Below, piece by piece: positions 1 to 64,000 of a DNA stretch of 64,000 bases; the stretch's first letter is position 1, and every line of letters starts with the position of its first letter. The notes beneath the pieces were generated by a model. It was not told the origin of the DNA, did not search any database, and was given only the letters and a program-made list of their open reading frames with translations. The DNA is taken from NCBI GenBank assembly GCA_013287135.1, contig JABDEK010000016.1:1-64000 (forward strand). The letters are read 5' to 3'. The translations under genes were made by a program, and so were the position numbers. The DNA is from Acidobacteriota bacterium (GTDB lineage: Bacteria > Acidobacteriota > Terriglobia > Acidiferrales > UBA7541).

Positions 1-242
1 CGCATCGCGATTTCTTCAAGCAGGCCAAAGGTCACGACGCAGTTCTCGCCCTCGTGCTAGCCGAACCGCTGGTGCACCAGCCCGGAATAAAAGTGGAATA
101 TTCCGACCTCGGTTTCATCCTGCTCGGCGAAATCGTTCAACGCCTGACCGGAATTCCGCTCGACGAATACGCCAAGCAGCATATTTTCGCTCCGCTCGGC
201 ATGAACGCGTCGCAATTCAATCCGCCCCGCAAGTTGTGGTGA
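1..242 (+). pseudogene. Serine-hydrolase (beta-lactamase fold) fragment, inverted part of the neighbouring GH3 fusion
   Basis: An open frame runs from base 3 to the stop at 242 without a start in the window. It reads like the middle of a class C-type beta-lactamase/serine hydrolase: HRDFFKQAKGHD, then the YSDLGF stretch that fills the catalytic Tyr position, then LTGIPLDEYAKQHIF and PLGMNASQFNPP. It stops about where the minus-strand gene at 217-2127 runs out, just after that gene's SLTK motif. The two pieces look complementary: the minus-strand piece supplies the N-terminal part of the domain with the catalytic Ser-x-x-Lys, and this piece supplies the later Tyr motif. Roughly 60-75 residues are missing between them. 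I infer one gene broken by an inversion or a fold-back join near 228-242. Two unrelated genes is the alternative. Confidence 0.7.
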
Positions 243-2242
243 CGATGACTTTGGTGAGAGAGGCCATGTCGTAAAGCGTGTTCGCAGTTACGGCGGGAGA
301 CTTTGCCTCGCGCGTGAGTTTGCCAAACGGGCGCACGATTAATTGGTCGTGGAGGCCGACGGCTAGAACGCCGCCGGGAATTGCGCTGTCGGTAATGGCG
401 CGAGTCATTAGGTCGAAGGCCGGCTTCAGACGCGAGGTCAGGTCGGCGGGCGCGGGCTGAAGGGTCATGGGATTTGCGGCGAGGCGAATGCCGTCTCCGC
501 GTTTCTCGGCGCCGGGGACGGTGACGGGAATTTGTCCTTGAGTTGCGACCTGGCCAAAAAGTGCGCGGACGGCGGCGCGTTGGGAGACGTCGTTGGTGGA
601 AAATTCCGCGAGCCAGGTTTTCGCGTCTGGAAAATTTTCAATTAGATAAGGGCTGCCGAAGGACACAACCACGACGGGTTTTCCGGAGGCGAGCATTTGC
701 TTTACGACCGCGCGCTGATTGTCAGGCAGGCCAACGTTTCCTTTTCTGTCGGCAACGCGGACGAAGAGCGCGGCAATCCCTAGGTCGTAACTTTCGGGTG
801 GAGGGAGCTTCAGCCAACTCGCGCTGGCGAATTGCGTGTCGGCGCGCAAAGTGGTGAGCGACTCTACGCGCCAGCGAATTTCAGGTTCGATGTTTTCGCC
901 GGGATAGGGATCGGCGTCGGCGGAGAGTGAGACGAGCAGAACGCGAAGGGGACGCGTAGCGTCGAGCGGCAGAAGATGCGCGTTGTCGCGTAGAAGCGTG
1001 ACACCGCGGTCGGCGATGGCTTGTGCCTGAGCTTCGTATTCGGGCTTGGCAAATTTGTCGTTGAGATGGTCGATATCGACGAGGCGATCTTTGTCAAGGC
1101 CGAGGCGAGCCTTGGCTTGCAGGATTCGTCGAACGGATTCATCGATGCGTGCTGCCGGGATGCCACCGGATTTTACGGCTTCCTCGAGCGCGGCCATGGC
1201 GGCATCCGGGACTGGGAGTTGGAGTAGCACGTCCGCGCCGGCTTCGACCGCACGCACGGCGGCATCGCCTGGCGCGAATTGCGAGGTCACGCCGCCCATG
1301 TCCATGGCGTCGGTGACGATGAGACCTTTGAATTTCAATTCGTCACGCAGAAGGCCGGTCATAATATTTCGCGAAATAGTTGCCGGGACGGACGGATCGG
1401 GTTCAAACGCTGGGACATTGAGATGTCCGGGCATCACCGAGCTGACGCCTGCGGCAATCGCAACGCGGAAGGGAACCAGTTCGGTGGCTTCGAGCTCTTT
1501 TCGGCTGCCGGGAACGGTGGCGAGTGAGAGATGAGAATCTACGCTGACGTTGCCGTGGCCGGGGAAATGTTTTGCGCTCGACAGGCCGCTATTTTCTTCG
1601 ACGCCGCGGATGAACTGCGAGACGTATTCGGAGACTTGCTGCGGGTCTTCGCCGAACGAACGAATATTGATGATGGGATTGTCGGGATTGTTGTTCACGT
1701 CGGCATCGGGCGCAAAAATCCAGCGCACTCCGGCGGCGCGCGCTTCGAGCGCGGTTATTTTACCGATGGTGTAAGCAGCTCGCGGATCGTTGGCTGCAGC
1801 CACGGCCATGGGTGACGGAAAAGAAGTCCCTTCGTCGATGCGCATTGCTGTACCGGTTTCGAAATCCGCGCCGATTAGCAGCGGAAGCTTCGCGTGCTTT
1901 TGCAATTCGTTGGTTAGCGCGGCGGTCGGATAAACTTGGCTGCGCTCGATGCCCAGCGGGCCGCGTTGCGTGCCGAGGATAAATCCCCCAACATGATTTT
2001 CTTCCACTTGATGCAACAGCTCTTTATAGTCAGCGCTCTCGGTGGAAGTGAAAACGCCGAAATAATATGGCATCAACATCTGTCCAATTTTCTCGCGCAA
2101 GGTCATTTTCTTGAGCGTGGCTTCCACCCATGCGGAGCTGACGGCAGGCCGCCGAGGATGGGGGGGGGGAAGTTTTTTGTGCGCGAAGGGAAATTGTCAT
2201 GAGAAGAAGCACGAAAAGCGCGGAAAGGCCGAGTTTACGCAT
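217..2242 (-). pseudogene. nagZ: NagZ-type GH3 beta-N-acetylhexosaminidase fused to a serine-hydrolase domain; frameshifted and 3'-truncated
   Basis: The long frame (GTG at 2127 to stop at 217, 636 residues) is a glycoside hydrolase family 3 protein. The NagZ signature KHFPGHG lies near residue 185 with DSH about ten residues on, which supplies the Asp/His acid-base dyad. The nucleophile Asp is in IVTDAMDM near residue 273. NagZ enzymes remove GlcNAc from muropeptides. From about residue 560 a beta-lactamase-fold domain begins and reaches SLTK, then reads off into a few unrelated residues and a stop. Upstream, another frame starting at ATG 2242 encodes a good signal peptide (MRKLGLSALFVLLLM, cleavage near LRAQ) that is joined to GH3 only if the run of ten C at 2160-2169 loses one base. 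The GTG at 2127 is really an internal Val of WVEATLKKMTL. The product would be exported. The gene is divergent from NamZ, which fits peptidoglycan turnover. Confidence 0.85.
2160..2169 (+). repeat. G10/C10 homopolymer in the nagZ reading frame
   Basis: Ten consecutive G on the plus strand (C on the coding strand) lie between the signal-peptide frame and the GH3 frame. Nine or twelve bases would place both in one frame. This could be a sequencing or assembly slip, or a slippage-prone contingency tract. Confidence 0.9.
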
Positions 2243-2266
2243 ATCATTCGTTGGCGGCCTTCCATG

Positions 2267-2295
2267 TTGACGCCCGCATCCCGCGGCTGTATATA
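2267..2295 (+). promoter_or_regulatory. Sigma70-type promoter of the NamZ gene
   Basis: TTGACG (2267-2272), a 17-base spacer, then TATATA (2290-2295). The ATG at 2308 begins 12 bases after the -10 box, so the transcript would be leaderless or nearly so. This argues against a start at 2251 and favours 2308. Confidence 0.6.
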
Positions 2296-2307
2296 GCACA
2301 CGCCTGT

Positions 2308-3573
2308 ATGACGCACAACGAAACGTCCCCGCGCGTGTTTCGTATCCGTTCTCTCCCCATTTTGATGCGATGCGCTATTTTATTGTGGTTTTCTGGATGT
2401 GCGACGGTGTTTGCACAGGAAAAACCTGAGCCGGTTGCCGACGCGCGTGCTGAAACTGGAATCGATGTGCTGCAGGCGCAGCATTTTGCGGGGTTGCGAG
2501 GAAAACGTGTAGGCCTAATTACAAACCAGACGGGCGTGGATGCAACCGGGCGTCGGACGATTGATGTGTTGGCAAAGACGGACGGCGTCAAGCTGGTTGC
2601 GATTTTCAGTCCGGAACATGGGATTGCGGCGAGTGCTGACGCCGTGGTGGCCAACGCGACTGACTCTGCGACGGGATTGCCGATTTATAGTCTCTATGGA
2701 GAGACGCGGCGCCCGACAGATGCGACGTTGCAGGGAATTGACACGCTGGTGTTTGACATTCAAGACGTGGGGGTGCGATTTTACACTTACATTACCACGA
2801 TGGCTTATTGCATGGAGGCGGCAGCGAAACACAACATTGCGTTTTTCATTTTGGATCGGCCTAATCCGCTGGGTGGAGAAATCATCGAAGGGCCGATGCT
2901 GGATGCCGATAAGGTGTCCTTCCTGGGATATTTCCCGATGCCGGTGCGATATGCGATGACGATGGGCGAACTGGCGAAAATGTTCAACGCGGAAAATAAA
3001 ATTGGAGCGGAGTTGCACGTTGTTGAAATGCGGAACTGGAGCCGGAACGAAATGTATTGGATGACCGGGCTGCCGTGGATCGCGCCATCGCCGAACTTGC
3101 CCGCGCTGGAGAACCTTGTTCCGTATCCGGGGATTGAGATTTTGCAGGTGGGCGGCGTCTCGGTGGGGCGTGGGACGGATTCTGCATTTCTGGAATTGGG
3201 GGCGCCGTGGATTAAGCCGGAGGAGCTGCTTGCGGAATTAAAACGGCGGTTGATCGCTGGGGTTACATTCGAGGCCAAAACCTTTACTCCGAAGACTGGT
3301 CCCTATGCTGGGGAGAAGTGCAAGGGTGTTGGGCTGACGGTTAGAGAGCGAGATGGGTATCGTTCGATGTTAACGGGGCTGGAGATTGCGGAGGCGCTGC
3401 ATAAGTTCTATCCGCAACAATTCCAAATTGCGAAAATGATTACGTTGTTGGGATCGCCGTCCACGGTGGAACGTTTGGAGCGTGGCGACGATCCGAAAGC
3501 AATCGAGGGTGGATGGGGCGGCGAGCTTGCGAAGTTTCAAGCGATGCGCACAAAATATCTGATTTATCGCTAG
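2308..3573 (+). CDS. namZ: NamZ-type exo-beta-N-acetylmuramidase (DUF1343, GH171)
   Basis: The 421-residue product belongs to DUF1343. Characterised members release MurNAc from the non-reducing ends of peptidoglycan fragments. Family hallmarks visible here are GLITNQTGVD, the FSPEHGI segment, FDIQDVGVRFYTYI and the RPNPLGG segment, followed by a C-terminal domain with GVSVGRGT. The N-terminus has a hydrophobic stretch (about residues 18-36, ending FA-Q) that reads as a signal peptide; the GC in FSGC is a poor lipobox. I chose ATG 2308 because a canonical promoter ends just upstream. ATG 2365 (MRCAILLWF) is the alternative and would give a tighter signal peptide. It is divergent from the NagZ-like gene: NamZ and NagZ together would free MurNAc and GlcNAc, for which the SSS transporter and sugar kinase nearby are plausible uptake and activation steps. 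Confidence 0.9.
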   Translation: MTHNETSPRVFRIRSLPILMRCAILLWFSGCATVFAQEKPEPVADARAETGIDVLQAQHFAGLRGKRVGLITNQTGVDATGRRTIDVLAKTDGVKLVAIFSPEHGIAASADAVVANATDSATGLPIYSLYGETRRPTDATLQGIDTLVFDIQDVGVRFYTYITTMAYCMEAAAKHNIAFFILDRPNPLGGEIIEGPMLDADKVSFLGYFPMPVRYAMTMGELAKMFNAENKIGAELHVVEMRNWSRNEMYWMTGLPWIAPSPNLPALENLVPYPGIEILQVGGVSVGRGTDSAFLELGAPWIKPEELLAELKRRLIAGVTFEAKTFTPKTGPYAGEKCKGVGLTVRERDGYRSMLTGLEIAEALHKFYPQQFQIAKMITLLGSPSTVERLERGDDPKAIEGGWGGELAKFQAMRTKYLIYR

Positions 3574-3664
3574 GGCTGGCCAACGGGCGACCTTCGTTCA
3601 AAAGGAATTTGGGCTGCGAGCGGCGAGGTGATTGTGAGGTGGCGATTTAGAATGCGGAACGCTG

Positions 3665-4351
3665 ATGAAGGCTAAGGCTTGGCTGGCTTGGAGCAGCGGG
3701 AAAGACAGCGCGTGGGCGCTGCATACCGTCCGCCAGGGCGCGGAGTTCGAAGTGGTGGTGCTGCTCACTACTGTGAATCAGAGATACGCGCGCGTGGCGA
3801 TGCACGCGGTGCGGGAAAGTTTGCTGGAAAGGCAGGCAGACGCGGCGGGCCTGCCGTTAATTAAGGTGCCGATTCCGTCGCCGTGCTCGAACGAGATTTA
3901 CGAACAGGCCATGGGCGAAGCGATGGCGCGCGCGAAAAACGAAGGCGTACGGCACGTCGTGTTTGGCGATCTTTTTCTCGAAGACGTGCGCGCGTACCGT
4001 GAGAAGCAGCTGGCGCGTTGTGACATGACGCCGGTTTTTCCGTTGTGGGGACGTGATACTCGGCAGCTCGCGAAAGAAATGATCGTGCAGGGGCTGTCGG
4101 CGTATCTAACGTGCGTAGATCCTCGCAAGCTCGACCGCTCGTTTGCCGGGCGAAAATTCGATGCAGGGCTTTTAAGCGCGCTGCCGGCTAGTGTGGATTC
4201 GTGCGGAGAGAACGGAGAATTTCACAGTTTTGTAAATGGCGGACCGATGTTCGATCGAGCCATTCCGGTCACGGCCGGGGAGATCGTTGAACGCGAGGGA
4301 TTCGTGTTTGCCGACTTTCATCCGCAAGATTCGGCGGCGGGCAAAGCCTAG
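3665..4351 (+). CDS. DUF71/COG2102 PP-loop ATP pyrophosphatase (Dph6-like)
   Basis: A 228-residue N-type ATP pyrophosphatase. The PP-loop SSGKDS is at residues 10-15, and the family's C-terminal block GENGEFHSFV is present. Eukaryotic and archaeal relatives are diphthine-ammonia ligases, but bacteria have no diphthamide. Comparative genomics of DUF71 has proposed a role in B12 salvage for bacterial members that sit beside BtuF-like genes. That is exactly the arrangement here, with the BtuF-like gene starting 43 bases downstream on the same strand. The ATG at 3665 gives a full-length protein; a TAGAAT -10-like hexamer sits 11 bases before it. The enzymatic substrate cannot be read from the sequence. 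Confidence 0.8.
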   Translation: MKAKAWLAWSSGKDSAWALHTVRQGAEFEVVVLLTTVNQRYARVAMHAVRESLLERQADAAGLPLIKVPIPSPCSNEIYEQAMGEAMARAKNEGVRHVVFGDLFLEDVRAYREKQLARCDMTPVFPLWGRDTRQLAKEMIVQGLSAYLTCVDPRKLDRSFAGRKFDAGLLSALPASVDSCGENGEFHSFVNGGPMFDRAIPVTAGEIVEREGFVFADFHPQDSAAGKA

Positions 4352-4394
4352 AAGCAATCTTCAGGCGAACTATTTTGCAAAGGGAACATTGCTG

Positions 4395-5303
4395 ATGCGG
4401 ATTTGTTCTTTGCTGCCTTCGGCCACGGAGATTCTCTACGCGCTGGGCCTGGGCGATTCCGTGGTGGGAGTGACTCACGAATGCGACTTTCCCGTCGAAG
4501 CGGCGAAGAAGCCTGCCTTAATTCGCCCTCGAGTGGACCCGCACGCAGCTGCGGGCGAAATCGATCGACAAGTAAGCGAGCTTGTTGCGCGCGGCGAAAG
4601 TATCTATGCGGTGGATGCGGAATTATTGCGATCGCTGGAGCCGGATTTGATTGTGACGCAGGACCTTTGTCACGTTTGCGCGGCTTCGCCCGACGACTTG
4701 GCTGCGGCTTTAACGCGTCTGCCGAAGAAGCCGCGCGTCCTAGCGCTGACGCCACATTCGTTGAGCGATGTTTGGAATGATATTCGTAAAGTTGGAGATG
4801 CTACGCAGCGCAGGAGGGAAGCGCAAGCTCTCGCCATTACTCTGGGGCAGAAAGTCGCGGCGATAGAAGACAAAACTGCGCAGCCTAAGACGCGTCCGCG
4901 AGTTTTGTGTCTGGAATGGCTTGATCCTTATTATGTCGGTGGTCACTGGGTGCCGGAAATGGTGGCGAAGGCTGGCGGGGAAGATGTTTTGGGGCGCGCA
5001 GGCGAGCCATCTTTTGAAGTGAGTGGAGAGCAAATCGCAGCGAGCCACGCGCAAATTATTGTGGTGATGCCGTGTGGCTTCCATGTCAAACGTACGGTCT
5101 GGGAATATGGAGCTGCTAAGTTTTCTGATGCATATATGAACCTGCCGGCGGTCCGAGAGCGACGCGTATTCGCAGTTGATGCGAACAGCTATTTTTCTCG
5201 TCCAGGGCCGCGGCTCGCTGAGGGAGTCGCCCTTCTGGCGCATTTATTTCATCCCGATTTGTTTCCGGCTACGCCGCAAGAAAGTTCGGTCCAAAGATTG
5301 TAA
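4395..5303 (+). CDS. BtuF-like cobalamin-binding protein without signal peptide
   Basis: A 302-residue protein of the BtuF/FepB-type helical-backbone periplasmic binding family. It opens directly with the first beta strand of the fold (MRICSLLPSATEILYALGLG), followed by VVGVTHECDFP and LEPDLIVTQDLC. BtuF relatives bind cobalamin for an ABC importer. Here there is no room for a signal peptide: the frame is open upstream to 4236, but that part overlaps the previous gene and is not hydrophobic. No BtuC or BtuD gene is adjacent. With the DUF71 enzyme upstream it makes the two-gene module linked to B12 salvage, and I infer a cytoplasmic corrinoid-binding role. It is convergent with the permease at 5318, with 14 bases between the stops. 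Confidence 0.8.
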   Translation: MRICSLLPSATEILYALGLGDSVVGVTHECDFPVEAAKKPALIRPRVDPHAAAGEIDRQVSELVARGESIYAVDAELLRSLEPDLIVTQDLCHVCAASPDDLAAALTRLPKKPRVLALTPHSLSDVWNDIRKVGDATQRRREAQALAITLGQKVAAIEDKTAQPKTRPRVLCLEWLDPYYVGGHWVPEMVAKAGGEDVLGRAGEPSFEVSGEQIAASHAQIIVVMPCGFHVKRTVWEYGAAKFSDAYMNLPAVRERRVFAVDANSYFSRPGPRLAEGVALLAHLFHPDLFPATPQESSVQRL

Positions 5304-5317
5304 GTTCCGCAAAGGGT

Positions 5318-6700
5318 TTACTCCGGACTGTTTTCGGATTTACCACTCCATAGGCGATAGAAAAACAACCCGGACAGAATCATCGCAAGTCCAATCGAAG
5401 AACGGACCGGGCGTTGAATCCAAATGTTGATGGTCAACGCCAGCGCGCCGGCGACGAACAAGCCGGGGACGACGGGATAGCCCCAGGTGCGATAAGGGCG
5501 TTTCATGTCCGGCGCGATTTTTCTGAGCCGGAACATCGCCACTACCGAGAGCGCATAAAAAATCCACGCAGCAAAGACGAATAGGGAAGTTAGTTCTTCG
5601 AAGGTCCCGGTGAGCGCCATCAGCGCTGCCAAAACCCCTTGAAAGATTAGCGCGCCGCCGGGCGTGCGAAAGCGCGGATGCACGGTGCCGGTGACGCGGA
5701 AGAACAAGCCGTCACGAGCCATGGCGTAAGGAACGCGCGCGCCGCTCATGATCGATGAGTTCAGGGTGCCGAGGGCGGCGACGATCATTGCGAGCGTGAT
5801 CCAAAATGCCGCGCCATGCCCGGCGAAACTTTCCACCACGTCGGAAGCGACGTGCGAGGAACTCGCCACCGCGCTGAAAGGAAGCGCGTAAAAACAGACC
5901 GCGTTGAACAAGAGATAAATGCCCGCTACTAAAATCGTGCCGCCAGCGAGCGCGCGTGGAAAATTCCGCTCCGGATTTTGTATCTCGGAGCCAACACGAT
6001 TGAGATCTTCCCAGCCGTCATAAGCCCACAGCGCTGCGGCGATAGCGGCAAGGAAGGCGGTTACGATGCCGCCGCCTTTTTGCACCGGCCAAAATGGATG
6101 GAAGTGCGAGACGCTTCCGTGTCCGAGCAAGAAACCGGCGGCGACGATGGCGAGCACCGCGCCAAGTTTGAGTAGGGTGAGGGCGACCTGAACGCGTCCA
6201 CCGAGACGCACGCCAAGGTAATTGATGAACGTGAAAAGAAGTATGGCCCCAGCGGCCATGGGCTGCGACCAGGTGAATGCAAAATCGTAAGGCGCGCCTC
6301 CGAATGGCGATTTCAGATGCCAGGTGAAAAGAGGAACCGCAAGCGCAGGAATCAGAAAACTTGAAAAACGAGCGAGTCCTGCGGCAATAGACGCGGCAGA
6401 GCTTGATTCGCCGACGGTGGAATGCATCCAGCCGAAAAGAAAACCCCAGATGGGTCCGAGGCCTCTGCGTAGGTAAGCATATTGTCCGCCGGCTTCGGGC
6501 ATCGCAGCGCCGAGTTCGGCGAATGACAGCGCACCAAAAAGCGAAAGCAGTCCGCCCGCAATCCAGGCAGCATAAAGCAGGCTGACCGAGCCTCCCGCCG
6601 CGGCCATTTCGCTGGGCTTCAGAAATATTCCGGTGCCGACCATGGTGCCAACGACGATGGCGGACGCGGCCCAGGGGCCCAGGCCGCGTATTAACTCCAA
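5318..6700 (-). CDS. APC-superfamily amino acid permease
   Basis: A 460-residue polytopic protein with about 12 predicted membrane helices. The first helix carries the APC substrate loop VGTMVGTGIFLKP, and FAELGAAMPEAGGQYAYLRR follows, both characteristic of the amino acid/polyamine/organocation family. The YDGWEDLNRVGSEIQNPERN block fits the LAT-like/YfnA subgroup. The start is TTG at 6700; no in-frame ATG or GTG precedes it before an upstream stop. It lies 60 bases downstream of the SSS transporter on the same strand, so the two are probably co-transcribed. The substrate is unknown. In this neighbourhood a peptidoglycan-derived amino acid is possible, but that is speculation. Confidence 0.85.
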   Translation of the reverse strand: MELIRGLGPWAASAIVVGTMVGTGIFLKPSEMAAAGGSVSLLYAAWIAGGLLSLFGALSFAELGAAMPEAGGQYAYLRRGLGPIWGFLFGWMHSTVGESSSAASIAAGLARFSSFLIPALAVPLFTWHLKSPFGGAPYDFAFTWSQPMAAGAILLFTFINYLGVRLGGRVQVALTLLKLGAVLAIVAAGFLLGHGSVSHFHPFWPVQKGGGIVTAFLAAIAAALWAYDGWEDLNRVGSEIQNPERNFPRALAGGTILVAGIYLLFNAVCFYALPFSAVASSSHVASDVVESFAGHGAAFWITLAMIVAALGTLNSSIMSGARVPYAMARDGLFFRVTGTVHPRFRTPGGALIFQGVLAALMALTGTFEELTSLFVFAAWIFYALSVVAMFRLRKIAPDMKRPYRTWGYPVVPGLFVAGALALTINIWIQRPVRSSIGLAMILSGLFFYRLWSGKSENSPE

Positions 6701-6760
6701 TCTTTCCGTAGGGCGCGGCCGGGTAGCGATAAATTTCTCCGATATTTCGGGATTGAAAAT

Positions 6761-8212
6761 CTACGAAGTCAGCGGTGCGACAACCTCTGCGCTTTTGCGG
6801 CCCGCAAAGATGCTGGCCAAAGAGCCGACCACGAATGTGATTACTGTGCCGACGAGAACGTACCAAGTCCAAGCGAGCGGCGTTAGAAATTTAATTGCGA
6901 TCATCGCCGCGAGACCAACAACAAATCCAATGAGTGCGCCGGTTTCGTTGGCGCGGCGATTCCAGGTGCCGAGCAAAAAGACTCCCAGTGTTGCGCCGTA
7001 GGTAATAGACCCAATCGTCAGGCCGGCCACTAGCACGGGCCCCCAGTGAACCAGGCCAAGGACTCCCAGCACGATGCCCCAAACCAAGGTGAGCTTGCGC
7101 GAGCGAACCAGAGATTGCGCGCCGCTTTCGCCGCGCCGCGCTCCGAGGTCTATGATGCTGGATGATGCCAACGAGTTCAACGAGCCGCTTGCATTCGACA
7201 TCGCAATAGCAAAGATGGAAGCGAGGATGATGCCTGCAAGTCCCACGGGCATGCTGTGAACGATGAATTGCGGATAAATTTTGTCCGCATCGCCGCCTGG
7301 TATCGTAAGCGCGAAATGCTGCGCGTACACGAAGAGCATTACGCCCAACACGAGAAACAACGCGAACTGCGCAAAGATAATTACGCCGCTTGCGAGTAAT
7401 GCGATCTTGCTGTCGCGTTCATTGCGCGAGGCCAGAAGCCTTTGCACCATGGTTTGATCGGTGCCGTGGCTAGCCATGGTTAAGAATGTTCCGCCGAGAA
7501 GGCCGGACCAAAAGGTATAACTTTTCGTCAGGCTGAAGGCGAAATCAAAAACGGTTAGCTTTCCGCCTGCTGCTGCGGCGGCCTGAGTCACCGTGGGCCA
7601 ACCTCCGGGAATTTTGTGGAACAGGAGAAGAAACGCGGCGACGGAACCGCTGATGTAAAGCGCGAACTGCAGCACGTCGGTCCAAATCACGGCGCGCATG
7701 CCGCCTTCAAAAGTATAAAAAAGCGTGAGCGTGGCAATGATCACTATGGATAGTGTTTCGCCGGTCCCGAATGCCACGCTAACGACCTTGCCGATAGCAG
7801 AAATTCGCACGCCTTCGGCGAGAGCCCGTGTCCCGAGAAAGATCACGGCTGCCGCGGACTTCATGCGCGTCCCAAAACGCTTTTCCAAAAGCTGATAAGC
7901 GGTGTAGAATTCGCCCTGAAAATATTGGGGGACGAGTACCACACACAAAATCACACGGGCCACAAGATAACCAATCACAAGCTGGAGAAATCCCAGGTTT
8001 CCGGCAAAGGCGATTCCAGGCGTGCCGATGATCGTGAGCGTCGAAGTTTCTGTTGCGACGATTGAGCAAGCGATGGCCCACCACGGCGCGGTGCGGCCAC
8101 CGAGGAAATAATCGCGCAGATTTTGTTGGCCACGACGAAAATGGGCGCCGAACAGAGTAACGCCCACGAGATACACAATCACGATGGCGAGATCGATTAA
8201 GCTGATTTGCAT
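6761..8212 (-). CDS. Sodium:solute symporter (SSS family)
   Basis: About 483 residues from ATG 8212 (MQISLIDLAIVIVYL); an ATG four codons earlier is possible. It has 13 or so hydrophobic segments, with the SSS landmarks DYFLGGRTAPWWAIACSIVATE in TM1-2, the GTRALAEGVR stretch, a long GMRAVIWTDVLQF helix and SHGTDQTMVQRLLA. Family members couple Na+ entry to uptake of sugars, amino acids or sialic acid. Genes of this type commonly sit with NamZ, NagZ and BadF-type kinases, so I infer uptake of an amino sugar such as MurNAc or GlcNAc. It is divergent from the sugar kinase, with 68 bases between the start codons, so both may share a regulatory region. Confidence 0.85.
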   Translation of the reverse strand: MQISLIDLAIVIVYLVGVTLFGAHFRRGQQNLRDYFLGGRTAPWWAIACSIVATETSTLTIIGTPGIAFAGNLGFLQLVIGYLVARVILCVVLVPQYFQGEFYTAYQLLEKRFGTRMKSAAAVIFLGTRALAEGVRISAIGKVVSVAFGTGETLSIVIIATLTLFYTFEGGMRAVIWTDVLQFALYISGSVAAFLLLFHKIPGGWPTVTQAAAAAGGKLTVFDFAFSLTKSYTFWSGLLGGTFLTMASHGTDQTMVQRLLASRNERDSKIALLASGVIIFAQFALFLVLGVMLFVYAQHFALTIPGGDADKIYPQFIVHSMPVGLAGIILASIFAIAMSNASGSLNSLASSSIIDLGARRGESGAQSLVRSRKLTLVWGIVLGVLGLVHWGPVLVAGLTIGSITYGATLGVFLLGTWNRRANETGALIGFVVGLAAMIAIKFLTPLAWTWYVLVGTVITFVVGSLASIFAGRKSAEVVAPLTS

Positions 8213-8280
8213 GGTGCCGGGCAAGTTGTGCCGCGCGATGCTAACTGCGGGCTTCCAACAGTGTCAAGCTAGGTGAAAAA

Positions 8281-9240
8281 ATGCCAGAAGCGATTCCACC
8301 ACGAGCTGCGGCCTATTATCTGGGACTTGATGGCGGAGGCACGAAGACAGATTGCTTTCTCGTCGATGCCGACAACAAAATAATGGCGCACGCGACAGCC
8401 GGCCCTTCCAATCCACTTCGCGCGGGCTATGCGAAAGCCTGGTTTGCGCTGAGCGATGCCGCGGACATGGTGCTTGAGCGGTGCCGCTTGAAATCGAGCG
8501 ACATTCGCGGAATTTGCGCCGGCATTGGAGGCGCGGGGCGCGACTCGGTGGCCAAACGCATCGCGACGTTTCTAGAGCGCGGTTTCCAGCAAGCCACCGT
8601 GGTGGTGACTACTGACCTTGAGATCACTTTGCAAGCGGCGGTGGGTGATGGCGAAGGCGTGGTCCTCGTTGTTGGTACGGGTTCGGCGGCCTATGGACGC
8701 GATGCGGAAGGACGCGTGGCGCGAGCGGGCGGACGCGGTCCGTGGTTCAGCGATGAGGGAAGCGGCTTCGACATCGGTCGGCGCGCGATGGCTGCCGTGG
8801 TTCGAGCCGAAGAGCAACGCGGGCCGGTGACGGCTCTGTCGCAGAGAGTTTTGGATTGGTTGGGATGCAAGGACTGGAGCCGCGTTCTCGACTGGGTGGT
8901 GAAAAATCCGGATGATGTTTTTCCGCGCGTGTTTCCGCTGGTGGCTGATCTAGGGGATCGCGGCGATGCCGTTTCGTGCGAAATACTTTCAGGGGCTGCG
9001 GAGTCTGTCGCTGAATTAGTTGCCAGCGTGCTGCAGAAACTTGAACTGCAAGATCGCGATGTGCCGGTGGCGGTAACCGGCGGCACCGTGGGACGCAGCA
9101 AATTTTTCGACGCGGCAATTGAATCCTGTTTAGCAAAATTTGCACCGCGCGCCTCGTTAGTGTCACTTCATGTGAAGCCGGCAGAGGCTGCCGCTCGCAT
9201 GGCAATTCGCCTGGGGCAACGAAAGGCACATGCTGGGTGA
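8281..9240 (+). CDS. BadF/BadG-family sugar kinase (N-acetylglucosamine/MurNAc kinase-like)
   Basis: A 319-residue ASKHA-fold kinase. The phosphate-1 motif LGLDGGGTKTDC is at about residues 14-25, the phosphate-2 segment VLVVGTGSAAYG at about 135-146, and GGRGPWFSDEGSGFDIGRRA follows, as in GlcNAc kinases and MurK. The product would phosphorylate the amino sugar brought in by the adjacent symporter. MurK-like enzymes accept MurNAc and GlcNAc. No MurQ etherase gene is visible in the window, so the next step in a MurNAc route is unplaced. A purine-rich GGTGAAAAA precedes the ATG. The 3' end overlaps the next gene by 11 bases, which suggests translational coupling. Confidence 0.85.
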   Translation: MPEAIPPRAAAYYLGLDGGGTKTDCFLVDADNKIMAHATAGPSNPLRAGYAKAWFALSDAADMVLERCRLKSSDIRGICAGIGGAGRDSVAKRIATFLERGFQQATVVVTTDLEITLQAAVGDGEGVVLVVGTGSAAYGRDAEGRVARAGGRGPWFSDEGSGFDIGRRAMAAVVRAEEQRGPVTALSQRVLDWLGCKDWSRVLDWVVKNPDDVFPRVFPLVADLGDRGDAVSCEILSGAAESVAELVASVLQKLELQDRDVPVAVTGGTVGRSKFFDAAIESCLAKFAPRASLVSLHVKPAEAAARMAIRLGQRKAHAG

Positions 9241-10009
9241 TGAGAACGCCGCTCGTTTTCAGCTCGCGCGATCTGCTTCGGGAGATGAGTTGGACACCCT
9301 GATTCAGGAAGGGGACGCGGAAGTTTTACTCGCGCTGCTTGAAAATCCCAACATGCAAGAGCCGCAGGTGAGCCGTTTACTTGAGCGGCTTGATCTTTCT
9401 GCTGAGTTGCTGGAGCGAGTGGCGAAGGAAGGGAAGTGGAGTTCGAGCGAAAGTGTACGGATTCGGCTTGCAGGGCATCCGCACACGCCGCGCCGCGTGG
9501 CGCTCTCAATGCTTCGGCAACTTTTCTTGTTCAACTTGGTGCGAGTTAGCCTGCTGCCTTCTGCTCCGGCGGATATTCGACGTGCGGCTGAAGAACTGAT
9601 CGTCACACGCGTTCCGCATCTTCCCGTTGGCGAAAAACTGACGCTTGCGAGGCGCGGTCCGTCGCGAGTTGCCGGTGCTTTGTTGGCGGAAGGGCATCCG
9701 CAGGCGGTGAAACTGGCGCTGGCGAATTCTTTTTTGACCGAGAGCCAGGTGCTTAAGATTCTTGCCAAAGCAGACCTTCCCGCGCGCGTTGTTGTTGCGA
9801 TCGCACAACATCCGAAGTGGTCGGTTCACTACAATGTTCGTGCGGCGCTGGTCCGGCATGCCCACACGCCGGTTCCGGCATTGCTTGAATTTTTGCCGGA
9901 TTTGACGCTCCGCGATTTGCAGGATGTTGAAGGGCTAGAGCAACTGGCAGCGCACTCGCGGAAATATGTGCAACAAGAATTGGCGCGGCGCGCTAGTAAC
10001 CTGAAATGA
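9230..10009 (+). CDS. Helical repeat protein with an internally duplicated module, function unknown
   Basis: 259 residues with no signal peptide or membrane segment. Two stretches, about residues 38-97 and 165-223, match each other. Each runs N-x4-E-x-QV-x2-(L/I)L, then a V-A helix, KWS, V-R-x2-L-x2-H-x2-TP and a Leu-rich helix. The regularly spaced Leu and Ala resemble HEAT or leucine-rich-variant repeats and DUF2336-type proteins, which usually act as binding scaffolds. The start overlaps the kinase stop by 11 bases, so the two genes look co-transcribed, but nothing in the protein suggests a sugar-related role. I do not recognise a named family with certainty. Confidence 0.75.
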   Translation: MLGDENAARFQLARSASGDELDTLIQEGDAEVLLALLENPNMQEPQVSRLLERLDLSAELLERVAKEGKWSSSESVRIRLAGHPHTPRRVALSMLRQLFLFNLVRVSLLPSAPADIRRAAEELIVTRVPHLPVGEKLTLARRGPSRVAGALLAEGHPQAVKLALANSFLTESQVLKILAKADLPARVVVAIAQHPKWSVHYNVRAALVRHAHTPVPALLEFLPDLTLRDLQDVEGLEQLAAHSRKYVQQELARRASNLK

Positions 10010-10053
10010 CTTTGCTTTATGAAATAAGCCTGCGGAAGTAACGAACGAGGAAA

Positions 10054-10332
10054 ATGGCAGAGCGCAAAAATCGAACGCGTCTGGTGATGATTGTTGCAGC
10101 GATTGCGTTCGTAATCCTGCTGGTTTATTTATCGCGGCAACAAAATCAGAATCAGTACGAGGTGTGCGTCACTTTCAAAGGGGCGTCGCACTGTTCTACG
10201 GCCGCGGCTGCGAACCCCACGGAAGCCATACGCAGCGCGCAGGGAATCGATTGCGCGATGCTCACAAACGGCCGGGATGAAAATATGGTTTGTCTTGATA
10301 CTCCGCCCACGAGTACTCGCCAGATAAAATAA
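10054..10332 (+). CDS. Small membrane-anchored hypothetical protein
   Basis: 92 residues: a short basic N-terminus (MAERKNRTR), one hydrophobic helix (LVMIVAAIAFVILLVYL), then a soluble tail of about 60 residues with four Cys (VCVTF, SHCST, GIDCAM, MVCLD). A GAGG ribosome-binding site lies just before the ATG. The N-in anchor puts the Cys-bearing tail outside the membrane, where disulfides are possible. I recognise no family. Confidence 0.65.
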   Translation: MAERKNRTRLVMIVAAIAFVILLVYLSRQQNQNQYEVCVTFKGASHCSTAAAANPTEAIRSAQGIDCAMLTNGRDENMVCLDTPPTSTRQIK

Positions 10333-10387
10333 GAGCTACCGTTGCGTTTTTACGGTGTCTAACACTGGGGGGTTGGTGTGTACTGAA

Positions 10388-10416
10388 TTGACATGCAGCT
10401 TTGCGCTGCTTAGCAT
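10388..10416 (+). promoter_or_regulatory. Sigma70-type promoter for the zinc-ribbon membrane protein
   Basis: TTGACA (10388-10393), a 17-base spacer, then TAGCAT (10411-10416). The ATG of the downstream gene is at 10443, and the purine stretch GGAAAGGAG lies at 10418-10426. Confidence 0.6.
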
Positions 10417-10442
10417 CGGAAAGGAGCAAAAACCATTCATTG

Positions 10443-11030
10443 ATGACTCGTTGTCTGAATTGCGGGGCCGAACGCGACGTGGACCAATGCGAGGCGTGCG
10501 GGCTGACCTCCACGGCCGCGGAAATGACACTGCGGCAGAAGCTATTAAACCGCACGGCAATTTTTCTTGTTGGCGCAATCGCGTTCGTGGCTGCCAGCGA
10601 ACGTTATCCGGCGCTGGAACTGGACGGAATCCTCATTTTTATTGGCATTCTATTTTTTCTCACGCTGGGTTTGGCAATGTGGGTAGAGCGCCGAGCGTTG
10701 CGTCACGCCGAAGTGGAAGCGATGAAACGCATTTATTACGGATTGATTCCGCTGCCGTGGTTGCTCGCGATTCTGTTATTGGCAAACGGATCCCTTGATC
10801 GTTTCCCAACCCACATCGAACAGGCGCGCGTGATTGGAAAATTTTCCATGCCGGGGCCGATGGCCAATCGGCGGCTCATCGTCACGTCCTGGCGCGAGGG
10901 ACGGAGGTTCGAGCGCATTCCGGTGGACCGCGGGGACTTTGATCGAGTGAGCCGCGGGGACGTGGTGGACGTGCAGATGCATGAAGGGTTGGTAGGTATC
11001 CCCTGGGTTGCCGGAGTATCGTTGAAATAG
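10443..11030 (+). CDS. Zinc-ribbon membrane protein, function unknown
   Basis: 195 residues from ATG 10443. The N-terminus is a zinc ribbon with two Cys pairs (CLNCGAE and CEACGL, Cys 4, 7, 16, 19). Three hydrophobic segments follow (AIFLVGAIAFVAA, ILIFIGILFFLTLGLAMWV, LPWLLAILLLA), then a C-terminal soluble domain of about 75 residues rich in Arg and Asp (RIPVDRGDFDRVSRGDVVDVQ). The frame is open to a TTG at 10401, but that codon lies within the promoter spacer, so the later ATG is preferred. The layout resembles membrane proteins with an N-terminal zinc ribbon of the zinc_ribbon_2 type; no function is assigned. Confidence 0.7.
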   Translation: MTRCLNCGAERDVDQCEACGLTSTAAEMTLRQKLLNRTAIFLVGAIAFVAASERYPALELDGILIFIGILFFLTLGLAMWVERRALRHAEVEAMKRIYYGLIPLPWLLAILLLANGSLDRFPTHIEQARVIGKFSMPGPMANRRLIVTSWREGRRFERIPVDRGDFDRVSRGDVVDVQMHEGLVGIPWVAGVSLK

Positions 11031-11046
11031 CCCTCGCTAGCCGCTG

Positions 11047-11064
11047 GATTACTGCGAAGTAATC
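11047..11064. repeat. Perfect 7-bp inverted repeat
   Basis: GATTACT, a 4-base loop, then AGTAATC, between two membrane-protein genes and about 50 bases upstream of the next start. There is no T-tract, so it is not a standard terminator. It may be an operator or a small mRNA hairpin. Confidence 0.4.
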
Positions 11065-11115
11065 GTCTCAAGGAATCTCCTCGACAGCGCTGGGTTTCGT
11101 TGGGACACTCGCCTC

Positions 11116-11712
11116 GTGAACGTGCCTGAATCGGTATCCGACCGTTTTCCTTTCCTCCAAGCGCTCCAAGAAGTTTGGGAGCCAATTCCGCGAGCTGCTT
11201 TGCTTGCGTGGGTGGCGTTTTATTTATTGTTTTTGTATCAGACCGCGCGGGGACATGGGCTTCTGCTGCTGATCGATGGGGTGTTTATTCCCATCCACGA
11301 GGGCGGGCACTTACTTTTCCGGATGTTTGGCGAATTTATCATGGTGGCGGGCGGGACCGCGTTGCAATTGCTGGTTCCTTTCTGGTTGGCGCTTTATTTT
11401 TTCTTTCGGCGTCAACCGCAAGGCGTGGCGTTTTGTTTATTCTTCCTGTTCGAGCAATTTCTTCCGATTTCCACATACATGGCGGACGCGCGTGCGCAAG
11501 ACCTGCCCCTGCTCACGGTCGGAGACGCGGAGTACGTGATTCACGACTGGGCCTATCTTTTTGGCAAGCTTGGCTTATTGGAACACGATACGCAGATCGC
11601 GAGCGCAGTGAGAGCGATGGGATGGCTCGGTATGATCGGTGTACTGATCTGGCTGGTGTGGCGCGGGGTAAACGATGTCCCGCAAACGAAACCTCGTGCA
11701 GCAGCGCTGTAA
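11116..11712 (+). CDS. Integral membrane protein with an HExxH motif (possible M50-like metalloprotease)
   Basis: 198 residues with four or five hydrophobic segments. The second carries PIHEGGHLLF, an HExxH zinc-metallopeptidase motif inside a membrane helix, followed by a Gly-rich stretch and a Pro (VAGGTALQLLVPFW). Site-2 proteases place HExxH and a later Asp/Asn-Pro-Gly motif this way. No clear NPDG-like motif follows here; HDWAYLFGKLG near residue 142 might supply a third ligand. The start is a GTG at 11116 with a weak upstream site; the second residue-level alternative is the GTG at 11122. Protease activity is only an inference from the motif. Confidence 0.65.
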   Translation: MNVPESVSDRFPFLQALQEVWEPIPRAALLAWVAFYLLFLYQTARGHGLLLLIDGVFIPIHEGGHLLFRMFGEFIMVAGGTALQLLVPFWLALYFFFRRQPQGVAFCLFFLFEQFLPISTYMADARAQDLPLLTVGDAEYVIHDWAYLFGKLGLLEHDTQIASAVRAMGWLGMIGVLIWLVWRGVNDVPQTKPRAAAL

Positions 11713-11738
11713 ATTTCGAGCGCGCTGAGCGGATCCCG

Positions 11739-12203
11739 TTAATAAAATGCTCGCAGATCGGGCGGATGCGGGAGTTCCACTTCAAGGACGCGGCCGTAAT
11801 CGCCCAAGGTCAGCTTGATTAACTCGGCCGGGCCGACGTCTCGCACACTCCAGTCGGAGGTGGCGAGCAAACGTCCGGGGACTGCAAAATTATCGCTTTC
11901 GATGTCGCTGCCTTTTTTCTGAATGTCGATGAGGGGCACGTTGTAGGCGAGTTTGGCTTTGATGTCGAGTTCGATGTAGCGGCGGCCCAGCATCACGAGC
12001 ACGAAATGCGATTCCTTCTTTTTGTCCGGTTGGTACACGTTAAAAGCCAGCGGAGTTTTGTCGTCGAGCTTTACTTGGGCCAGGTTCACTGGCTTCCAGT
12101 GCAAGCGCTCCGTTTGAGCAGTGACAGGGCCCGCGCCAGCCAGTAGTACGAACATGAGCGCTATCCTGATTGCGATGGTCGAAGAAGACTGGGAAAACGT
12201 CAT
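11739..12203 (-). CDS. Secreted hypothetical protein
   Basis: 154 residues. The N-terminus is a signal peptide (hydrophobic IRIALMFVLLAGAG, cleavage after VTAQ). The rest is a small soluble domain with beta-rich segments such as FVLVMLGRRYIELDIKAKL and a C-terminus ending in Arg-Ala-Phe-Tyr. No known motif or catalytic residue is recognisable. It lies 17 bases downstream of the aldehyde dehydrogenase stop on the same strand, close enough for co-transcription, although a shared role is not evident. Confidence 0.65.
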   Translation of the reverse strand: MTFSQSSSTIAIRIALMFVLLAGAGPVTAQTERLHWKPVNLAQVKLDDKTPLAFNVYQPDKKKESHFVLVMLGRRYIELDIKAKLAYNVPLIDIQKKGSDIESDNFAVPGRLLATSDWSVRDVGPAELIKLTLGDYGRVLEVELPHPPDLRAFY

Positions 12204-12220
12204 GTCGGCGATTGTTGAAA

Positions 12221-13717
12221 TTAATAAATGCTGGATTCGCGCTTGCGGCCGGTGTAGTCAACGTAAACGATTTTAGTATCGGTGTAGAAATCGATCGCGG
12301 CGTGGCCTACTTCGCGCGGGCCGACGCTGGAATCTTTTGCGCCACCGAAGGGAACGTGCGCTTCGCCGCCAACCGTGGGCGAGTTCACATGGGTCATGCC
12401 GGTTTCGATTTTGTCCACAAACTCGAAGATCTTGTTCGAGTCGGTGGAATAGATCGAGCTAGAAAGGCCGTAACGCACCGAATTCGCGGCCTCCAGAGCC
12501 TCATCGAAATTCTTCACGCGGATCACACTTAGCACCGGGCCGAAGATTTCCTCCTGCGCGATGGAGCTGTCTGCGCGCACGTGATCGAATACCGTAGGAG
12601 AAACGAACCAGCCCTGATCATATTTCGGGCCGGTAAGGCGCCCGCCACCACAGAGCAGCTTTCCTTCTTTGTTGCCGATCTCGATGTACTTGAGGACTGT
12701 GTTCATCTGATTTTCGTCCACCGAGGGGCCCATATCAACGCCGGGTTCCAGGCCGTCGCCAACCACATACTTTTTCGCGCGCTCGACGAGAGATGAGACG
12801 AACTGATCCGCGACTTTTTCTTCGATCACCACGCGACTGGTGGCCGTACAGCGCTGGCCGGTGGACGCAAACGCGCCGGCTAGCGTGGATTCCATGGCCA
12901 GTTGCAAATCAGCGTCTGCGAGAACAACGACGGGATTTTTGCCGCCCATCTCGCACTGAATTTTTTTCAGCCGTTGCGCGCCGGAAGCGTAAAGCGCGCA
13001 GCCCACTTCGTTCGAGCCGGTGAAGGAAAGGCCATGGACTAGCGGATTCTGCACGAGTTCGTCGCCGGTATCGCGGCCTGAGCCCATTACAAGATTCAGG
13101 ACACCCGGAGGCAGACCAGCTTGTTCGAAAATTTCTGCGATTTTCATCGCCGTGAGCGGCGTTAAGGTAGCGGGTTTGAAAACTACTGTGTTGCCGCAAA
13201 CTAGCGCGGGGGCTATTTTCCACACGGGGATCGCCACCGGAAAATTCCAAGGAGTGATGGCGCCGACTACTCCCAGGGGCTGGCGGATGGTGTACGAAAA
13301 ATTCTTGGGAAGCTCGCTGGTGAGCGTCTCACCGTTCAGCCGGCGCGCTTCACCGGCCATGAATTCGGTAATATTGATCGCGCGCTGCACTTCTCCCAGA
13401 GAATCCTTCAGCGCTTTGCCTTCTTCGCGCGTTAGCAGCCGCGCCAACCCTTCCTTTTGTTCCTGCATCAGGCGCGTAGCGTTGAAAAGAATTTTTCCGC
13501 GGTTTGGCGCGGGCATTTCGCGCCAGGCCGAGAAGGCAGCTTTCGCAGCGACGATGGCTTCTTTCATTTCCTCACGCGTGGAAAGCGGGATGCGCGCGAC
13601 GACTTCGTCCGTGTTCGCCGGGTTGCGCCGTTCCACAATTTTCGTCGAACGCGATTCCATCCATTTGCCATTGATGTAGTTCCTGCAAAGCGTTGCTGCG
13701 CTAGTTGCGGTCGCCAT
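12221..13717 (-). CDS. NAD(P)-dependent aldehyde dehydrogenase
   Basis: 498 residues from ATG 13717 (MATATSAATLC). The ALDH superfamily core is intact: the PWNFP loop, nucleotide-binding GSNEVG, the general-base Glu in CEMGGKNP, and the nucleophile Cys near residue 290 in TGQRCTATS. EEIFGPVLSV is also present. Overall it resembles alpha-ketoglutaric semialdehyde or lactaldehyde/succinate-semialdehyde dehydrogenases. About 240 bases upstream on the same strand is a class III omega-aminotransferase. The pair would convert an omega-amino acid or diamine to an acid through a semialdehyde. Beta-alanine, GABA or 5-aminovalerate are candidates. The substrate cannot be fixed from the sequence. Confidence 0.9.
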   Translation of the reverse strand: MATATSAATLCRNYINGKWMESRSTKIVERRNPANTDEVVARIPLSTREEMKEAIVAAKAAFSAWREMPAPNRGKILFNATRLMQEQKEGLARLLTREEGKALKDSLGEVQRAINITEFMAGEARRLNGETLTSELPKNFSYTIRQPLGVVGAITPWNFPVAIPVWKIAPALVCGNTVVFKPATLTPLTAMKIAEIFEQAGLPPGVLNLVMGSGRDTGDELVQNPLVHGLSFTGSNEVGCALYASGAQRLKKIQCEMGGKNPVVVLADADLQLAMESTLAGAFASTGQRCTATSRVVIEEKVADQFVSSLVERAKKYVVGDGLEPGVDMGPSVDENQMNTVLKYIEIGNKEGKLLCGGGRLTGPKYDQGWFVSPTVFDHVRADSSIAQEEIFGPVLSVIRVKNFDEALEAANSVRYGLSSSIYSTDSNKIFEFVDKIETGMTHVNSPTVGGEAHVPFGGAKDSSVGPREVGHAAIDFYTDTKIVYVDYTGRKRESSIY

Positions 13718-13759
13718 TACACTCTCCACTCCGTAATAGCTATCGATAAAATCGCCATG

Positions 13760-13960
13760 CTAACAGCACAAAAATGCAACCACGATCACGAGAATAATAA
13801 TATTGTCCATGCCAGGGCGATCGCTCGTGAATCTCTGGTTTTCCTTCGCGCGCTCGTCCTCTCTTATGTCCTGTTCGACCATGTCGAGAGACTTGAGCTC
13901 ATCAATCTCAAGTTTAGCTATTAGCCTTTCGCCGCCAAGGCATGGCCGACACCTTTTCAA
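13760..13960 (-). CDS. Possible small tail-anchored protein
   Basis: A 66-codon frame whose TTG start overlaps the aminotransferase stop (TTGA). It predicts a charged helical stretch (Glu/Asp/Lys rich) followed by a C-terminal hydrophobic tail (IIILVIVVAFL) ending in two Cys. An internal ATG gives about 40 residues. The coupling to the upstream gene and the tail-anchor layout are suggestive, but the length is short and no family is recognised. It may simply be spacer sequence. Confidence 0.25.
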   Translation of the reverse strand: MKRCRPCLGGERLIAKLEIDELKSLDMVEQDIREDERAKENQRFTSDRPGMDNIIILVIVVAFLCC

Positions 13961-15273
13961 ATGCGGACCTCGCTGAAAGATTTATCGAGGAGACGGATAC
14001 CTTCGTCCACGTCGGCTTTGGAAATATTCATGGGCGGAGCCATACGGATCGTGTTGCTGTAGAGGCCGCCTTTGCCGACGAGGAGACCGTTGGCGCGCGT
14101 GCGCTCCATGATTTGGTTTGCTTCCTGCGCGGCAGGCTCTTTGGTCTGACGATCTTTTACGAGTTCGAGGGCCTGCATCATCCCCATGCCGCGCACGTCG
14201 CCGATCAGTGGATATTTCTGCTGCAACTCTTCGAGTTTTTTTCTAAAGTAGCCGCCGACTACGTGCGTATTCTCTAAAAGGTTTTCTTCTTCAATCACTT
14301 CGATCACGGCACGCGCGGCGACTGATGTAATGGGATTGCCGCCAAACGTAGCGATATTCAGACCTTGGAATTTTCCGGCTAGCTCAGAGGTGGTGATTGT
14401 CACTCCAGCGGGGACGCCGTTGGCCATGCTTTTCGCGGAGGTGATGATGTCCGGCGTGACTTCCCACTGCTCGATGCCCCACCATTTTCTGCCGGTGCGG
14501 CCCCAGCCGGTCTGTACTTCGTCGGAAATAAAAAGGCCGCCATAATTTTTTACGATGCGATGCACGATTTTGAAATATTCCGGCGGAGGAGTGATGAACC
14601 CGCCCACGCCTTGAATAGGTTCCGCAATAAACGCAGCGATCGAGCCGCTGGTGGTGGTTTGAATTACGCCTTCCACATCGTTGGCGCACGCCACTCCGCA
14701 TTCCGGATATTTCAAATGCAGCGGGCAGCGGTAGCAATAGGGATTCACGGCGTGCGAGACGCCCACGCTGATGACGCCCGCTTTGCGCCAAGCGGATTGC
14801 GCAGTAACGGATTTCGCCAGCGCGGAGCCGCCGGAATAGGCGTGGCGCAGCGCGACAATGTCGTAGCTCGGGCTAGCGCTGCGAGCAAGAAGGATCGCGG
14901 CTTCGTTCGCTTCGGTGCCGGAACTTGTGAAAAAACTTTTCTGCAACTTGCCGGGCGTAATCTCAGCCAACTTTTCCGCGAGCGCGACAATAGCTTCGTT
15001 CGGAAATAGCGTGGAAGTGTGCTGAAGCTTGTCCACTTGAGTTTTGATTTTTGAAGTAACTTTAGGATTGCAGTGGCCCACGCCGATGGTGACGATGCCG
15101 CCAAAGAAGTCGAGGTACTTGTTGCCTTCCAGGTCCCATAGATATTGCATCGAAGCGTGGTCGGCGACGAGCGGGTGCTCGTAATAATTCGCCACCGAAG
15201 GCCATATAAATTCTTTGTGCTTGCGGATGGCTTCTTCGCTGCGCGAAGTGGTGAGTTTTGGTGTGGTGGTCAT
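13957..15273 (-). CDS. Class III PLP-dependent aminotransferase (AGXT2-like)
   Basis: 438 residues. Fold-type I class III markers are present: TSSGTEANEAA for phosphate and PLP contacts, FISDEVQTGWGRTG with the PLP-ring Asp, and the Schiff-base Lys near residue 281 in TSAKSMANGVPAG. A four-Cys stretch CYRCPLHLKYPECGVAC near residue 160 is typical of a subgroup related to alanine-glyoxylate aminotransferase 2 and may bind a metal or form disulfides. Related enzymes use beta-alanine, beta-aminoisobutyrate or alanine with pyruvate or glyoxylate. An AAAGGA site precedes the ATG. It precedes the aldehyde dehydrogenase, consistent with omega-amino acid catabolism. Confidence 0.9.
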   Translation of the reverse strand: MTTTPKLTTSRSEEAIRKHKEFIWPSVANYYEHPLVADHASMQYLWDLEGNKYLDFFGGIVTIGVGHCNPKVTSKIKTQVDKLQHTSTLFPNEAIVALAEKLAEITPGKLQKSFFTSSGTEANEAAILLARSASPSYDIVALRHAYSGGSALAKSVTAQSAWRKAGVISVGVSHAVNPYCYRCPLHLKYPECGVACANDVEGVIQTTTSGSIAAFIAEPIQGVGGFITPPPEYFKIVHRIVKNYGGLFISDEVQTGWGRTGRKWWGIEQWEVTPDIITSAKSMANGVPAGVTITTSELAGKFQGLNIATFGGNPITSVAARAVIEVIEEENLLENTHVVGGYFRKKLEELQQKYPLIGDVRGMGMMQALELVKDRQTKEPAAQEANQIMERTRANGLLVGKGGLYSNTIRMAPPMNISKADVDEGIRLLDKSFSEVRI

Positions 15274-15502
15274 TACAATCCTTTCAGCATGGCCCGAACT
15301 AATTTTTGATTGGCAAGCAGTTTACTCCGCGACAGGCACTGCGGCAAGCAAGCGCAATGGGCCTCCAGCGGAGTTGGCGGGGCGGAAACTGCGCCGAGCT
15401 GGAACGCGGCAGCCCCCCGAGTGCAACATGATGCAGCGTGCGAGTTCCCGGAGAATGGAATCTCATGGGCTGAAATATGCGCTCCTTTTTGACGGTACTA
15501 AC

Positions 15503-15515
15503 CGTATAATCCCGC
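15503..15515 (+). promoter_or_regulatory. -10 element in the shared motif CGTATAATCCCGC
   Basis: A perfect TATAAT lies at 15505-15510, 12 bases before the ATG at 15523. No good -35 lies at normal spacing. The same 13 bases occur at 36983-36995, also a few bases before an ATG. Confidence 0.4.
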
Positions 15516-15522
15516 CGACACG

Positions 15523-16383
15523 ATGGATCGCATATTGAACTGCCTGTATCGCGGGTTTACGCGAATCTTCCCCGACTGCATGACCCTGAGCCAGGCGATT
15601 GCTTTCAATATGTTCCTGGCATTTTTCCCCATGCTGCTTTTGGTGCTGGGAATCTTGAGCAGCAAGGATTCCTTTCATGGCGCGGTGAGAGAGCTGCCCG
15701 ATCGTCTGCGCATGATTCTGCCGCCGGGAAGCGAAGACGTAGTAGTGCAATATTTCACGCGCAAAGGGCAACATCCCTGGAAATGGTTTTTGCTGGGACT
15801 AGGCGGAACATTGTTGGCCGGGTCGCAGGTGATGGCCGGGCTGATTGAGGGATTCCGCGTGATCGAAGCGGATGAATTCCGGCAAAGCTATTGGCGAATC
15901 CAGGGCCGGGCGCTGCTTCTGCTGGTTCTCACGATCGTTCCTGCGCTGGTGGTTATTATTTTGACGGTCTTCGGCAAGCAAGCGCGGGCCTGGTTGATTC
16001 AGCAGTTTGGATTAGCAGTGCTGATACGCGCGCTTGCATTTATTTTTCAGGTAGGCTTGGTATTCGGGCTCTCGATGATCGTGCTGGTGCTGCTGTATAG
16101 GATCGGGCGCCCGGGCCATAAAGGATTTAAGGATGTGATGCCGGGAGCCGCGATTGCGACGGTACTGTGGTGGGTGGTTGACATTGTGTTTGGCCTTTAC
16201 GTAAGGAAAATGCCTTACAACGTGGTTTACGGCGGACTCGCGGCCGCGATTGGTCTGCTGCTATGGATGTACATGACCGCAATTGTTGTGCTGTGGGGCG
16301 CGGGATATAATGCGGAGTGGCGGGAGTCAGAGGGCGCCGAGCGCTTCCCGGGAGGGTCATTCTTAACCAGACCTAGTCCGTGA
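15523..16383 (+). CDS. YihY/BrkB-family inner membrane protein
   Basis: 286 residues with about six membrane helices. It matches the YihY/UPF0761 family: the N-terminal SQAIAFNMFLAFFPMLLLVLG helix, a soluble segment with LPDRLRMILPPGSED, the central GRPGHKGFKDVMPGAAIATVLWW helix pair, and the C-terminal stretch KMPYNVVYGGLAAAIGLLLWMYM. The family was once annotated as ribonuclease BN, which was incorrect; its function is unknown. The ATG is placed by a TATAAT box 12 bases upstream, which implies a nearly leaderless mRNA. A small conserved gene follows 10 bases later. Confidence 0.9.
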   Translation: MDRILNCLYRGFTRIFPDCMTLSQAIAFNMFLAFFPMLLLVLGILSSKDSFHGAVRELPDRLRMILPPGSEDVVVQYFTRKGQHPWKWFLLGLGGTLLAGSQVMAGLIEGFRVIEADEFRQSYWRIQGRALLLLVLTIVPALVVIILTVFGKQARAWLIQQFGLAVLIRALAFIFQVGLVFGLSMIVLVLLYRIGRPGHKGFKDVMPGAAIATVLWWVVDIVFGLYVRKMPYNVVYGGLAAAIGLLLWMYMTAIVVLWGAGYNAEWRESEGAERFPGGSFLTRPSP

Positions 16384-16393
16384 GGGTGATGCG

Positions 16394-16630
16394 ATGACCG
16401 AAATTCGCGTTGAATGCTACGCCGGGCACCGGGCTGACGAGCGGCCTATGCGTTTCGTGTTGGGCGGGCAGCCGTTCGAGGTGAGCGAATTGGACGGGCG
16501 CTGGTATTCACCGGAAGCGAGTTATTTCCGGGTGCGCGCCGAAGACGGAAATTACTACCTTCTGCGTCACGATGAAGTGCAGGACCTTTGGACGTTGGAT
16601 GGATTTCGCGCGGCGCGGGCTCGTCGCTGA
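16394..16630 (+). CDS. Small conserved hypothetical protein
   Basis: 78 residues, soluble, with a compact beta-rich pattern: RVECYAGHRADERPMRFVLG, then WYSPEASYFRVRAEDGNYYLLRHD and WTLDGF. Similar small proteins occur beside various membrane-protein genes in Acidobacteriota and Deltaproteobacteria, to my recollection, but I know no function. It starts 10 bases after the YihY stop with a GAGGGTGATG ribosome-binding region, so it is probably translated from the same mRNA. Confidence 0.7.
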   Translation: MTEIRVECYAGHRADERPMRFVLGGQPFEVSELDGRWYSPEASYFRVRAEDGNYYLLRHDEVQDLWTLDGFRAARARR

Positions 16631-16828
16631 CCTGGCCGCAAGCTTCCGTTTTGCTGTCATACCGATCCCTCGCAAAAGCGTGTTTTCTTCGATGTTCCTC
16701 GCGATGTTACCTATAAGGTGACGCAAAATGCCGCTCGCAACTTTTGCCCCCCGTGAGGGTTAAAATTAGTGGAACAGCAGCCCCTTCATTGTTCGCGATC
16801 TGAACTCTCGAAGGATCCGGATCGGTAC

Positions 16829-18778
16829 ATGAAACGAAAGACAATTCAAATCCACAAGCGGCTTGATACAGGCGCCGCGGGATTCCTGGACTCCACTTTG
16901 AGCCTTGCACTCGTGCTGGGCGCGATTCTTTCCGTTGGCGTTCCTTACGCCAATGCCGGTGATCAAACGACAGACGCTGTGAGCAATTCTAGCGAGCAGT
17001 CCGGCGCCTCAGCCAGAGATTCAAAATCGATCAATCTGGATGAAAAGTTCAAGGGCAAGCTTCCGATTACTGAGCTGAGCGCAGACGAGGCCATTATGCA
17101 CGCCTTGAACCGCCTCGGATACGGCCCTCGACCTGGAGATGTGGAGCGCATTCGCAAAATGGGGCTGGAGAAATGGGTGGATCAACAACTACACCCGGAC
17201 TCGATTGACGATTCAGCGCTGGACCGGCGGCTGCAAAGATATGCGACATTGAACTTACCGGCGAAAAAGCTGATTCAGGATTACCCGCAACCAGGGCAAG
17301 TAATCAAGCAGGAAGGCATCAGCAAAGAACAGTACGAAGAGCAGATGAAAGAAAAGCGGCGCGAGGCTGAGTCGCAGGTGACCGTTACAGGCAATGAAAA
17401 TCTGGATAAGGCGCAACAGCAGCTTGCCAAGCTTCAAGGGCCGGGCCGAATTGTCGCCGAACTTTCCATGGCGAAGGTGGACCGAGCGATTTACAGTAAC
17501 CGGCAATTACAGGCGGTGATGGAAGATTTCTGGTTTAATCACTTCAATGTCTTTGCGCAGAAGGCGGAAGACAAGTGGCTGCTGCCTGCTTACATGCGCG
17601 ATACGATACGCCCGCACACGCTGGGAAAATTTGAGGACCTGCTGTTGGCGACGGCGAAAAGTCCCGCGATGCTTATTTATTTAGACAACTTTGATAGCGC
17701 CGATCCGGCCGCAGTCCGCCGCCTGGATGCGGAAAAAGCGATGCGGCGTGCGCGCTACGGTGGTGCGTTTACAGGCGGAGAGGCGCCGACTCCCGGAACA
17801 TTTCCCGGGCCGGTGACCTCGACGTCCGCACCGGGCGCGGCGGGAACCGCCGCTGCGAAAAAGCCGGAGCGTGGACTGAATGAGAATTATGGCCGCGAAG
17901 TGATGGAGTTGCACACCGTGGGCGTGGACGGCGGCTACACGCAGCAAGATGTGATTCAAATGGCCGAGTGCCTGACGGGCTGGACCGTTCGCACACCGCG
18001 CAAGGATCCCGAGTTTTTCTTCGACGACCGTATTCATGCACAAGGCAAGAAAGTGGTGATGGGGCGCACGTTCAGCTATGGCGGAGAAAAGGACGGAAAA
18101 GAAGCGCTGAAGATGTTGGCGAACCATCCGCACACCGCGAAATTTATTTCCATGGAGCTGGCGCGACATTTTGTTTCTGATAATCCGCCGCAGGCTCTGG
18201 TCCAGCGCATGGCCGAAGAGTTTTCCGCGACACAGGGAGACATTCGCAGCGTGCTGCGGACCATGATTTACTCGCCGGAATTCTGGTCCAAGGAAACTTA
18301 TCGGGCGAAAGTGAAGACGCCGTACGAACTGGTGGCCAGCACTGCGCGAGCATTGGACGCGGAAGTCACGGTCACTCTGCCCACTGCGCAGTGGGTGGCG
18401 AGGATGGGCGAGCCGCTATTCCTTTGTCAGACGCCCAATGGATATTCGGATAAGGCGGAAACTTGGGTGAATACTGGGGCGCTGCTAAACCGTCTGAATT
18501 TTGCGCTGTCGTTTGCGACTGACAAAGTGGCGGGCGCAACGGTGGATTTGAAATCGATGCTCGGGGCTGAAGCTGCCCATGATCCGAATGCGACGCTGGC
18601 GCAGGCGATTTACGATTTCCTGGGCGATCAAATCGGCGAGCAAACGCGAACGACGCTGACGGCGCGTTTGAATGATCCGCAGATTTTGCAGGCGAGTTTG
18701 GATGATCCAGTGAAACAGGTGAACGAAGGACTCATTGCCGGGCTGGTGCTTGGCGCCCCTGAGTTTCAGCGGCGGTAG
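16829..18778 (+). CDS. DUF1800 secreted protein
   Basis: About 649 residues from ATG 16829; a GTG at 16769 would add 20 residues. A long signal segment (STLSLALVLGAILSVGVPYANA) marks export. DUF1800 features are visible: ALNRLGYGPRPGDVERIRKMGLEKWVDQQL near the N-terminus, AVMEDFWFNHFNVF, NENYGREVMELHTVGVDGGYTQQDV and CLTGWTV. An Ala/Gly/Pro-rich insert lies around residue 320. The molecular function is unknown. It pairs with the DUF1501 gene 58 bases downstream, an arrangement repeated in many Planctomycetota, Acidobacteriota and Proteobacteria, so the products probably work together outside the cytoplasm. Confidence 0.9.
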   Translation: MKRKTIQIHKRLDTGAAGFLDSTLSLALVLGAILSVGVPYANAGDQTTDAVSNSSEQSGASARDSKSINLDEKFKGKLPITELSADEAIMHALNRLGYGPRPGDVERIRKMGLEKWVDQQLHPDSIDDSALDRRLQRYATLNLPAKKLIQDYPQPGQVIKQEGISKEQYEEQMKEKRREAESQVTVTGNENLDKAQQQLAKLQGPGRIVAELSMAKVDRAIYSNRQLQAVMEDFWFNHFNVFAQKAEDKWLLPAYMRDTIRPHTLGKFEDLLLATAKSPAMLIYLDNFDSADPAAVRRLDAEKAMRRARYGGAFTGGEAPTPGTFPGPVTSTSAPGAAGTAAAKKPERGLNENYGREVMELHTVGVDGGYTQQDVIQMAECLTGWTVRTPRKDPEFFFDDRIHAQGKKVVMGRTFSYGGEKDGKEALKMLANHPHTAKFISMELARHFVSDNPPQALVQRMAEEFSATQGDIRSVLRTMIYSPEFWSKETYRAKVKTPYELVASTARALDAEVTVTLPTAQWVARMGEPLFLCQTPNGYSDKAETWVNTGALLNRLNFALSFATDKVAGATVDLKSMLGAEAAHDPNATLAQAIYDFLGDQIGEQTRTTLTARLNDPQILQASLDDPVKQVNEGLIAGLVLGAPEFQRR

Positions 18779-18836
18779 CGTCGAGCAAGCAGAAACTTCA
18801 CCGCCCAGATGGGTTTTGTAAGCAGGGAGAATTACG

Positions 18837-20084
18837 ATGAATATTTCCAGGCGCTATTTTCTGAAAAGCGGCGGAGTGGCGATGATCGGGTTGGCGTCGT
18901 TGCCTTCGTTCTTGCAACGCGCGGTGGCAGCCACGACCGGACCGAACAGGAAGAAAATGGTGGTGCTGTTTCAGCGCGGCGCGATGGACGGGCTGAACGT
19001 CGTTGTGCCGTTCGGCGAGCCAAATTATTACCACATGCGTCCTACCATCGCGATTCCGCAGCCGCGGCAAGGCGGATTGGAAGCGGCGCTCGATCTTGAC
19101 GGATTTTTTGGTCTGCATCCCAGCCTGCAGCCGCTGATGCCTCTGTTCAGGAGCAATCAACTTGCGATGGTGCAAGCGGTAGGCTCGCCGGATCCCTCGC
19201 GTTCACATTTCGACGCGCAGGATTTTATGGAGTCCGGCACGCCGGGGCTCAAGGCCACTCAAGACGGCTGGCTAAACCGCACGATGCAAACGATTCCGGA
19301 AGAAAAATCTTCGCCGTTTCGCGCGGTCGCTTTCGGGCCCTATCTGCCGCGAACGCTCCAAGGCATGGCGCCCGCCGTGGCCATACCGGACTTGAAACAA
19401 TTCAAAATGTACGGCCCGCAGCAAACGGTGGAAGGCGGTTTTGAAGCGATGTACGCGCAAACGGTGGACCACGCGATGCGCGGAGTGGGAAACGAGACCT
19501 TCGAAGCTGTTGACCAGTTGAAAAAAATTAATCCGGATACGTATCAACCGGCGAATGGCGCGCAGTATCCCAAGAGCCGGTTTGGTCAGAGCCTTCAGGA
19601 AATTGCCGAGCTGTTTAAAGCAGATGTGGGGCTGGAAGTAGCATTTCTAGATAGCGGCGGCTGGGACCATCACGTGAATGAAGGCGGCGTGCAAGGTCAA
19701 CTCTCGAACCTGCTGAAAGATTTGGGGCAGGGAATTGCGGCGTTTCATCAGGACATGGGCGACAAGATGGGCGACGTAGTGTTCGTCAGCATGTCGGAAT
19801 TCGGACGCACGGCGCACGAGAATGGCAACCGCGGCACTGATCATGGCCACGCGAACTGTATGTTTGTGATGGGCGGCGGAATTAAGGGCGGCAAAGTTTA
19901 CACCCGTTGGCCGGGGCTTAGCGAAGGTCAACTGAACCAGGGCCGCGATCTGGCAGTGACCACCGATTATCGCAGCGTGCTTGGAGAAATTATTTCGAAG
20001 CACATGGGCGACCGCGATCTGAAGGCGGTTTTTCCAGGTTTTGCGAACGACCCGCGGCAATTTCTTGGTTTGGTGAAGACGTAA
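18837..20084 (+). CDS. DUF1501 protein with Tat signal
   Basis: 415 residues. The N-terminus MNISRRYFLKSGGVAMIG is a twin-arginine signal (S-R-R-Y-F-L-K), so the protein is exported folded. Family blocks include LVLFQRGAMDGLNVVVP-like text near residue 43, FDAQDFMESGTPG and the C-terminal SEFGRTAHENGNRGTDHGH. DUF1501 belongs to the alkaline-phosphatase-like/sulfatase superfamily by fold prediction, and the conserved His/Asp residues may bind a metal, but activity is unproven. A GGGAGA ribosome-binding site precedes the ATG. It is the downstream partner of DUF1800. Confidence 0.9.
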   Translation: MNISRRYFLKSGGVAMIGLASLPSFLQRAVAATTGPNRKKMVVLFQRGAMDGLNVVVPFGEPNYYHMRPTIAIPQPRQGGLEAALDLDGFFGLHPSLQPLMPLFRSNQLAMVQAVGSPDPSRSHFDAQDFMESGTPGLKATQDGWLNRTMQTIPEEKSSPFRAVAFGPYLPRTLQGMAPAVAIPDLKQFKMYGPQQTVEGGFEAMYAQTVDHAMRGVGNETFEAVDQLKKINPDTYQPANGAQYPKSRFGQSLQEIAELFKADVGLEVAFLDSGGWDHHVNEGGVQGQLSNLLKDLGQGIAAFHQDMGDKMGDVVFVSMSEFGRTAHENGNRGTDHGHANCMFVMGGGIKGGKVYTRWPGLSEGQLNQGRDLAVTTDYRSVLGEIISKHMGDRDLKAVFPGFANDPRQFLGLVKT

Positions 20085-20096
20085 GCTCGAAGCCGG

Positions 20097-20618
20097 TTAC
20101 TTTTGCGGTGGTTTGTCGGAAGTGTCTTCGCTGTTAAAAATCTTCTTAATTCGTTCGTAGTTTTTGTCAACGAACGCCGCATTTTCGGGCAATACCGAGT
20201 CCGGGTATTCCTTGATGGTTCCCGCCTTTTTCATCTGCACGGCGGCCGCGGAATTAATCAACGTGTAGGTCATCACTACGAAATCGCGAGGAGGAAGGCC
20301 GGCGTCTTTGATCGCCTTCGCTATCTGCGGATATTTTTCGATGGTTGCCACGCTGCCTGCGATGGTGTTGCTGGGATTGCGTGAGTCGTCGTCATCCATC
20401 TGTTTTTTGAGCGTGGGATTATCTTTTTGTACTCGGTGCACCGCTTTTACCGCGGCGTCATATTTATCGAGTTTATCGGTGGTTAGGCCGAAATTCTTGA
20501 CTTCTTTCTTCTCCGCTTCCGCTGCAGCTTTATCGTCCTGCGTTTGTGCGGCGGCGGCGACGCCAACGCTCAGGAGGACGCACAGCGCCAGGCGTAGTAC
20601 GGTTTTCGCGTGGGCCAT
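20097..20618 (-). CDS. Secreted hypothetical protein
   Basis: 173 residues. A clear signal peptide (VLRLALCVLLSVGVAAAAQ) is followed by a Lys/Glu/Asp-rich, mostly helical soluble domain. It contains LDKYDAAVKAVHRVQKDNP, a central segment predicted helical around IEKYPQIAKAIKDAGLPPRDFVVMTYTLI and a C-terminal FVDKNYERIKKIF. I recognise no characterised family. It sits 22 bases downstream of the pyrophosphatase stop on the same strand and may be co-transcribed. Its end is 12 bases from the convergent DUF1501 stop. Confidence 0.7.
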   Translation of the reverse strand: MAHAKTVLRLALCVLLSVGVAAAAQTQDDKAAAEAEKKEVKNFGLTTDKLDKYDAAVKAVHRVQKDNPTLKKQMDDDDSRNPSNTIAGSVATIEKYPQIAKAIKDAGLPPRDFVVMTYTLINSAAAVQMKKAGTIKEYPDSVLPENAAFVDKNYERIKKIFNSEDTSDKPPQK

Positions 20619-20640
20619 CGGTGATCTCCCGAGCGGGGCC

Positions 20641-23157
20641 TTACTCCGCCGACTTAATACGCATGCCGTAGAACGATCGGTAAACGAAAAAGAAAGAAAC
20701 CAGAAAGAACGCCGCCGCCAGAACGTGCGTCAACATGCCGCCAGTCTCCAGTGTCAACTTTACCGCCAATTCCACTGCAAGCAAACCGAAGAGCGTGGTG
20801 AATTTGATTACGGGATTCAAGGCCACGGAAGAAGTGTCCTTGAACGGATCGCCAACCGTGTCGCCGACAACTGTGGCGTCATGCAGCGGCGTGCCTTTTT
20901 GCTTCAGTTCGACTTCGACGATCTTTTTGGCATTGTCCCATGCGGCTCCGGCATCGGCCATAAAGATGGCCTGGTAAAGACCGAAGATGGCGATGGAGAT
21001 CAGGTAGCCGATGAAAAAGAAAGGTTCGACGAACGCAAAGGCCAGTGTGGCGAAGAACACGGCGACGAAAATATTCAGCATGCCTTTCTGCGCGTATTTG
21101 GTGCAAATTTCGACGACTTTCTTGCTGTCGGCAACCGAAGCTTTTTCGGCGCTGGCGAGATTGATGTTGGCTTTGATGAACTCGACCGCGCGATAGGCGC
21201 CCGTAGTTACTGCCTGAGTGGAGGCCCCGGTGAACCAGTAGATCATCGCGCCGCCTGTAACGAGTCCCAAGAAGAAGGGCGCGTGCAGAAGCGAGAGCTT
21301 GTCCACATTTTCAGTGATGCCATTGGTTAGCGCCATGATGATTGAGAAAATCATGGTGGTCGCGCCGACCACGGCCGTGCCGATGAGCACCGGTTTTGCA
21401 GTAGCTTTGAAAGTGTTACCTGCGCCGTCGTTCGCTTCGAGCAAATCTTTAGCGCGCTCAAAGTTTACGTCCATGTTGTAGTCTTTTTTCAACTCTTGTT
21501 TGATGTTGGGAATGATTTCAATCTGCGAGAGCTCGTACACGGATTGCGCGTTGTCAGTCACCGGGCCGTAAGAATCTACCGCAATGGTTACTGGGCCCAT
21601 TCCAAGGAAGCCAAAAGCCACCAAGCCGAAAGCAAAAACCGGAGCCGCGATCATTTGCGCGCCCAGTCCTTGCAAGCTCACCAAGTAGCCCACGGACATC
21701 AATCCGACCATGGCCAGTCCGAGGTAGTAGCCCGAAAAATTTCCCGCCACGAAGCCCGACAAAATACCCAAAGATGCGCCGCCTTCTTGCGCAGAGGCTA
21801 CCACTTCGCGAACGTGCCGCGATTCCGTGGAGGTGAAAACTTTTACCAGCTCGGGAATCACTGCTCCTGCGAGCGTTCCGCACGAAATAATGGTTGCCAG
21901 CTTCCACCATTGCGTCGGATCCCCGCCAAGCTCGGGAATGATTACAGACGATACGGCGTAGGTGATAACGATGGAGATAACGGAAGTAATCCATACGAGC
22001 GACGTGAGCGGCGATTCGAAGTTCATTTCCGACGCGTTGGCGAAGCGCGCTTTGGCGATTAGGTCGTTTACGAAGTAAGCCACCGCGCTAGCCACCAGCA
22101 TGGCGATGCGCATTACGAATATCCACACCAGCAGTTGCACCTGAACGGTCGGGCTCTTTACTCCCAACAGGATGAACGTAATGAGAGCAACTCCAGTAAC
22201 GCCGTAAGTCTCGAAGCCATCCGCAGTTGGTCCCACGGAGTCGCCCGCGTTGTCGCCAGTACAGTCGGCGATTACGCCAGGATTGCGCGCGTCGTCTTCT
22301 TTGATCTTGAAGACGATTTTCATCAAGTCGGAGCCAATGTCCGCAATCTTCGTGAAAATTCCGCCGGCAATTCGCAAGGCAGCCGCACCCAGCGATTCAC
22401 CGATAGCAAAACCGATGAAGCAAGGGCCGGCATAGTCGCCCGGGACGAAAAGAAGAATCAAAAGCATCATCAGCAGTTCGACGCTGATCAACATCATGCC
22501 GATGCTCATACCCGCTTTCAGAGGGATCTGGTAAAGCGGGAAAGGCTTGCCGCGCAATCCAGCAAACGCGGTGCGGGAGTTCGCAAATGTGTTCACGCGG
22601 ATGCCGAACCAAGCCACGCCGTAGCTGCCGGCGATTCCCAGCACGCTAAACAGGAAGATGATGATTACGCGCAAGGCCTCGTAATGCAGCAACACCCCGA
22701 AATAGAGCACGATGACCACGGCGATGAAAAGTTCCAGCAGCATTAGAAACTTGCCTTGGGTAATCAGGTAGGTTTTGCAGGTCTCGTAAATCAGCTCGGA
22801 GATTTCGCGCATGGCGCGATGTACCGGCAGATTTTTCAGCCGCGTGTAAATCACCAAGCCGAATACCAGACCAAAGATGCAAAACAAAATGCCGAAGAGC
22901 AGGAGCTTGTGCCCGTCGATGCCGAGAAAATTCACCGACGACAAATCCGGCAGCTTCAGATTGGCTTCGCCGCCCGGCGCTTCTGCCTCCACAGGCGCTT
23001 GCGCAAACGCCGCGGCAGCGCCCATAAATGTTACAAAAAATCCTACAACTGATTTCAATGCAGTGCGGCAGAAATTCGAGCAGGTAAACGAGGGCAAATT
23101 CCGCATTAAAAGGCCCCCAGTACGCAGGTGGTCACACGTTTGGCAAGACAGAAGCAC
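20641..23157 (-). CDS. hppA: Membrane-bound proton-translocating pyrophosphatase
   Basis: 838 residues from GTG 23157, or 821 from ATG 23106. It has the roughly 16 membrane helices of the H+-PPase family and hydrolyses PPi to pump ions. The substrate-binding motif EDDARNPGVIADCTGDNAGD is near residues 285-305, and EGGASLGILSGFVAGNFSGY follows. The segment GNTFKATAK near residue 580 has Lys at the position that separates K+-independent (Lys) from K+-dependent (Ala) enzymes, so a K+-independent proton pump is likely. After the N-terminus comes a cleavable-looking signal (VVGFFVTFMGAAAAFAQ). The GGAGGA site at about 23166-23171 serves either GTG 23157 or an out-of-frame ATG at 23159 that opens a 17-codon leader; in the second case ATG 23106 is the true start. 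Confidence 0.93.
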   Translation of the reverse strand: MLLSCQTCDHLRTGGLLMRNLPSFTCSNFCRTALKSVVGFFVTFMGAAAAFAQAPVEAEAPGGEANLKLPDLSSVNFLGIDGHKLLLFGILFCIFGLVFGLVIYTRLKNLPVHRAMREISELIYETCKTYLITQGKFLMLLELFIAVVIVLYFGVLLHYEALRVIIIFLFSVLGIAGSYGVAWFGIRVNTFANSRTAFAGLRGKPFPLYQIPLKAGMSIGMMLISVELLMMLLILLFVPGDYAGPCFIGFAIGESLGAAALRIAGGIFTKIADIGSDLMKIVFKIKEDDARNPGVIADCTGDNAGDSVGPTADGFETYGVTGVALITFILLGVKSPTVQVQLLVWIFVMRIAMLVASAVAYFVNDLIAKARFANASEMNFESPLTSLVWITSVISIVITYAVSSVIIPELGGDPTQWWKLATIISCGTLAGAVIPELVKVFTSTESRHVREVVASAQEGGASLGILSGFVAGNFSGYYLGLAMVGLMSVGYLVSLQGLGAQMIAAPVFAFGLVAFGFLGMGPVTIAVDSYGPVTDNAQSVYELSQIEIIPNIKQELKKDYNMDVNFERAKDLLEANDGAGNTFKATAKPVLIGTAVVGATTMIFSIIMALTNGITENVDKLSLLHAPFFLGLVTGGAMIYWFTGASTQAVTTGAYRAVEFIKANINLASAEKASVADSKKVVEICTKYAQKGMLNIFVAVFFATLAFAFVEPFFFIGYLISIAIFGLYQAIFMADAGAAWDNAKKIVEVELKQKGTPLHDATVVGDTVGDPFKDTSSVALNPVIKFTTLFGLLAVELAVKLTLETGGMLTHVLAAAFFLVSFFFVYRSFYGMRIKSAE

Positions 23158-23159
23158 AT
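23106..23159 (-). CDS. Possible 17-residue leader peptide coupled to hppA
   Basis: A GGAGGA site lies seven bases before an ATG at 23159 that opens a short frame, MCFCLAKRVTTCVLGAF, whose TAA overlaps the ATG at 23106 (TAATG). The peptide has three Cys. The alternative is that the same site drives the GTG at 23157 in the hppA frame. Confidence 0.35.
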   Translation of the reverse strand: MCFCLAKRVTTCVLGAF

Positions 23160-23232
23160 TCGATCTTCCTCCGGATAAAGACTCCTTGGCGGGAGCCTAC
23201 ATATTGCGAGAAATTACGACACAGAATCGACT

Positions 23233-23262
23233 TTTGTATCAGGAATCACCCTCTTTCGTCAA
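23233..23262 (-). promoter_or_regulatory. Candidate promoter of hppA
   Basis: On the minus strand TTGACG (23262-23257) is followed after 18 bases by TACAAA (23238-23233), or after 16 by GATACA. It gives a leader of about 70 bases before the GGAGGA site. Confidence 0.45.
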
Positions 23263-23442
23263 GAAAATAGGTGGTTTGGTCGCAATTCGGCTTTTGGACG
23301 CGAGGGCGGCGCTAACAGCCAACGGTCAATGTTTTACGGTTGGTTTTCGGTTCTTACGGGCCATAGAGACTGCACAGACCTCGCCGCCATTTTATGATTC
23401 GCGGTCGTCCGCGGTTAGACTTTAACCGGAGAGCTCAGCCCG

Positions 23443-23918
23443 ATGATACAAAAGCTTCTGCTCGCCTGTCTGGTGCTTTTGCTGCCTCCGAAGCCAAATT
23501 CCGGACAAAGCACGCTGCAATCACACACCTATCGCCTGGAAGATTTAACTTCCCAGAAAGAGGCCAACGCGACTTTTGGCCCTATCCTCCACGGTATGAC
23601 GGGCAACGGCGTTCATCTGCATGTTCACGAAGTCTTTTCTGCCGTCGGGAAGCTCGCCGCAGCACGCCCATCATCACCAGCAGGAAGAGATGTCCTGATC
23701 AGCGAAGGCGAAGTGCCCTAGGGCCAGGCTTGGCGGCGTTTATCGCTCCGGGCGACCAGCACCAGATCGCAAACGTGGGAACGCTGCCGGCGCAATACTT
23801 TGAGATTATCTCGATCCGCCACACCAGTACGGCGCGGGTATCGGCTCAGCTACCGATCGAGGAAAGCGCGCAGGCGAGCATAACCGGAGCGGCTAACGGG
23901 GAGTTGAACGCCGTTTGA
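23443..23918 (+). pseudogene. Decayed secreted cupin-domain gene
   Basis: A start with a good signal peptide (MIQKLLLACLVLLLPP) leads into a cupin-like N-terminal segment and HGMTGNGVHLHVHEVF. The metal-binding cupin motif then continues in another frame, LPSGSSPQHAHHHQQEEM, after one extra T. It returns to the first frame for LISEGEV, hits a stop at 23719-23721, and resumes in a third frame as LGPGLAAFIAPGDQHQIANVG and PAQYFEIISI. At least three frame changes and a shortage of about a dozen residues between EGEV and GLAAFI show a pseudogene rather than a single read error. The tail overlaps the response-regulator gene. Confidence 0.75.
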
Positions 23919-24617
23919 CAGCACCGCGACGTGCGTATCTTTTGCGTAAGGCTCGACCTTGACCACGCGCTCCAGGTTCACGATGTAGGAGCGGTGAATG
24001 CGCAGAAACCGCGACGGATCGAGCGCGGATTCGAGGCTTGAAATCGTTTGCTGCTTCAGATGTTTTTTACCTTCGGTTGCCAGTGCCACGTAGTCGTCCT
24101 GCGCTTCCACGTAATCCAGTTTTGCGATCGGGATAATAAAGACGCGCGTGCCATCGCGCACAGCGATTCGATCGAGATGCTGCGAAGGCGGCCGCGCTGC
24201 CGCCGCAAGATCCGCGGGAGGCATTTCGGCATGCGCGGATTTTCCGGCGAGACCTTCTTTGGCCCGATTTAGAGCGGCTTCGAACCGGTCAACTCCGAAT
24301 GGTTTTAAAAGGTAATCCACCGCGTGGACTTCGAATGCTTTGATGGCGTAGCTGTCGAACGCAGTGACGAAGATCACGCGCAAATCGCTGCCAATCAGCT
24401 CGAGCACTTCAAAGCCATCGAGCTTCGGCATCTGTATATCGAGAAAAAGCAGTTCGGGCTTCAGTTCTGTAACGGATTTCACCGCTTCAAATCCGTTGGC
24501 GCATTCGGCCACCAGTTCGATTTCTGGATGCGCACTCAAAAACTCGCGAAGAACCTGGCGGGCGAGTTCTTCGTCGTCCACGATAACAGCGCGGATTTTG
24601 CTTCCTTCGCGGTTCAT
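23850..24617 (-). CDS. LytTR-family response regulator
   Basis: 255 residues. An N-terminal receiver domain has the acidic pair VDDEE, the phosphoacceptor Asp in LLFLDIQMPKLDG and the Lys of LLKPFG. After a linker, the C-terminal LytTR DNA-binding domain contains IDYVEAQDDYV-like text, SLESALDPSRFLRIHRSYIVNLERV and LPVSRSGYARLR. LytTR proteins bind pairs of direct repeats spaced about two helical turns apart and usually activate membrane or envelope genes. The ATG overlaps the stop of the sensor kinase gene by four bases (ATGA), so the two proteins are made together. Its 3' end runs into the decayed cupin gene on the other strand. Confidence 0.93.
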   Translation of the reverse strand: MNREGSKIRAVIVDDEELARQVLREFLSAHPEIELVAECANGFEAVKSVTELKPELLFLDIQMPKLDGFEVLELIGSDLRVIFVTAFDSYAIKAFEVHAVDYLLKPFGVDRFEAALNRAKEGLAGKSAHAEMPPADLAAAARPPSQHLDRIAVRDGTRVFIIPIAKLDYVEAQDDYVALATEGKKHLKQQTISSLESALDPSRFLRIHRSYIVNLERVVKVEPYAKDTHVAVLSNGVQLPVSRSGYARLRAFLDR

Positions 24618-25684
24618 GTGTTTTGCAACTTCCTTTCCGCCGGGAAGGTGAGCGCGACGCGGTATGATTCAGCCTCCGCTTTCACGGCGAAGCTGGCTCG
24701 GTTTCCGTAACGTGTTTGTAGCCGCTGCCGCACATTCGCGAGTCCGACTCCGTTTCTGCGCCGCGCGGGAGCTTCGGGATCGAACCGGTTTTCGACCACG
24801 ATGGACACCTCGCCATCGCGCGATTGAATGCTGAGGCGAATCCATCCGCCTTCCACCAGATTCGCAATACCGTGCACCACTGCGTTTTCTACCAAAGGTT
24901 GCAGCAGAAGCGGAGGCACCGGAACGTCCAGCGCGCTCTTGTCTATACTTTCTTCCATCTGGATCCGCGCGCCGAAACGCACTTTTTCCACTGCCAGGAA
25001 TGCGTGAATCAGCGAAAGTTCTTCCTCCAGCGGAATTGCGGTTTTCTCGCCGAGCCCGAGCGTGCGTCGAAGGAAATCTCCCAGAAGGATGCACATCTCG
25101 CGCGCTTTGGCCGAATCGGAAGTTGTGAGCGCACTGATGGAATTCAGGCTGTTAAAAAGAAAATGGGGATTTACCTGCGCTTTCAGCGCTTTCAACTCAG
25201 CATCGCGTGCCAGCACGCTGGCTTGCATTACGCGAGCCTCCGCATCGCGCGAGAGTTCCACCGCGATGATGATGTAGTAGAAGGTGACGGAAAGTAAGTA
25301 AAGCAAAAGGCCGGATCCGAAGATTATGGGAATTTCAGGCCGAAAGCGCCTGCTCAATCCCGCAAAAGCGGGCATTCTCGAAAGGCTGCTGGCCAAGCCT
25401 GCAGCGGCGAAGGCCCAGACGATGCTGGCGATCAAAGCAGCGGTTAGTTGTGTTGCGATCAGGCGCCCGAGACCAAATTTCTCAAGAGGGGTTCCGCGGC
25501 AAGAGTACCAGGAAGAAAGACAGATAAATGCGTAGACCAGCGACAAAGGAAAGGACAGGATCACCGCTTCTCGAACCGTAATTCCCCCTGGAATGGTAAG
25601 CAGGTAGGCCAACATTCCCGCAATCGGTATCCATGCGAGAAGGTACAGGGCGAGTCGGCGAATTTGGGAGAAGATCGGGTGCAT
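24614..25684 (-). CDS. LytS/YehU-type sensor histidine kinase
   Basis: 356 residues. The N-terminal half has four or five membrane helices with little periplasmic sequence. The His_kinase domain has the phosphoacceptor in KAQVNPHFLFNSLNSIS. The HATPase N-box is LLLQPLVENAVVHG and the G-box RNGVGLANVRQRL. This is the typical sensor partner of LytTR regulators. It is third in a four-gene operon after two membrane proteins, one LiaF-like. That context suggests monitoring of the cell envelope or membrane state. The ligand is unknown. Confidence 0.92.
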   Translation of the reverse strand: MHPIFSQIRRLALYLLAWIPIAGMLAYLLTIPGGITVREAVILSFPLSLVYAFICLSSWYSCRGTPLEKFGLGRLIATQLTAALIASIVWAFAAAGLASSLSRMPAFAGLSRRFRPEIPIIFGSGLLLYLLSVTFYYIIIAVELSRDAEARVMQASVLARDAELKALKAQVNPHFLFNSLNSISALTTSDSAKAREMCILLGDFLRRTLGLGEKTAIPLEEELSLIHAFLAVEKVRFGARIQMEESIDKSALDVPVPPLLLQPLVENAVVHGIANLVEGGWIRLSIQSRDGEVSIVVENRFDPEAPARRRNGVGLANVRQRLQTRYGNRASFAVKAEAESYRVALTFPAERKLQNT

Positions 25685-25692
25685 ACGATTTC

Positions 25693-26427
25693 TTAATTCT
25701 TTACAACCACGCCGCCCATGAACGCGATGCCTTTCACCACCAAATGCTGCCGGGGCGAAGAATCCGTGGGCGGAATCTGATTGGTCTCGTCAACGTACGC
25801 GCCCATAATTCCCATACCTTCGATCGAAACAATCCACGAAGAAGGGACTTTAATTTCACCGCCACCCATGACGGAGGTAGCGTCAATTACGGCTGCATCG
25901 CCTTCGATACTGGCTTGCCGCAAATCGATGTCGAAACCTCCGCAGATTGTCAGGATATTGCCGCCGCGAAAATTCTTACCGGTGAAACGGCGCTTGAATC
26001 CGCCCAGGATTGCGACCTGGTTAAAATCCGAATCCGTGGAACTGCCTCCTCCCCATCGGCTGATTCGCTCGCGCCAAGTTGCCACTTTTCCGGTTAGAGG
26101 ATTGGTATGCGGCGCGATCGCTTGCCACATCATCAAACCGCCGATTGCAATAATAAATAACGGCCAGATGGGGATGTGCGCGGCGCCGGAATAATCCAAA
26201 GTGAGAAGAATGCCGATGACCAGCAGAACGCCGCCCCACACACGCCGGCCGCCGCCCTGGAACAGGTATATCGTTCCAAATGTGATACACATTGTCGGCC
26301 AGAAATATTGAAAGACCTTTCCGGCATCCAGAACTCCTTGTTGGTCGAGCAGCAGCACCACACCCGCAGCGGCGACGAATAGCCCAAAAGCGAGGCTCCA
26401 TCCAGCGGACCTAGGCTTACAGGTCAC
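25693..26427 (-). CDS. LiaF-like membrane protein
   Basis: 244 residues: four hydrophobic helices in the first 105 residues, then a soluble domain with alternating short beta strands and Gly turns (LTICGGFDIDLRQASIEGDAAV, MGGGEIKVPSSW, GIAFMGGVVV), as in the C-terminal domain of LiaF and related cell-wall-active-antibiotic response proteins. LiaF acts as a negative regulator of a two-component system in Firmicutes. Here the two-component system downstream is of the LytS/LytTR kind, so a similar inhibitory role is an inference. Eight bases separate it from the kinase gene, and its start overlaps the upstream gene by 11 bases. Confidence 0.8.
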   Translation of the reverse strand: MTCKPRSAGWSLAFGLFVAAAGVVLLLDQQGVLDAGKVFQYFWPTMCITFGTIYLFQGGGRRVWGGVLLVIGILLTLDYSGAAHIPIWPLFIIAIGGLMMWQAIAPHTNPLTGKVATWRERISRWGGGSSTDSDFNQVAILGGFKRRFTGKNFRGGNILTICGGFDIDLRQASIEGDAAVIDATSVMGGGEIKVPSSWIVSIEGMGIMGAYVDETNQIPPTDSSPRQHLVVKGIAFMGGVVVKN

Positions 26428-26788
26428 GAGAACCTTCCTTGCGGTTGCCGGACAACCGGCGGGAATTGTTCTGGCGAGTGGCTAACATAATCGCCAAGCC
26501 GAGGCTCACCAGCAGCAGTGGCCAGAATCGTAGGAAGTCCTGCATAGCGGAGACATTCATGCGCAGCGAAAGGATATTCCAAATGTTCGACGCGAGCACG
26601 GAAAACAGCCAGGAATTGTCCAGCTGAGCATGTGCGGACGCGAGTTCAGCCATCTGGAATACGACGCCCACCAGAATTAGCACGATTGCCGCCGCTGAAA
26701 TTACCACCGACCCGCTTACCGAAGACCTCGACTGCTGATTCGCGTTTGTCATGCCCTCATCTCCCACCGAAACTTTGTTGCCGTTCAT
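26417..26788 (-). CDS. Small membrane protein, first gene of the LytS/LytTR operon
   Basis: 123 residues with two hydrophobic helices (VVISAAAIVLILVGVVFQM and FLRFWPLLLVSLGLAIML) joined by a loop containing SWLFSVLASNIWNILS. The second helix resembles the LiaF/DUF5668 helix FWPLLLI. The N-terminal 25 residues are polar. It is probably a relative or partner of the LiaF-like protein that follows. The overlap of 11 bases with that gene points to coupling. A pair of 13-base direct repeats lies 44-77 bases upstream of the ATG. Confidence 0.75.
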   Translation of the reverse strand: MNGNKVSVGDEGMTNANQQSRSSVSGSVVISAAAIVLILVGVVFQMAELASAHAQLDNSWLFSVLASNIWNILSLRMNVSAMQDFLRFWPLLLVSLGLAIMLATRQNNSRRLSGNRKEGSRDL

Positions 26789-26831
26789 GAGGCCAGATTA
26801 GAGTCAAACGCGGAGCAGGTCTCTAGCTTTT

Positions 26832-26865
26832 CGGCGAATGGCGGCGGGTTACCGGCGAATGGCGG
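26832..26865. promoter_or_regulatory. Direct repeats, candidate LytTR binding site
   Basis: Two copies of CGGCGAATGGCGG, at 26832-26844 and 26853-26865, spaced 21 bases start to start. Read on the minus strand the core is CCATTCGCC, which matches 7 of 9 positions of the AlgR-type LytTR half-site CCGTTCGTC. Two-turn spacing is characteristic of LytTR operators. They lie just upstream of the operon that encodes a LytTR regulator, which suggests autoregulation. Confidence 0.5.
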
Positions 26866-26939
26866 GATTGGGCGGGAAAGGCATTAGCCCTGCGAGCAAA
26901 AGGCTTCAAAGCAGGCCGAGCCAAGATACGTTTACGCGG

Positions 26940-27296
26940 CTATGACGAAAAGACCATGCCGAGCCAGAATGCCGCGATTAACAGGGCGGACAGCACGAGC
27001 AGTACGCGCATTCGTTTCTTGCGAACGGCAAAGAGAACTACAGCCAAGGCGCAAAGCAGGAAACCCAACTCCGGCCAGAACAGTCCGGATCCAAACGCGC
27101 TGCTCCATTCCCCAGCAGCATCCTGCATTAAGAACGAAGCGGACGAGGTTACAGCAGTGAGCAGAGCGCCCAACGCTCCGGCGAGCGCCAAGCCCTTGGC
27201 CCAATCGGGCAGCACCCAGTCTTTGCGTGCATCGCGCCAGTCAAGCCACGTCTCGACCACTACGACGCCAACAATAAGCATAACGAACAGCGCCAC
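26940..27296 (-). CDS. Small membrane protein, function unknown
   Basis: 118 residues from GTG 27296. There are four hydrophobic segments: the N-terminal ALFVMLIVGVVVVETWL, then LALAGALGALLTAV, ELGFLLCALAVVLFAV and LLVLSALLIAAFWLGMV. There are short charged loops. No conserved functional residue is recognisable. It is not overlapped with its neighbours: 151 bases separate it from the LytS operon start, so it may be transcribed separately. Confidence 0.6.
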   Translation of the reverse strand: MALFVMLIVGVVVVETWLDWRDARKDWVLPDWAKGLALAGALGALLTAVTSSASFLMQDAAGEWSSAFGSGLFWPELGFLLCALAVVLFAVRKKRMRVLLVLSALLIAAFWLGMVFSS

Positions 27297-28002
27297 GTTC
27301 CCCCTCCTCAGCGCGAACCGTCTTGGCTATCGAACTCACCGCGCTGTGTCCCCTGCTGGGCGAAGCGCGAAAGTTCTAACGACTGCCAAATCGGTCGAGG
27401 GCCGCTGCCGTCGAATCCCCTCAGCGCATTGCCGCGCGCTCCTTGTGCGGCAATGTTGCTTTCGACAGACCCTGTTGCCTTTGCTTCTAAACTACTTCGC
27501 TGCGGCTTTCCCTGCTTCCCAAATTGCGCCATAGATTGGGGCGCGTTTTTCGCGTCTACTCTACGACGAATGGAACCGGTCCGTAACAACCATTTTTTCG
27601 TTCACAGCCTCGCCTGCGTCAAGCTCTGGATCGCTTCTTCAGACCTGCCGGCCGGAAGCTCGCGAAATGATGCGGGCAATCGGCTTACCAAAGGATCATA
27701 TTGCACGCGCATGCGAGGTCACTGCTATGTTATTGCAGGGGCGAAGGATAGCGATTCGAACTCCTTCGCATGGGAGTGAAAATCCCAAATCTGTGTCGAA
27801 CCATTGACGGGACTTCCGCGCTGAGCGAAAGCATTATCCTATCTGGGAAACGATTTGCCGTGCACGAAGTGAGTATGAGACCCCGCCTAGAAACGTCAAT
27901 CTTGCAAGCCCTCCGCGCCCAAAGGACAGTTGCAAGTTCCACAACCCCGGTCGCCAGGACAAATTTGCATGGTCGGGTTATCTGCTACGATAGCCCCAGG
28001 TC
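27297..28002. other. 700-base stretch without a convincing gene
   Basis: Short frames exist on both strands (27429-27779 plus, 27308-27589 minus) but their composition is not protein-like and none has a ribosome-binding site or a known domain. The right part holds a perfect 8-bp hairpin and a second short hairpin. A TACGAT -10-like box lies at 27989-27994, eight bases before the GDPD start. Confidence 0.6.
27741..27769. repeat. 8-bp inverted repeat in the intergenic stretch
   Basis: GCGAAGGA, a 13-base loop, then TCCTTCGC. It is followed directly by TGGGA, a 7-base loop and TCCCA (27770-27786). No long T-tract follows. It could be part of a structured transcript or an old gene end. Confidence 0.45.
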
Positions 28003-28767
28003 ATGCGAAAACCATGGGTCATAGCGCACCGGGGAGCCTCGGGCCATACACCTGAAAATACGTTGGCAGCGTTTGAACGCGCGGTCCAATTAGGCGCCGG
28101 TTTCATCGAGACCGATCTCCACCTCACGCGCGACGCGCGCTTCGTCGTGATCCACGACTCTACTCTCGAGCGCACCACCAACGGCCGCGGCGAAGTTCGC
28201 GATTTCACCTTGGCGGAATTGCGACAATTGGACGCAGGCATGTGGTACGACCGTGAACACATGGGCCAGCGTATTCCCACGTTGGACCAAGTCCTGGAGT
28301 TCGCGCGCAAGCACGACGTGATTTTTTATTTGGAAGTGAAGTACGACGCGTCCTGGGGCATGCACCATTCGCTCGTTGCGGCGCTACAAGCCTCGGAATA
28401 TGCGGGACGCACGATTGTGATTTCATTCGACCAAACCACACTCGCCGCGCTGCGTCGCGTGGACGCGTCTGTGATGATGGGGTTTCTGGTGCAAGAACCT
28501 GGAACGGAATGTGTGAAGGAAGCCATCGAGCTTGGCGCGCGGCAGCTTTGTCCCAAGGCCTGTCTTGTAACGCGAGAACTGGTGGAGCAAGCGCACGGCG
28601 CGGATTTGCAAGTGGCCACCTGGACCGTGGACGGTCCGGAAGAAATGCGCAGAGTGATTGCAGCGGGCGTGGACGGTGTGATGACGAATTTTCCCGACCG
28701 GCTCGGCACGGTGATCGAAGACTTGCAAGAGGCTGAAAACCTGAAGTTAGGCAAGACTCGCGAATAG
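28003..28767 (+). CDS. Glycerophosphodiester phosphodiesterase
   Basis: 254 residues, a GDPD TIM-barrel enzyme of the UgpQ type, without signal peptide. Catalytic segments are intact: AHRGASGHTPENT with the first His, FIETDLHLTRD with the metal-binding Glu and Asp, and VVIHDSTLERTTNGRG with the second His. Later barrel strands include FYLEVK and the C-terminal VATWTVDGPEEMRRVIAAGVDGVMTNFPD. It would hydrolyse glycerophosphodiesters from phospholipid turnover to glycerol-3-phosphate and an alcohol in the cytoplasm. The ATG lies only eight bases after a possible -10 box. The 3' end overlaps the convergent rsmA gene by 21 bases. Confidence 0.92.
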   Translation: MRKPWVIAHRGASGHTPENTLAAFERAVQLGAGFIETDLHLTRDARFVVIHDSTLERTTNGRGEVRDFTLAELRQLDAGMWYDREHMGQRIPTLDQVLEFARKHDVIFYLEVKYDASWGMHHSLVAALQASEYAGRTIVISFDQTTLAALRRVDASVMMGFLVQEPGTECVKEAIELGARQLCPKACLVTRELVEQAHGADLQVATWTVDGPEEMRRVIAAGVDGVMTNFPDRLGTVIEDLQEAENLKLGKTRE

Positions 28768-29535
28768 AGACGCGAATTGCGCGAGCGTCAATTGTTCGGC
28801 TCGAGAATCAGGACGCAATCCGGACTCTTCTAACGCTTCATGGATTTTCCGATCTGGTGCGAGTTGCTTCAGGTTATTTCGCAAAATTTTGCGCTTCTGT
28901 CCAAAGCATCCCTGAATAAATTGAAGAAAGCCTTTTTCGTTGCTGACATTTAATGCGGATTGTTGGCCGGGCAGGGTCATCCGCACGAGCGCGGATTGGA
29001 CTTTGGGCCGCGGACGGAATGCCCCCGGCGGAATGCGTAAGGCAATCGTCGGATTCGCGTAATACTGGCAAAGTGCGGATAGGTAGCCGTACTCGCGCCG
29101 GCCAGGTTTGGCCACAACGCGTTCGGCAACTTCAAGCTGGATGACGATATGTATGGAAAGAATTTGTTCGGCATATTCGAACAGGTGATGCAGGATGGGC
29201 GAAGTGATGTAATAGGGCAAGTTGCCATAAACATGAAAATCGCCGCTGGCCAGTTCGCGAAAATCGACTGTGAGGACATCGCGGGAAGCAATTTCAACGT
29301 TGGGCCATTCGTGCGGATGCGAGGCAACTTTTTCTTGCAAGTCTTCTGCCAGTGGCGGATCGGCTTCTATGGCAACCACGCGACGGCCGTCAGCGGCCAA
29401 CATCCGGGTCATTTCTCCGTGACCCGCGCCGATTTCGATCCAGGTTTCGTTCGCCCGTGGAGAAAGAATCTTGAAAATGCGATGCTGCCACGCAGCGTCA
29501 CCAAGGAAGTGCTGTCCCATGCGCTGTCGAGCCAT
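28747..29535 (-). CDS. rsmA: 16S rRNA dimethyladenosine transferase RsmA (KsgA)
   Basis: 262 residues from ATG 29535, which starts MARQRMGQHFLGD as RsmA proteins do; an upstream in-frame codon at 29601 adds an unlikely tail. It has the SAM-binding motif IEIGAGHGEMTRML, the acidic EADPPLAE, and the catalytic NLPYYITSPIL block (NLPY). The RPRPKVQSALVRM region and a C-terminal helical domain follow. It dimethylates two adjacent adenosines in helix 45 of 16S rRNA during 30S maturation. It is divergent from glgA with 144 bases between starts and convergent with GDPD. Confidence 0.95.
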   Translation of the reverse strand: MARQRMGQHFLGDAAWQHRIFKILSPRANETWIEIGAGHGEMTRMLAADGRRVVAIEADPPLAEDLQEKVASHPHEWPNVEIASRDVLTVDFRELASGDFHVYGNLPYYITSPILHHLFEYAEQILSIHIVIQLEVAERVVAKPGRREYGYLSALCQYYANPTIALRIPPGAFRPRPKVQSALVRMTLPGQQSALNVSNEKGFLQFIQGCFGQKRKILRNNLKQLAPDRKIHEALEESGLRPDSRAEQLTLAQFASLFASLA

Positions 29536-29629
29536 GTCGATGCAGAGTGTAGCAATGCTGCACGGAGCGAAGCGAAGAAATCGTGGCCGAATTCTTTGCA
29601 CTGTCTTTGAAAAGCAGTTGGCAACTCGC

Positions 29630-29658
29630 TTGACGAAGCCAGAACGTTTCGCTACCGT
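29630..29658 (+). promoter_or_regulatory. Candidate promoter of glgA
   Basis: TTGACG (29630-29635), a 17-base spacer, then TACCGT (29653-29658), a weak -10. A GAGGA ribosome-binding site lies just before the ATG at 29680. Confidence 0.4.
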
Positions 29659-29679
29659 TTTTATTTCGCTCGAGGACTG

Positions 29680-31158
29680 ATGAAAATTTTATTCGTGGCT
29701 TCGGAAGGCTTGCCCTACTCGAAAACCGGCGGCCTCGGGGATGTGGTGCAAGCCCTGCCCAAAGCGCTGGTGGAAATGGGCCATCAAGTGGCCGTGCTTC
29801 TTCCGCGCTACCGAGGCAATAAGATTACATCCACGCTGGTGTCGAGCGTGACCGTTTCACTCGGCGACCAAATTCGATTCCCTTCGATTGCGGAGGGAGT
29901 TTCGGTCGCAGGTGTGCGCTACTTCTTTGTTGACGATCCCGGATATTTCGAGCGCGAACATCCCTACGGCGACAAGTCCGGCGACTATCCCGATAACGCC
30001 GAGCGCTTCACGGAATTTTCGCGCGTCGCAATCGAATTTGCCAAGCGCGTCTTGCTACCGGACGTGATTCATTGCCACGATTGGCAAACGGCGCTCGTGC
30101 CAGTTCTGCTCCGCACGCAGCATGCCAACGATCCGGCCGTGCGCTCTCTTCCAGTGGTTCTCACCATTCACAATCTGGCATATCAAGGAATTTTTCCGCA
30201 GTCTGCTCTCCGCAAAGCTGGCTTACCTGCCAACCTTTTCTCCTTCGACGCTCTGGAATTTTATGGTCGAATAAATTTCCTGAAGGGCGGATTGCTCTTC
30301 GCCGATTATCTTTCAACGGTAGGCCGCCGCTACGCAAAAGAAATCCAGACTCCCGAATATGGCGCGGGACTAGAAGGCGTGATTTTGCAACGCGCGGACC
30401 GCCTGGTGGGAATTCTGAATGGCGCTGATTATTCGATCTGGAATCCCGAGAGCGATAAGCTCATCGCGCAGAATTATTCGTCCCAAAACCTGGAAGGCAA
30501 GAAAGCGTGCAAAAAAGATTTATTGAAAACTTTCCGGCTGCCGTCGGATAAGCCGAAGGATTTAGAGCGTCCGCTGATTGGAATTGTCTCGCGCTTTGCC
30601 GATCAGAAAGGTTTCGATCTGATCGCCCAAATCGCCAGCGAAATGATGAACGAGAATCTGTCGCTCGTGGCGCTTGGCAACGGGCAGCCGGAGTACGAGA
30701 ATCTTTTTAAACTGTTGGCGCAAACCTATCCGGCGTCGGCCGGAGCTAAAATCGGCTATGATGACGCCCTCGCGCACAAGATTCAGGCGGGCGCGGATAT
30801 TTTCCTGATGCCATCGCGTTACGAACCCTGCGGCTTGAATCAAATGTACAGTTTGCGATACGGTACGGTGCCGGTTGTTCGCGCTACGGGCGGTTTGGAC
30901 GACACCATCCAGAATTTCGATCCACAAACGCAGCAGGGAACTGGCTTCAAATTTGAGGAGTACGATGGGAACGCATTGCTTGAATGCCTGCGTACGACGT
31001 TGAAAATGTATCAGTCCGAAAACACCTGGCAGACAATTCAAAGGAATGGCATGGCTAAGGATTTTTCGTGGAAGACTTCGGCGGCGTCCTATGTCACGCT
31101 GTATGAAGCAGCTAAGAGGTCTAGAATCCCGCGGGTTGCTGGAACATCTAAAAACTAA
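29680..31158 (+). CDS. glgA: Glycogen synthase (ADP-glucose type)
   Basis: 492 residues, GT5 family. The substrate loop KTGGLGDV is at residues 15-22. The N-terminal catalytic block HCHDWQTALVP and HNLAYQGIFP are present, and the C-terminal domain has the ISRFADQKGFDL segment and PSRYEPCGLNQMYSLRYGTVPVVR with the conserved Glu. The enzyme extends alpha-1,4-glucan from ADP-glucose in the cytoplasm. A clear GAGGA site supports ATG 29680. No other glycogen gene (glgB, glgC, glgP) lies next to it, so it appears to be a stand-alone locus. The start of trxA follows after 59 bases. Confidence 0.95.
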   Translation: MKILFVASEGLPYSKTGGLGDVVQALPKALVEMGHQVAVLLPRYRGNKITSTLVSSVTVSLGDQIRFPSIAEGVSVAGVRYFFVDDPGYFEREHPYGDKSGDYPDNAERFTEFSRVAIEFAKRVLLPDVIHCHDWQTALVPVLLRTQHANDPAVRSLPVVLTIHNLAYQGIFPQSALRKAGLPANLFSFDALEFYGRINFLKGGLLFADYLSTVGRRYAKEIQTPEYGAGLEGVILQRADRLVGILNGADYSIWNPESDKLIAQNYSSQNLEGKKACKKDLLKTFRLPSDKPKDLERPLIGIVSRFADQKGFDLIAQIASEMMNENLSLVALGNGQPEYENLFKLLAQTYPASAGAKIGYDDALAHKIQAGADIFLMPSRYEPCGLNQMYSLRYGTVPVVRATGGLDDTIQNFDPQTQQGTGFKFEEYDGNALLECLRTTLKMYQSENTWQTIQRNGMAKDFSWKTSAASYVTLYEAAKRSRIPRVAGTSKN

Positions 31159-31217
31159 GCACAGACGCGGTTCGGCTCCTGGGCTGACCGGAACTGCGCA
31201 ACGAGGAAAAAACGAAA

Positions 31218-31550
31218 ATGGCAGACATTCAAGCAGTTAGTGATGCGAGTTTTGACCAAGATGTGATTGAAGCGAGCAAGACGCAGCCCGTGCTCGTGGA
31301 TTTCTGGGCCGATTGGTGCCGTCCGTGCCACATGCTTTCTCCCACGGTGGAAGAGATCGCTAAGGACCACGCGGGCAAGCTGAAGGTCGTGAAATTGAAC
31401 GTGGATGAGAACGTCAACGCGGCCGGGAAATTCAATATTCGCGGAATTCCGACCTTGCTGATTTTCAAGGGCGGACAGGTCGCCGACCAGCTGGTGGGAG
31501 CAGTGCCTAAGGACGCAATCGAGAAAGTTGTTCAGCGCCATATTTCCTAG
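31218..31550 (+). CDS. trxA: Thioredoxin with a CRPC active site
   Basis: 110 residues, the normal thioredoxin length and fold: VLVDFWADWCRPCHMLSP near residues 24-41, VKLNVDENVNAAGKFNIRGIPTLLIFK with the cis-Pro, and the C-terminal helix. It reduces disulfides in cytoplasmic proteins. The active site is WCRPC where most thioredoxins have WCGPC; an Arg in this place should alter redox potential or partner choice. A GAGGAAAAAACGAAA stretch precedes the ATG. The next gene, a Cys-rich small protein, starts 33 bases later. Confidence 0.93.
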   Translation: MADIQAVSDASFDQDVIEASKTQPVLVDFWADWCRPCHMLSPTVEEIAKDHAGKLKVVKLNVDENVNAAGKFNIRGIPTLLIFKGGQVADQLVGAVPKDAIEKVVQRHIS

Positions 31551-31583
31551 CGCAAACTCCGCAACATAAGAGACGGTGGGGGC

Positions 31584-31823
31584 ATGAGCGCCGGTTTTAC
31601 TGGCCCACAAACTGTTGGGAACTCGCCGACGCAGAAGACCTGCGAAGCTTGCGGAGAGAAGTTTTCTTGCGGCTCGTCCAGCGGAAGTTGTTGGTGCGAA
31701 GGCGCGAAGCTCGAGCAGAAGACGCTGAGTGAGCTTCGCGCGCGCTACGGCGATTGTCTCTGTCGCCGTTGTCTTTCTGCGGCCCAAACGGGCGCTTCGA
31801 GTTCATGCGACAAGTCATCGTGA
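31584..31823 (+). CDS. Small Cys-rich CWC-type protein
   Basis: 79 residues with eight Cys. The pattern CEACGEKFSCG followed by SCWCEGAKL and CLCRRCL matches the small Cys-rich CWC family, thought to bind a metal such as zinc. No enzyme activity is known to me. It lies between thioredoxin and the Tag glycosylase, on the same strand, with gaps of 33 bases each side, so the three may form an operon. Confidence 0.7.
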   Translation: MSAGFTGPQTVGNSPTQKTCEACGEKFSCGSSSGSCWCEGAKLEQKTLSELRARYGDCLCRRCLSAAQTGASSSCDKSS

Positions 31824-31856
31824 ACGGCTGCCGATCCTTTCCCTGAAAGATCGCCT

Positions 31857-32438
31857 GTGACGAAAAAAAAGAATAAAGAGATTCAGCGCTGCCATTGGGC
31901 TACCAAGCCTCTGATGATCGAGTATCACGACCGGGAGTGGGGCAGACCGGTGCATGACGACCGCGTTCTTTTTGAGTTTTTAATTCTGGAAGGTGCGCAG
32001 GCGGGTTTGAGCTGGGAAACAATTCTCAACAAGCGCGAGAATTATCGTCGGGCATTCGACCGGTTCGATGTCGTGAAAATTGCTCGCTATGACAAACGCA
32101 CAGTACGTACGCTGCTGGCCGACCCCGGCATCGTGCGCAACCGTCTGAAAATCGCTTCCACTATTTCGAACGCGCAAGCATTCCTGGCAGTGCAGAAAGA
32201 GTTCGGTACGTTCGATCGCTACATCTGGCAATTCGTTGGCGGCAAACCCAAGAAAAATGATTGGCGAACCTCTCGACGCTTGCCCGCGCGCACACTTGAA
32301 TCCGACGCCATGAGCGAAGACCTGAAGCGCCGCGGCTTCCGCTTCGTCGGCAGCACGATCTGTTACGCCTTCATGCAAGCCACCGGCATGGTTAACGACC
32401 ACGCCCGCGATTGCTTCCGATACGTCGCTCGTCGGTAA
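31857..32438 (+). CDS. tag: DNA-3-methyladenine glycosylase I
   Basis: 193 residues, HhH-superfamily Tag. It excises 3-methyladenine from alkylated DNA to start base-excision repair. Zn-ligand residues of the family appear as CHWAT and YHDREWG at the N-terminus and NDHARDC at the C-terminus. LEGAQAGLSWETILNKRENYRRAF carries the pocket residues, and FVGSTICYAFMQATGMVNDH closes the fold. The start at 31857 is a GTG; Lys-rich codons follow it. Confidence 0.93.
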   Translation: MTKKKNKEIQRCHWATKPLMIEYHDREWGRPVHDDRVLFEFLILEGAQAGLSWETILNKRENYRRAFDRFDVVKIARYDKRTVRTLLADPGIVRNRLKIASTISNAQAFLAVQKEFGTFDRYIWQFVGGKPKKNDWRTSRRLPARTLESDAMSEDLKRRGFRFVGSTICYAFMQATGMVNDHARDCFRYVARR

Positions 32439-32593
32439 CTCTGGAGTCAGATGCTCGACGCGCGAACTGGGTGATGGGCTTGCGTTTCGAGTTGAGCGCG
32501 GCGTAGGATTGTAGATCGTTGTTCGTCATCCAGGCCCACCTGCAAGGCTTAAGCTTTTGAAATGGCTCGGCAAGGTGCGGCCTGCGGACGAAA

Positions 32594-33922
32594 ATGGGAG
32601 CGCCGGTGGCGGAGAAGGCCCGAACAAAGGCGGTCGTCGTAGTCGGAGCGCAGTGGGGCGACGAAGGTAAAGGCAAAGTCGTTGACTATCTGGCTTCATC
32701 GTTCGATTACACCGCGCGCTATGCTGGCGGACACAACGCTGGCCACACCGTTATCTTCGACGGGCATAAATACATTCTTCAGTTGATCCCCAGCGGCATT
32801 CTTCGGCCTGACAAAAAAGCTGTGATCGGCGCCGGAACGGTGGTGGATCCCGCCGCGCTGGTCGCCGAGCTCGAAAACCTGAAAAAATCCGGCGTCGAAG
32901 TTCGCGGGCGCCTTTTTCTGAGCAACCGCGCGCACGTAATTTTTCCCTATCATCGCGAGATGGATAAAGCCGCAGAATCAGCGCGCGGCGAAGCGAAGAT
33001 TGGCACCACTTCGCGCGGCATCGGTCCCGCGTACGAAGACAAGATGGCGCGGCGGGGCATTCGCGTTTGCGACATGCTCGATACCGAGCGATTTCCGGAA
33101 AAGCTCGAACGCGTGATCACCGAGAAAAATGCGATCAGTCAGGCCACCTACGGGCATCCGCTGGAAACCGCCGGATTGCTGGAGCAATATTTGGAACTCG
33201 CCGCGCACATTCGTGGGCTGGTCGCCGACACCGGAGTGCTGCTGAATCGCGCACTGGATAACGGTGAGAGCGTTTTGTTCGAGGGTGCTCAAGGCACCAT
33301 GCTGGACATCGATCACGGAACCTATCCATTTGTCACTTCCTCTAATGCCACTTCGGGTGGCGTAGCTACCGGGCTTGGCGTAGCGCCCACGCGATTGACG
33401 GGCGTGGCCGGCGTTACAAAGGCTTACACCACGCGAGTCGGCAGCGGCCCGTTTCCCACCGAGATGCCGGATCTCGACGCGCAGGCAGTCCGCGAACGCG
33501 GTCAAGAATTCGGAGCGGTAACCGGACGTCCCCGTCGCTGCGGCTGGCTGGACCTGGAGGTTTTGCGATTCGCGAAAATGCTAAACGGCATCGATTCCCT
33601 GGTCGTCACGAAGCTCGACGTCTTCGACGCACAGAAAGAAATAAAAATTTGCACCGGATATCGTTACAAAGGAAAGCGCCTGACGGAAATGCCGCCCGAC
33701 GCCGAAACGCTGGCGGAAATCGAGCCGGAATATCACTCCATGCCTGGCTGGCAAACGCCCACGCCTGGAATTCGCGACGTGAAAGAATTGCCTCTCGCGG
33801 CGCGCGATTACTTGAATTTTATTTCCGACCAATTGCAAGTCGAGATCGGGATGATATCCACAGGCCCAGAGCGCGATGCTACAATTGTCCCGCGAGGAAC
33901 CAAGCTGTCATCCTGGCTGTAG
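32594..33922 (+). CDS. purA: Adenylosuccinate synthetase
   Basis: 442 residues. It catalyses GTP-dependent formation of adenylosuccinate from IMP and aspartate, the first step to AMP. The phosphate loop GAQWGDEGKGKVVDYLA starts near residue 19, followed by GGHNAGHTV with the catalytic His, EGAQGTMLDIDHGTYPFVTSS and the C-terminal GRPRRCGWLDL base-binding block. Length and motifs are those of a full bacterial enzyme. The first dozen residues (MGAPVAEKARTK) are extra and poorly conserved. moeA begins 18 bases downstream, so the two may share a transcript. Confidence 0.96.
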   Translation: MGAPVAEKARTKAVVVVGAQWGDEGKGKVVDYLASSFDYTARYAGGHNAGHTVIFDGHKYILQLIPSGILRPDKKAVIGAGTVVDPAALVAELENLKKSGVEVRGRLFLSNRAHVIFPYHREMDKAAESARGEAKIGTTSRGIGPAYEDKMARRGIRVCDMLDTERFPEKLERVITEKNAISQATYGHPLETAGLLEQYLELAAHIRGLVADTGVLLNRALDNGESVLFEGAQGTMLDIDHGTYPFVTSSNATSGGVATGLGVAPTRLTGVAGVTKAYTTRVGSGPFPTEMPDLDAQAVRERGQEFGAVTGRPRRCGWLDLEVLRFAKMLNGIDSLVVTKLDVFDAQKEIKICTGYRYKGKRLTEMPPDAETLAEIEPEYHSMPGWQTPTPGIRDVKELPLAARDYLNFISDQLQVEIGMISTGPERDATIVPRGTKLSSWL

Positions 33923-33939
33923 CGCTGCAAAATATCCCC

Positions 33940-35166
33940 ATGCTTTCCCACGAAGCGGCCCGCGCAAAAGTGATTGAGGTTGTGAGCGCGCGTTCATCCG
34001 CGCCCGCAACTGAAACGATCGAATTCGTGAACGATCCGTCTCGGGCGCTCGGCCGCATCCTCGTTGAAAATGTGATTGCGGACCGCAACTATCCTCCCTT
34101 TGATCGTTCCACCCGTGACGGGTTTGCTGTCCGCGCTGCCGATGCCGCGAATCCCGGCGCGCGTCTGCGTTTGATCGGAGAAAGCCGCGCCGGCCGTGCT
34201 TTCGAGGGTCAAATGGAAACGGGCTCGTCGGTGCAGATCATGACGGGTGCGCCGTTACCGCGCGGAGCGAATGCAGTGGTCATGCTCGAAGATGCCCGCG
34301 TAGAGGGCGATTCGGTGGTCATCCAACACGCCGTTCGCCCCGGACAGCATTACGTTGTGGAAGGGCAGGAAACGCGCGCGGGGGAGAGCGTAATCAAGCG
34401 CGGAAAACGTCTCGGGTATGCCGAGCTCGCGATAGCCGCGCAAGTAGGCCGCTGCCAAGTGGAAGTCGCGAAGAAGCCACGCGTCGCAATCCTTTCCACT
34501 GGCGACGAAATAATTTCCGCAACTGATTCTCCACAGCGGTTTCAAATCCGCAATAGCAACAGCATTTCACTGGCCGCGCAAGTTTCGCTAGCGGGAGGCG
34601 AACCCGTCGTCTTGGGTGTCGCGCCTGACAACGTGCCGGAGCTTCGCGCTCAAATCGAACAGGCCCTGAAATCCGATATCGTAATTTTGACTGGCGGCGT
34701 GTCGGTAGGGAAATACGATCTAGTGGAACAAGTCCTGAAAGAGCTGCGCGTTGAATTTTTCTTTGACGCGATCGCCATTCGTCCCGGCCGCCCCGCCGTT
34801 TTTGGCGCGTGCAACAATACTCCCGTATTCGGCCTGCCCGGAAATCCAGTATCGACCATGGTGACGTTTGAATTGCTGGTGGTGCCGGCCATAGAAGCTA
34901 TGAGCGGACACACACCTGGTTCGCTGCATCTTTTCAAAGCTAAGCTCGTGCATCCACTTGACGAGAAACCGCCTCTCGCGCATTTTCTTCCAGCGCGAGT
35001 GAAGTGGCCTTCCGGCGAAGCCACCGTAGAAGCCTTGCATTGGGAAGGCTCAGGCGACATCGGATCAGTGGTCCGCGGGAATTGCTTTTTAGTGGTGCAT
35101 GAATGGAAGTTAAAGCTCGAAGCCGGCGAAATAGTCGATATCCTGCCGCGCCGCGGACTTTTTTAA
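33940..35166 (+). CDS. moeA: Molybdopterin molybdenumtransferase MoeA
   Basis: 408 residues from ATG 33940 (MLSHEAARAKV); the frame is open far upstream, but that part lies inside purA. It has the MoeA domains: the N-terminal segment with PFDRSTRDGFAVRA, SVQIMTGAPLPRGANAVVMLED, the MoCF-binding domain with STGDEI and GGVSVGKYD, and GLPGNPVSTMVTFE before the C-terminal beta domain. MoeA inserts molybdate into adenylylated molybdopterin. It is followed by moaC after a single base and begins a molybdenum-cofactor group. Confidence 0.95.
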   Translation: MLSHEAARAKVIEVVSARSSAPATETIEFVNDPSRALGRILVENVIADRNYPPFDRSTRDGFAVRAADAANPGARLRLIGESRAGRAFEGQMETGSSVQIMTGAPLPRGANAVVMLEDARVEGDSVVIQHAVRPGQHYVVEGQETRAGESVIKRGKRLGYAELAIAAQVGRCQVEVAKKPRVAILSTGDEIISATDSPQRFQIRNSNSISLAAQVSLAGGEPVVLGVAPDNVPELRAQIEQALKSDIVILTGGVSVGKYDLVEQVLKELRVEFFFDAIAIRPGRPAVFGACNNTPVFGLPGNPVSTMVTFELLVVPAIEAMSGHTPGSLHLFKAKLVHPLDEKPPLAHFLPARVKWPSGEATVEALHWEGSGDIGSVVRGNCFLVVHEWKLKLEAGEIVDILPRRGLF

Positions 35167-35167
35167 T

Positions 35168-35677
35168 ATGGCCAGGAAACGTGTTGCGAAGAAGAAACTT
35201 TCGCATTACGACCGAGCAGGCCGCGTACAAATGGTCGACGTGTCCGCCAAGCCCGCAACAGCGCGCAGGGCGGTGGCCCACGCGTTCGTTCGTATGCAGC
35301 GCGCGACAATGGCAAGCGTGCGCCGGCTGAAATCGCCGAAGGGAAATCCGCTGGAAATTGCGCGAATCGCCGGTATCCTGGCCGCCAAGCGAACTTCCGA
35401 GCTGATTCCACTTTGTCATCCCCTCGCGTTAACGCACGTAGATGTCACCGCAAAGCTATGCCAGAATGGAATCCAGGTGACATCGGAAGCCACCAGCACC
35501 GGCCCAACCGGGGTCGAGATGGAAGCGCTGGTAGCTGCTGCTGTCGCGTCACTGACGATTTACGATATGTGCAAAGCTCTGGAACGCAGCATGGAAATCA
35601 CGGAATTGTATCTGGTGAAGAAGTCGGGCGGACGCAGCGGTGACTACACCCGCGCGGGAAAACGTGTGAAGCGATGA
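35168..35677 (+). CDS. moaC: Cyclic pyranopterin monophosphate synthase MoaC
   Basis: 169 residues. MoaC forms cyclic pyranopterin monophosphate with MoaA in the first stage of molybdopterin synthesis. The active-site stretch LIPLCHPLALTHV and the catalytic Asp and Lys of IYDMCKALE are present, as is the KSGGRSG C-terminal tail. The first 12 residues are Lys/Arg rich, longer than usual. It starts one base after moeA and its stop overlaps the next start by four bases (ATGA), so translation is coupled across the group. No moaA gene is in the window. Confidence 0.95.
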   Translation: MARKRVAKKKLSHYDRAGRVQMVDVSAKPATARRAVAHAFVRMQRATMASVRRLKSPKGNPLEIARIAGILAAKRTSELIPLCHPLALTHVDVTAKLCQNGIQVTSEATSTGPTGVEMEALVAAAVASLTIYDMCKALERSMEITELYLVKKSGGRSGDYTRAGKRVKR

Positions 35678-36438
35678 CGCTCGGTAAAGATGTGAAAGTT
35701 CTGGTGGTCGATGATAACGCTCTGATCCTCGACCTCTTAATGAAGGGGCTGCTGCCGCACTGCGACGCGCGAGCGGCGGCGGACGGGGCCGACGCACTTC
35801 TGAAAATAGTGGATGATCCCCCGGACCTGGTGGTTTGCGATTACCGCATGCCGGGCCTCGACGGCCGCCAGCTTTACGAAAAACTTCGCACGCGCCAGCA
35901 GACCAAACAAATCCCGTTTATTTTTCTGGCCAGCCGCGGTGATATCGAAGAAAAACTCCGCCCCATTGTCGAAGGCGTGGAAGAATTCATCTCCAAGCCA
36001 TTTTTCATTAACGATGTGGTTCGGCGCACGAAGAAAGTTGTAGATCGTCTGCAGCTTGAAAAATTGCAGAAGCGCCAAGTGCGGCCCGGAGTAATTCAAG
36101 GCCGCTTGGAAGAAATGAGCATCATGGACTTGATGCAGTCGCTGGAAATGGGCCAGAAAACGTGTCAGCTAGGTATCCATCGAGGCGGGGAAACTTGCGA
36201 ACTGTTCTTTTCCTCCGGGCAATGCAAAGACGCGCGATTTGGGTCAGCAGAAGGCGAAGCGGCGGTGTTTCAGGCCGTGCGTTGGACCGATGGCGAATTC
36301 GAAATTGATTTCAACGTGGGGCCCACGCGCTCTACGATTTCTCGCACTACAACCGGCCTGCTGATGGAAGCCTTGCGCCTGATCGATGAAGAGCAGAATC
36401 AATCGGCCACGGAAGATCAGCGAGTAACCGAAGGATAG
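35674..36438 (+). CDS. Response regulator with a PATAN (DUF4388) output domain
   Basis: 254 residues. An N-terminal receiver domain has VVDDNALIL, the phosphoacceptor Asp in LVVCDYRMPGLDG and the Lys of FISKPF. The C-terminal part begins GVIQGRLEEMSIMDLMQSLEMGQKTCQL and continues with LFFSSGQCKDARFG and AVFQAVRWTDGEFEI, the DUF4388 or PATAN pattern seen in PatA-type regulators, GTPase regulators and motility proteins. It has no DNA-binding domain, so it acts by protein contacts. It overlaps moaC by four bases and lies 18 bases before mogA, an unexpected place for a signalling protein. Confidence 0.9.
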   Translation: MTLGKDVKVLVVDDNALILDLLMKGLLPHCDARAAADGADALLKIVDDPPDLVVCDYRMPGLDGRQLYEKLRTRQQTKQIPFIFLASRGDIEEKLRPIVEGVEEFISKPFFINDVVRRTKKVVDRLQLEKLQKRQVRPGVIQGRLEEMSIMDLMQSLEMGQKTCQLGIHRGGETCELFFSSGQCKDARFGSAEGEAAVFQAVRWTDGEFEIDFNVGPTRSTISRTTTGLLMEALRLIDEEQNQSATEDQRVTEG

Positions 36439-36456
36439 TTCGCCGCAAACCTCGCC

Positions 36457-36933
36457 ATGCGCGTTTCCGTGATTACCATCAGCGATTCCGTGAGCACCGG
36501 GAAATCCGAGGACCGCTCGGGTCCCGCCGTTGCGGCGCGTTGTAAGGAACTCGGCTGGGAAATTGTCTCCTCAAAGGTCTCACCAGACGACCATGCTGCA
36601 ATTCAAACGCTCCTGGAAGACATTTCCGACGCAACAGACGCCGACGTAATCCTTACAACCGGTGGAACAGGTGTGGGACCGCGCGACGTTACTCCGGAAG
36701 CCACAATGGCGGTCGCCGAAAGACTCATCCCTGGTTTCGGCGAGCACATGCGCACGGAGGGAGCCAAGAAAACTCCTCGCGCAATTTTATCGCGCGGTGT
36801 TGCCGGAATTCGCGGCACAACCATCATCATTAATCTCCCGGGGAGTCCTCGCGGTGCTGTCGAATCGCTCGACGCCATCGCTGAATTTCTCCCGCATTCA
36901 ATTTCAATTTTGCACGGCGCACGCCACGATTAA
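36457..36933 (+). CDS. mog: Molybdopterin adenylyltransferase MogA/MoaB
   Basis: 158 residues, MoCF-biosynthesis fold. [17 protein letters not shown] at the N-terminus, the signature [18 protein letters not shown] and the C-terminal [17 protein letters not shown] with an acidic pocket are those of MogA/MoaB. It adenylylates molybdopterin, preparing it for MoeA. It completes the moeA-moaC-regulator-mog group. No good hairpin follows; the promoter of the downstream kinase starts 28 bases after the stop. Confidence 0.93.
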
Positions 36934-36960
36934 GAACTAGGCAAAACTCATTTGAGAACG

Positions 36961-36990
36961 TTGGCCCTTACAGGCCGCCTCACGTATAAT
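36961..36990 (+). promoter_or_regulatory. Candidate promoter of the Ser/Thr kinase gene
   Basis: TTGGCC (36961-36966), an 18-base spacer, then TATAAT (36985-36990). The ATG at 37001 begins ten bases after the -10 box, implying a leaderless or nearly leaderless mRNA. The -10 lies in the motif CGTATAATCCCGC shared with the YihY gene. Confidence 0.5.
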
Positions 36991-37000
36991 CCCGCGCGTA

Positions 37001-39664
37001 ATGCCGCTAGCTGCCGGAACCCGCTTAGGTCCCTACGAAATCATCGCGCCGATTGGCGCGGGTGGCATGGGTGAAGTTTACAGCGCGCGAGACACGCGTC
37101 TCGATCGTACTGTAGCGCTGAAAATTCTCCCACCACATTTGGCAGACGCACCGGAAGTGCGCCAGCGTTTTGAACGTGAAGCCCGCGCCGTCTCCAGCCT
37201 GAACCATCCAAACATTTGCGCGCTCTATGACATTGGCCGTCAGGACGGCACCGACTATTTGGTCATGGAGTACATCGAAGGCGAGACGCTCGCCAGGCGA
37301 CTCGAGCGTGGTCCCCTCGCACCGGTCGAACTTTCGCGCATAGCCATCCAAATTTGCGAAGCGTTGGAAAAAGCCCATCGCCAGGGAGTGATTCATCGCG
37401 ACTTGAAGCCCGGCAACGTGATGCTCACGAAGTCTGGCGCGAAGCTGCTCGATTTTGGCTTGGCCAAGGCGACTGCGCCAGTCGCTGTCGATCCCGCGTT
37501 GTCACCCACCATGAGTCAGCCATTACTAGGCAGCGGTCAAAACGCTGCGCTCACCACGCAAGGCACGATCGTCGGCACGCTGCAATATATGTCGCCCGAA
37601 CAACTCGATGGTGGGGAAGCGGACGCTCGAAGCGATATTTTTTCGTTCGGTGCGACGCTGTACGAAATGGCCACGGGGAAAAAAGCGTTTGAGGCGAAAA
37701 CGCAGGCGAGCCTGATTGCCGCAATTCTAAGAGAAGAGCCGCGGCCAATCAGCGATCTTCAGCCATTGTCGCAGCCCGCGCTTCAACGTATCGCCACGAC
37801 CTGCCTCTCCAAAGATCCGGACGACCGCTGGCAAAGCGCCGGCGATTTGAAGCGTGAGTTGCAATGGATTGCCGACGGAGGCTCGGCCGCAGGAATTCCC
37901 GCGCCGGTAGTGGCCCAGCGCAAGAGTCGCGTGCTAAGGTCTCAAATTTCGCTGATCTTGTTGGGAATTCTTGCAGCGTGTGCAATCGCCGCCGCAATTT
38001 TTTACGCGCGCCAAGCCGCCGGGCCGAGACCAGTCATTAATGCCGAGTGGACCCCACCTGACGGATTCGCATATGGAACGGTCGGCAAAGACAATCAGTT
38101 TGCGATTTCTCCGGACGGTGCTGCTATCGCCTTCGTAGCGGACGGGCAAGGCAAACAAATTATTTTCGTCCGTATGCTGAATTCCTCTACGGCCCAACCT
38201 TTGCAGGGCACCGACGGAGCCTCCTATCCTTTTTGGTCAGGTGACGGCCGAAATCTCGGCTTTTTCGCCGACGCAAAGCTGAAGCGTGTTCCGGCCGCAG
38301 GCGGAGTGGTGCAGATTCTTTGCGACGCCACTGCCGGCCGCGGCGGCACTTGGAATCAGGATGGGGTGATCGTATTCACGCCGGGGCTTAAGGAGGCGCT
38401 GTACAAAGTTCCGGAAAGCGGCGGGACTCCCGTACCAGTAACCGCGCCTAAGCAGTCAGCGGAATTACAGAGCCATCGCTGGCCTTCGTTTCTACCGGAT
38501 GGAAAGCACTTCTTGTTTACTACCGACGATAGTATCGCCGTTGGATCCTTGGATTCGACGGAAAGCCACGTAGTTCTGCAGACTAAATCTAACGCTACAT
38601 ATTCCAGTGGATACATTCTTTATATGACAGACGGCAACCTGGTGGCCCAGCCATTTGATCTGGGTCATCTCTCCGTCCGCGGTGTGCCGGTTCCTGTGGT
38701 GGCCCGCGTGGAATTTGCTAGGGGGAAGTCGTTGGGCAATTTTTCAGTGTCGCAAAACGGAACGCTGATTTATCAGCGCGACTTTACGCCCAAGCAACAG
38801 ATCATTTGGCTCGATCGCAACGGCGCCGAAGTATCCAAGCTGGGAGAGCCGGACTACTACTTTGGGGCGGCGCTTTCTCCCGACGGTCGCCAAATCCTAC
38901 TCACGCGCGGCCAGCCATCAAGCAAGCGCGATTTGTGGATCATGGACTCGCAACGTGGAACTCTCTCTCGTGCCACCTTCGACCCGGCCGGGATGATTCT
39001 CGGCATATGGTCTCCCGATGGCAAAGATTTCGCGGTTTCGGTCGCCAACGGTTATGAAATCCGCAGAACTGGGCTACAAGGAAGCGCCACAGAACAATTG
39101 TTCCCGCCAGATCAGGTTTCGAAATACCCCACCGATTGGACCGCGGATGGCCAAACGCTTATCCTCACGGTTCAAAACTCCAAGACAAATCAGGATGTCG
39201 AGACCTGGTCCGTTGTCGGTGAGCACAAACTCGTGCCACTGGTCCAGACGACTTCTAACGAATATGCCGGAAATCTCTCTGCGGATGGCCATTTCTTAAC
39301 CTATGCTTCGAACGAGACTGGTCGTCTGGAGCTTTATGTCACACAGTTTCCGGAAGGCAGACTAAAATGGCAGGTCTCCAGCCAGGGGCTAAGCGGCGGA
39401 GAACCCATTCGATTCTCAGCTTGGGGTCACGATGGCAAGACGTTGTATTACATCGACGGTAGCGGCGCCGTAATGGCCGTGCCGGTAGAGAGTCTGAATC
39501 CTTTTAAGGTGGGGGCGCCGCGCAAGATTTATTCAGCGAGTGCCGGGGTAGGCGAAATAACTGCGTCGCCGGACGGGAGACTGCTGATTATGACGCCCGT
39601 CGGAACGCAAACGGTCACGCCCGCATCGCTGGTCGTTAACTGGCCTTCCGCACTGAATAAATAG
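37001..39664 (+). CDS. Receptor-like Ser/Thr protein kinase with a C-terminal PD40 beta-propeller
   Basis: 887 residues. The kinase domain (about 12-290) has the Gly loop IGAGGMGEVY, the Lys of VALKIL, HRDLKPGNVML and DFGLAK, and a P+1 region with GTLQYMSPEQ; all catalytic residues are present. One membrane helix (LILLGILAACAIAAAIFYA, about 317-336) follows, then a large external part of about 550 residues. It contains repeated SPDG, SGDG, LPDGK and SADG turns of PD40/WD40-like (TolB-type) beta-propeller blades. This architecture is very common in Acidobacteriota. The propeller probably senses an extracellular ligand and the kinase signals inside. The target is unknown; it stands alone between the molybdenum-cofactor group and nuoA. 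Confidence 0.95.
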   Translation: MPLAAGTRLGPYEIIAPIGAGGMGEVYSARDTRLDRTVALKILPPHLADAPEVRQRFEREARAVSSLNHPNICALYDIGRQDGTDYLVMEYIEGETLARRLERGPLAPVELSRIAIQICEALEKAHRQGVIHRDLKPGNVMLTKSGAKLLDFGLAKATAPVAVDPALSPTMSQPLLGSGQNAALTTQGTIVGTLQYMSPEQLDGGEADARSDIFSFGATLYEMATGKKAFEAKTQASLIAAILREEPRPISDLQPLSQPALQRIATTCLSKDPDDRWQSAGDLKRELQWIADGGSAAGIPAPVVAQRKSRVLRSQISLILLGILAACAIAAAIFYARQAAGPRPVINAEWTPPDGFAYGTVGKDNQFAISPDGAAIAFVADGQGKQIIFVRMLNSSTAQPLQGTDGASYPFWSGDGRNLGFFADAKLKRVPAAGGVVQILCDATAGRGGTWNQDGVIVFTPGLKEALYKVPESGGTPVPVTAPKQSAELQSHRWPSFLPDGKHFLFTTDDSIAVGSLDSTESHVVLQTKSNATYSSGYILYMTDGNLVAQPFDLGHLSVRGVPVPVVARVEFARGKSLGNFSVSQNGTLIYQRDFTPKQQIIWLDRNGAEVSKLGEPDYYFGAALSPDGRQILLTRGQPSSKRDLWIMDSQRGTLSRATFDPAGMILGIWSPDGKDFAVSVANGYEIRRTGLQGSATEQLFPPDQVSKYPTDWTADGQTLILTVQNSKTNQDVETWSVVGEHKLVPLVQTTSNEYAGNLSADGHFLTYASNETGRLELYVTQFPEGRLKWQVSSQGLSGGEPIRFSAWGHDGKTLYYIDGSGAVMAVPVESLNPFKVGAPRKIYSASAGVGEITASPDGRLLIMTPVGTQTVTPASLVVNWPSALNK

Positions 39665-39745
39665 ACCGAGCCGCGTTGTTAAATTACTCCTGATGGCACT
39701 GGCTGGCTCTCGAATGGTGTGCTAGGATGCCGTCTTAATTCGGAG

Positions 39746-40105
39746 ATGCCGAGCCAATACATCCCGATTTTGATTTACGCACTCCTCGCCGCGGCTTTTC
39801 CCGCAGTCACACTGGTTATTTTCAAATATATTCGGCCGGAAATGCGCGCTACGGGCGCGAAGCTGGAGCCCTATGAGTGCGGCGTGCCGCCGGAAGGAAG
39901 CTCGCGCGGCCGTTATTCGGTGCGATTTTATATCGTGGCGATTTTGTTCGTCATATTTGACGTGGAAACCATATTTCTATTTCCTTGGGCGATAAGGTAC
40001 AGCCAGTTAGGCGCATACGGCTTGGTATCCATGCTTGTCTTCCTGGGCATCCTGCTAGTCGGCTACGTTTGGCTGTATCGCAAAGGCGCGCTGGATTGGG
40101 TGTAG
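39746..40105 (+). CDS. nuoA: NADH-quinone oxidoreductase subunit A
   Basis: 119 residues, three membrane helices. The conserved loop YECGVPPEGSSRGRY and FDVETIFLFPWA are the NuoA hallmarks. It helps anchor the peripheral arm near the quinone channel. ATG 39746 (MPSQYIPIL) is preferred over the frame's first codon at 39719; CGGAG lies directly before it. The expected nuoB gene is not next: nuoC follows after a 139-base gap that contains a possible promoter. Confidence 0.93.
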   Translation: MPSQYIPILIYALLAAAFPAVTLVIFKYIRPEMRATGAKLEPYECGVPPEGSSRGRYSVRFYIVAILFVIFDVETIFLFPWAIRYSQLGAYGLVSMLVFLGILLVGYVWLYRKGALDWV

Positions 40106-40163
40106 CGGGCGAATTCCGCCTGCGTAGGACAACGCGCTGCAACGCGTTTAAATCTCAACTCGT

Positions 40164-40192
40164 TTGACGCGGTTTTTTGGGGTGTGTTAAAA
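40164..40192 (+). promoter_or_regulatory. Candidate internal promoter between nuoA and nuoC
   Basis: TTGACG (40164-40169), a 17-base spacer, then TTAAAA (40187-40192). A start near 40199 would give about 45 bases of leader before nuoC. It occupies the site where nuoB normally lies. Confidence 0.4.
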
Positions 40193-40244
40193 AGGCGGGC
40201 TGCTCGCGGCTCTTGGAGAACGGCAGCTTGTTGAAACGGAATCG

Positions 40245-40982
40245 ATGGCCAACGACCCTTCGGAAAAAGATCCAGTTTCGAAACCGCCTGCATCTGGGGC
40301 GGAAGAAAAACCCATTGCGCAGAAGCCAGCGGAGCTTTCCCAAACCGCCGCGCCTGCCGACCCGCCTAAATCGTCGGATGCGCCGGCGCCGAAACCGCCG
40401 GCACCAGCGGCAACAACTCCCTCCGCACCCGCTGCTGCTCCGAAAGCCCCCGCGCCTCCCGCTAAGGAAGCGCCGCCAAAGCCTCTACCGCTCGACAATG
40501 AACTCGTGCAAAAGCTCAAGGCTCGTTTTGGCGATGCCATTCGCGAAGCCACCCTCGATCGCAAGCAGGCCATCGTCACAATTGCTGCCGATCAACTCCG
40601 CGAAATCTCGCGCTACTGCCGTGACGAAGAAAAGTTCGACATGCTGGTGGATCTAACTGCCGTGGATTGGCCCAAGCGCGAAAGAAGATTCGACGTAATC
40701 CTGATTTTGTATTCGTTCGCGAAAAATGAGCGTGTCCGCCTGAAAGCGCACGCCGGCGAGACCGAGCCAGTTCCCAGCGTCTGCGAAATCTGGCCCGCCG
40801 CGAATTGGCTCGAACGCGAATGCTACGACATGTTTGGAATCGTGTTCGAAGGCCATCCGGACCTGAAGCGTATTTTGATGCCCGACGAATGGCAAGGCTA
40901 TCCGCTGCGAAAGGATTACGACATTTTGAAGCAAGACACCGATTGGGTTCGCGAGAACCTGGGCATCGAGAGCGGCCAATAG
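40245..40982 (+). CDS. nuoC: NADH-quinone oxidoreductase subunit C with a Pro/Ala-rich extension
   Basis: 245 residues. The C-terminal 160 form the NuoC 30-kDa domain, ending [20 protein letters not shown], then [14 protein letters not shown], the family signature. The first 80 residues are a low-complexity Pro/Ala/Lys segment (such as [19 protein letters not shown]) absent from ordinary NuoC. NuoC joins NuoD in the quinone-reducing module. The extension may be a flexible tether. The gene ends two bases before nuoD. It is the paralogue of the partial gene at 63888-64000. Confidence 0.93.
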
Positions 40983-40984
40983 AG

Positions 40985-42127
40985 ATGAGCGACCCGCGCG
41001 GCACCGAACCCTCCAACGTCAGCAGCACCGTCCTGGGAGCCGACGAAATCATTTTGAACATGGGTCCGCAGCATCCTTCGACGCATGGAGTCCTGCGCGT
41101 TAAGTTGAAGCTCGACGGCGAGCGCGTCGTGGATTCCGAATGCATCATCGGCTACCTGCACCGTGGCGTGGAGAAAATTGCGGAACATCGCAGCTATCAG
41201 CAGTTTGCGCCCTATGTGGACCGCATGGATTACGTTGCGGCGGTATCCAATGGCCTGGGCTATTGCGAGGCGGTGGAAAAATTACTGGGGACGGAAGCGC
41301 CCATACGCGCGCGCGTAGTTCGCACGATCCTCACCGAGCTTCAAAGAATCGCCAGCCACTTGCTCTGGCTCGGTACGCACGCTTTGGATATAGGCGCGCT
41401 CACTCCGGTCTTCTATTGCTTCCGCGAGCGCGAAGAAATTCTCAAAATCTTCGAGAAGTATTGCGGCGCACGCCTTACCACGCACGCATTCCGCATCGGC
41501 GGTCTGCAGTATGAAACCTACGACGGTTTCGAGCAGGATGTGAAACGCTTCTGCGAAGACTTCGACCACAAAATTGATGAGTATGAAACCCTGCTCACCG
41601 AAAATCGCATTTGGGTGGGCCGCACAAAAGGCGTCGGAATTCTTTCGGCCGCGGATGCCATCGCGTTGGGCGTTACCGGGCCTGTGTTGCGCGCCAGCGG
41701 TGTGAAGTGGGACCTTCGCAAGGCCATGCCCTACGCCGCCTACGACCAATATAAATTCGAGATCCCCATCCGCGAAACCGGCGACACCTTCGACCGTTAC
41801 GTCGTTCGCATGGAAGAAATGCGGCAATCGCGCCTGATTTGCCTGCAAGCAGCGGAAAGCATTCCGGCTGGCCCGATTATGGCGCGCATCGGAAAAGTTT
41901 TGAAGCCGCCGCCGGGCGAAGTGTACCACTCAATCGAAGCGCCCAAAGGCGAGCTCGGTTATTACATCGTGAGCGACGGCACCACGCAGCCCTATCGCGT
42001 TCGTGTGCGTCCTCCGTCTTTTATTAATTTGCAGGCGTTCGACAAAATGGCGCGCGGCTCGCTCGTAGCCGACGTCGTCGCCATCATCGGAACCATCGAC
42101 ATCGTGCTCGGGGAAGTGGACCGCTAA
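40985..42127 (+). CDS. nuoD: NADH-quinone oxidoreductase subunit D
   Basis: 380 residues from ATG 40985; codons upstream in frame lie inside nuoC. The family start [16 protein letters not shown], the quinone-site His, GYLHRGVEK and DRMDY segments, and the end [20 protein letters not shown] are intact. NuoD, the 49-kDa subunit, forms the quinone pocket with NuoB. The Cys pairs that bind nickel in related hydrogenases are absent. The stop overlaps nuoH by one base (TAATG). It is a diverged paralogue of the nuoD at 62654-63856. Confidence 0.95.
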
Positions 42128-43449
42128 TGAGCCATCTGCTTCCACCGTCGATCCTGCGGCTCGTTTTGCCTGTGTTTTACGCCGTGGTGATCGTCGCGGT
42201 TCTGCCGCTGCTTGCCGGTTACATCGTCCTAGTGGAACGGAAAGTTATGGCGGACATGCAAGCGCGTCTCGGCCCCATGCGAGTTGGCCCGCATGGATTG
42301 TTGCAGCCCATCGCCGATGCCGTGAAATTGCTTCTGAAAGAAGACATCATTCCCGACAAAGCCGACCGGCTTTTGTTTTGGCTCGCCCCGCTCGTAAGCG
42401 TCACCATGGCTTTGCTGGCGTACGCCGCGCTTCCCATTGGTCCGGCGTTTCAGATTGCGGATTTGAACATCGGCCTGCTTTTCATTCTGGCAGTCAGCTC
42501 GCTGGGAATTTACGGCATCGTCCTCGGTGGATGGGCTTCCAACAGCCACTACTCCCTACTAGGCGCGTTGCGCAGCGCCGCGCAACTCGTCAGTTACGAA
42601 ACGGCTGCTGGGCTCGGATTGATTTCCGCTTTGCTACTGGCCGGCTCGCTTTCGATGAAAGACATCGTAATAGCGCAGTACGACCAGGGCATCTGGTTCA
42701 TTTTTTACGTTCCGATTGGTTTTTTTATTTATATGGTCGGCTCGATTGCGGAAACGAATCGCGCTCCCTTCGATTTGCCTGAAGCTGAATCGGAGTTGGT
42801 CGCCGGTTACATGACGGAATATAGCGGCTTTCGCTGGTCGCTCTATTTCCTGGCCGAATACGCGAACATGATTATCGTGGCCGGAATCGCCACCACGCTA
42901 TTTCTGGGCGGCTGGTTGCGGCCGTTCGCGAGTTCCCACACCGCTCTGCCCGGAACTTCCATCGAATTGCTGGATGCGTTGCCATCACTCCTGGTCCTCG
43001 GTGTCGCGCTGTACTGTTTCTATCTGGCGCCGAAACAGCCGGTGAAAATCCAAAAGATGGTAATGGCGATGGCTGGCGGTCTGTGTCTGATAATCGCCGG
43101 AGTTTTGGCTGGAGCGCTTTTTGCATCTCCGGCTGTTTTGCAAGGCATTCACGGAGCGTTCTGGTTCTTGGCCAAAGTCTTCACCTACATTTATTTCTTT
43201 TTGTGGTTCCGATTTACTTTTCCCAGATATCGTTTCGATCAATTGATGCGGCTGGGGTGGAGATTTCTGATTCCGCTGGCGCTTGTGAATTTGATCGCTA
43301 CTGCAACAGCCCTGCTGGCCACTCGCGAATGGGGCGGGAGCTTACTGCTCTATACGCTGCTGGCGGATGCTGTCACGCTCGCGGTGGCCATATTCCTGGC
43401 GAAGAATGACGAAGTCGATAGCGCAGTCCCCGTGATGGATGGTGAATAA
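42127..43449 (+). CDS. nuoH: NADH-quinone oxidoreductase subunit H
   Basis: 440 residues, eight membrane helices plus a longer C-terminus. Markers are ERKVMADMQARLGPMRVGPHGLLQPIADAVK, GIYGIVLGGWASNSHYSLLG, and AETNRAPFDLPEAESELVAGY, which form the quinone entry site with conserved Glu and Arg residues. The subunit links the membrane arm to the quinone module. In most operons nuoI follows; here nuoJ starts at the next base. It begins on the stop of nuoD (TAATG). Confidence 0.95.
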   Translation: MSHLLPPSILRLVLPVFYAVVIVAVLPLLAGYIVLVERKVMADMQARLGPMRVGPHGLLQPIADAVKLLLKEDIIPDKADRLLFWLAPLVSVTMALLAYAALPIGPAFQIADLNIGLLFILAVSSLGIYGIVLGGWASNSHYSLLGALRSAAQLVSYETAAGLGLISALLLAGSLSMKDIVIAQYDQGIWFIFYVPIGFFIYMVGSIAETNRAPFDLPEAESELVAGYMTEYSGFRWSLYFLAEYANMIIVAGIATTLFLGGWLRPFASSHTALPGTSIELLDALPSLLVLGVALYCFYLAPKQPVKIQKMVMAMAGGLCLIIAGVLAGALFASPAVLQGIHGAFWFLAKVFTYIYFFLWFRFTFPRYRFDQLMRLGWRFLIPLALVNLIATATALLATREWGGSLLLYTLLADAVTLAVAIFLAKNDEVDSAVPVMDGE

Positions 43450-43956
43450 ATGGGCTTGAACTCGATTCTCTTTTACTTTTTTGCCGCGCTTGCGGTCGGT
43501 TCGGCGATCTTGATGGTCACGCGCCGAAACGTGGTTCATGGCGCGGTTTATTTAATCACCACGCTGCTGGCGACGGCCGGCGTCTTCCTTCTACGGCAGG
43601 CTGAATTTCTTTTTATAACGCAAGTGATCCTCTATGTCGGCGGCATCATGGTTCTCTTTGTGTTCGTGATTATGCTCGTTAATCTGGACGTCTCGCTTTT
43701 GCAGTATCAATTCAACCGCCAGCGATTTGTAGCTGGTGTGCTGGCTCTGGCGCTGGCTGCGCAATTATTTATCGTCATAAAAATGGGAAAAACATCGCTG
43801 TTTCCGCAGGCGCGCGTTCCGGAAGTCTTGCCCAAGAACACCGAAGCCGTTGCCGATGCGCTTTTCGGACGCTTCATGCTGCCTTTCGAAATTGCATCAA
43901 TTTTGCTTCTCGTGGCCATGATTGGAGCGGTAGTGATGGCGAAGCGGAGGGTGTAA
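43450..43956 (+). CDS. nuoJ: NADH-quinone oxidoreductase subunit J
   Basis: 168 residues with five membrane helices, including the pi-bulge helix segment [20 protein letters not shown] and [19 protein letters not shown]. It lies immediately after nuoH, and its stop overlaps nuoK by one base. The subunit belongs to the proton-transfer chain between the quinone site and the antiporter-like subunits. Confidence 0.93.
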
Positions 43957-44258
43957 TGGTTCCCGTGGATCATTATCTTTGGCTGAGCCTCGCGCTTTTC
44001 ACCATAGGCGTGATCGGTGTGCTCACGCGCCGCAATGTGATCATCATTCTGATGTCCATCGAATTGATTCTGAACGCGGTGAACATCAACCTCGTCGCTT
44101 TCTCGCACATGTTTGGCAACGTGGACGGGCAGGTTTTCGCAATTTTTATCATCACTGACGCAGCCGCCGAAGCCGCCGTCGGGCTTGGCATCATCCTGGC
44201 ATTTTTCCGCAATCGAGAGACGCTGCTCGCCGACGAAATGGACATGTTGAAATGGTGA
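43956..44258 (+). CDS. nuoK: NADH-quinone oxidoreductase subunit K
   Basis: 100 residues, three membrane helices, MrpC-like. The conserved membrane Glu residues appear in [18 protein letters not shown] and in [18 protein letters not shown]. It starts on the nuoJ stop and nuoL follows after ten bases. Confidence 0.95.
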
Positions 44259-44268
44259 AAATCCGAGC

Positions 44269-46338
44269 ATGAACGCGCAGCCATTTTTTCTCGACCACCT
44301 ATGGCTGATCCCGCTTTTCCCGCTGGCCACAGCGGCCGTGATGCTTTTCTGCGGTCGGCGCCTTAGCAATAACATCGTCAGCTGGCTTTGTTCCGGCAGC
44401 GTTTTCCTTTCGTTTATCTTTTCCGTAGGAGCTTTCTTTCAGCTCATCGCCAAGCCTTCCGGTGAACGCATCGCCACCAAGGTTCTGTTCGAGTGGATTC
44501 CCGCCGGCACGTATCACCTGCTCGACGGAAGAATCGCGAAATTCATCGCCGACTGGGGCTTTCAAATCGATCCGTTGTCCTGCGTGATGATCCTCATCGT
44601 CACCGGCGTTGGGTTTCTGATTCACATTTATTCCACCGGTTACATGGCGCACGAAGGCGGCTATTACCGCTTCTTCGGCTATTTAAATCTCTTCATGTTT
44701 TCGATGTTGATGTTGGTGCTGGCCAACAATCTTTTGCTGCTCTTCGTCGGTTGGGAAGGCGTGGGCACCTGCAGCTATCTTTTAATCGGATTCTATTTCC
44801 ACAAGAAGTCCGCTTCCGACGCTGGCAAAAAAGCGTTCATCGTCAACCGCGTGGGCGACGCCGGATTCCTCTTGGGAATTTTTCTTACTTCCGCACTTCT
44901 TGGCACCATTCGCTTCGTTGAGATTGGACCAGCTCTCGCCGCAGGCGGTTTCGCCATCGGCGACCCACGCATTACCGCAATTGCTCTGCTATTTTTCGTA
45001 GGCGCAACAGGAAAGTCAGCGCAGATTCCGCTATACGTCTGGCTACCAGACGCCATGGAAGGCCCCACGCCAGTCAGCGCGCTGATTCACGCCGCCACCA
45101 TGGTCACCGCAGGCGTTTACATGGTCACGCGCACCAACGCCATTTATCAACTTTCGCCCAAAGCCATGGGAGTGGTCGCGCTAACCGGCGCAGTCACAGC
45201 GCTTTTTGCCGCGTCCATGGGCGTGGTGCAGAACGACATCAAGAAAGTTTTGGCTTACTCCACGGTATCCCAGCTCGGCTACATGTTCCTGGCCTGCGGC
45301 GTCGGCGCCTTCACCGCCGGCATTTTCCATTTGATGACGCACGCATTCTTCAAAGGCCTTCTCTTCCTGGCAGCTGGCAGCGTGATTCACGCAGTCTCCG
45401 GCGAGCAGGACATGCGCAAAATGGGCGCGCTCTCGACAAAAATCCCTGTCACCTATTGGACTATGCTGATCGCCGCTCTCGCCATCGCGGGAATTTTCCC
45501 CTTCGCCGGTTTCATCAGCAAAGATTTGATCCTCGGCAAAGCCTACGAGAAAGACGCGCTGCTTTGGGCCATCGGCTATTTCACCGCGGGCATGACCGCG
45601 TTTTATATGTTCCGCTTGATTTTCATGACTTTTCACGGCGCCTCGCGCGTGGACCACGAAGTCGAGCATCCCATTCACGAATCTCCGAAATCGATGCTGG
45701 TCCCGCTGGTGATTTTGGCCGTTCTATCCGTCGTCGGGGGCTGGCTGAGCTGGCCAGAAATTTTTGGCGGCAACAGCCACTTCATCCATTTCCTGTCCAC
45801 TGTAGTCGCCGTTCCGCACGAGGCGCGCATGGAGCCGGTGAAGGGTCCCAGCTCCGCGCACGGAGAACTTTTCCTGATGATGCTTTCTGAAGGCCTGGTG
45901 ATATTGGGAATTTTGTTTGCCTGGCTTCTATACGTGAAGCGCACAGACCTGCCGAATAAAATCGCGCATAGCTTCGGCGGATTCTACCGCCTGGTTTACA
46001 ACAAATATTACGTGGATCAACTTTACGACGCGCTCTTCGTGAATCGCGCAAAAGATCTGGGCCTAGCGTTGGGTGCGTTCGACCGCCGTGTGATCGACGG
46101 CGTGGGGGTGAATGGCGCAGGCTGGCTCGCGCGCGCCATTTCAAAACTTTCCATGTGGTGGGACACCTGGATCGTGGACGGCTCCGTGCGTCTCGGCGCG
46201 CGCATCGTCTGGATTTTCAGTTATCCCGTGCGCCTGATTCAGGACGGGCTGGTGCAAAGCTACATGCTTCTGATCGTAATCGGCTTGATTGGATTTTTCG
46301 GCTACTACCTTTATATGGCGCATCACGCCATACATTAG
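44269..46338 (+). CDS. nuoL: NADH-quinone oxidoreductase subunit L
   Basis: 689 residues, an antiporter-like subunit with about 16 membrane helices and the long lateral helix at the C-terminus. Landmarks are GWEGVGTCSYLLIGFY with the key Glu, PLYVWLPDAMEGPTPVSALIHAATMVTAGVYMV with TM7-8 Lys and His residues, and the KKVLAYSTVSQLGYMF block. It pumps protons at the far end of the membrane arm. The paralogue at 54559-56562 has the same order of motifs. Confidence 0.95.
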   Translation: MNAQPFFLDHLWLIPLFPLATAAVMLFCGRRLSNNIVSWLCSGSVFLSFIFSVGAFFQLIAKPSGERIATKVLFEWIPAGTYHLLDGRIAKFIADWGFQIDPLSCVMILIVTGVGFLIHIYSTGYMAHEGGYYRFFGYLNLFMFSMLMLVLANNLLLLFVGWEGVGTCSYLLIGFYFHKKSASDAGKKAFIVNRVGDAGFLLGIFLTSALLGTIRFVEIGPALAAGGFAIGDPRITAIALLFFVGATGKSAQIPLYVWLPDAMEGPTPVSALIHAATMVTAGVYMVTRTNAIYQLSPKAMGVVALTGAVTALFAASMGVVQNDIKKVLAYSTVSQLGYMFLACGVGAFTAGIFHLMTHAFFKGLLFLAAGSVIHAVSGEQDMRKMGALSTKIPVTYWTMLIAALAIAGIFPFAGFISKDLILGKAYEKDALLWAIGYFTAGMTAFYMFRLIFMTFHGASRVDHEVEHPIHESPKSMLVPLVILAVLSVVGGWLSWPEIFGGNSHFIHFLSTVVAVPHEARMEPVKGPSSAHGELFLMMLSEGLVILGILFAWLLYVKRTDLPNKIAHSFGGFYRLVYNKYYVDQLYDALFVNRAKDLGLALGAFDRRVIDGVGVNGAGWLARAISKLSMWWDTWIVDGSVRLGARIVWIFSYPVRLIQDGLVQSYMLLIVIGLIGFFGYYLYMAHHAIH

Positions 46339-46356
46339 ACAAAGACGAGGGAATGG

Positions 46357-47985
46357 ATGCTTTTCTCCGATAGCCACATTTTAAGCACAATCTTATTCAC
46401 GCCGCTGGTGGGCGCGATTTTGATGCTCTTCATTCCGAGCAACCGTCCCGACCTGCATCGCTGGATGGGAAATATCTTCGGATTTCTCGGACTGGCCGTC
46501 TCGCTGCCGCTGCTGTGGCGCTTTGATTCCGGTCCCCACTCTCCGCGCTTCCAGTTCGTCACAAATCATTCCTGGATTCCTTCGATTGGCGCGCACTTCA
46601 CCTTAGGCCTGGACGGCCTGAGCTACCTCTTAGTGATGCTCACCACCGTCCTCGGCCCGCTCGCGATTCTTTCGTCCTGGTCCGCGATCAAAAAACGGGA
46701 AAAGGAATACTACATCCTGCTTCTCCTGCTGCAGACGGGCATGCTCGGCGTTTTCATGTCCCTCGACTTCGTGCTCTTTTATGTTTTCTGGGAAGTAATG
46801 CTCGTGCCCATGTATTTCCTGATTGGCGTGTGGGGCAGCGAACGACGCCTGTACGCCGCGATCAAGTTTTTCCTTTATACGCTCGCCGGTTCGGTCCTGA
46901 TGTTATTGGCGATTTTGGCCATTTACTACTACCGCGGCACTTTCGACATTCGAGAAATCCTGATTCATCCATTCACTCCGCAATACGGATGGCTGGAGAA
47001 ATGGCTGTTCTGGGGATTCTTTTTCGCCTTCGCCATCAAAGTTCCCATGTTCCCCTTCCACACCTGGTTGCCCGACGCGCACACCGAAGCCCCCACGGCA
47101 GGTTCCGTCATCCTCGCCGGCGTGCTGTTGAAAATGGGCACCTACGGTTTCTTGCGCTTCTCCGTTCCGATGTTTCCCGACGCCACGGTCAAATATCGTT
47201 GGATCATCATCCTCCTGTCGTTGCTCGGAATCGTCTACGGCGCTTTAGTCTGCATGATGCAGAAGGACATGAAAAAACTTATCGCCTATTCTTCGGTGAG
47301 CCATATGGGCTTTTGCACCCTGGGCATTTTCGCGCTCACTCCGCTCGGCCTTTCCGGCAGCATCATCCAGCAGCTCAACCACGGAATTTCCACCGGCGGC
47401 CTGTTCTTGATCGTAGGCATGCTTTACGAGCGCAGGCACACGCGTTTGATCTCCGAATTTGGCGGACTCGCGACGCCGATGCCGAATTTCGCCGTGCTAT
47501 ATCTGATTATTACTCTGAGCTCTCTGGGTATGCCTTTGTTGAACGGTTTCATTGGTGAGTTCACAATCTTGCGAGGCGTGTTTGAAGTCAGTTGGAAGTG
47601 GGCCGCCTGGGGCGTGCTCGGGGTAATTCTCGGTGCAGCATACTTGCTCTGGCTGTATCAACGCGTGATGTTCGGCAATGTGACAAATCCTGCAAACGAA
47701 CTTTTGCCCGACCTCAACATGCGCGAGTACGCAACCGTACTTCCGCTCGTCGCGCTGGCATTCTGGATCGGAATTTATCCCAAGCCGCTATTCGATATTC
47801 TCGATAAGCCCGTGCACGAATTAGTTGAGCGCGTGAACCCCGGCTACTATTCCGCGCCTGAGCTCATTCCGCCCGCAGCGTCCCCGGCGGAGCAGCCCAC
47901 TTCGATAGTGCTACCTGCAAAGGCGCCATTGGCACAAATGGCGATATTGCCGCCACCGTCTTCTTCTTCCGTTGAGGTCAGGTAG
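46357..47985 (+). CDS. nuoM: NADH-quinone oxidoreductase subunit M
   Basis: 542 residues, an antiporter-like subunit with 14 helices. Conserved segments: FYVFWEVMLVPMYFLIGVWG with the catalytic Glu, FPFHTWLPDAHTEAPTAGSV, and KKLIAYSSVSHMGFCTLGIF. A Pro/Ala-rich tail of about 45 residues (IPPAASPAEQPTS and PPPSSSSVEVR) follows the last helix and has no counterpart in standard NuoM. It starts 18 bases after nuoL. Confidence 0.95.
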   Translation: MLFSDSHILSTILFTPLVGAILMLFIPSNRPDLHRWMGNIFGFLGLAVSLPLLWRFDSGPHSPRFQFVTNHSWIPSIGAHFTLGLDGLSYLLVMLTTVLGPLAILSSWSAIKKREKEYYILLLLLQTGMLGVFMSLDFVLFYVFWEVMLVPMYFLIGVWGSERRLYAAIKFFLYTLAGSVLMLLAILAIYYYRGTFDIREILIHPFTPQYGWLEKWLFWGFFFAFAIKVPMFPFHTWLPDAHTEAPTAGSVILAGVLLKMGTYGFLRFSVPMFPDATVKYRWIIILLSLLGIVYGALVCMMQKDMKKLIAYSSVSHMGFCTLGIFALTPLGLSGSIIQQLNHGISTGGLFLIVGMLYERRHTRLISEFGGLATPMPNFAVLYLIITLSSLGMPLLNGFIGEFTILRGVFEVSWKWAAWGVLGVILGAAYLLWLYQRVMFGNVTNPANELLPDLNMREYATVLPLVALAFWIGIYPKPLFDILDKPVHELVERVNPGYYSAPELIPPAASPAEQPTSIVLPAKAPLAQMAILPPPSSSSVEVR

Positions 47986-47987
47986 AG

Positions 47988-49499
47988 ATGCAAGTACCGT
48001 GGCAGGATGTTTTCGAGCAAACACGCCGCGATTTCGTTTTCATCTTGCCGGAAGCGATGCTCGCCTGCTTTGGTCTAGCCACCTTGCTTCTCGATTTCTT
48101 CTTGACCAAAAAAGAGAAGTCCTGGAATTCGTTGACGGCCATGTTGGGTGTCGCGTTCAGCGGCGGCGCGCTCGTATTGATGTACAAGATGCAGGGCCAA
48201 GCTTACGCCTTCAGCAATTCCATCATCATCGATCCGTTTTTCATCTTCTTCGGATTTATTTTCCTGGCTTCCACCGCGCTCGTAATTTTGATTTCCGTGA
48301 AATACATGGAAATCGAGAAAGAGCAACACGGCGAATACTACGCGCTGATGCTTTTCGCCACAGTCGGCATGATGTTTCTGGCCTGCGGCAACGACTTAAT
48401 CGTCCTTTTCGTCGCGCTGGAAACCATGGCGCTAAGTTTCTACGTGCTCACCGGATTTTTGCGCCGCGACCGCAAGTCCAACGAAGCCGCACTGAAATAC
48501 GTGCTGCTAGGCGCCTTCAGCTCCGGCATCCTGGCTTACGGCTTCTCAATCCTGTACGGAATCTCCGGGTCCACGAACCTGATAGTGATCGCCAACGCCA
48601 TCACTGAACGCAGCACGCGTTACGGGCACGGCGACGTCCTCACGATTCTAGCTCTCGGTACAGTATCGGCCGGCGTATTCTTTAAAATTGCGGCGGTTCC
48701 GTTCCATCAATGGGCGCCGGACGTTTACGAAGGTGCGCCCACTCCCATCAGCGCCTACGTCAGCGTCGCTTCCAAAGCTGCCAGCTTCGCGCTTCTGCTG
48801 CGTCTCTTCCTCACCGTTTTCTGGCCGGTCAACCTAGACTGGGTTGTCGTGATGGAAGCAGTCGCGGTTCTTTCGCTAACCGTGGGCACGCTGGCCGCCA
48901 TCACTCAGTCAAATATAAAACGCCTGCTCGCTTATTCTTCCATCACGCAGGTCGGTTACATCCTGCTCGGCCTGGTCGCCTCGGTGAATTCCGATGGCAC
49001 GCTCCACGAGCGCGGCTTGCAAGCCATGGCTTTCTATCTTTTCGTATACGCCTTTTTCAACACCGGCGCTTTCGCCATCGTGATTCTGTTGCGCCACAAA
49101 GGTGTGATCGGCGACGACGTCGACGACTTGAACGGCCTCATCCAGCGCAACCCAGGCGCCGCAGTCTTGATGCTGATTTTCCTGCTGTCGCTCGCAGGAA
49201 TTCCGCCCACCGCAGGCTTCTTCGCCAAGCTTCTTGTTTTCTGGGCGCTCATAGAGACGGGGCATACCTATCTGGCGGTCTTGTCAGTTCTGTATATTTT
49301 GCCCGCGGTTTACTATTACTTCCGCCTGGTAGCGGCGATGTGGGTAAAAGAATCCACCGATCCCGTGCGCCCGGTGATTTCGCTAGCACAGAAGTTTGCG
49401 TTTGCAGCGATGGTAATGGTCACGCTGGCCGCCGGAATTTTCCCGGAACAGTTCCTGCGCTTCGCCACTTATTCCTTGCTGATCCCGTTCGGACGCTGA
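47988..49499 (+). CDS. nuoN: NADH-quinone oxidoreductase subunit N
   Basis: 503 residues, the third antiporter-like subunit. It has FVALETMALSFYVLTGFLRRD with Glu, FHQWAPDVYEGAPTPISAY and KRLLAYSSITQVGYILLG. It starts two bases after nuoM and closes the plus-strand complex I set. The Fo genes start 12 bases after its stop, so respiratory complex and ATP synthase subunits are probably on one mRNA. Confidence 0.95.
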   Translation: MQVPWQDVFEQTRRDFVFILPEAMLACFGLATLLLDFFLTKKEKSWNSLTAMLGVAFSGGALVLMYKMQGQAYAFSNSIIIDPFFIFFGFIFLASTALVILISVKYMEIEKEQHGEYYALMLFATVGMMFLACGNDLIVLFVALETMALSFYVLTGFLRRDRKSNEAALKYVLLGAFSSGILAYGFSILYGISGSTNLIVIANAITERSTRYGHGDVLTILALGTVSAGVFFKIAAVPFHQWAPDVYEGAPTPISAYVSVASKAASFALLLRLFLTVFWPVNLDWVVVMEAVAVLSLTVGTLAAITQSNIKRLLAYSSITQVGYILLGLVASVNSDGTLHERGLQAMAFYLFVYAFFNTGAFAIVILLRHKGVIGDDVDDLNGLIQRNPGAAVLMLIFLLSLAGIPPTAGFFAKLLVFWALIETGHTYLAVLSVLYILPAVYYYFRLVAAMWVKESTDPVRPVISLAQKFAFAAMVMVTLAAGIFPEQFLRFATYSLLIPFGR

Positions 49500-49511
49500 G
49501 GGCGATACGCT

Positions 49512-49766
49512 ATGGCTTCACAAGATCCCTCTCCGCGCAAACGATCAACCGGCTCTTCTCCAATGGCCTTGGCCATGGAGCTCCCGTTCCTTTTGGCAGG
49601 TGGCGCTCTGGTCGGCGGTCTATTCGGTTATCTATTGGACCGCTGGCTGCACACAAAACCCTTTCTGATGATCGTGCTAGGCGCCGTCGGCTTCGCGGCT
49701 GGTTTGCGCGACATGCTGAAGAGGTTGCAAAAAAGTGACAGCAACGACACGGGAAAATCCGGATGA
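49512..49766 (+). CDS. AtpZ/AtpQ-type small ATP synthase accessory protein
   Basis: 84 residues with two membrane helices (LPFLLAGGALVGGLFGYLLDRW and FLMIVLGAVGFAAGLRDM), a Ser/Arg-rich N-terminus and a polar tail. It matches the AtpZ family of small proteins that precede atpI and atpB in many operons. A role in Fo assembly or Mg2+ handling has been proposed for AtpZ/AtpI. Its 3' end overlaps the next gene by 32 bases. Confidence 0.8.
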   Translation: MASQDPSPRKRSTGSSPMALAMELPFLLAGGALVGGLFGYLLDRWLHTKPFLMIVLGAVGFAAGLRDMLKRLQKSDSNDTGKSG

Positions 49767-50166
49767 GGCCAGCCATGCGCGAATCTCTCAGCGAATCGCC
49801 TGGCTGATACTAGTTTTAGGCTTCCTCGCAGCCGCCGCTGTATTCGTCACTAAATCGCGGCGCGCCGGCGCTGGCATTGCCATCGGAACTTTTCTTTCCT
49901 GGTTGAATTTTCGCTGGTTAGAGCAGTCCCTCGGCGTAGTTGCAATCGTCACAACCGCGAAAGCAGGAACCGCGCAAGCCCGCACGCCAGCCAGCTTTTA
50001 CTGGAAGATTGGCGGCCGCTACGTCTTGATAGCGGCCGTTATCTATGTTACTGTTCACTACTTTGCAGTACCCCTCTTGTCGGAGCTTGTGGGCCTTCTT
50101 TCGCTCGGAGCGGGCGCAATTGTGGGAAGTCTTTACGAAGTCTTTCGGGACCTGAATAACGAATGA
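49735..50166 (+). CDS. atpI: AtpI-like ATP synthase protein I
   Basis: 143 residues from GTG 49735 with four membrane helices, including RAGAGIAIGTFLSWLNFRWL and GRYVLIAAVIYVTVHYFAV. The pattern is that of the ATP synthase I chain family, thought to assist c-ring assembly. The start lies inside the atpZ-like gene, and the stop overlaps atpB by four bases (ATGA), so translation is coupled from atpZ through atpB. Confidence 0.8.
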   Translation: MTATTRENPDEASHARISQRIAWLILVLGFLAAAAVFVTKSRRAGAGIAIGTFLSWLNFRWLEQSLGVVAIVTTAKAGTAQARTPASFYWKIGGRYVLIAAVIYVTVHYFAVPLLSELVGLLSLGAGAIVGSLYEVFRDLNNE

Positions 50167-50978
50167 ACGAACACCTAAACTGGTTTACGCTCCTGCTAAA
50201 CAAGCTTTTTGGCCACGCCGTACTCGCCGTTATGGCCGCTCTGAAAATCGCGCCTAGGGATCCCGCGTATCCTATTCCAAACTTTGTGGCCGCTTCGGCG
50301 CTCGTTTGCTTGCTGGCTGTAGTGTTTTTTCTTTGGCTCCGGCCAAGAATTTCTGCTGACCGCCCTGGGGCTACCCAGCAAGTAATGGAACTTCTGCTCG
50401 CGAACCCCATGGGCGTCGGAATTCGCGATTTGCTCGATGAAAACGTCGGTCACCAAGGGCGCGAGTATCTGCCCATGGTTGGCGCGATTTCCATTTTTGT
50501 TTTATTTGCCAACGCCATCAGCCTGGTGCCTATTTTTCTTTCCCCGACCGGGCATCCAAGTGTCCCTCTCGCGTGCGCTATTCTCACGTTTGCTTACTAT
50601 AACTGGCTTGGTTTAAAGCACCACGGGCCCATCGGCTACGCAAAACATTTTGCCGGCCCCGTTTGGTGGCTCTCCTGGCTCATTTTTCCGGTTGAAATCA
50701 TCAGCCACACCGCGCGTTTGCTCTCGCTTACCGTCCGCTTGTGGGCCAATATTTTCGCCAGTGAACTGATCTACGTAATCTTCCTGGGACTTTTCATGAC
50801 GCCCGCTCTGGTCATAGGGCGAAACCATCCAGTCTTGGGCTTGATTCTGGGGATCTTTCCCGCAGTTTTTCCCGTGGCTTTTATGGCGCTGCATCTTTTC
50901 GTTGCAGTCGTGCAGGCCTTTGTGTTCACGATTCTTCCCGCTCTTTATATCGGAATGGCAACTTCAGAGGAGCATTAA
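50163..50978 (+). CDS. atpB: ATP synthase Fo subunit a
   Basis: 271 residues, five or six membrane helices. The essential Arg is in LLSLTVRLWANIFASEL (the usual text is RLxxN), and the C-terminal helix AVVQAFVFTILPALYIG carries the conserved Gln. It conducts ions to the c ring. A long N-terminal part with a periplasmic segment is normal. atpE follows after 90 bases. Confidence 0.95.
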   Translation: MNEHLNWFTLLLNKLFGHAVLAVMAALKIAPRDPAYPIPNFVAASALVCLLAVVFFLWLRPRISADRPGATQQVMELLLANPMGVGIRDLLDENVGHQGREYLPMVGAISIFVLFANAISLVPIFLSPTGHPSVPLACAILTFAYYNWLGLKHHGPIGYAKHFAGPVWWLSWLIFPVEIISHTARLLSLTVRLWANIFASELIYVIFLGLFMTPALVIGRNHPVLGLILGIFPAVFPVAFMALHLFVAVVQAFVFTILPALYIGMATSEEH

Positions 50979-51068
50979 TCCGGCTTCATCGTTGCCCAGT
51001 GTGATCCCGGCTGCTTGAGGATGACGGGAGCCACCTCCTGGAAGCGCTTTATAAAAAAGGAGAAACAA

Positions 51069-51386
51069 GTGAAAAAAGTCACAGCGTTGATGTTCATGTT
51101 GTTTGTTTCCGCCAGCATGGCATTGCCCGCATTCGCTCAGGCTGCCGAAAAACCACCGGAGCACGTTGCTCGCTGGATCGTACTTGCGGCCGGTGGCTCC
51201 ATGGCTATTGCAGCTTCGTTTTGCGGCATCGCACAGTCTCGTGTAGCCGCAGCCGCTTGCGAAGGAATGGCCCGCAATCCTTCGGCAGCAGGCGCCATTC
51301 GAACGGCCATGATTCTCGGATTGGTCTTCATCGAGACTCTGGCGCTGTTCACCCTCGCTATCGTTTTCGCAAAAGTCGGCTATTAA
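51069..51386 (+). CDS. atpE: ATP synthase Fo subunit c with an N-terminal signal-like extension
   Basis: 105 residues from GTG 51069, chosen because AAGGAG lies six bases before it; no ATG is suitable. The first 25 residues (LMFMLFVSASMALPAFAQA) look like a cleavable signal peptide, an addition known from some bacterial c subunits. Two helices follow: AAGGSMAIAASFCGIAQSRV with a Gln at the position of the Na+ ligand Q32 of Ilyobacter, then the RNP loop and MILGLVFIETLALFTLAIVF with the ion-binding Glu followed by Thr. The Gln and Glu-Thr are compatible with Na+ coordination, but position 70 is Phe, so H+ or Na+ cannot be decided. No atpF, H, A, G, D or C follows; the rest of the synthase lies elsewhere. 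Confidence 0.93.
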   Translation: MKKVTALMFMLFVSASMALPAFAQAAEKPPEHVARWIVLAAGGSMAIAASFCGIAQSRVAAAACEGMARNPSAAGAIRTAMILGLVFIETLALFTLAIVFAKVGY

Positions 51387-51399
51387 AACGTGAGTCTTG

Positions 51400-51445
51400 A
51401 AGCCCGGAGGTTCGCCGCAAGCGAGCTTCCGGGCTTTTTGTTTTT
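51400..51445 (+). terminator. Rho-independent terminator after atpE
   Basis: AAGCCCGGA (51400-51408) pairs with TCCGGGCTT (51428-51436), a 9-bp GC-rich stem with a 19-base loop, followed by a T-tract to 51445. The minus-strand side lacks a T-tract, so it serves only the plus-strand nuo-atp transcript. Confidence 0.88.
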
Positions 51446-51477
51446 ATGGCCGTTGATAAATTAATGAGATCGGTGAA

Positions 51478-52953
51478 TTAACGCAGGTAAATTGAATCCG
51501 CAGCTACTTTGGCAAGTTCGAGAACGCGCGCGGGAAATATGCCAAGATACAGCGTCCCAACAGCCGCGATAGCGAGAGCGAATGCGAGTGTAGGCGCCAC
51601 TTTGGACGGCAGGTACTCCTTCGAGGGCTCCCAGAAATACATCGCCACGATCACGCGCAAGTAATAATAAGCGCCGATTACACTGTTGATGGCAGCGATC
51701 ACCACCAGCCACACAACCTTCGAATCCAGCGCGGCCTGAAACGCAAAAAGTTTGCCCAGGAATCCGCCGGTTGCTGGCAATCCCAGCAGCGAAAGTAGAA
51801 AGAGCGAAAAACAGATCGCCAGCACCGGCTGTCTGCCTCCCAATCCCGCGTAATCGGTAATTTCCAGCCGCTTTTCGCCTGGCTGCCCCAGATGCGCGAT
51901 CACCAGGAATGCGCCAATCTTCATCAGCGCGTACGCAGCCAGATAAAAAAGAACCGCCGCAATTCCGATATCGGTCCCCGCAGCGAACGCGACCAAAATG
52001 TAACCGGCGTGCGCTATGGACGAATACGCTAGCATGCGCTTCACGTTCGTTTGCACCAGCGCCGCGAAATTCCCAACGATCATCGTCAGCACCGCGGAAA
52101 TCCAGACGGCCCAGAACCAGAAATTTCCCGCCGTGCCAAAAGACACGTAGAAAATCCTCAGCATCACTGCGAAAGTCGCAGCCTTCGGTCCCGACGCTAG
52201 CAACGCGGTCACCGGTGTGGGCGAGCCTTCATAAACATCGGGCGCGTAAACCTGGAATGGAGCAACCACTACTTTAAATCCCAGCCCCACGAACATCAGT
52301 GCTAGCCCCAATATTGCAAGCGATGCAACTTGTCCCTGGTCGGCCATCATTTTCTGCAGTGCGTCGGCAATCAGATCAATGCGCGTGGTGCCCGTCGCGC
52401 CATACACCATGGCGATGCCGTACAGAAAAAATGCCGTAGCGAACGATCCCAGCACAAAATATTTCAACGACGCTTCGTTCGACTTGATCGCTTTTCGCCG
52501 GAAGCCGGCCAGAACGTAAGTGGAAATTGAGCTCATTTCGAGACCGATAAACGCAGTAACCAGTTCGTTCGCTCCCGCAAGGATTCCCATCCCTGCAGTT
52601 GCGAACAACACTAGCGCATAATATTCCCCACGTTGGATGTTCTCTTCGTCCAAATAATTGAACGAGCCCAGAATCGCCAGCGCTGCAGCCCCCATCACCA
52701 CCAGGTGCACAAAAATGCTGAACGAATCCGCTCGAATCAAATTGCTGTAAGCGTTGCCGGGATCGTGCGCCATGAAATGCACCCCGAGCAAACCGCCCAG
52801 CGCGCCGATGAAAGCAAGCCAGCCAAGCGCACGCTTGTGCGCAGCTTGGACGAACGCGTCGGCGACCATAATCACTATGCCAAACGCGCAAAGGATTATT
52901 TCCGGGGCGAGCCGGTGGAAATTCTCGATTTGTTCGCTGGGGAACGGAGTCAC
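51478..52953 (-). CDS. nuoN: NADH-quinone oxidoreductase subunit N (second copy)
   Basis: 491 residues, antiporter-like. IGLEMSSISTYVLAGFRRKA with Glu, VYAPDVYEGSPTPVTALLAS and KRMLAYSSIAHAGYILVAFA are the family blocks. It differs clearly from the plus-strand nuoN (for example APFQVYAPD against VPFHQWAPD), so the two are old paralogues, not a recent duplication. It is the last gene of the minus-strand operon; its ATG overlaps nuoM by four bases. The stop is 92 bases from the convergent atpE stop. Confidence 0.95.
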   Translation of the reverse strand: MTPFPSEQIENFHRLAPEIILCAFGIVIMVADAFVQAAHKRALGWLAFIGALGGLLGVHFMAHDPGNAYSNLIRADSFSIFVHLVVMGAAALAILGSFNYLDEENIQRGEYYALVLFATAGMGILAGANELVTAFIGLEMSSISTYVLAGFRRKAIKSNEASLKYFVLGSFATAFFLYGIAMVYGATGTTRIDLIADALQKMMADQGQVASLAILGLALMFVGLGFKVVVAPFQVYAPDVYEGSPTPVTALLASGPKAATFAVMLRIFYVSFGTAGNFWFWAVWISAVLTMIVGNFAALVQTNVKRMLAYSSIAHAGYILVAFAAGTDIGIAAVLFYLAAYALMKIGAFLVIAHLGQPGEKRLEITDYAGLGGRQPVLAICFSLFLLSLLGLPATGGFLGKLFAFQAALDSKVVWLVVIAAINSVIGAYYYLRVIVAMYFWEPSKEYLPSKVAPTLAFALAIAAVGTLYLGIFPARVLELAKVAADSIYLR

Positions 52954-54557
52954 GGCTGAACGCGCCTCAACGAAATTTTCTTGGCAGACGCATTCTGGTG
53001 CTGCCTAAGCTCAATGCCAACTTGTTTTCCTGCAAGCTCAGGCGTTGCCGTTCGGCGTGAAGCGTTTTGCACGCGATCCATCTGCTGCAGCAAACTATCC
53101 GTGGAGCTTTGCATCCGTCGCGTAAAGAGCGGGGAAGCCACACCCATAAAAATAATCGCCACAGCCATAGTCGCAAGAATCAGCCTTTCGCGCCCCGACG
53201 CGTCAGGCAGGTTGCGATTCTTCTCCACCGTTACTTCTCCGAATCCGACGCGCTGATACGCCCACAATAAATAGATCGCCGAAAGCACCGCGCCGCTCGC
53301 CGCCCAGGCTGCCCAGGCGTGATGATTCTGAAACGTGCCGATCAGAATCAAGAACTCGCCGATAAAGCCGTTCAGCGGCGGCAATGCCAGTGACGACAGC
53401 GCAATAAAGAGAAAAAACGACATCAGCACTGGCATCGGATTCACTAGCCCGCCATACTCCTTGATTTCAAAGGTGTGCCGCCGGTCGTACAGCATTCCTA
53501 CGCCAAGGAAAAGCGCGCCAGTCGAAATCCCGTGGCTTAACATCTGGAAAATCGCGCCTTGAATTGAAATTGTGCTGAACGCAAAAATGCCCAACACCAC
53601 AAATCCAAGATGGCTCACCGACGTGTAGGCCACCAGACGTTTTAAATCCGTCTGCACCGTCGCCACCATCGCGCCATACACGATTCCAATAATCGCCAGC
53701 ACACCAATGAGCGGAGCCATGCGGTGCGCTGCGTCGGGAAACAGCGGCAGACAGAATCGCAGCATCCCGTAAGTTCCGAGTTTCAACATCACGCCCGCCA
53801 GAATCACCGATCCTGCCGTGGGAGCTTCCGTGTGCGCGTCCGGCAGCCAGGTATGCAAGGGGAACAGCGGCACCTTTATCGCAAACGCTAGAAAGAAGGC
53901 CCCAAAAAGCAAAAGTTCGGTTCGCGCCGGCAGCAAAATCATTCCCGTTTGCAGCTTGGCCTGAATATCCGGCAGATCAAAGGTGCCGGCCAGGTTGTAG
54001 AGCCACAAAATCGCCACCAGCATCAGGATGGAGCCGAACATGGTGTACAAAATAAATTTCACCGCGGCATAAATTCGCCGGCCGTGTCCCCAAATTCCAA
54101 TCAGGAAATACATCGGAATCAGCGTGAGTTCCCAGAAGAAGAAAAAGAGCAGCAGATCGAGCGAGACGAAAACGCCGATCATCGCCGTCTCAATCACCAG
54201 CAACGCGATGAAAAATCCTTTCACGTTTTCGTGAATGGCTTGCCACGAACAAAGAATCGCGAGCGGCGTCAAAAATGTGGTGAGCAAAACCAGAAACAAG
54301 CTGATGCCATCCACGCCCAGGTGATAATGAATACCGGCCCGTGCGATCCAGTCGTAATATTCTTCAAATTGGTATCCGGGATTTACCGAGTCGAATCCGC
54401 GCAGCAGAAATAGCGAAATCGCAAACTCCGCTAGCGACACAACCAGCGCAATCCGACGAATCCAAGTATGATCGTCTCCCCGCAGCAGCAAAAGTGCAGG
54501 CACGCCGAGCAGCGGCAAAAGCGCGATGACCGTCAGAAGATGAGAAGGCATGTCCAC
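52950..54557 (-). CDS. nuoM: NADH-quinone oxidoreductase subunit M (second copy)
   Basis: 535 residues from GTG 54557, or two fewer from ATG 54551. FFFFWELTLIPMYFLIGIWG, FPLHTWLPDAHTEAPTAGSV and KRLVAYTSVSHLGFVVLGIF are intact. A polar, Arg- and Gln-rich tail of about 60 residues (such as MQSSTDSLLQQMDRVQNASRR) follows the last helix and is unlike the Pro-rich tail of the other copy. One base separates it from nuoL. Confidence 0.95.
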   Translation of the reverse strand: MDMPSHLLTVIALLPLLGVPALLLLRGDDHTWIRRIALVVSLAEFAISLFLLRGFDSVNPGYQFEEYYDWIARAGIHYHLGVDGISLFLVLLTTFLTPLAILCSWQAIHENVKGFFIALLVIETAMIGVFVSLDLLLFFFFWELTLIPMYFLIGIWGHGRRIYAAVKFILYTMFGSILMLVAILWLYNLAGTFDLPDIQAKLQTGMILLPARTELLLFGAFFLAFAIKVPLFPLHTWLPDAHTEAPTAGSVILAGVMLKLGTYGMLRFCLPLFPDAAHRMAPLIGVLAIIGIVYGAMVATVQTDLKRLVAYTSVSHLGFVVLGIFAFSTISIQGAIFQMLSHGISTGALFLGVGMLYDRRHTFEIKEYGGLVNPMPVLMSFFLFIALSSLALPPLNGFIGEFLILIGTFQNHHAWAAWAASGAVLSAIYLLWAYQRVGFGEVTVEKNRNLPDASGRERLILATMAVAIIFMGVASPLFTRRMQSSTDSLLQQMDRVQNASRRTATPELAGKQVGIELRQHQNASAKKISLRRVQP

Positions 54558-54558
54558 G

Positions 54559-56562
54559 CTAGCGCACCATTCCCCAAACTCCCAGCATCAACACAGTGAA
54601 GCCCACAGCGCCGATCACCACCCATGTGGCATAACTTCGCGCGTTCCCGGACTGTATTTCGCGAGCCTGTCCCCCAACTTCTCGCGCCACACGCGCCACG
54701 CCGTTCACCGTGCCGTCGATCACGCGCTCGTCCACCATGTGCCAGAGCACATTCGTCGAAATCCAAAGAAACGGACGAATAATCAGCGCCGCATAAATCT
54801 CGTCCACATAATATTTATCGAGCAAAAGCTTGTAGAGACCGTGCGCCCTCTCGGCAAGTTTCTTTGGCGCGTCCGGCTTACGAATGTAAAACCACCAAGC
54901 CACAAGCAATCCGATAATCGCGAGCACCACCGGTGGCCCAGTCAAAGCGTGAAATAATTCCATTGCAGGGCTGCTTGATATTCCTCCCGCCTCGCCCGCC
55001 GCACCTGCCAAAGACGTTCCCTGTTCGATTCCAGCCGGCACTCCGTAAGTAGCGAACACGGGATGCAAAAACGCTTCAAAGTAATCCGTCTTGCCCAGAA
55101 GATGCGGCGCGGCAAACCATCCGCCCACAACCGAAAGCAGCGCGAGAATCATCAGCGGCACAGTCATGCTGCGCGGCGATTCGTGAACGTGCACCTTGCG
55201 CTCGTCAAATCGCGGCCTGCCAAAAAATGTGAGAAATATCAGCCGGAACATGTAGAAGGAGGTAAGCCCCGCGCCAGCAAGTCCAAGCAGCCAAAGTGCG
55301 ATGTGAGCGTTGGGCCCGGAACCGGCCGCGTCCAGAATTTCGTCCTTACTGAAAAATCCGGCAAAACCGGGAATTCCCGCAATCGCAAGCGTCGCAATAA
55401 ACATCGTCCAGTAAGTCACTGGAATTTGTTTTCGCAGCCCGCCCATGTTGCGCATGTCCTGCTCGCCGCCCATAGCGTGTATCACGCTGCCCGCGGCCAA
55501 AAACAGCAAGCCTTTAAAAAACGCGTGCGTCATCAGATGAAAAATCCCTGCCGCGTAGGCCCCCACTCCACAGCCAAGAAACATGTATCCAAGTTGCGAC
55601 ACAGTGGAATAGGCGAGAACTTTCTTAATGTCGGTCTGCACCAACCCAATCGTCGCCGCATAAAACGCCGTAATCGCCCCCACCGCCGCCACCACGAACA
55701 TCGCAATCGGCGCCCGCGAAAACAGCGCCTGCATGCGCGCCACCATATAAACGCCCGCAGTCACCATGGTGGCCGCGTGAATCAACGCGCTGACCGGCGT
55801 AGGCCCTTCCATGGCGTCCGGCAGCCAGACGTACAGCGGCAGTTGCGCCGACTTTCCAATCGCGCCGGCAAAAAGCAGCAAGCAAATCCACGTAAGCACG
55901 CCCGCTTGCGTCGCGCTCTCGGCTGGCATATTCGCGACCTTTGCGAAAACCGTGCCGAAATCCACAGAACTAAAAGTCCAGAAGAGCAGCAGAATTCCCA
56001 CAGTAAATCCGAAGTCGCCAATTCGCGTGGTGAGGAACGCCTTTTTCCCCGCGTTAATCGCGGATTGTTTCAGGAACCAGAATCCGATCAGCAGGTAACT
56101 GCACAGCCCCACGCCTTCCCAGCCTACAAACATCAGAACGATGTTCGCCGCCAACACCAGCGTAAGCATGAAAAACACAAACAAATTCAGGTAGGCAAAA
56201 AAACGGTAATAGCCTTCCTCGTGCGCCATATATCCGGTGGAATAAATGTGCACAAGCAAGCTCACAAATGTAACCACCAGCAGCATCACGATCGTCAAGT
56301 GGTCCATCTGTAGAGCAAAGTCCACCTTGAACGATCCCGCCGACATCCAGTTGAAATAATTCTTGAAAAACGAAAGTTGTCCCGCGGGCAGCAGCGAAAA
56401 TTCGCGGATAGCTTCCAGCACGGAAAGAAAAGCCAGCGAAACAGACCCAATCCCAATCGAATTTACAATGGTCTTGGACCAATTCTTGCCCAGCAAGCCA
56501 TTCAGCGCAGCTCCAGCCAGAGGAAGCGCGAGAATGATCCAAAGATGTTCGAGTATTGGCAT
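54559..56562 (-). CDS. nuoL: NADH-quinone oxidoreductase subunit L (second copy)
   Basis: 667 residues with the NuoL blocks GWEGVGLCSYLLIGFW, PLYVWLPDAMEGPTPVSALIHAATMVTAGVYMV and KKVLAYSTVSQLGYMFLGC, and the C-terminal lateral helix region. The start codon shares one base with the nuoK stop (TGATG). It is closer to the plus-strand nuoL in the central antiporter helices than at either end. Confidence 0.95.
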   Translation of the reverse strand: MPILEHLWIILALPLAGAALNGLLGKNWSKTIVNSIGIGSVSLAFLSVLEAIREFSLLPAGQLSFFKNYFNWMSAGSFKVDFALQMDHLTIVMLLVVTFVSLLVHIYSTGYMAHEEGYYRFFAYLNLFVFFMLTLVLAANIVLMFVGWEGVGLCSYLLIGFWFLKQSAINAGKKAFLTTRIGDFGFTVGILLLFWTFSSVDFGTVFAKVANMPAESATQAGVLTWICLLLFAGAIGKSAQLPLYVWLPDAMEGPTPVSALIHAATMVTAGVYMVARMQALFSRAPIAMFVVAAVGAITAFYAATIGLVQTDIKKVLAYSTVSQLGYMFLGCGVGAYAAGIFHLMTHAFFKGLLFLAAGSVIHAMGGEQDMRNMGGLRKQIPVTYWTMFIATLAIAGIPGFAGFFSKDEILDAAGSGPNAHIALWLLGLAGAGLTSFYMFRLIFLTFFGRPRFDERKVHVHESPRSMTVPLMILALLSVVGGWFAAPHLLGKTDYFEAFLHPVFATYGVPAGIEQGTSLAGAAGEAGGISSSPAMELFHALTGPPVVLAIIGLLVAWWFYIRKPDAPKKLAERAHGLYKLLLDKYYVDEIYAALIIRPFLWISTNVLWHMVDERVIDGTVNGVARVAREVGGQAREIQSGNARSYATWVVIGAVGFTVLMLGVWGMVR

Positions 56563-56870
56563 CAGAATTTCAGGAGGTTCACGCGCTCGATGTTCAGCGT
56601 TTGCCGGTTCTGATAAATCCGTATCACAATCGCCAGCCCCACCGCCGCTTCCGCCGCTGCCACAACAATCACGAAGAAAACGAACACGAGTCCGTCCAAT
56701 TGTGCCCAGGCGCGCGCAAACGCCACAAACGCAAGATTCACCGCGTTCAGCATCAGCTCAATGGCCATCAAAATCGTGATGATGTTGCGTTTGAACACGA
56801 ACGCCACCACGCCGAGGCCAAATAGAATGGCGCTCAGCACCAGATAATAGGAAACCGGAACAACGCTCAT
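56562..56870 (-). CDS. nuoK: NADH-quinone oxidoreductase subunit K (second copy)
   Basis: 102 residues, three helices. The membrane Glu residues are in LMAIELMLNAVNLAFVAFA and [15 protein letters not shown]. It overlaps nuoJ by four bases and nuoL by one, in tight translational coupling. Confidence 0.95.
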   Translation of the reverse strand: MSVVPVSYYLVLSAILFGLGVVAFVFKRNIITILMAIELMLNAVNLAFVAFARAWAQLDGLVFVFFVIVVAAAEAAVGLAIVIRIYQNRQTLNIERVNLLKF

Positions 56871-57376
56871 TCGTCTCTCTTCGCCAAAACCAGCGCGCCC
56901 AAAATCGCAATCAAAATCAAGATGGAAGTGGCTTCGAATGGAAACAAATATTTCTGGAAAAGCTGCAAGGACAAATCTCGCGTCGAAACCATCACGTTTG
57001 CGGACCCTGCCCCATTCGCCGGCGCTCGGCCCATCAGCGAATGGGCCATCCCATGCGCCAAGTCGAGCAGCAACAGAAGGCCCAGCGGAATCCCCACATA
57101 CTTCGCGATTTTGCTGTACTCCGTGCGCTCTTCCACGCCCGCGTTTAGCAACATGATCACGAAAACGAAAAGCACCATGATGGCGCCCGCATACACAATA
57201 ATCTGCACCGCCGCCACGAATTCCGCGCCGAGCATTAAATACAAACCCGCCAGCGACATCATCACCAGAATCAGCGACAGCGCGCTATGAATCGGCTCGC
57301 GCGCCAGAATCAGCAGCAATGCTCCGCCAATCGCGGTCAGCGCAAGAACGAAAAATAAAATGAATGGCAGGGTCAT
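56867..57376 (-). CDS. nuoJ: NADH-quinone oxidoreductase subunit J (second copy)
   Basis: 169 residues from ATG 57376 (MTLPFILFFVL), whose ATGA overlaps the nuoH stop; an upstream codon at 57460 lies inside nuoH. It has five helices with IHSALSLILVMMSLAGLYLML and [22 protein letters not shown]. As in the plus-strand operon, no nuoI separates nuoH and nuoJ. Confidence 0.94.
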   Translation of the reverse strand: MTLPFILFFVLALTAIGGALLLILAREPIHSALSLILVMMSLAGLYLMLGAEFVAAVQIIVYAGAIMVLFVFVIMLLNAGVEERTEYSKIAKYVGIPLGLLLLLDLAHGMAHSLMGRAPANGAGSANVMVSTRDLSLQLFQKYLFPFEATSILILIAILGALVLAKRDE

Positions 57377-58596
57377 CCGTGTTTCACGAACAGCGGGAAA
57401 ATAATCCACAGCGCTGTTCCCACCAGATTTGCCAGCGAAACCGGCAACAGCAGTTTCCATCCCAACGACATCAACTGGTCATAACGAAAGCGCGGCAGCG
57501 TCCCGCGCGTCCAAACGTAGAAGAAAAGCAATCCGCCCACCTTGAGCAGAAACCAGAACGGCCCCTGGATTATCGGTATAACTGCGGGAAGCAAACAAAG
57601 CACGCCCAGCACCAGCGCTCCGCAAGTAATTACGATCAGTTGAATCCGCCCGATCCCGGTTGCTCCCATCACGGCGTCGTACGCCAAATACACCCCAAGC
57701 CCCAGGAGCACGACCGCAGGCAAATATTGCAGAAAGGTCCAGCTTTCCGGAAAGGGGGAGAGCCATCCGCCCAAAAACAAAATCGTCGCCAGAAAGGAAA
57801 CCGTGAGCATGTTCGCGTATTCCGCCATGAAAAACATCGCGAACTTGAAACTGGAATATTCGGTGTGAAAACCAGCCACGAGTTCCGTTTCCGCCTCGGG
57901 CAAATCGAACGGAACGCGGTTCGTCTCCGCAATGGCCGAAGTGAAATAGCAAAGAAATCCGATAATCTGCGGGAATAGGTGCCAGCGCGGAATAAACGGG
58001 AAGTAGCGATAGTACCCAACCTGATCCGAAACCATTTCGTTGAAATTCAGCGTTCCCGCCAGCAGCACCACACCGACCACCGAAAGCGTAAGCGCCACTT
58101 CGTAGCTGATCATTTGCGCCGAACTGCGCAGCCCGCCCAGTAGCGGGTACTTGCTGTTCGAAGACCAGCCGGCCAGCGCCACGCCATACACGCCGATTGA
58201 CGTAATCGCAAAAACAAACATCAAGCCGATATTTACGTCCGCAACTATCAGTTGTGTAGGTTGCCCAAGAATCGTAATCGTTGCCGGGCCAAACGGAATC
58301 AGCGCAATCGTCGTCAGCGCGAGTGACAACGCAAGAAACGGAGCGAAGATGTACAAAAACTTGTCCGCTCCCGGCGGCGTCACATCTTCCTTAAATAGAA
58401 ACTTTAGTCCGTCGGCCAGCGGCTGCAGTAATCCATGCGCGCCCACATAGTACGGGCCCCAGCGCGACTGAATGTGCGCCACGACTTTTCGTTCAAACCA
58501 GGTAAGGTACGCCAGCGTCGTCAATGTCAAAAACAACAAAATGACGATCTTTACTAGCGATACCACCAGGACTGCGTGCTGGGTGACGAACTCCAC
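57373..58596 (-). CDS. nuoH: NADH-quinone oxidoreductase subunit H (second copy)
   Basis: 407 residues from GTG 58596. ERKVVAHIQSRWGPYYVGAHGLLQPLADGLK, GVYGVALAGWSSNSKYPLLGG and AETNRVPFDLPEAETELVAGFH are intact. The start lies 43 bases inside nuoG, an unusually long overlap for this operon. The C-terminus ends soon after a helix close to RYDQLMSLGWKLLLPVSLAN. Confidence 0.94.
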   Translation of the reverse strand: MEFVTQHAVLVVSLVKIVILLFLTLTTLAYLTWFERKVVAHIQSRWGPYYVGAHGLLQPLADGLKFLFKEDVTPPGADKFLYIFAPFLALSLALTTIALIPFGPATITILGQPTQLIVADVNIGLMFVFAITSIGVYGVALAGWSSNSKYPLLGGLRSSAQMISYEVALTLSVVGVVLLAGTLNFNEMVSDQVGYYRYFPFIPRWHLFPQIIGFLCYFTSAIAETNRVPFDLPEAETELVAGFHTEYSSFKFAMFFMAEYANMLTVSFLATILFLGGWLSPFPESWTFLQYLPAVVLLGLGVYLAYDAVMGATGIGRIQLIVITCGALVLGVLCLLPAVIPIIQGPFWFLLKVGGLLFFYVWTRGTLPRFRYDQLMSLGWKLLLPVSLANLVGTALWIIFPLFVKHG

Positions 58597-60833
58597 GGCG
58601 TATCTTTAGCCTCTTTTGTGGATACGAGCCTGGAACAATAGCGCCCCAACGTTCCGCTCGTAAATAAATAATCGTGTGAAGAAAAAACTGTGCCCGCTGT
58701 AACGTTGTAGTTTGGTTCCGGTGATTTGCAACTTGCCGTCGTTAGTTGCGCCCCGCCCGCCAGCAATATCGCAACGGAAACTTCGTATCCCTCCACGTTC
58801 TGGCGTATTTCGTCAAACGCCGCTTCCGGCGTGCGCAAACGAATCGGCGATCCCAGCCCAAGCATTCCGAGTTGGTGCGACAAAATGCGCAGCAAATCGA
58901 AATCGCTGCGCGGTCCCTGCGGGTCAATCGAGCGATGCGTCATCTGCACTTCGCCCGCGGCATTGGTCAAGGTGCCGTCTTTCTCATAGGACGACGCAGC
59001 AGGCAGCACCACGTCCGCGCGCAACGCCGTTTCCGTCAGAAACATGTCGTGCACCACGAGAAGTTCCAGTCCGCCGAGCCGATCGTGTTGCGCAACTTCA
59101 AAAGTTTTCACCGGATTTGCGCCCACCACGTACATCGCTTTCAGTTTTCCAGAAACCGCAGCTTCCATCATGGCGCGTGCGGTCATCCCCGGCGTGCCGG
59201 CAATCTCGCATCCCCAAATTGTTCCAAACTTCCTTCGCTCCGCTTGGTCAGCGAGCGACGCGTATCCCGGCAAGCGGTCCGGCAAAATCCCCATGTCCGC
59301 GGCGCCACGCGAATTCGAGTAATCGCCCAGCGCCATATAGCGCGTCGTCCCGCCAAGACGCGAGCCTAGCGCGACCAAATCGCGAATGGCCTGGCCTTGA
59401 ATGTCCGCGCCAAAAAGAATTACGACGTCCGATTCTTTTTCCAGCGCGGATTTCATTTCCGCCAGCGAATCCGCAACAGGTTTCTCAAACGGTCCTTCGC
59501 TCCGCGCCAGCCAACCAACCGCAGCAGCTTCGCCACCCTTAGCCGTTTCCACTCCGTGCGCCGCTTGTCGATGGATTTTGCTCGGTTGGCCGTTAATCAC
59601 ATACAGCCGCGCCTGATGGTGCCGCACTCCCGTCCGAATTTGCCAGGCGACGAACGGATTCTGATTCGTCACATCGTTGCCAATCAGCAAAACCGCATTG
59701 GCCTTATAAATATCCGCCATGGTCGCCTGCGCGTCTTTGGCTTTCGGTCCCAACGCAGCGGCCAGCCCGACGTAATCAGCAGACCGATGATGATCGATGT
59801 TGTTGGTTCCCAAAGTTCCGCGCGCAAAGCGGTTCAGCAAATAGTTTTCCTCATTGGTCGTGTGATTCGAACCAATCACGCCAATCGCGTTCGGGCCATG
59901 CTTCTCGTGAACTTGCTTCAGCCGTCGCGCGATTTCTTCCAACGCATCTTCCCAACTCGCGGGTTCCAGTTTTCCGTTGCGCCGAACCAAAGGTTGCCGC
60001 ACGCGTTCGGGATTGTGCGTGAAATCAAATCCAAAGCGCCCTTTCGCGCACAAGAATTCGCCGTTGATCCCCGACTGATCCCGATTATTCGCGCGAAGAA
60101 TTTCGTTGTTGCGCACGCCCAGCGTCGTCTTGCACCCGTTCGAGCAGTGCGTGCACGGGTCTGCAACGTATTTCATTTCCCACGGCCGCGTTTGATAACG
60201 ATACGTGCCGCTCGTCAGCGCGCCCACCGGACATATATCGATGCACATGCCACATTCTTCGCACGCCAGCTCGCCCGGCTTGTTCGGCAGAATCACGGAA
60301 TTCACGCCACGTGCGCCCACGCCCAGCGCTTTCACGTCCATACCTTCATCGCAAACGCGCACGCAGCGAAAACACAAAATACATCGCGGTGCATCGTAAT
60401 AAACCAGCGGTGACCACTTTTCTTCCGGATAATGCAGTTTTTCTTCATTGAAACGGCTGTGGTCCAGCCCGTAGCGAAAAGTCATGTCCTGCAATTCGCA
60501 CTCGCCGCCTTTGTCGCACACCGGACAATCCAGCGGATGGTTCGAAAGCAGGAACTCGATCATGTCCTTGCGGGCTTTATGTACCTGCGGCGTATCGGTC
60601 TTGACCACCATGCCTTCCACCGCCACCAGCGTGCACGCCGTCTGCAGCTTCGGCGTCTTCTCTACTTCTACCAAACACATTCTGCAAGCCGCTTGCAGAG
60701 AAAGCCCCGGGTAGTAGCAGAACGAAGGAACCTCTATACCTTTGCCTTTGGCCGCTTCGATCACAAGCGTGCCGGCAGGCGTGGTAAGTTTCTCGTCGTT
60801 GATCGTAAACGTAACTTGTTTCACTTCAGGCAT
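58554..60833 (-). CDS. nuoG: NADH-quinone oxidoreductase subunit G
   Basis: 759 residues. The N-terminus binds Fe-S clusters: a 2Fe-2S site with CYYPGLSLQAACRMC and a further Cys in QTACTL, the His/Cys 4Fe-4S site HPLDCPVCDKGGECELQD, then two 4Fe-4S sites in CILCFRCVRVCD and CEECGMCIDICP. CTHCSNGC, with a further Cys in GEFLCAKGRFG, provides the extra N7-type cluster. The rest is the molybdopterin-oxidoreductase-like fold without cofactor. The C-terminal 20 residues (DTPWSSSPSTQSWWYR) are encoded within the start of nuoH and look unconserved. Only this operon has nuoG. Confidence 0.94.
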   Translation of the reverse strand: MPEVKQVTFTINDEKLTTPAGTLVIEAAKGKGIEVPSFCYYPGLSLQAACRMCLVEVEKTPKLQTACTLVAVEGMVVKTDTPQVHKARKDMIEFLLSNHPLDCPVCDKGGECELQDMTFRYGLDHSRFNEEKLHYPEEKWSPLVYYDAPRCILCFRCVRVCDEGMDVKALGVGARGVNSVILPNKPGELACEECGMCIDICPVGALTSGTYRYQTRPWEMKYVADPCTHCSNGCKTTLGVRNNEILRANNRDQSGINGEFLCAKGRFGFDFTHNPERVRQPLVRRNGKLEPASWEDALEEIARRLKQVHEKHGPNAIGVIGSNHTTNEENYLLNRFARGTLGTNNIDHHRSADYVGLAAALGPKAKDAQATMADIYKANAVLLIGNDVTNQNPFVAWQIRTGVRHHQARLYVINGQPSKIHRQAAHGVETAKGGEAAAVGWLARSEGPFEKPVADSLAEMKSALEKESDVVILFGADIQGQAIRDLVALGSRLGGTTRYMALGDYSNSRGAADMGILPDRLPGYASLADQAERRKFGTIWGCEIAGTPGMTARAMMEAAVSGKLKAMYVVGANPVKTFEVAQHDRLGGLELLVVHDMFLTETALRADVVLPAASSYEKDGTLTNAAGEVQMTHRSIDPQGPRSDFDLLRILSHQLGMLGLGSPIRLRTPEAAFDEIRQNVEGYEVSVAILLAGGAQLTTASCKSPEPNYNVTAGTVFSSHDYLFTSGTLGRYCSRLVSTKEAKDTPWSSSPSTQSWWYR

Positions 60834-60839
60834 GGAGTC

Positions 60840-62654
60840 CTAAGAAGCTCCCACAATCATTTCCGCGGGCTTGAACGCGCATTTCCCGCGCAAATGGTCT
60901 TCAAATTCGTGCCGCCACTTTTTCACGATACTAATCGTGGGTAATGCCGCTGCATCGCCCAGCGGACAGAACGTGCGGCCCAACATATTTTTCGATAGCT
61001 CATCAATCAGAGAAATATCGTCAGCGCATCCGCCGCCGTTGTGAAAACGGTCCAGCAATTTCCGTAGCCAGGTGGTGCCTTCTCTGCAAGGAATGCACCA
61101 GCCGCAGGATTCGTGCGCGTAAAAATGCATGATGCGTCGCGCCAGATCCACCATGCAGGTCTCTTCGTCGATGATCACCGTGCCGCCGGAGCCCAGCATC
61201 GACCCGATTTTGGCCACCGAGTCATAATCCAGCGCCACATCAATTTGATCCGCCGAGAGCAAGGGACAAGAACTTCCACCCGGAATCACCGCTTTCAACT
61301 TCTTGCCATCCTTCATTCCGCCGGCTACTTCTTCAATCAGCCGCTTCAAATTAAATCCCAGCGGCAACTCGTAAATTCCGGGCTTATTAATGTGTCCGGA
61401 AATTGAATACAAACGCGTCCCGCCATTCTTCGGAGTGCCCAACGCAGCGTACCAATCTCCGCCTTGCCGAATCACTGCGGGAACGGTGCTGAGCGTCTCA
61501 ACATTATTGATTACCGTCGGACAGCCGTAGAGTCCCACCACGGCAGGGAACGGCGGTTTAATTCGCGGATAGCCGCGCTTGCCTTCCAACGATTCCATCA
61601 ACGCGGATTCCTCGCCGCATTCGTACGCGCCCGCGCCGGTGTGCGCCGCTAGCTCGAAATTAAATCCGCTTCCCAAAATATTTTTACCCAAGTAGCCGCG
61701 CTCGTACGCTTCCTTAATCGCGCCCTCGACAATATCCAGCACGTAGCGATACTCCCCGCGAATGTAAACGTATCCTTGCTGCGACCCGATCGCGCGCCCG
61801 GCAATAATCATGCCTTCGATCAATTGGTGCGGGTCCATCTCCATCAAGGGACGGTCTTTGGATGTTCCCGGCTCGCTCTCATCGCCATTCGCCAGAATGT
61901 ATTTCGGCTTGGGGATGTCCTTGGGAACAAAACTCCATTTCATTCCGGCAGGGAAGCCCGCTCCGCCGCGCCCGCGCAGATTCGACTTTTTCATTTCGTC
62001 GATAATCTGGTCCGGAGTCATCTGCTTCAGGGCTTTTTCCAGCGCCTGATAGCCTTCGTTCTGCAAATACACGTCGATCTTGGTCGAATTCGGTATCCCA
62101 AATCGCTTGCTGATTACTGGAATTTCAGCAGGATTACGCGGATGCAACGAGCCCGAAGTCACCGGAACGGGTTTCGGTTTCTTTCCATCCTGAAGCTGCT
62201 CGAAAATCGCGTCCACTTTGTCCGGATCGAGATTTTCGTAGTAATCGTAATTCACTTGCATCGCCGGAGCGCCTGTGCACGCGCCAATGCACTCCACTTC
62301 TTCCAGCGAGAATGTGCCCGACGGCGAGACTTCCTTGTTGCCGATGCCCAGCCGCTTCTGCACGTGCTTGTACAGGTCGTTCGCCCCGCGCAGCATGCAG
62401 GAAATGTTCGTGCAAACTTGAATGTGATAGCGCCCGCCCGGTTTTCGCCGCAGCATTGAGTAATACGCCAGCGTCTCGGTCACCTGTAACACATTCAACC
62501 CAACGCGCTTGGCTATTTCTTCCAGCACTTCATCGCTGAGAAATCCAAACTGGTCCTGCGCATACATCATCATCGGAATCAGCGCAGAACGTTTAACCGG
62601 ATAACGTCCCAATAGTTGTGTGAACTTTTCATCCAGCGCGGCGGGAAGTTGCAT
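60840..62654 (-). CDS. nuoEF: Fused NuoE-NuoF NADH dehydrogenase subunit
   Basis: 604 residues in one frame. Residues about 1-155 are NuoE: the thioredoxin-like 2Fe-2S site has CTNISC and CIGAC. After a short linker (GKKPKPVPVTSGS), residues about 185-604 are NuoF: FMN/NADH loop GRGGAGFPAGMKW, NGDESEPGTSKDR, and the N3 4Fe-4S motif ESCGWCIPCREGT with a distal Cys in GRTFCPLGDAA. It oxidises NADH. E-F fusion fixes the 1:1 ratio. It is six bases upstream of nuoG, and its ATG overlaps the nuoD stop by one base. Confidence 0.95.
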   Translation of the reverse strand: MQLPAALDEKFTQLLGRYPVKRSALIPMMMYAQDQFGFLSDEVLEEIAKRVGLNVLQVTETLAYYSMLRRKPGGRYHIQVCTNISCMLRGANDLYKHVQKRLGIGNKEVSPSGTFSLEEVECIGACTGAPAMQVNYDYYENLDPDKVDAIFEQLQDGKKPKPVPVTSGSLHPRNPAEIPVISKRFGIPNSTKIDVYLQNEGYQALEKALKQMTPDQIIDEMKKSNLRGRGGAGFPAGMKWSFVPKDIPKPKYILANGDESEPGTSKDRPLMEMDPHQLIEGMIIAGRAIGSQQGYVYIRGEYRYVLDIVEGAIKEAYERGYLGKNILGSGFNFELAAHTGAGAYECGEESALMESLEGKRGYPRIKPPFPAVVGLYGCPTVINNVETLSTVPAVIRQGGDWYAALGTPKNGGTRLYSISGHINKPGIYELPLGFNLKRLIEEVAGGMKDGKKLKAVIPGGSSCPLLSADQIDVALDYDSVAKIGSMLGSGGTVIIDEETCMVDLARRIMHFYAHESCGWCIPCREGTTWLRKLLDRFHNGGGCADDISLIDELSKNMLGRTFCPLGDAAALPTISIVKKWRHEFEDHLRGKCAFKPAEMIVGAS

Positions 62655-63856
62655 TAGCGGTCCACTTCTCCCAGGACGATATCAGTCGTCCCTATGCATG
62701 CCACCACATCGGCGATCAAGCGCCCCACCGCCAGCGTCGGCAGCGATTGCAGATTCACAAAAGAAGGCGCGCGCACTTTCACGCGATACGGTTTTGCCGA
62801 ACCATCGCTAGCCACAAAAAATCCCAACTCGCCGCGTGGCGATTCGATCACTTGATACACTTCCCCCGGCGGCGGCGCGAATCCTTCGGTATAAATCTTG
62901 AAGTGATAAATCAAACCTTCAATCGAAGTCTTCATTTCTTCGCGCGAGGGCGGAATAATCCCCGGCGCCTCGGTCCGAATCGGTCCATCCGCTTTGGCCA
63001 CTCGTTCTATCGCCTGCCGCACGATTTTAATGCTCTCGCGAATCTCCGCTACGCGTACTTGATACCGCGCAAAGCAATCGCCAGCCGTTTGCGTCTGCAC
63101 GTCAAAATTAAAATCGTCGTAACTCGAATAGGGGAACGCTTTGCGCACATCGTACGCCACGCCGCTCCCGCGCAGCATCGGCCCTGAACATCCCATGGCG
63201 ATCGCGTCGTCTGCGCTGATAATTCCCACGCCTTGCGTGCGTCCCAGCCATATGCGGTTGTTCGTCAGCAAATCTTCATATTCGTCAACGTGCCCCGGCA
63301 GCGCATCCATCACTCGCCGCACCTTATCCAAAAATCCAGGAGGCGGCTCCAGCGCCAGCCCGCCAATGCGGAAATAGCTCGTCATCATCCGCTGGCCGGA
63401 AACGTACTCAAAAATCTTCATTATTTCTTCGCGCTCGCGGAAGGTGTACAAGAAAACCGACATCGCGCCCAGATCAATCGCGTGCGTCCCCAGCCAAACC
63501 AGGTGCGAAGTAATACGCGTCAGTTCCGTCAGCAGCACGCGAGTGTATTGCGCGCGCTTGGGGACTTCGATTCCAAGCAATTTCTCTACCGCCAGGCAGT
63601 AGCCCAAATTATTCGACAGCGGAGCCAGATAATCGATACGATCCGTCAAAGTAATCACCTGCGAATATGTTTTCGCTTCACAAGATTTCTCAATGCCCGT
63701 GTGCAGATAACCGATCACCGGCTCGGCCTTCACCACAATCTCGCCATTCAGCTCCAGAATCACGCGCAAAACTCCGTGCGTAGAGGGATGCTGTGGCCCC
63801 ATATTCAGGACCATCGTTTGCGCGGCGCCGGTCGGCGTCTCAATCGTAGTAGTCAT
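62654..63856 (-). CDS. nuoD: NADH-quinone oxidoreductase subunit D (second copy)
   Basis: 400 residues. [41 protein letters not shown] and the C-terminal [22 protein letters not shown] match NuoD. It has an insertion near residue 300 (PGIIPPSREEMKTSIEG) compared with the plus-strand copy, which is 20 residues shorter. Hydrogenase-type Ni-binding Cys pairs are absent. It lies 31 bases downstream of the nuoC stop. Confidence 0.95.
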   Translation of the reverse strand: MTTTIETPTGAAQTMVLNMGPQHPSTHGVLRVILELNGEIVVKAEPVIGYLHTGIEKSCEAKTYSQVITLTDRIDYLAPLSNNLGYCLAVEKLLGIEVPKRAQYTRVLLTELTRITSHLVWLGTHAIDLGAMSVFLYTFREREEIMKIFEYVSGQRMMTSYFRIGGLALEPPPGFLDKVRRVMDALPGHVDEYEDLLTNNRIWLGRTQGVGIISADDAIAMGCSGPMLRGSGVAYDVRKAFPYSSYDDFNFDVQTQTAGDCFARYQVRVAEIRESIKIVRQAIERVAKADGPIRTEAPGIIPPSREEMKTSIEGLIYHFKIYTEGFAPPPGEVYQVIESPRGELGFFVASDGSAKPYRVKVRAPSFVNLQSLPTLAVGRLIADVVACIGTTDIVLGEVDR

Positions 63857-63887
63857 GAATCTTCAATCTTCCAATTTCGCCAAAAGC

Positions 63888-64000
63888 TCACCGGGGTCCT
63901 TCCACTGGATAATCTTTCCGCAGTGGATGACCTTCCCAGTCGTCCGGCATCAAAATCCGCTTCAAATCCGGATGCCCCTCAAATCGAATCCCAAATAAAT
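63888..64000 (-). CDS. nuoC: NADH-quinone oxidoreductase subunit C, C-terminal end (partial)
   Basis: The frame enters from the right edge and reads [20 protein letters not shown], then [16 protein letters not shown] and a stop (63888-63890). This is the C-terminal NuoC signature and is very similar to the end of the plus-strand nuoC. Only the last 36 or so residues are inside the window; nuoA and nuoB of this operon would lie further right. Confidence 0.92.

Follow-up and report, generated by a model that had tools for sequence, protein, structure and literature searches.

The general binding consensus of LytTR regulators is WMMGTTNRK, and the LiaFSR system of Bacillus subtilis has a narrow regulon that includes its own operon. 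The LytTR repeats described in PMC6193735 are 12 bp apart, and their distance to the -35 shows a strong bias to 10 bp. For hdrRM of Streptococcus mutans, the same paper gives positive autoregulation, shown by EMSA and reporters. Both paired LytTR repeats and the association of LytTR regulators with DUF2154/LiaF-like proteins are already in print (PMC6193735, PMC11237479).

The window, a 64-kb stretch of DNA from an Acidobacteriota bacterium, carries four minus-strand genes, A to D, which encode a small membrane protein, a LiaF-like protein, a LytS-type histidine kinase and a LytTR response regulator. A sequence-only reading had placed a LytTR-like operator directly upstream of this operon. The interpretation preferred here, which we hold at a probability of roughly 85% on comparisons of sequence, is that two direct repeats would form the operator of D, the operon's own LytTR regulator, in the geometry of an activator site, and that the operon would be self-activating. 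A literature search by title and abstract returned no account of this operator, or of a LiaF-LytS-LytTR operon, in Acidobacteriota or Bacteroidota; because no published account was found, the kinase-bearing LiaF-LytS-LytTR module with its cross-phylum operator is called a new variation.

The operon, its repeats and its predicted promoter

Genes A to D overlap their neighbors or almost touch them. Gene A (26417–26788, minus strand) encodes a LiaI/LiaF-TM-like small membrane protein of 123 aa, counted from an ATG (26788) that coincides with the predicted start of transcription; its two Pfam matches are both sub-threshold, and an in-frame ATG at 26752, preceded by GGGAG, is an alternative start. 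Gene B (25693–26427, minus strand) encodes a LiaF-like protein with four predicted helices and a Toastrack/LiaF-like C-terminal beta domain. Its LiaF-TM match in Pfam is above the cut-off (42.4 bits), in agreement with the earlier assignment of a LiaF-like protein to the operon, and its LiaF-like_C match is just below (27.1 bits vs. a cut-off of 29). The AlphaFold model of B (mean pLDDT 81.6, pTM 0.57) combines four TM-type helices with a beta domain, the LiaF architecture of a 4-TM LiaF domain followed by a C-terminal Toastrack domain. Among solved structures the best match to this predicted fold, and the sole match at E≤0.001, is 4qrk (E=4.3e-4, with a TM-score of only 0.34–0.39), which is named as a Toastrack example in PMC11237479. 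A search of the PDB with the sequence of B gave no match.

Gene C (24614–25684, minus strand) encodes the LytS-type histidine kinase, with a His_kinase domain, NPHFLFN at residues 172–178 and N- and G-box motifs; HATPase_c scores below its Pfam cut-off (19.4 vs. 26.4). Gene D (23850–24617, minus strand) encodes the REC-LytTR response regulator, in which Pfam finds Response_reg and LytTR (E=1.2e-24) and a phosphoacceptor-type Asp60 lies within LDIQMP. At the level of motifs, the kinase histidine, the ATPase boxes and the regulator aspartate of a LytS/LytTR two-component system are all present, and phosphorylation of D by C is expected from them. The FLRIHRS of D is the counterpart of FFRCHNS in AgrA, a motif tied to DNA binding (PMC4227749), and the R, H, R and S of RIHRS are invariant in 22 aligned rows. 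A LytTR-domain regulator is encoded inside the operon that carries the putative operator. None of the four operon proteins has a Pfam match to PspA. After gene D, two plus-strand open reading frames (23443–23721 and 23394–23918) overlap in different frames and look, by eye, like pieces of one cupin-type gene.

Direct sequence comparison places CGGCGAATGGCGG at 26832–26844 and again at 26853–26865, a period of 21 bp from start to start, so that the two exact 13-bp repeats of the earlier reading stand. With up to three mismatches the pair occurs once in the 64-kb window, vs. 0 in 100 shuffles, and a scan of the 4.38-Mb genome assembly (about 79% complete), a check proposed in the earlier reading, finds this one pair only. 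When the 151-bp intergenic region was shuffled by mononucleotides 20000 times, an exact 13-mer direct repeat arose in 4 cases. The repeat pair exceeds chance expectation.

On the coding (minus) strand, each repeat reads as a half-site, CCGCCATTCGCCG. The distal half-site (26853–26865; 9-bp core CCATTCGCC at 26854–26862) is followed by GTAA, which is conserved in an alignment of 34 operators, and the proximal half-site (26832–26844; core at 26833–26841) is followed by a conserved A-rich stretch. The half-site agrees with the general LytTR consensus at 6/9 positions. The two cores are separated by 12 bp, within the LytTR format of repeats of about 9 bp that lie 11–13 bp apart, and the proximal core ends 9 bp before a -35-like hexamer, within the 4–11 bp described for LytTR regulatory systems (LRS); the two-turn spacing noted earlier is that of LytTR sites.

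The earlier reading had also reported no good -35. A sigma-70 consensus scan indeed finds no promoter, but comparison of related loci reveals a degenerate one. The 13 window-type loci (the window, 11 genomes of its genus and G071) align over 78 columns without gaps. Within this alignment a weak -35-like hexamer, GAGACC (26818–26823, minus strand), contains a GAC (26819–26821) that is invariant in 13/13 loci. After a 17-bp spacer follows the predicted -10 hexamer, TAATCT (26795–26800, minus strand), in which T, A, C and T never vary; it stands exactly 31 bp downstream of the proximal half-site. In the 34 operators, TAnnnT occurs at exactly +31 from the proximal half-site in 30, at +32 in two and at +38 in one; it occurs at no other offset in the range scanned, +21 to +42, and +21 to +30 hold it in 0/34.

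Two in-frame starts of gene A are kept in all 13 window-type loci. The first lies 6–7 bp past the -10 hexamer, a leaderless position, and the second, preceded by GGAG or GGGG, lies 36 bp later in 12 loci and 45 bp later in L039. The upstream codon could be a true leaderless start or could simply belong to a leader. A 118-aa membrane open reading frame on the same strand (26940–27296) precedes the operon in 12 of the 13 loci, the window included, and was not found beside L035; Pfam gives it only a sub-threshold DUF2231 match.

Conservation and specificity of the predicted operator among relatives

Conservation was assessed in 41 loci, the window and 40 relative loci with D orthologs, in which genes were mapped by tblastn. 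A leave-one-out position weight matrix scores 20–54 bits in 34 of the 41, with the first mapped A or B gene lying 62–683 bp downstream, and the runner-up within the same locus never exceeds 17.2 bits; because the seeds of the matrix had been chosen by motif across the whole locus, the informative part of this result is the position at the operon start. In two of the remaining loci the contig ends before the operon start (L038, L053), three have no co-directional B-C operon within the fetched stretch (L064, L066, L069), and in L067 (7.5 bits) and L071 (1.2 bits) the operator is weak or absent. The sequence-only reading named a lack of conservation of the repeats among the findings that would refute it; their recurrence in 34 of 41 loci removes that objection.

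These results bear on the least probable of the rival readings, in which the repeats are a chance or mobile element, or part of a structured RNA leader. Short GC-rich repeats are common, and an inverted repeat with 73% complementarity lies nearby. However, the repeats are single copy in the assembly, the window contains no Rfam match, the predicted transcription start lies downstream of the repeats, which would leave them untranscribed, and the spacing to the -10 hexamer is exact to the base in 30 of 34 operators. Together with the conservation already found, this makes such an origin highly improbable.

Specificity was examined with R1, a 42-position sequence-only model built from the 34 operators. 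It replaced a relaxed dyad pattern (up to two mismatches) that was too loose in the window's own genome (50 matches vs. 21 for the reversed pattern). R1 was run on 20 genomes of the window's genus, with at most 150 candidates scored per genome. Fifteen have one site at E≤2e-6, and the next best in any of the 20 has E=0.0155. Fourteen of the 15 strong sites lie before gene A, and that of G015 sits where a contig ends, next to the gene preceding the operon; three of the 15 (G003, G009, G015) are outside the training set. As for the five genomes without a strong site, G005 and G016 have no orthologous D, G007 and G019 have a partial D, and the contig of G010 ends before the operon start. A look-alike in the window's genome (G000:C91:9065) was rejected because it lies inside a 1057-aa open reading frame.

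Across 151 relatives, under stricter filters, R1 has a match at E≤0.01 in 56 genomes and more than one match in three. Operators of G038, G084 and G132 are further operon sites from outside the training set; the G132 site (30.3 bits) lies about 90–130 bp before B-C, whereas D is encoded about 2 kb away on the opposite strand. Matches in G028 and G029 were rejected because they overlap open reading frames (149 and 804 aa, respectively). Of the 49 genomes in which D is complete or partial, 9 have no site at E≤1e-3: D is partial in three (G007, G019, G136), the contig runs out ahead of the operon start in three (G010, G080, G147), the sites of G130 (20 bits) and G138 (13.8 bits) are weak, and G120 (L071) has none. 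Operator and D co-occur by Fisher's test (40 genomes with both, 9 with D only, 6 with operator only, 96 with neither; p=2e-21), to which little weight is given, as the training genomes are part of the test and G113 and G096 are scored as having both although their best sites are not at the D operon. In four of the six operator-only genomes (G003, G015, G060, G070) the contig ends within about 1.3 kb after the site; the other two are G028 and G029, whose matches were rejected. In G096 the site at the operon scores 16.9 bits and is exceeded by a match on a different contig. The sole site of G113 lies before an ABC transporter, away from D, and R1 finds nothing at E≤1 in the D locus of this genome (L177).

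Two sites of this kind are candidates for a wider regulon, as judged by the model. One, in G059 (L158), scores 24.9 bits and lies 191 bp before a set of HlyD, ABC ATPase and MacB-like FtsX permease genes; the other, that of G113 (L161), scores 25.8 bits and lies 77 bp before a gene for a DrrA-like ABC ATPase and an open reading frame with ABC-2 permease and amidohydrolase domains. The hexamers at +31 are TAGAAA and CACACT, neither of which fits TAnnnT, and for this reason both sites are kept as candidates only.

The predicted operator and its proposed regulator in other phyla

A profile search of named genomes with D yielded at least 80 loci, in Acidobacteriota, Bacteroidota, Ignavibacteriota, Burkholderiales and a few other groups. 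Among the 80 loci listed, B lies upstream on the strand of D in 67 and C in 77. R1 matches five of the listed loci at E≤1e-5 (L180, L182, L185 from Massilia, L188 and L179) and nine more weakly; L182, L185 and L188 are operon sites outside the training set, and L179 and L180 are probably already among the training genomes.

A simpler test used the half-site TTYRCCG, repeated twice at periods of 12–33, and covered 66 of 67 listed loci, with 350 bp taken at each operon start (L184 was too short); the half-site was selected after these same loci had been viewed, and the period was taken from the window. With at most one mismatch, the dyad occurs at period 21 in 37/50 Bacteroidota, 5/6 Burkholderiales, 4/8 Acidobacteriota and 1/2 other loci among those listed. 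Any other period tested is found in at most 4 of the 50 Bacteroidota loci, and at period 21 the two controls, the reverse strand and the interior of C, each give 0/50. With two mismatches allowed, period 21 accounts for 46 of the 50 vs. at most 12 for any other period; in other terms, 13 of these listed loci need at least two mismatches and 4 need more than two.

The promoter of the 37 listed Bacteroidota loci appears to be locked to the same step. TAnnTTTG, a type of box also given for Bacteroides operons (PMC6193735), lies 30–32 bp downstream of the dyad in 12 loci, 51–53 bp downstream, one period further, in 16, and in neither place in 9, against a background of 14 occurrences in 17848 bases. 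In the 51–53-bp class a weak third half-site is present at +42 (mean mismatch 2.5/7 vs. about 3.4–6.6 at unrelated positions). The 21-bp step and the weak third half-site suggest arrays in which two or three half-sites are kept in register with the promoter. In 15 genomes of other phyla the dyad is not confined to the operon, having 90 matches vs. 36 for the reversed pattern, operon sites included, and the claim of a single target is accordingly limited to the window's genus. In one Ignavibacteriales genome (G162, locus L200) the exact half-site dyad occurs 14 times vs. 0 for the reversed pattern, an excess that could stem from additional targets or from base composition alone.

A tree of 100 D proteins (78 of the 80 listed named loci and 22 relatives, including the window; quick method, midpoint root) separates 10 LiaF-less rows from the other 90 by a branch with SH-aLRT 100. 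The 90-row side holds all 65 LiaF-linked named loci, the 22 relatives and three rows in which B was not found. The period-21 dyad, within two mismatches, is absent from all 8 scannable loci of the 10 LiaF-less rows. By these comparisons the operator follows the LiaF-linked LytTR regulator clade.

This pattern also bears on whether D is the protein that binds. A regulator encoded elsewhere could occupy the repeats, with D as a passenger, and other LytTR response regulators are present in the genome (three matches at E≤1e-40 in G000, D included). Such an arrangement is nevertheless quite improbable: where genus genomes have a strong site, it lies at the D operon and nowhere else, and the motif follows the LiaF-linked D clade over phyla and is absent from the 8 LiaF-less relatives scanned. 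The proposal of a LytTR-like operator for the operon's own regulator is thereby strengthened as a prediction, the site being conserved with the operon over genera, families and phyla and tracking the D clade.

Proposed mechanism and comparison with known systems

In the proposed mechanism, the two repeats would be half-sites bound by a D dimer, both on one helix face, and C would presumably phosphorylate D. Bound immediately upstream of the weak -35, D would recruit RNA polymerase, and the operon would activate itself. B and A would most likely be membrane-located negative modulators or sensors of C, and positive feedback combined with LiaF-like brakes could produce a threshold switch. Phosphorylation, dimer binding and activation by D are inferred from known families. 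That B and A act as inhibitors is conjecture, as is envelope stress as the signal, suggested by LiaF/DUF2154 proteins in other envelope-stress systems; the coupling to envelope monitoring put forward in the sequence-only reading has the same standing. Since no second strong site was found in the window's genus, the system would act chiefly on A and B, which would also be its brake, and its regulon would be narrow like that of LiaFSR in B. subtilis.

The choice of activation over repression rests on the position of the repeats. Autorepressing response regulators exist, and bound D might instead block the promoter until phosphorylation frees it. This is unlikely, as the repeats lie entirely upstream of the weak -35 rather than over the -35 and -10 elements, like the activating LytTR sites of PMC6193735 and those of AgrA at P2 and P3. 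The module may be a self-contained membrane homeostat common to Acidobacteriota, Bacteroidota/Ignavibacteriota and Burkholderiales, in which the operon's own promoter would be the ancestral target and in some lineages the only strong one, the LiaF/LiaI-like proteins would be both brake and product, and the half-site TTYRCCG, the period of 21 and the 31-bp promoter distance would have been kept even as TAnnnT gave way to TAnnTTTG. The chances of this broader picture appear about even.

The predicted operator amounts to a precise DNA code for a widespread LiaF-LytS-LytTR system, by which promoters and further targets can be sought by sequence. That an operator is retained between phyla along with its promoter spacing is unusual, and it provides a clean example of co-evolution between regulator and site. 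Should A and B prove to be the only strong target, the function of the system must reside in the LiaF/LiaI-like proteins themselves.

Among described systems, the LRS of S. mutans (HdrRM, BrsRM) share with this locus the pairing of a LytTR regulator with a membrane protein, HdrM having a DUF2154, LiaF-like domain, as well as two 9-bp direct repeats, 12 bp apart and just upstream of the -35, and autoregulation, which is predicted here (PMC6193735). LRS as described there lack a kinase and a receiver domain, whereas this locus has both, in a LytS-type kinase and a REC-LytTR regulator; its repeats also differ in sequence. LiaFSR and VraTSR likewise combine a LiaF-TM and Toastrack protein with a two-component system in one operon (PMC11237479); their regulator is REC-HTH and their kinase LiaS-type, in contrast to LytTR and LytS-type here. 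The pairing of DNA-binding domain and membrane protein is matched by a Firmicutes LytTR beside Toastrack-LiaF-TM (CAL82154.1), presented in PMC11237479 as a gene neighborhood, with no operator described in that account. In Flavobacterium johnsoniae, mutations are tabulated in a LytTR regulator, FJOH_RS09515, or in the adjacent-number histidine kinase RS09520, with each of the five replicate columns holding one (PMC10197871). The present operon falls outside the kinase-less LRS, which have neither receiver nor kinase, by the Response_reg domain of D and the His_kinase domain of C.

To our knowledge, the AlgZ/AlgR and AgrA systems include no LiaF-like proteins; each has a LytTR domain in its regulator. 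The likeness to AlgR claimed by the sequence-only reading stands for the coding-strand core, in which CCATTCGCC is identical to the AlgR 9-mer CCGTTCGTC at 7/9 bases, but it does not extend to the arrangement, since AlgR sites need not come in pairs and may lie at a distance (PMC4064291). AgrA binds paired direct repeats upstream of P2 and P3 (PMC4227749), and its paired sites, like those of the LRS regulators, make the closer parallel.
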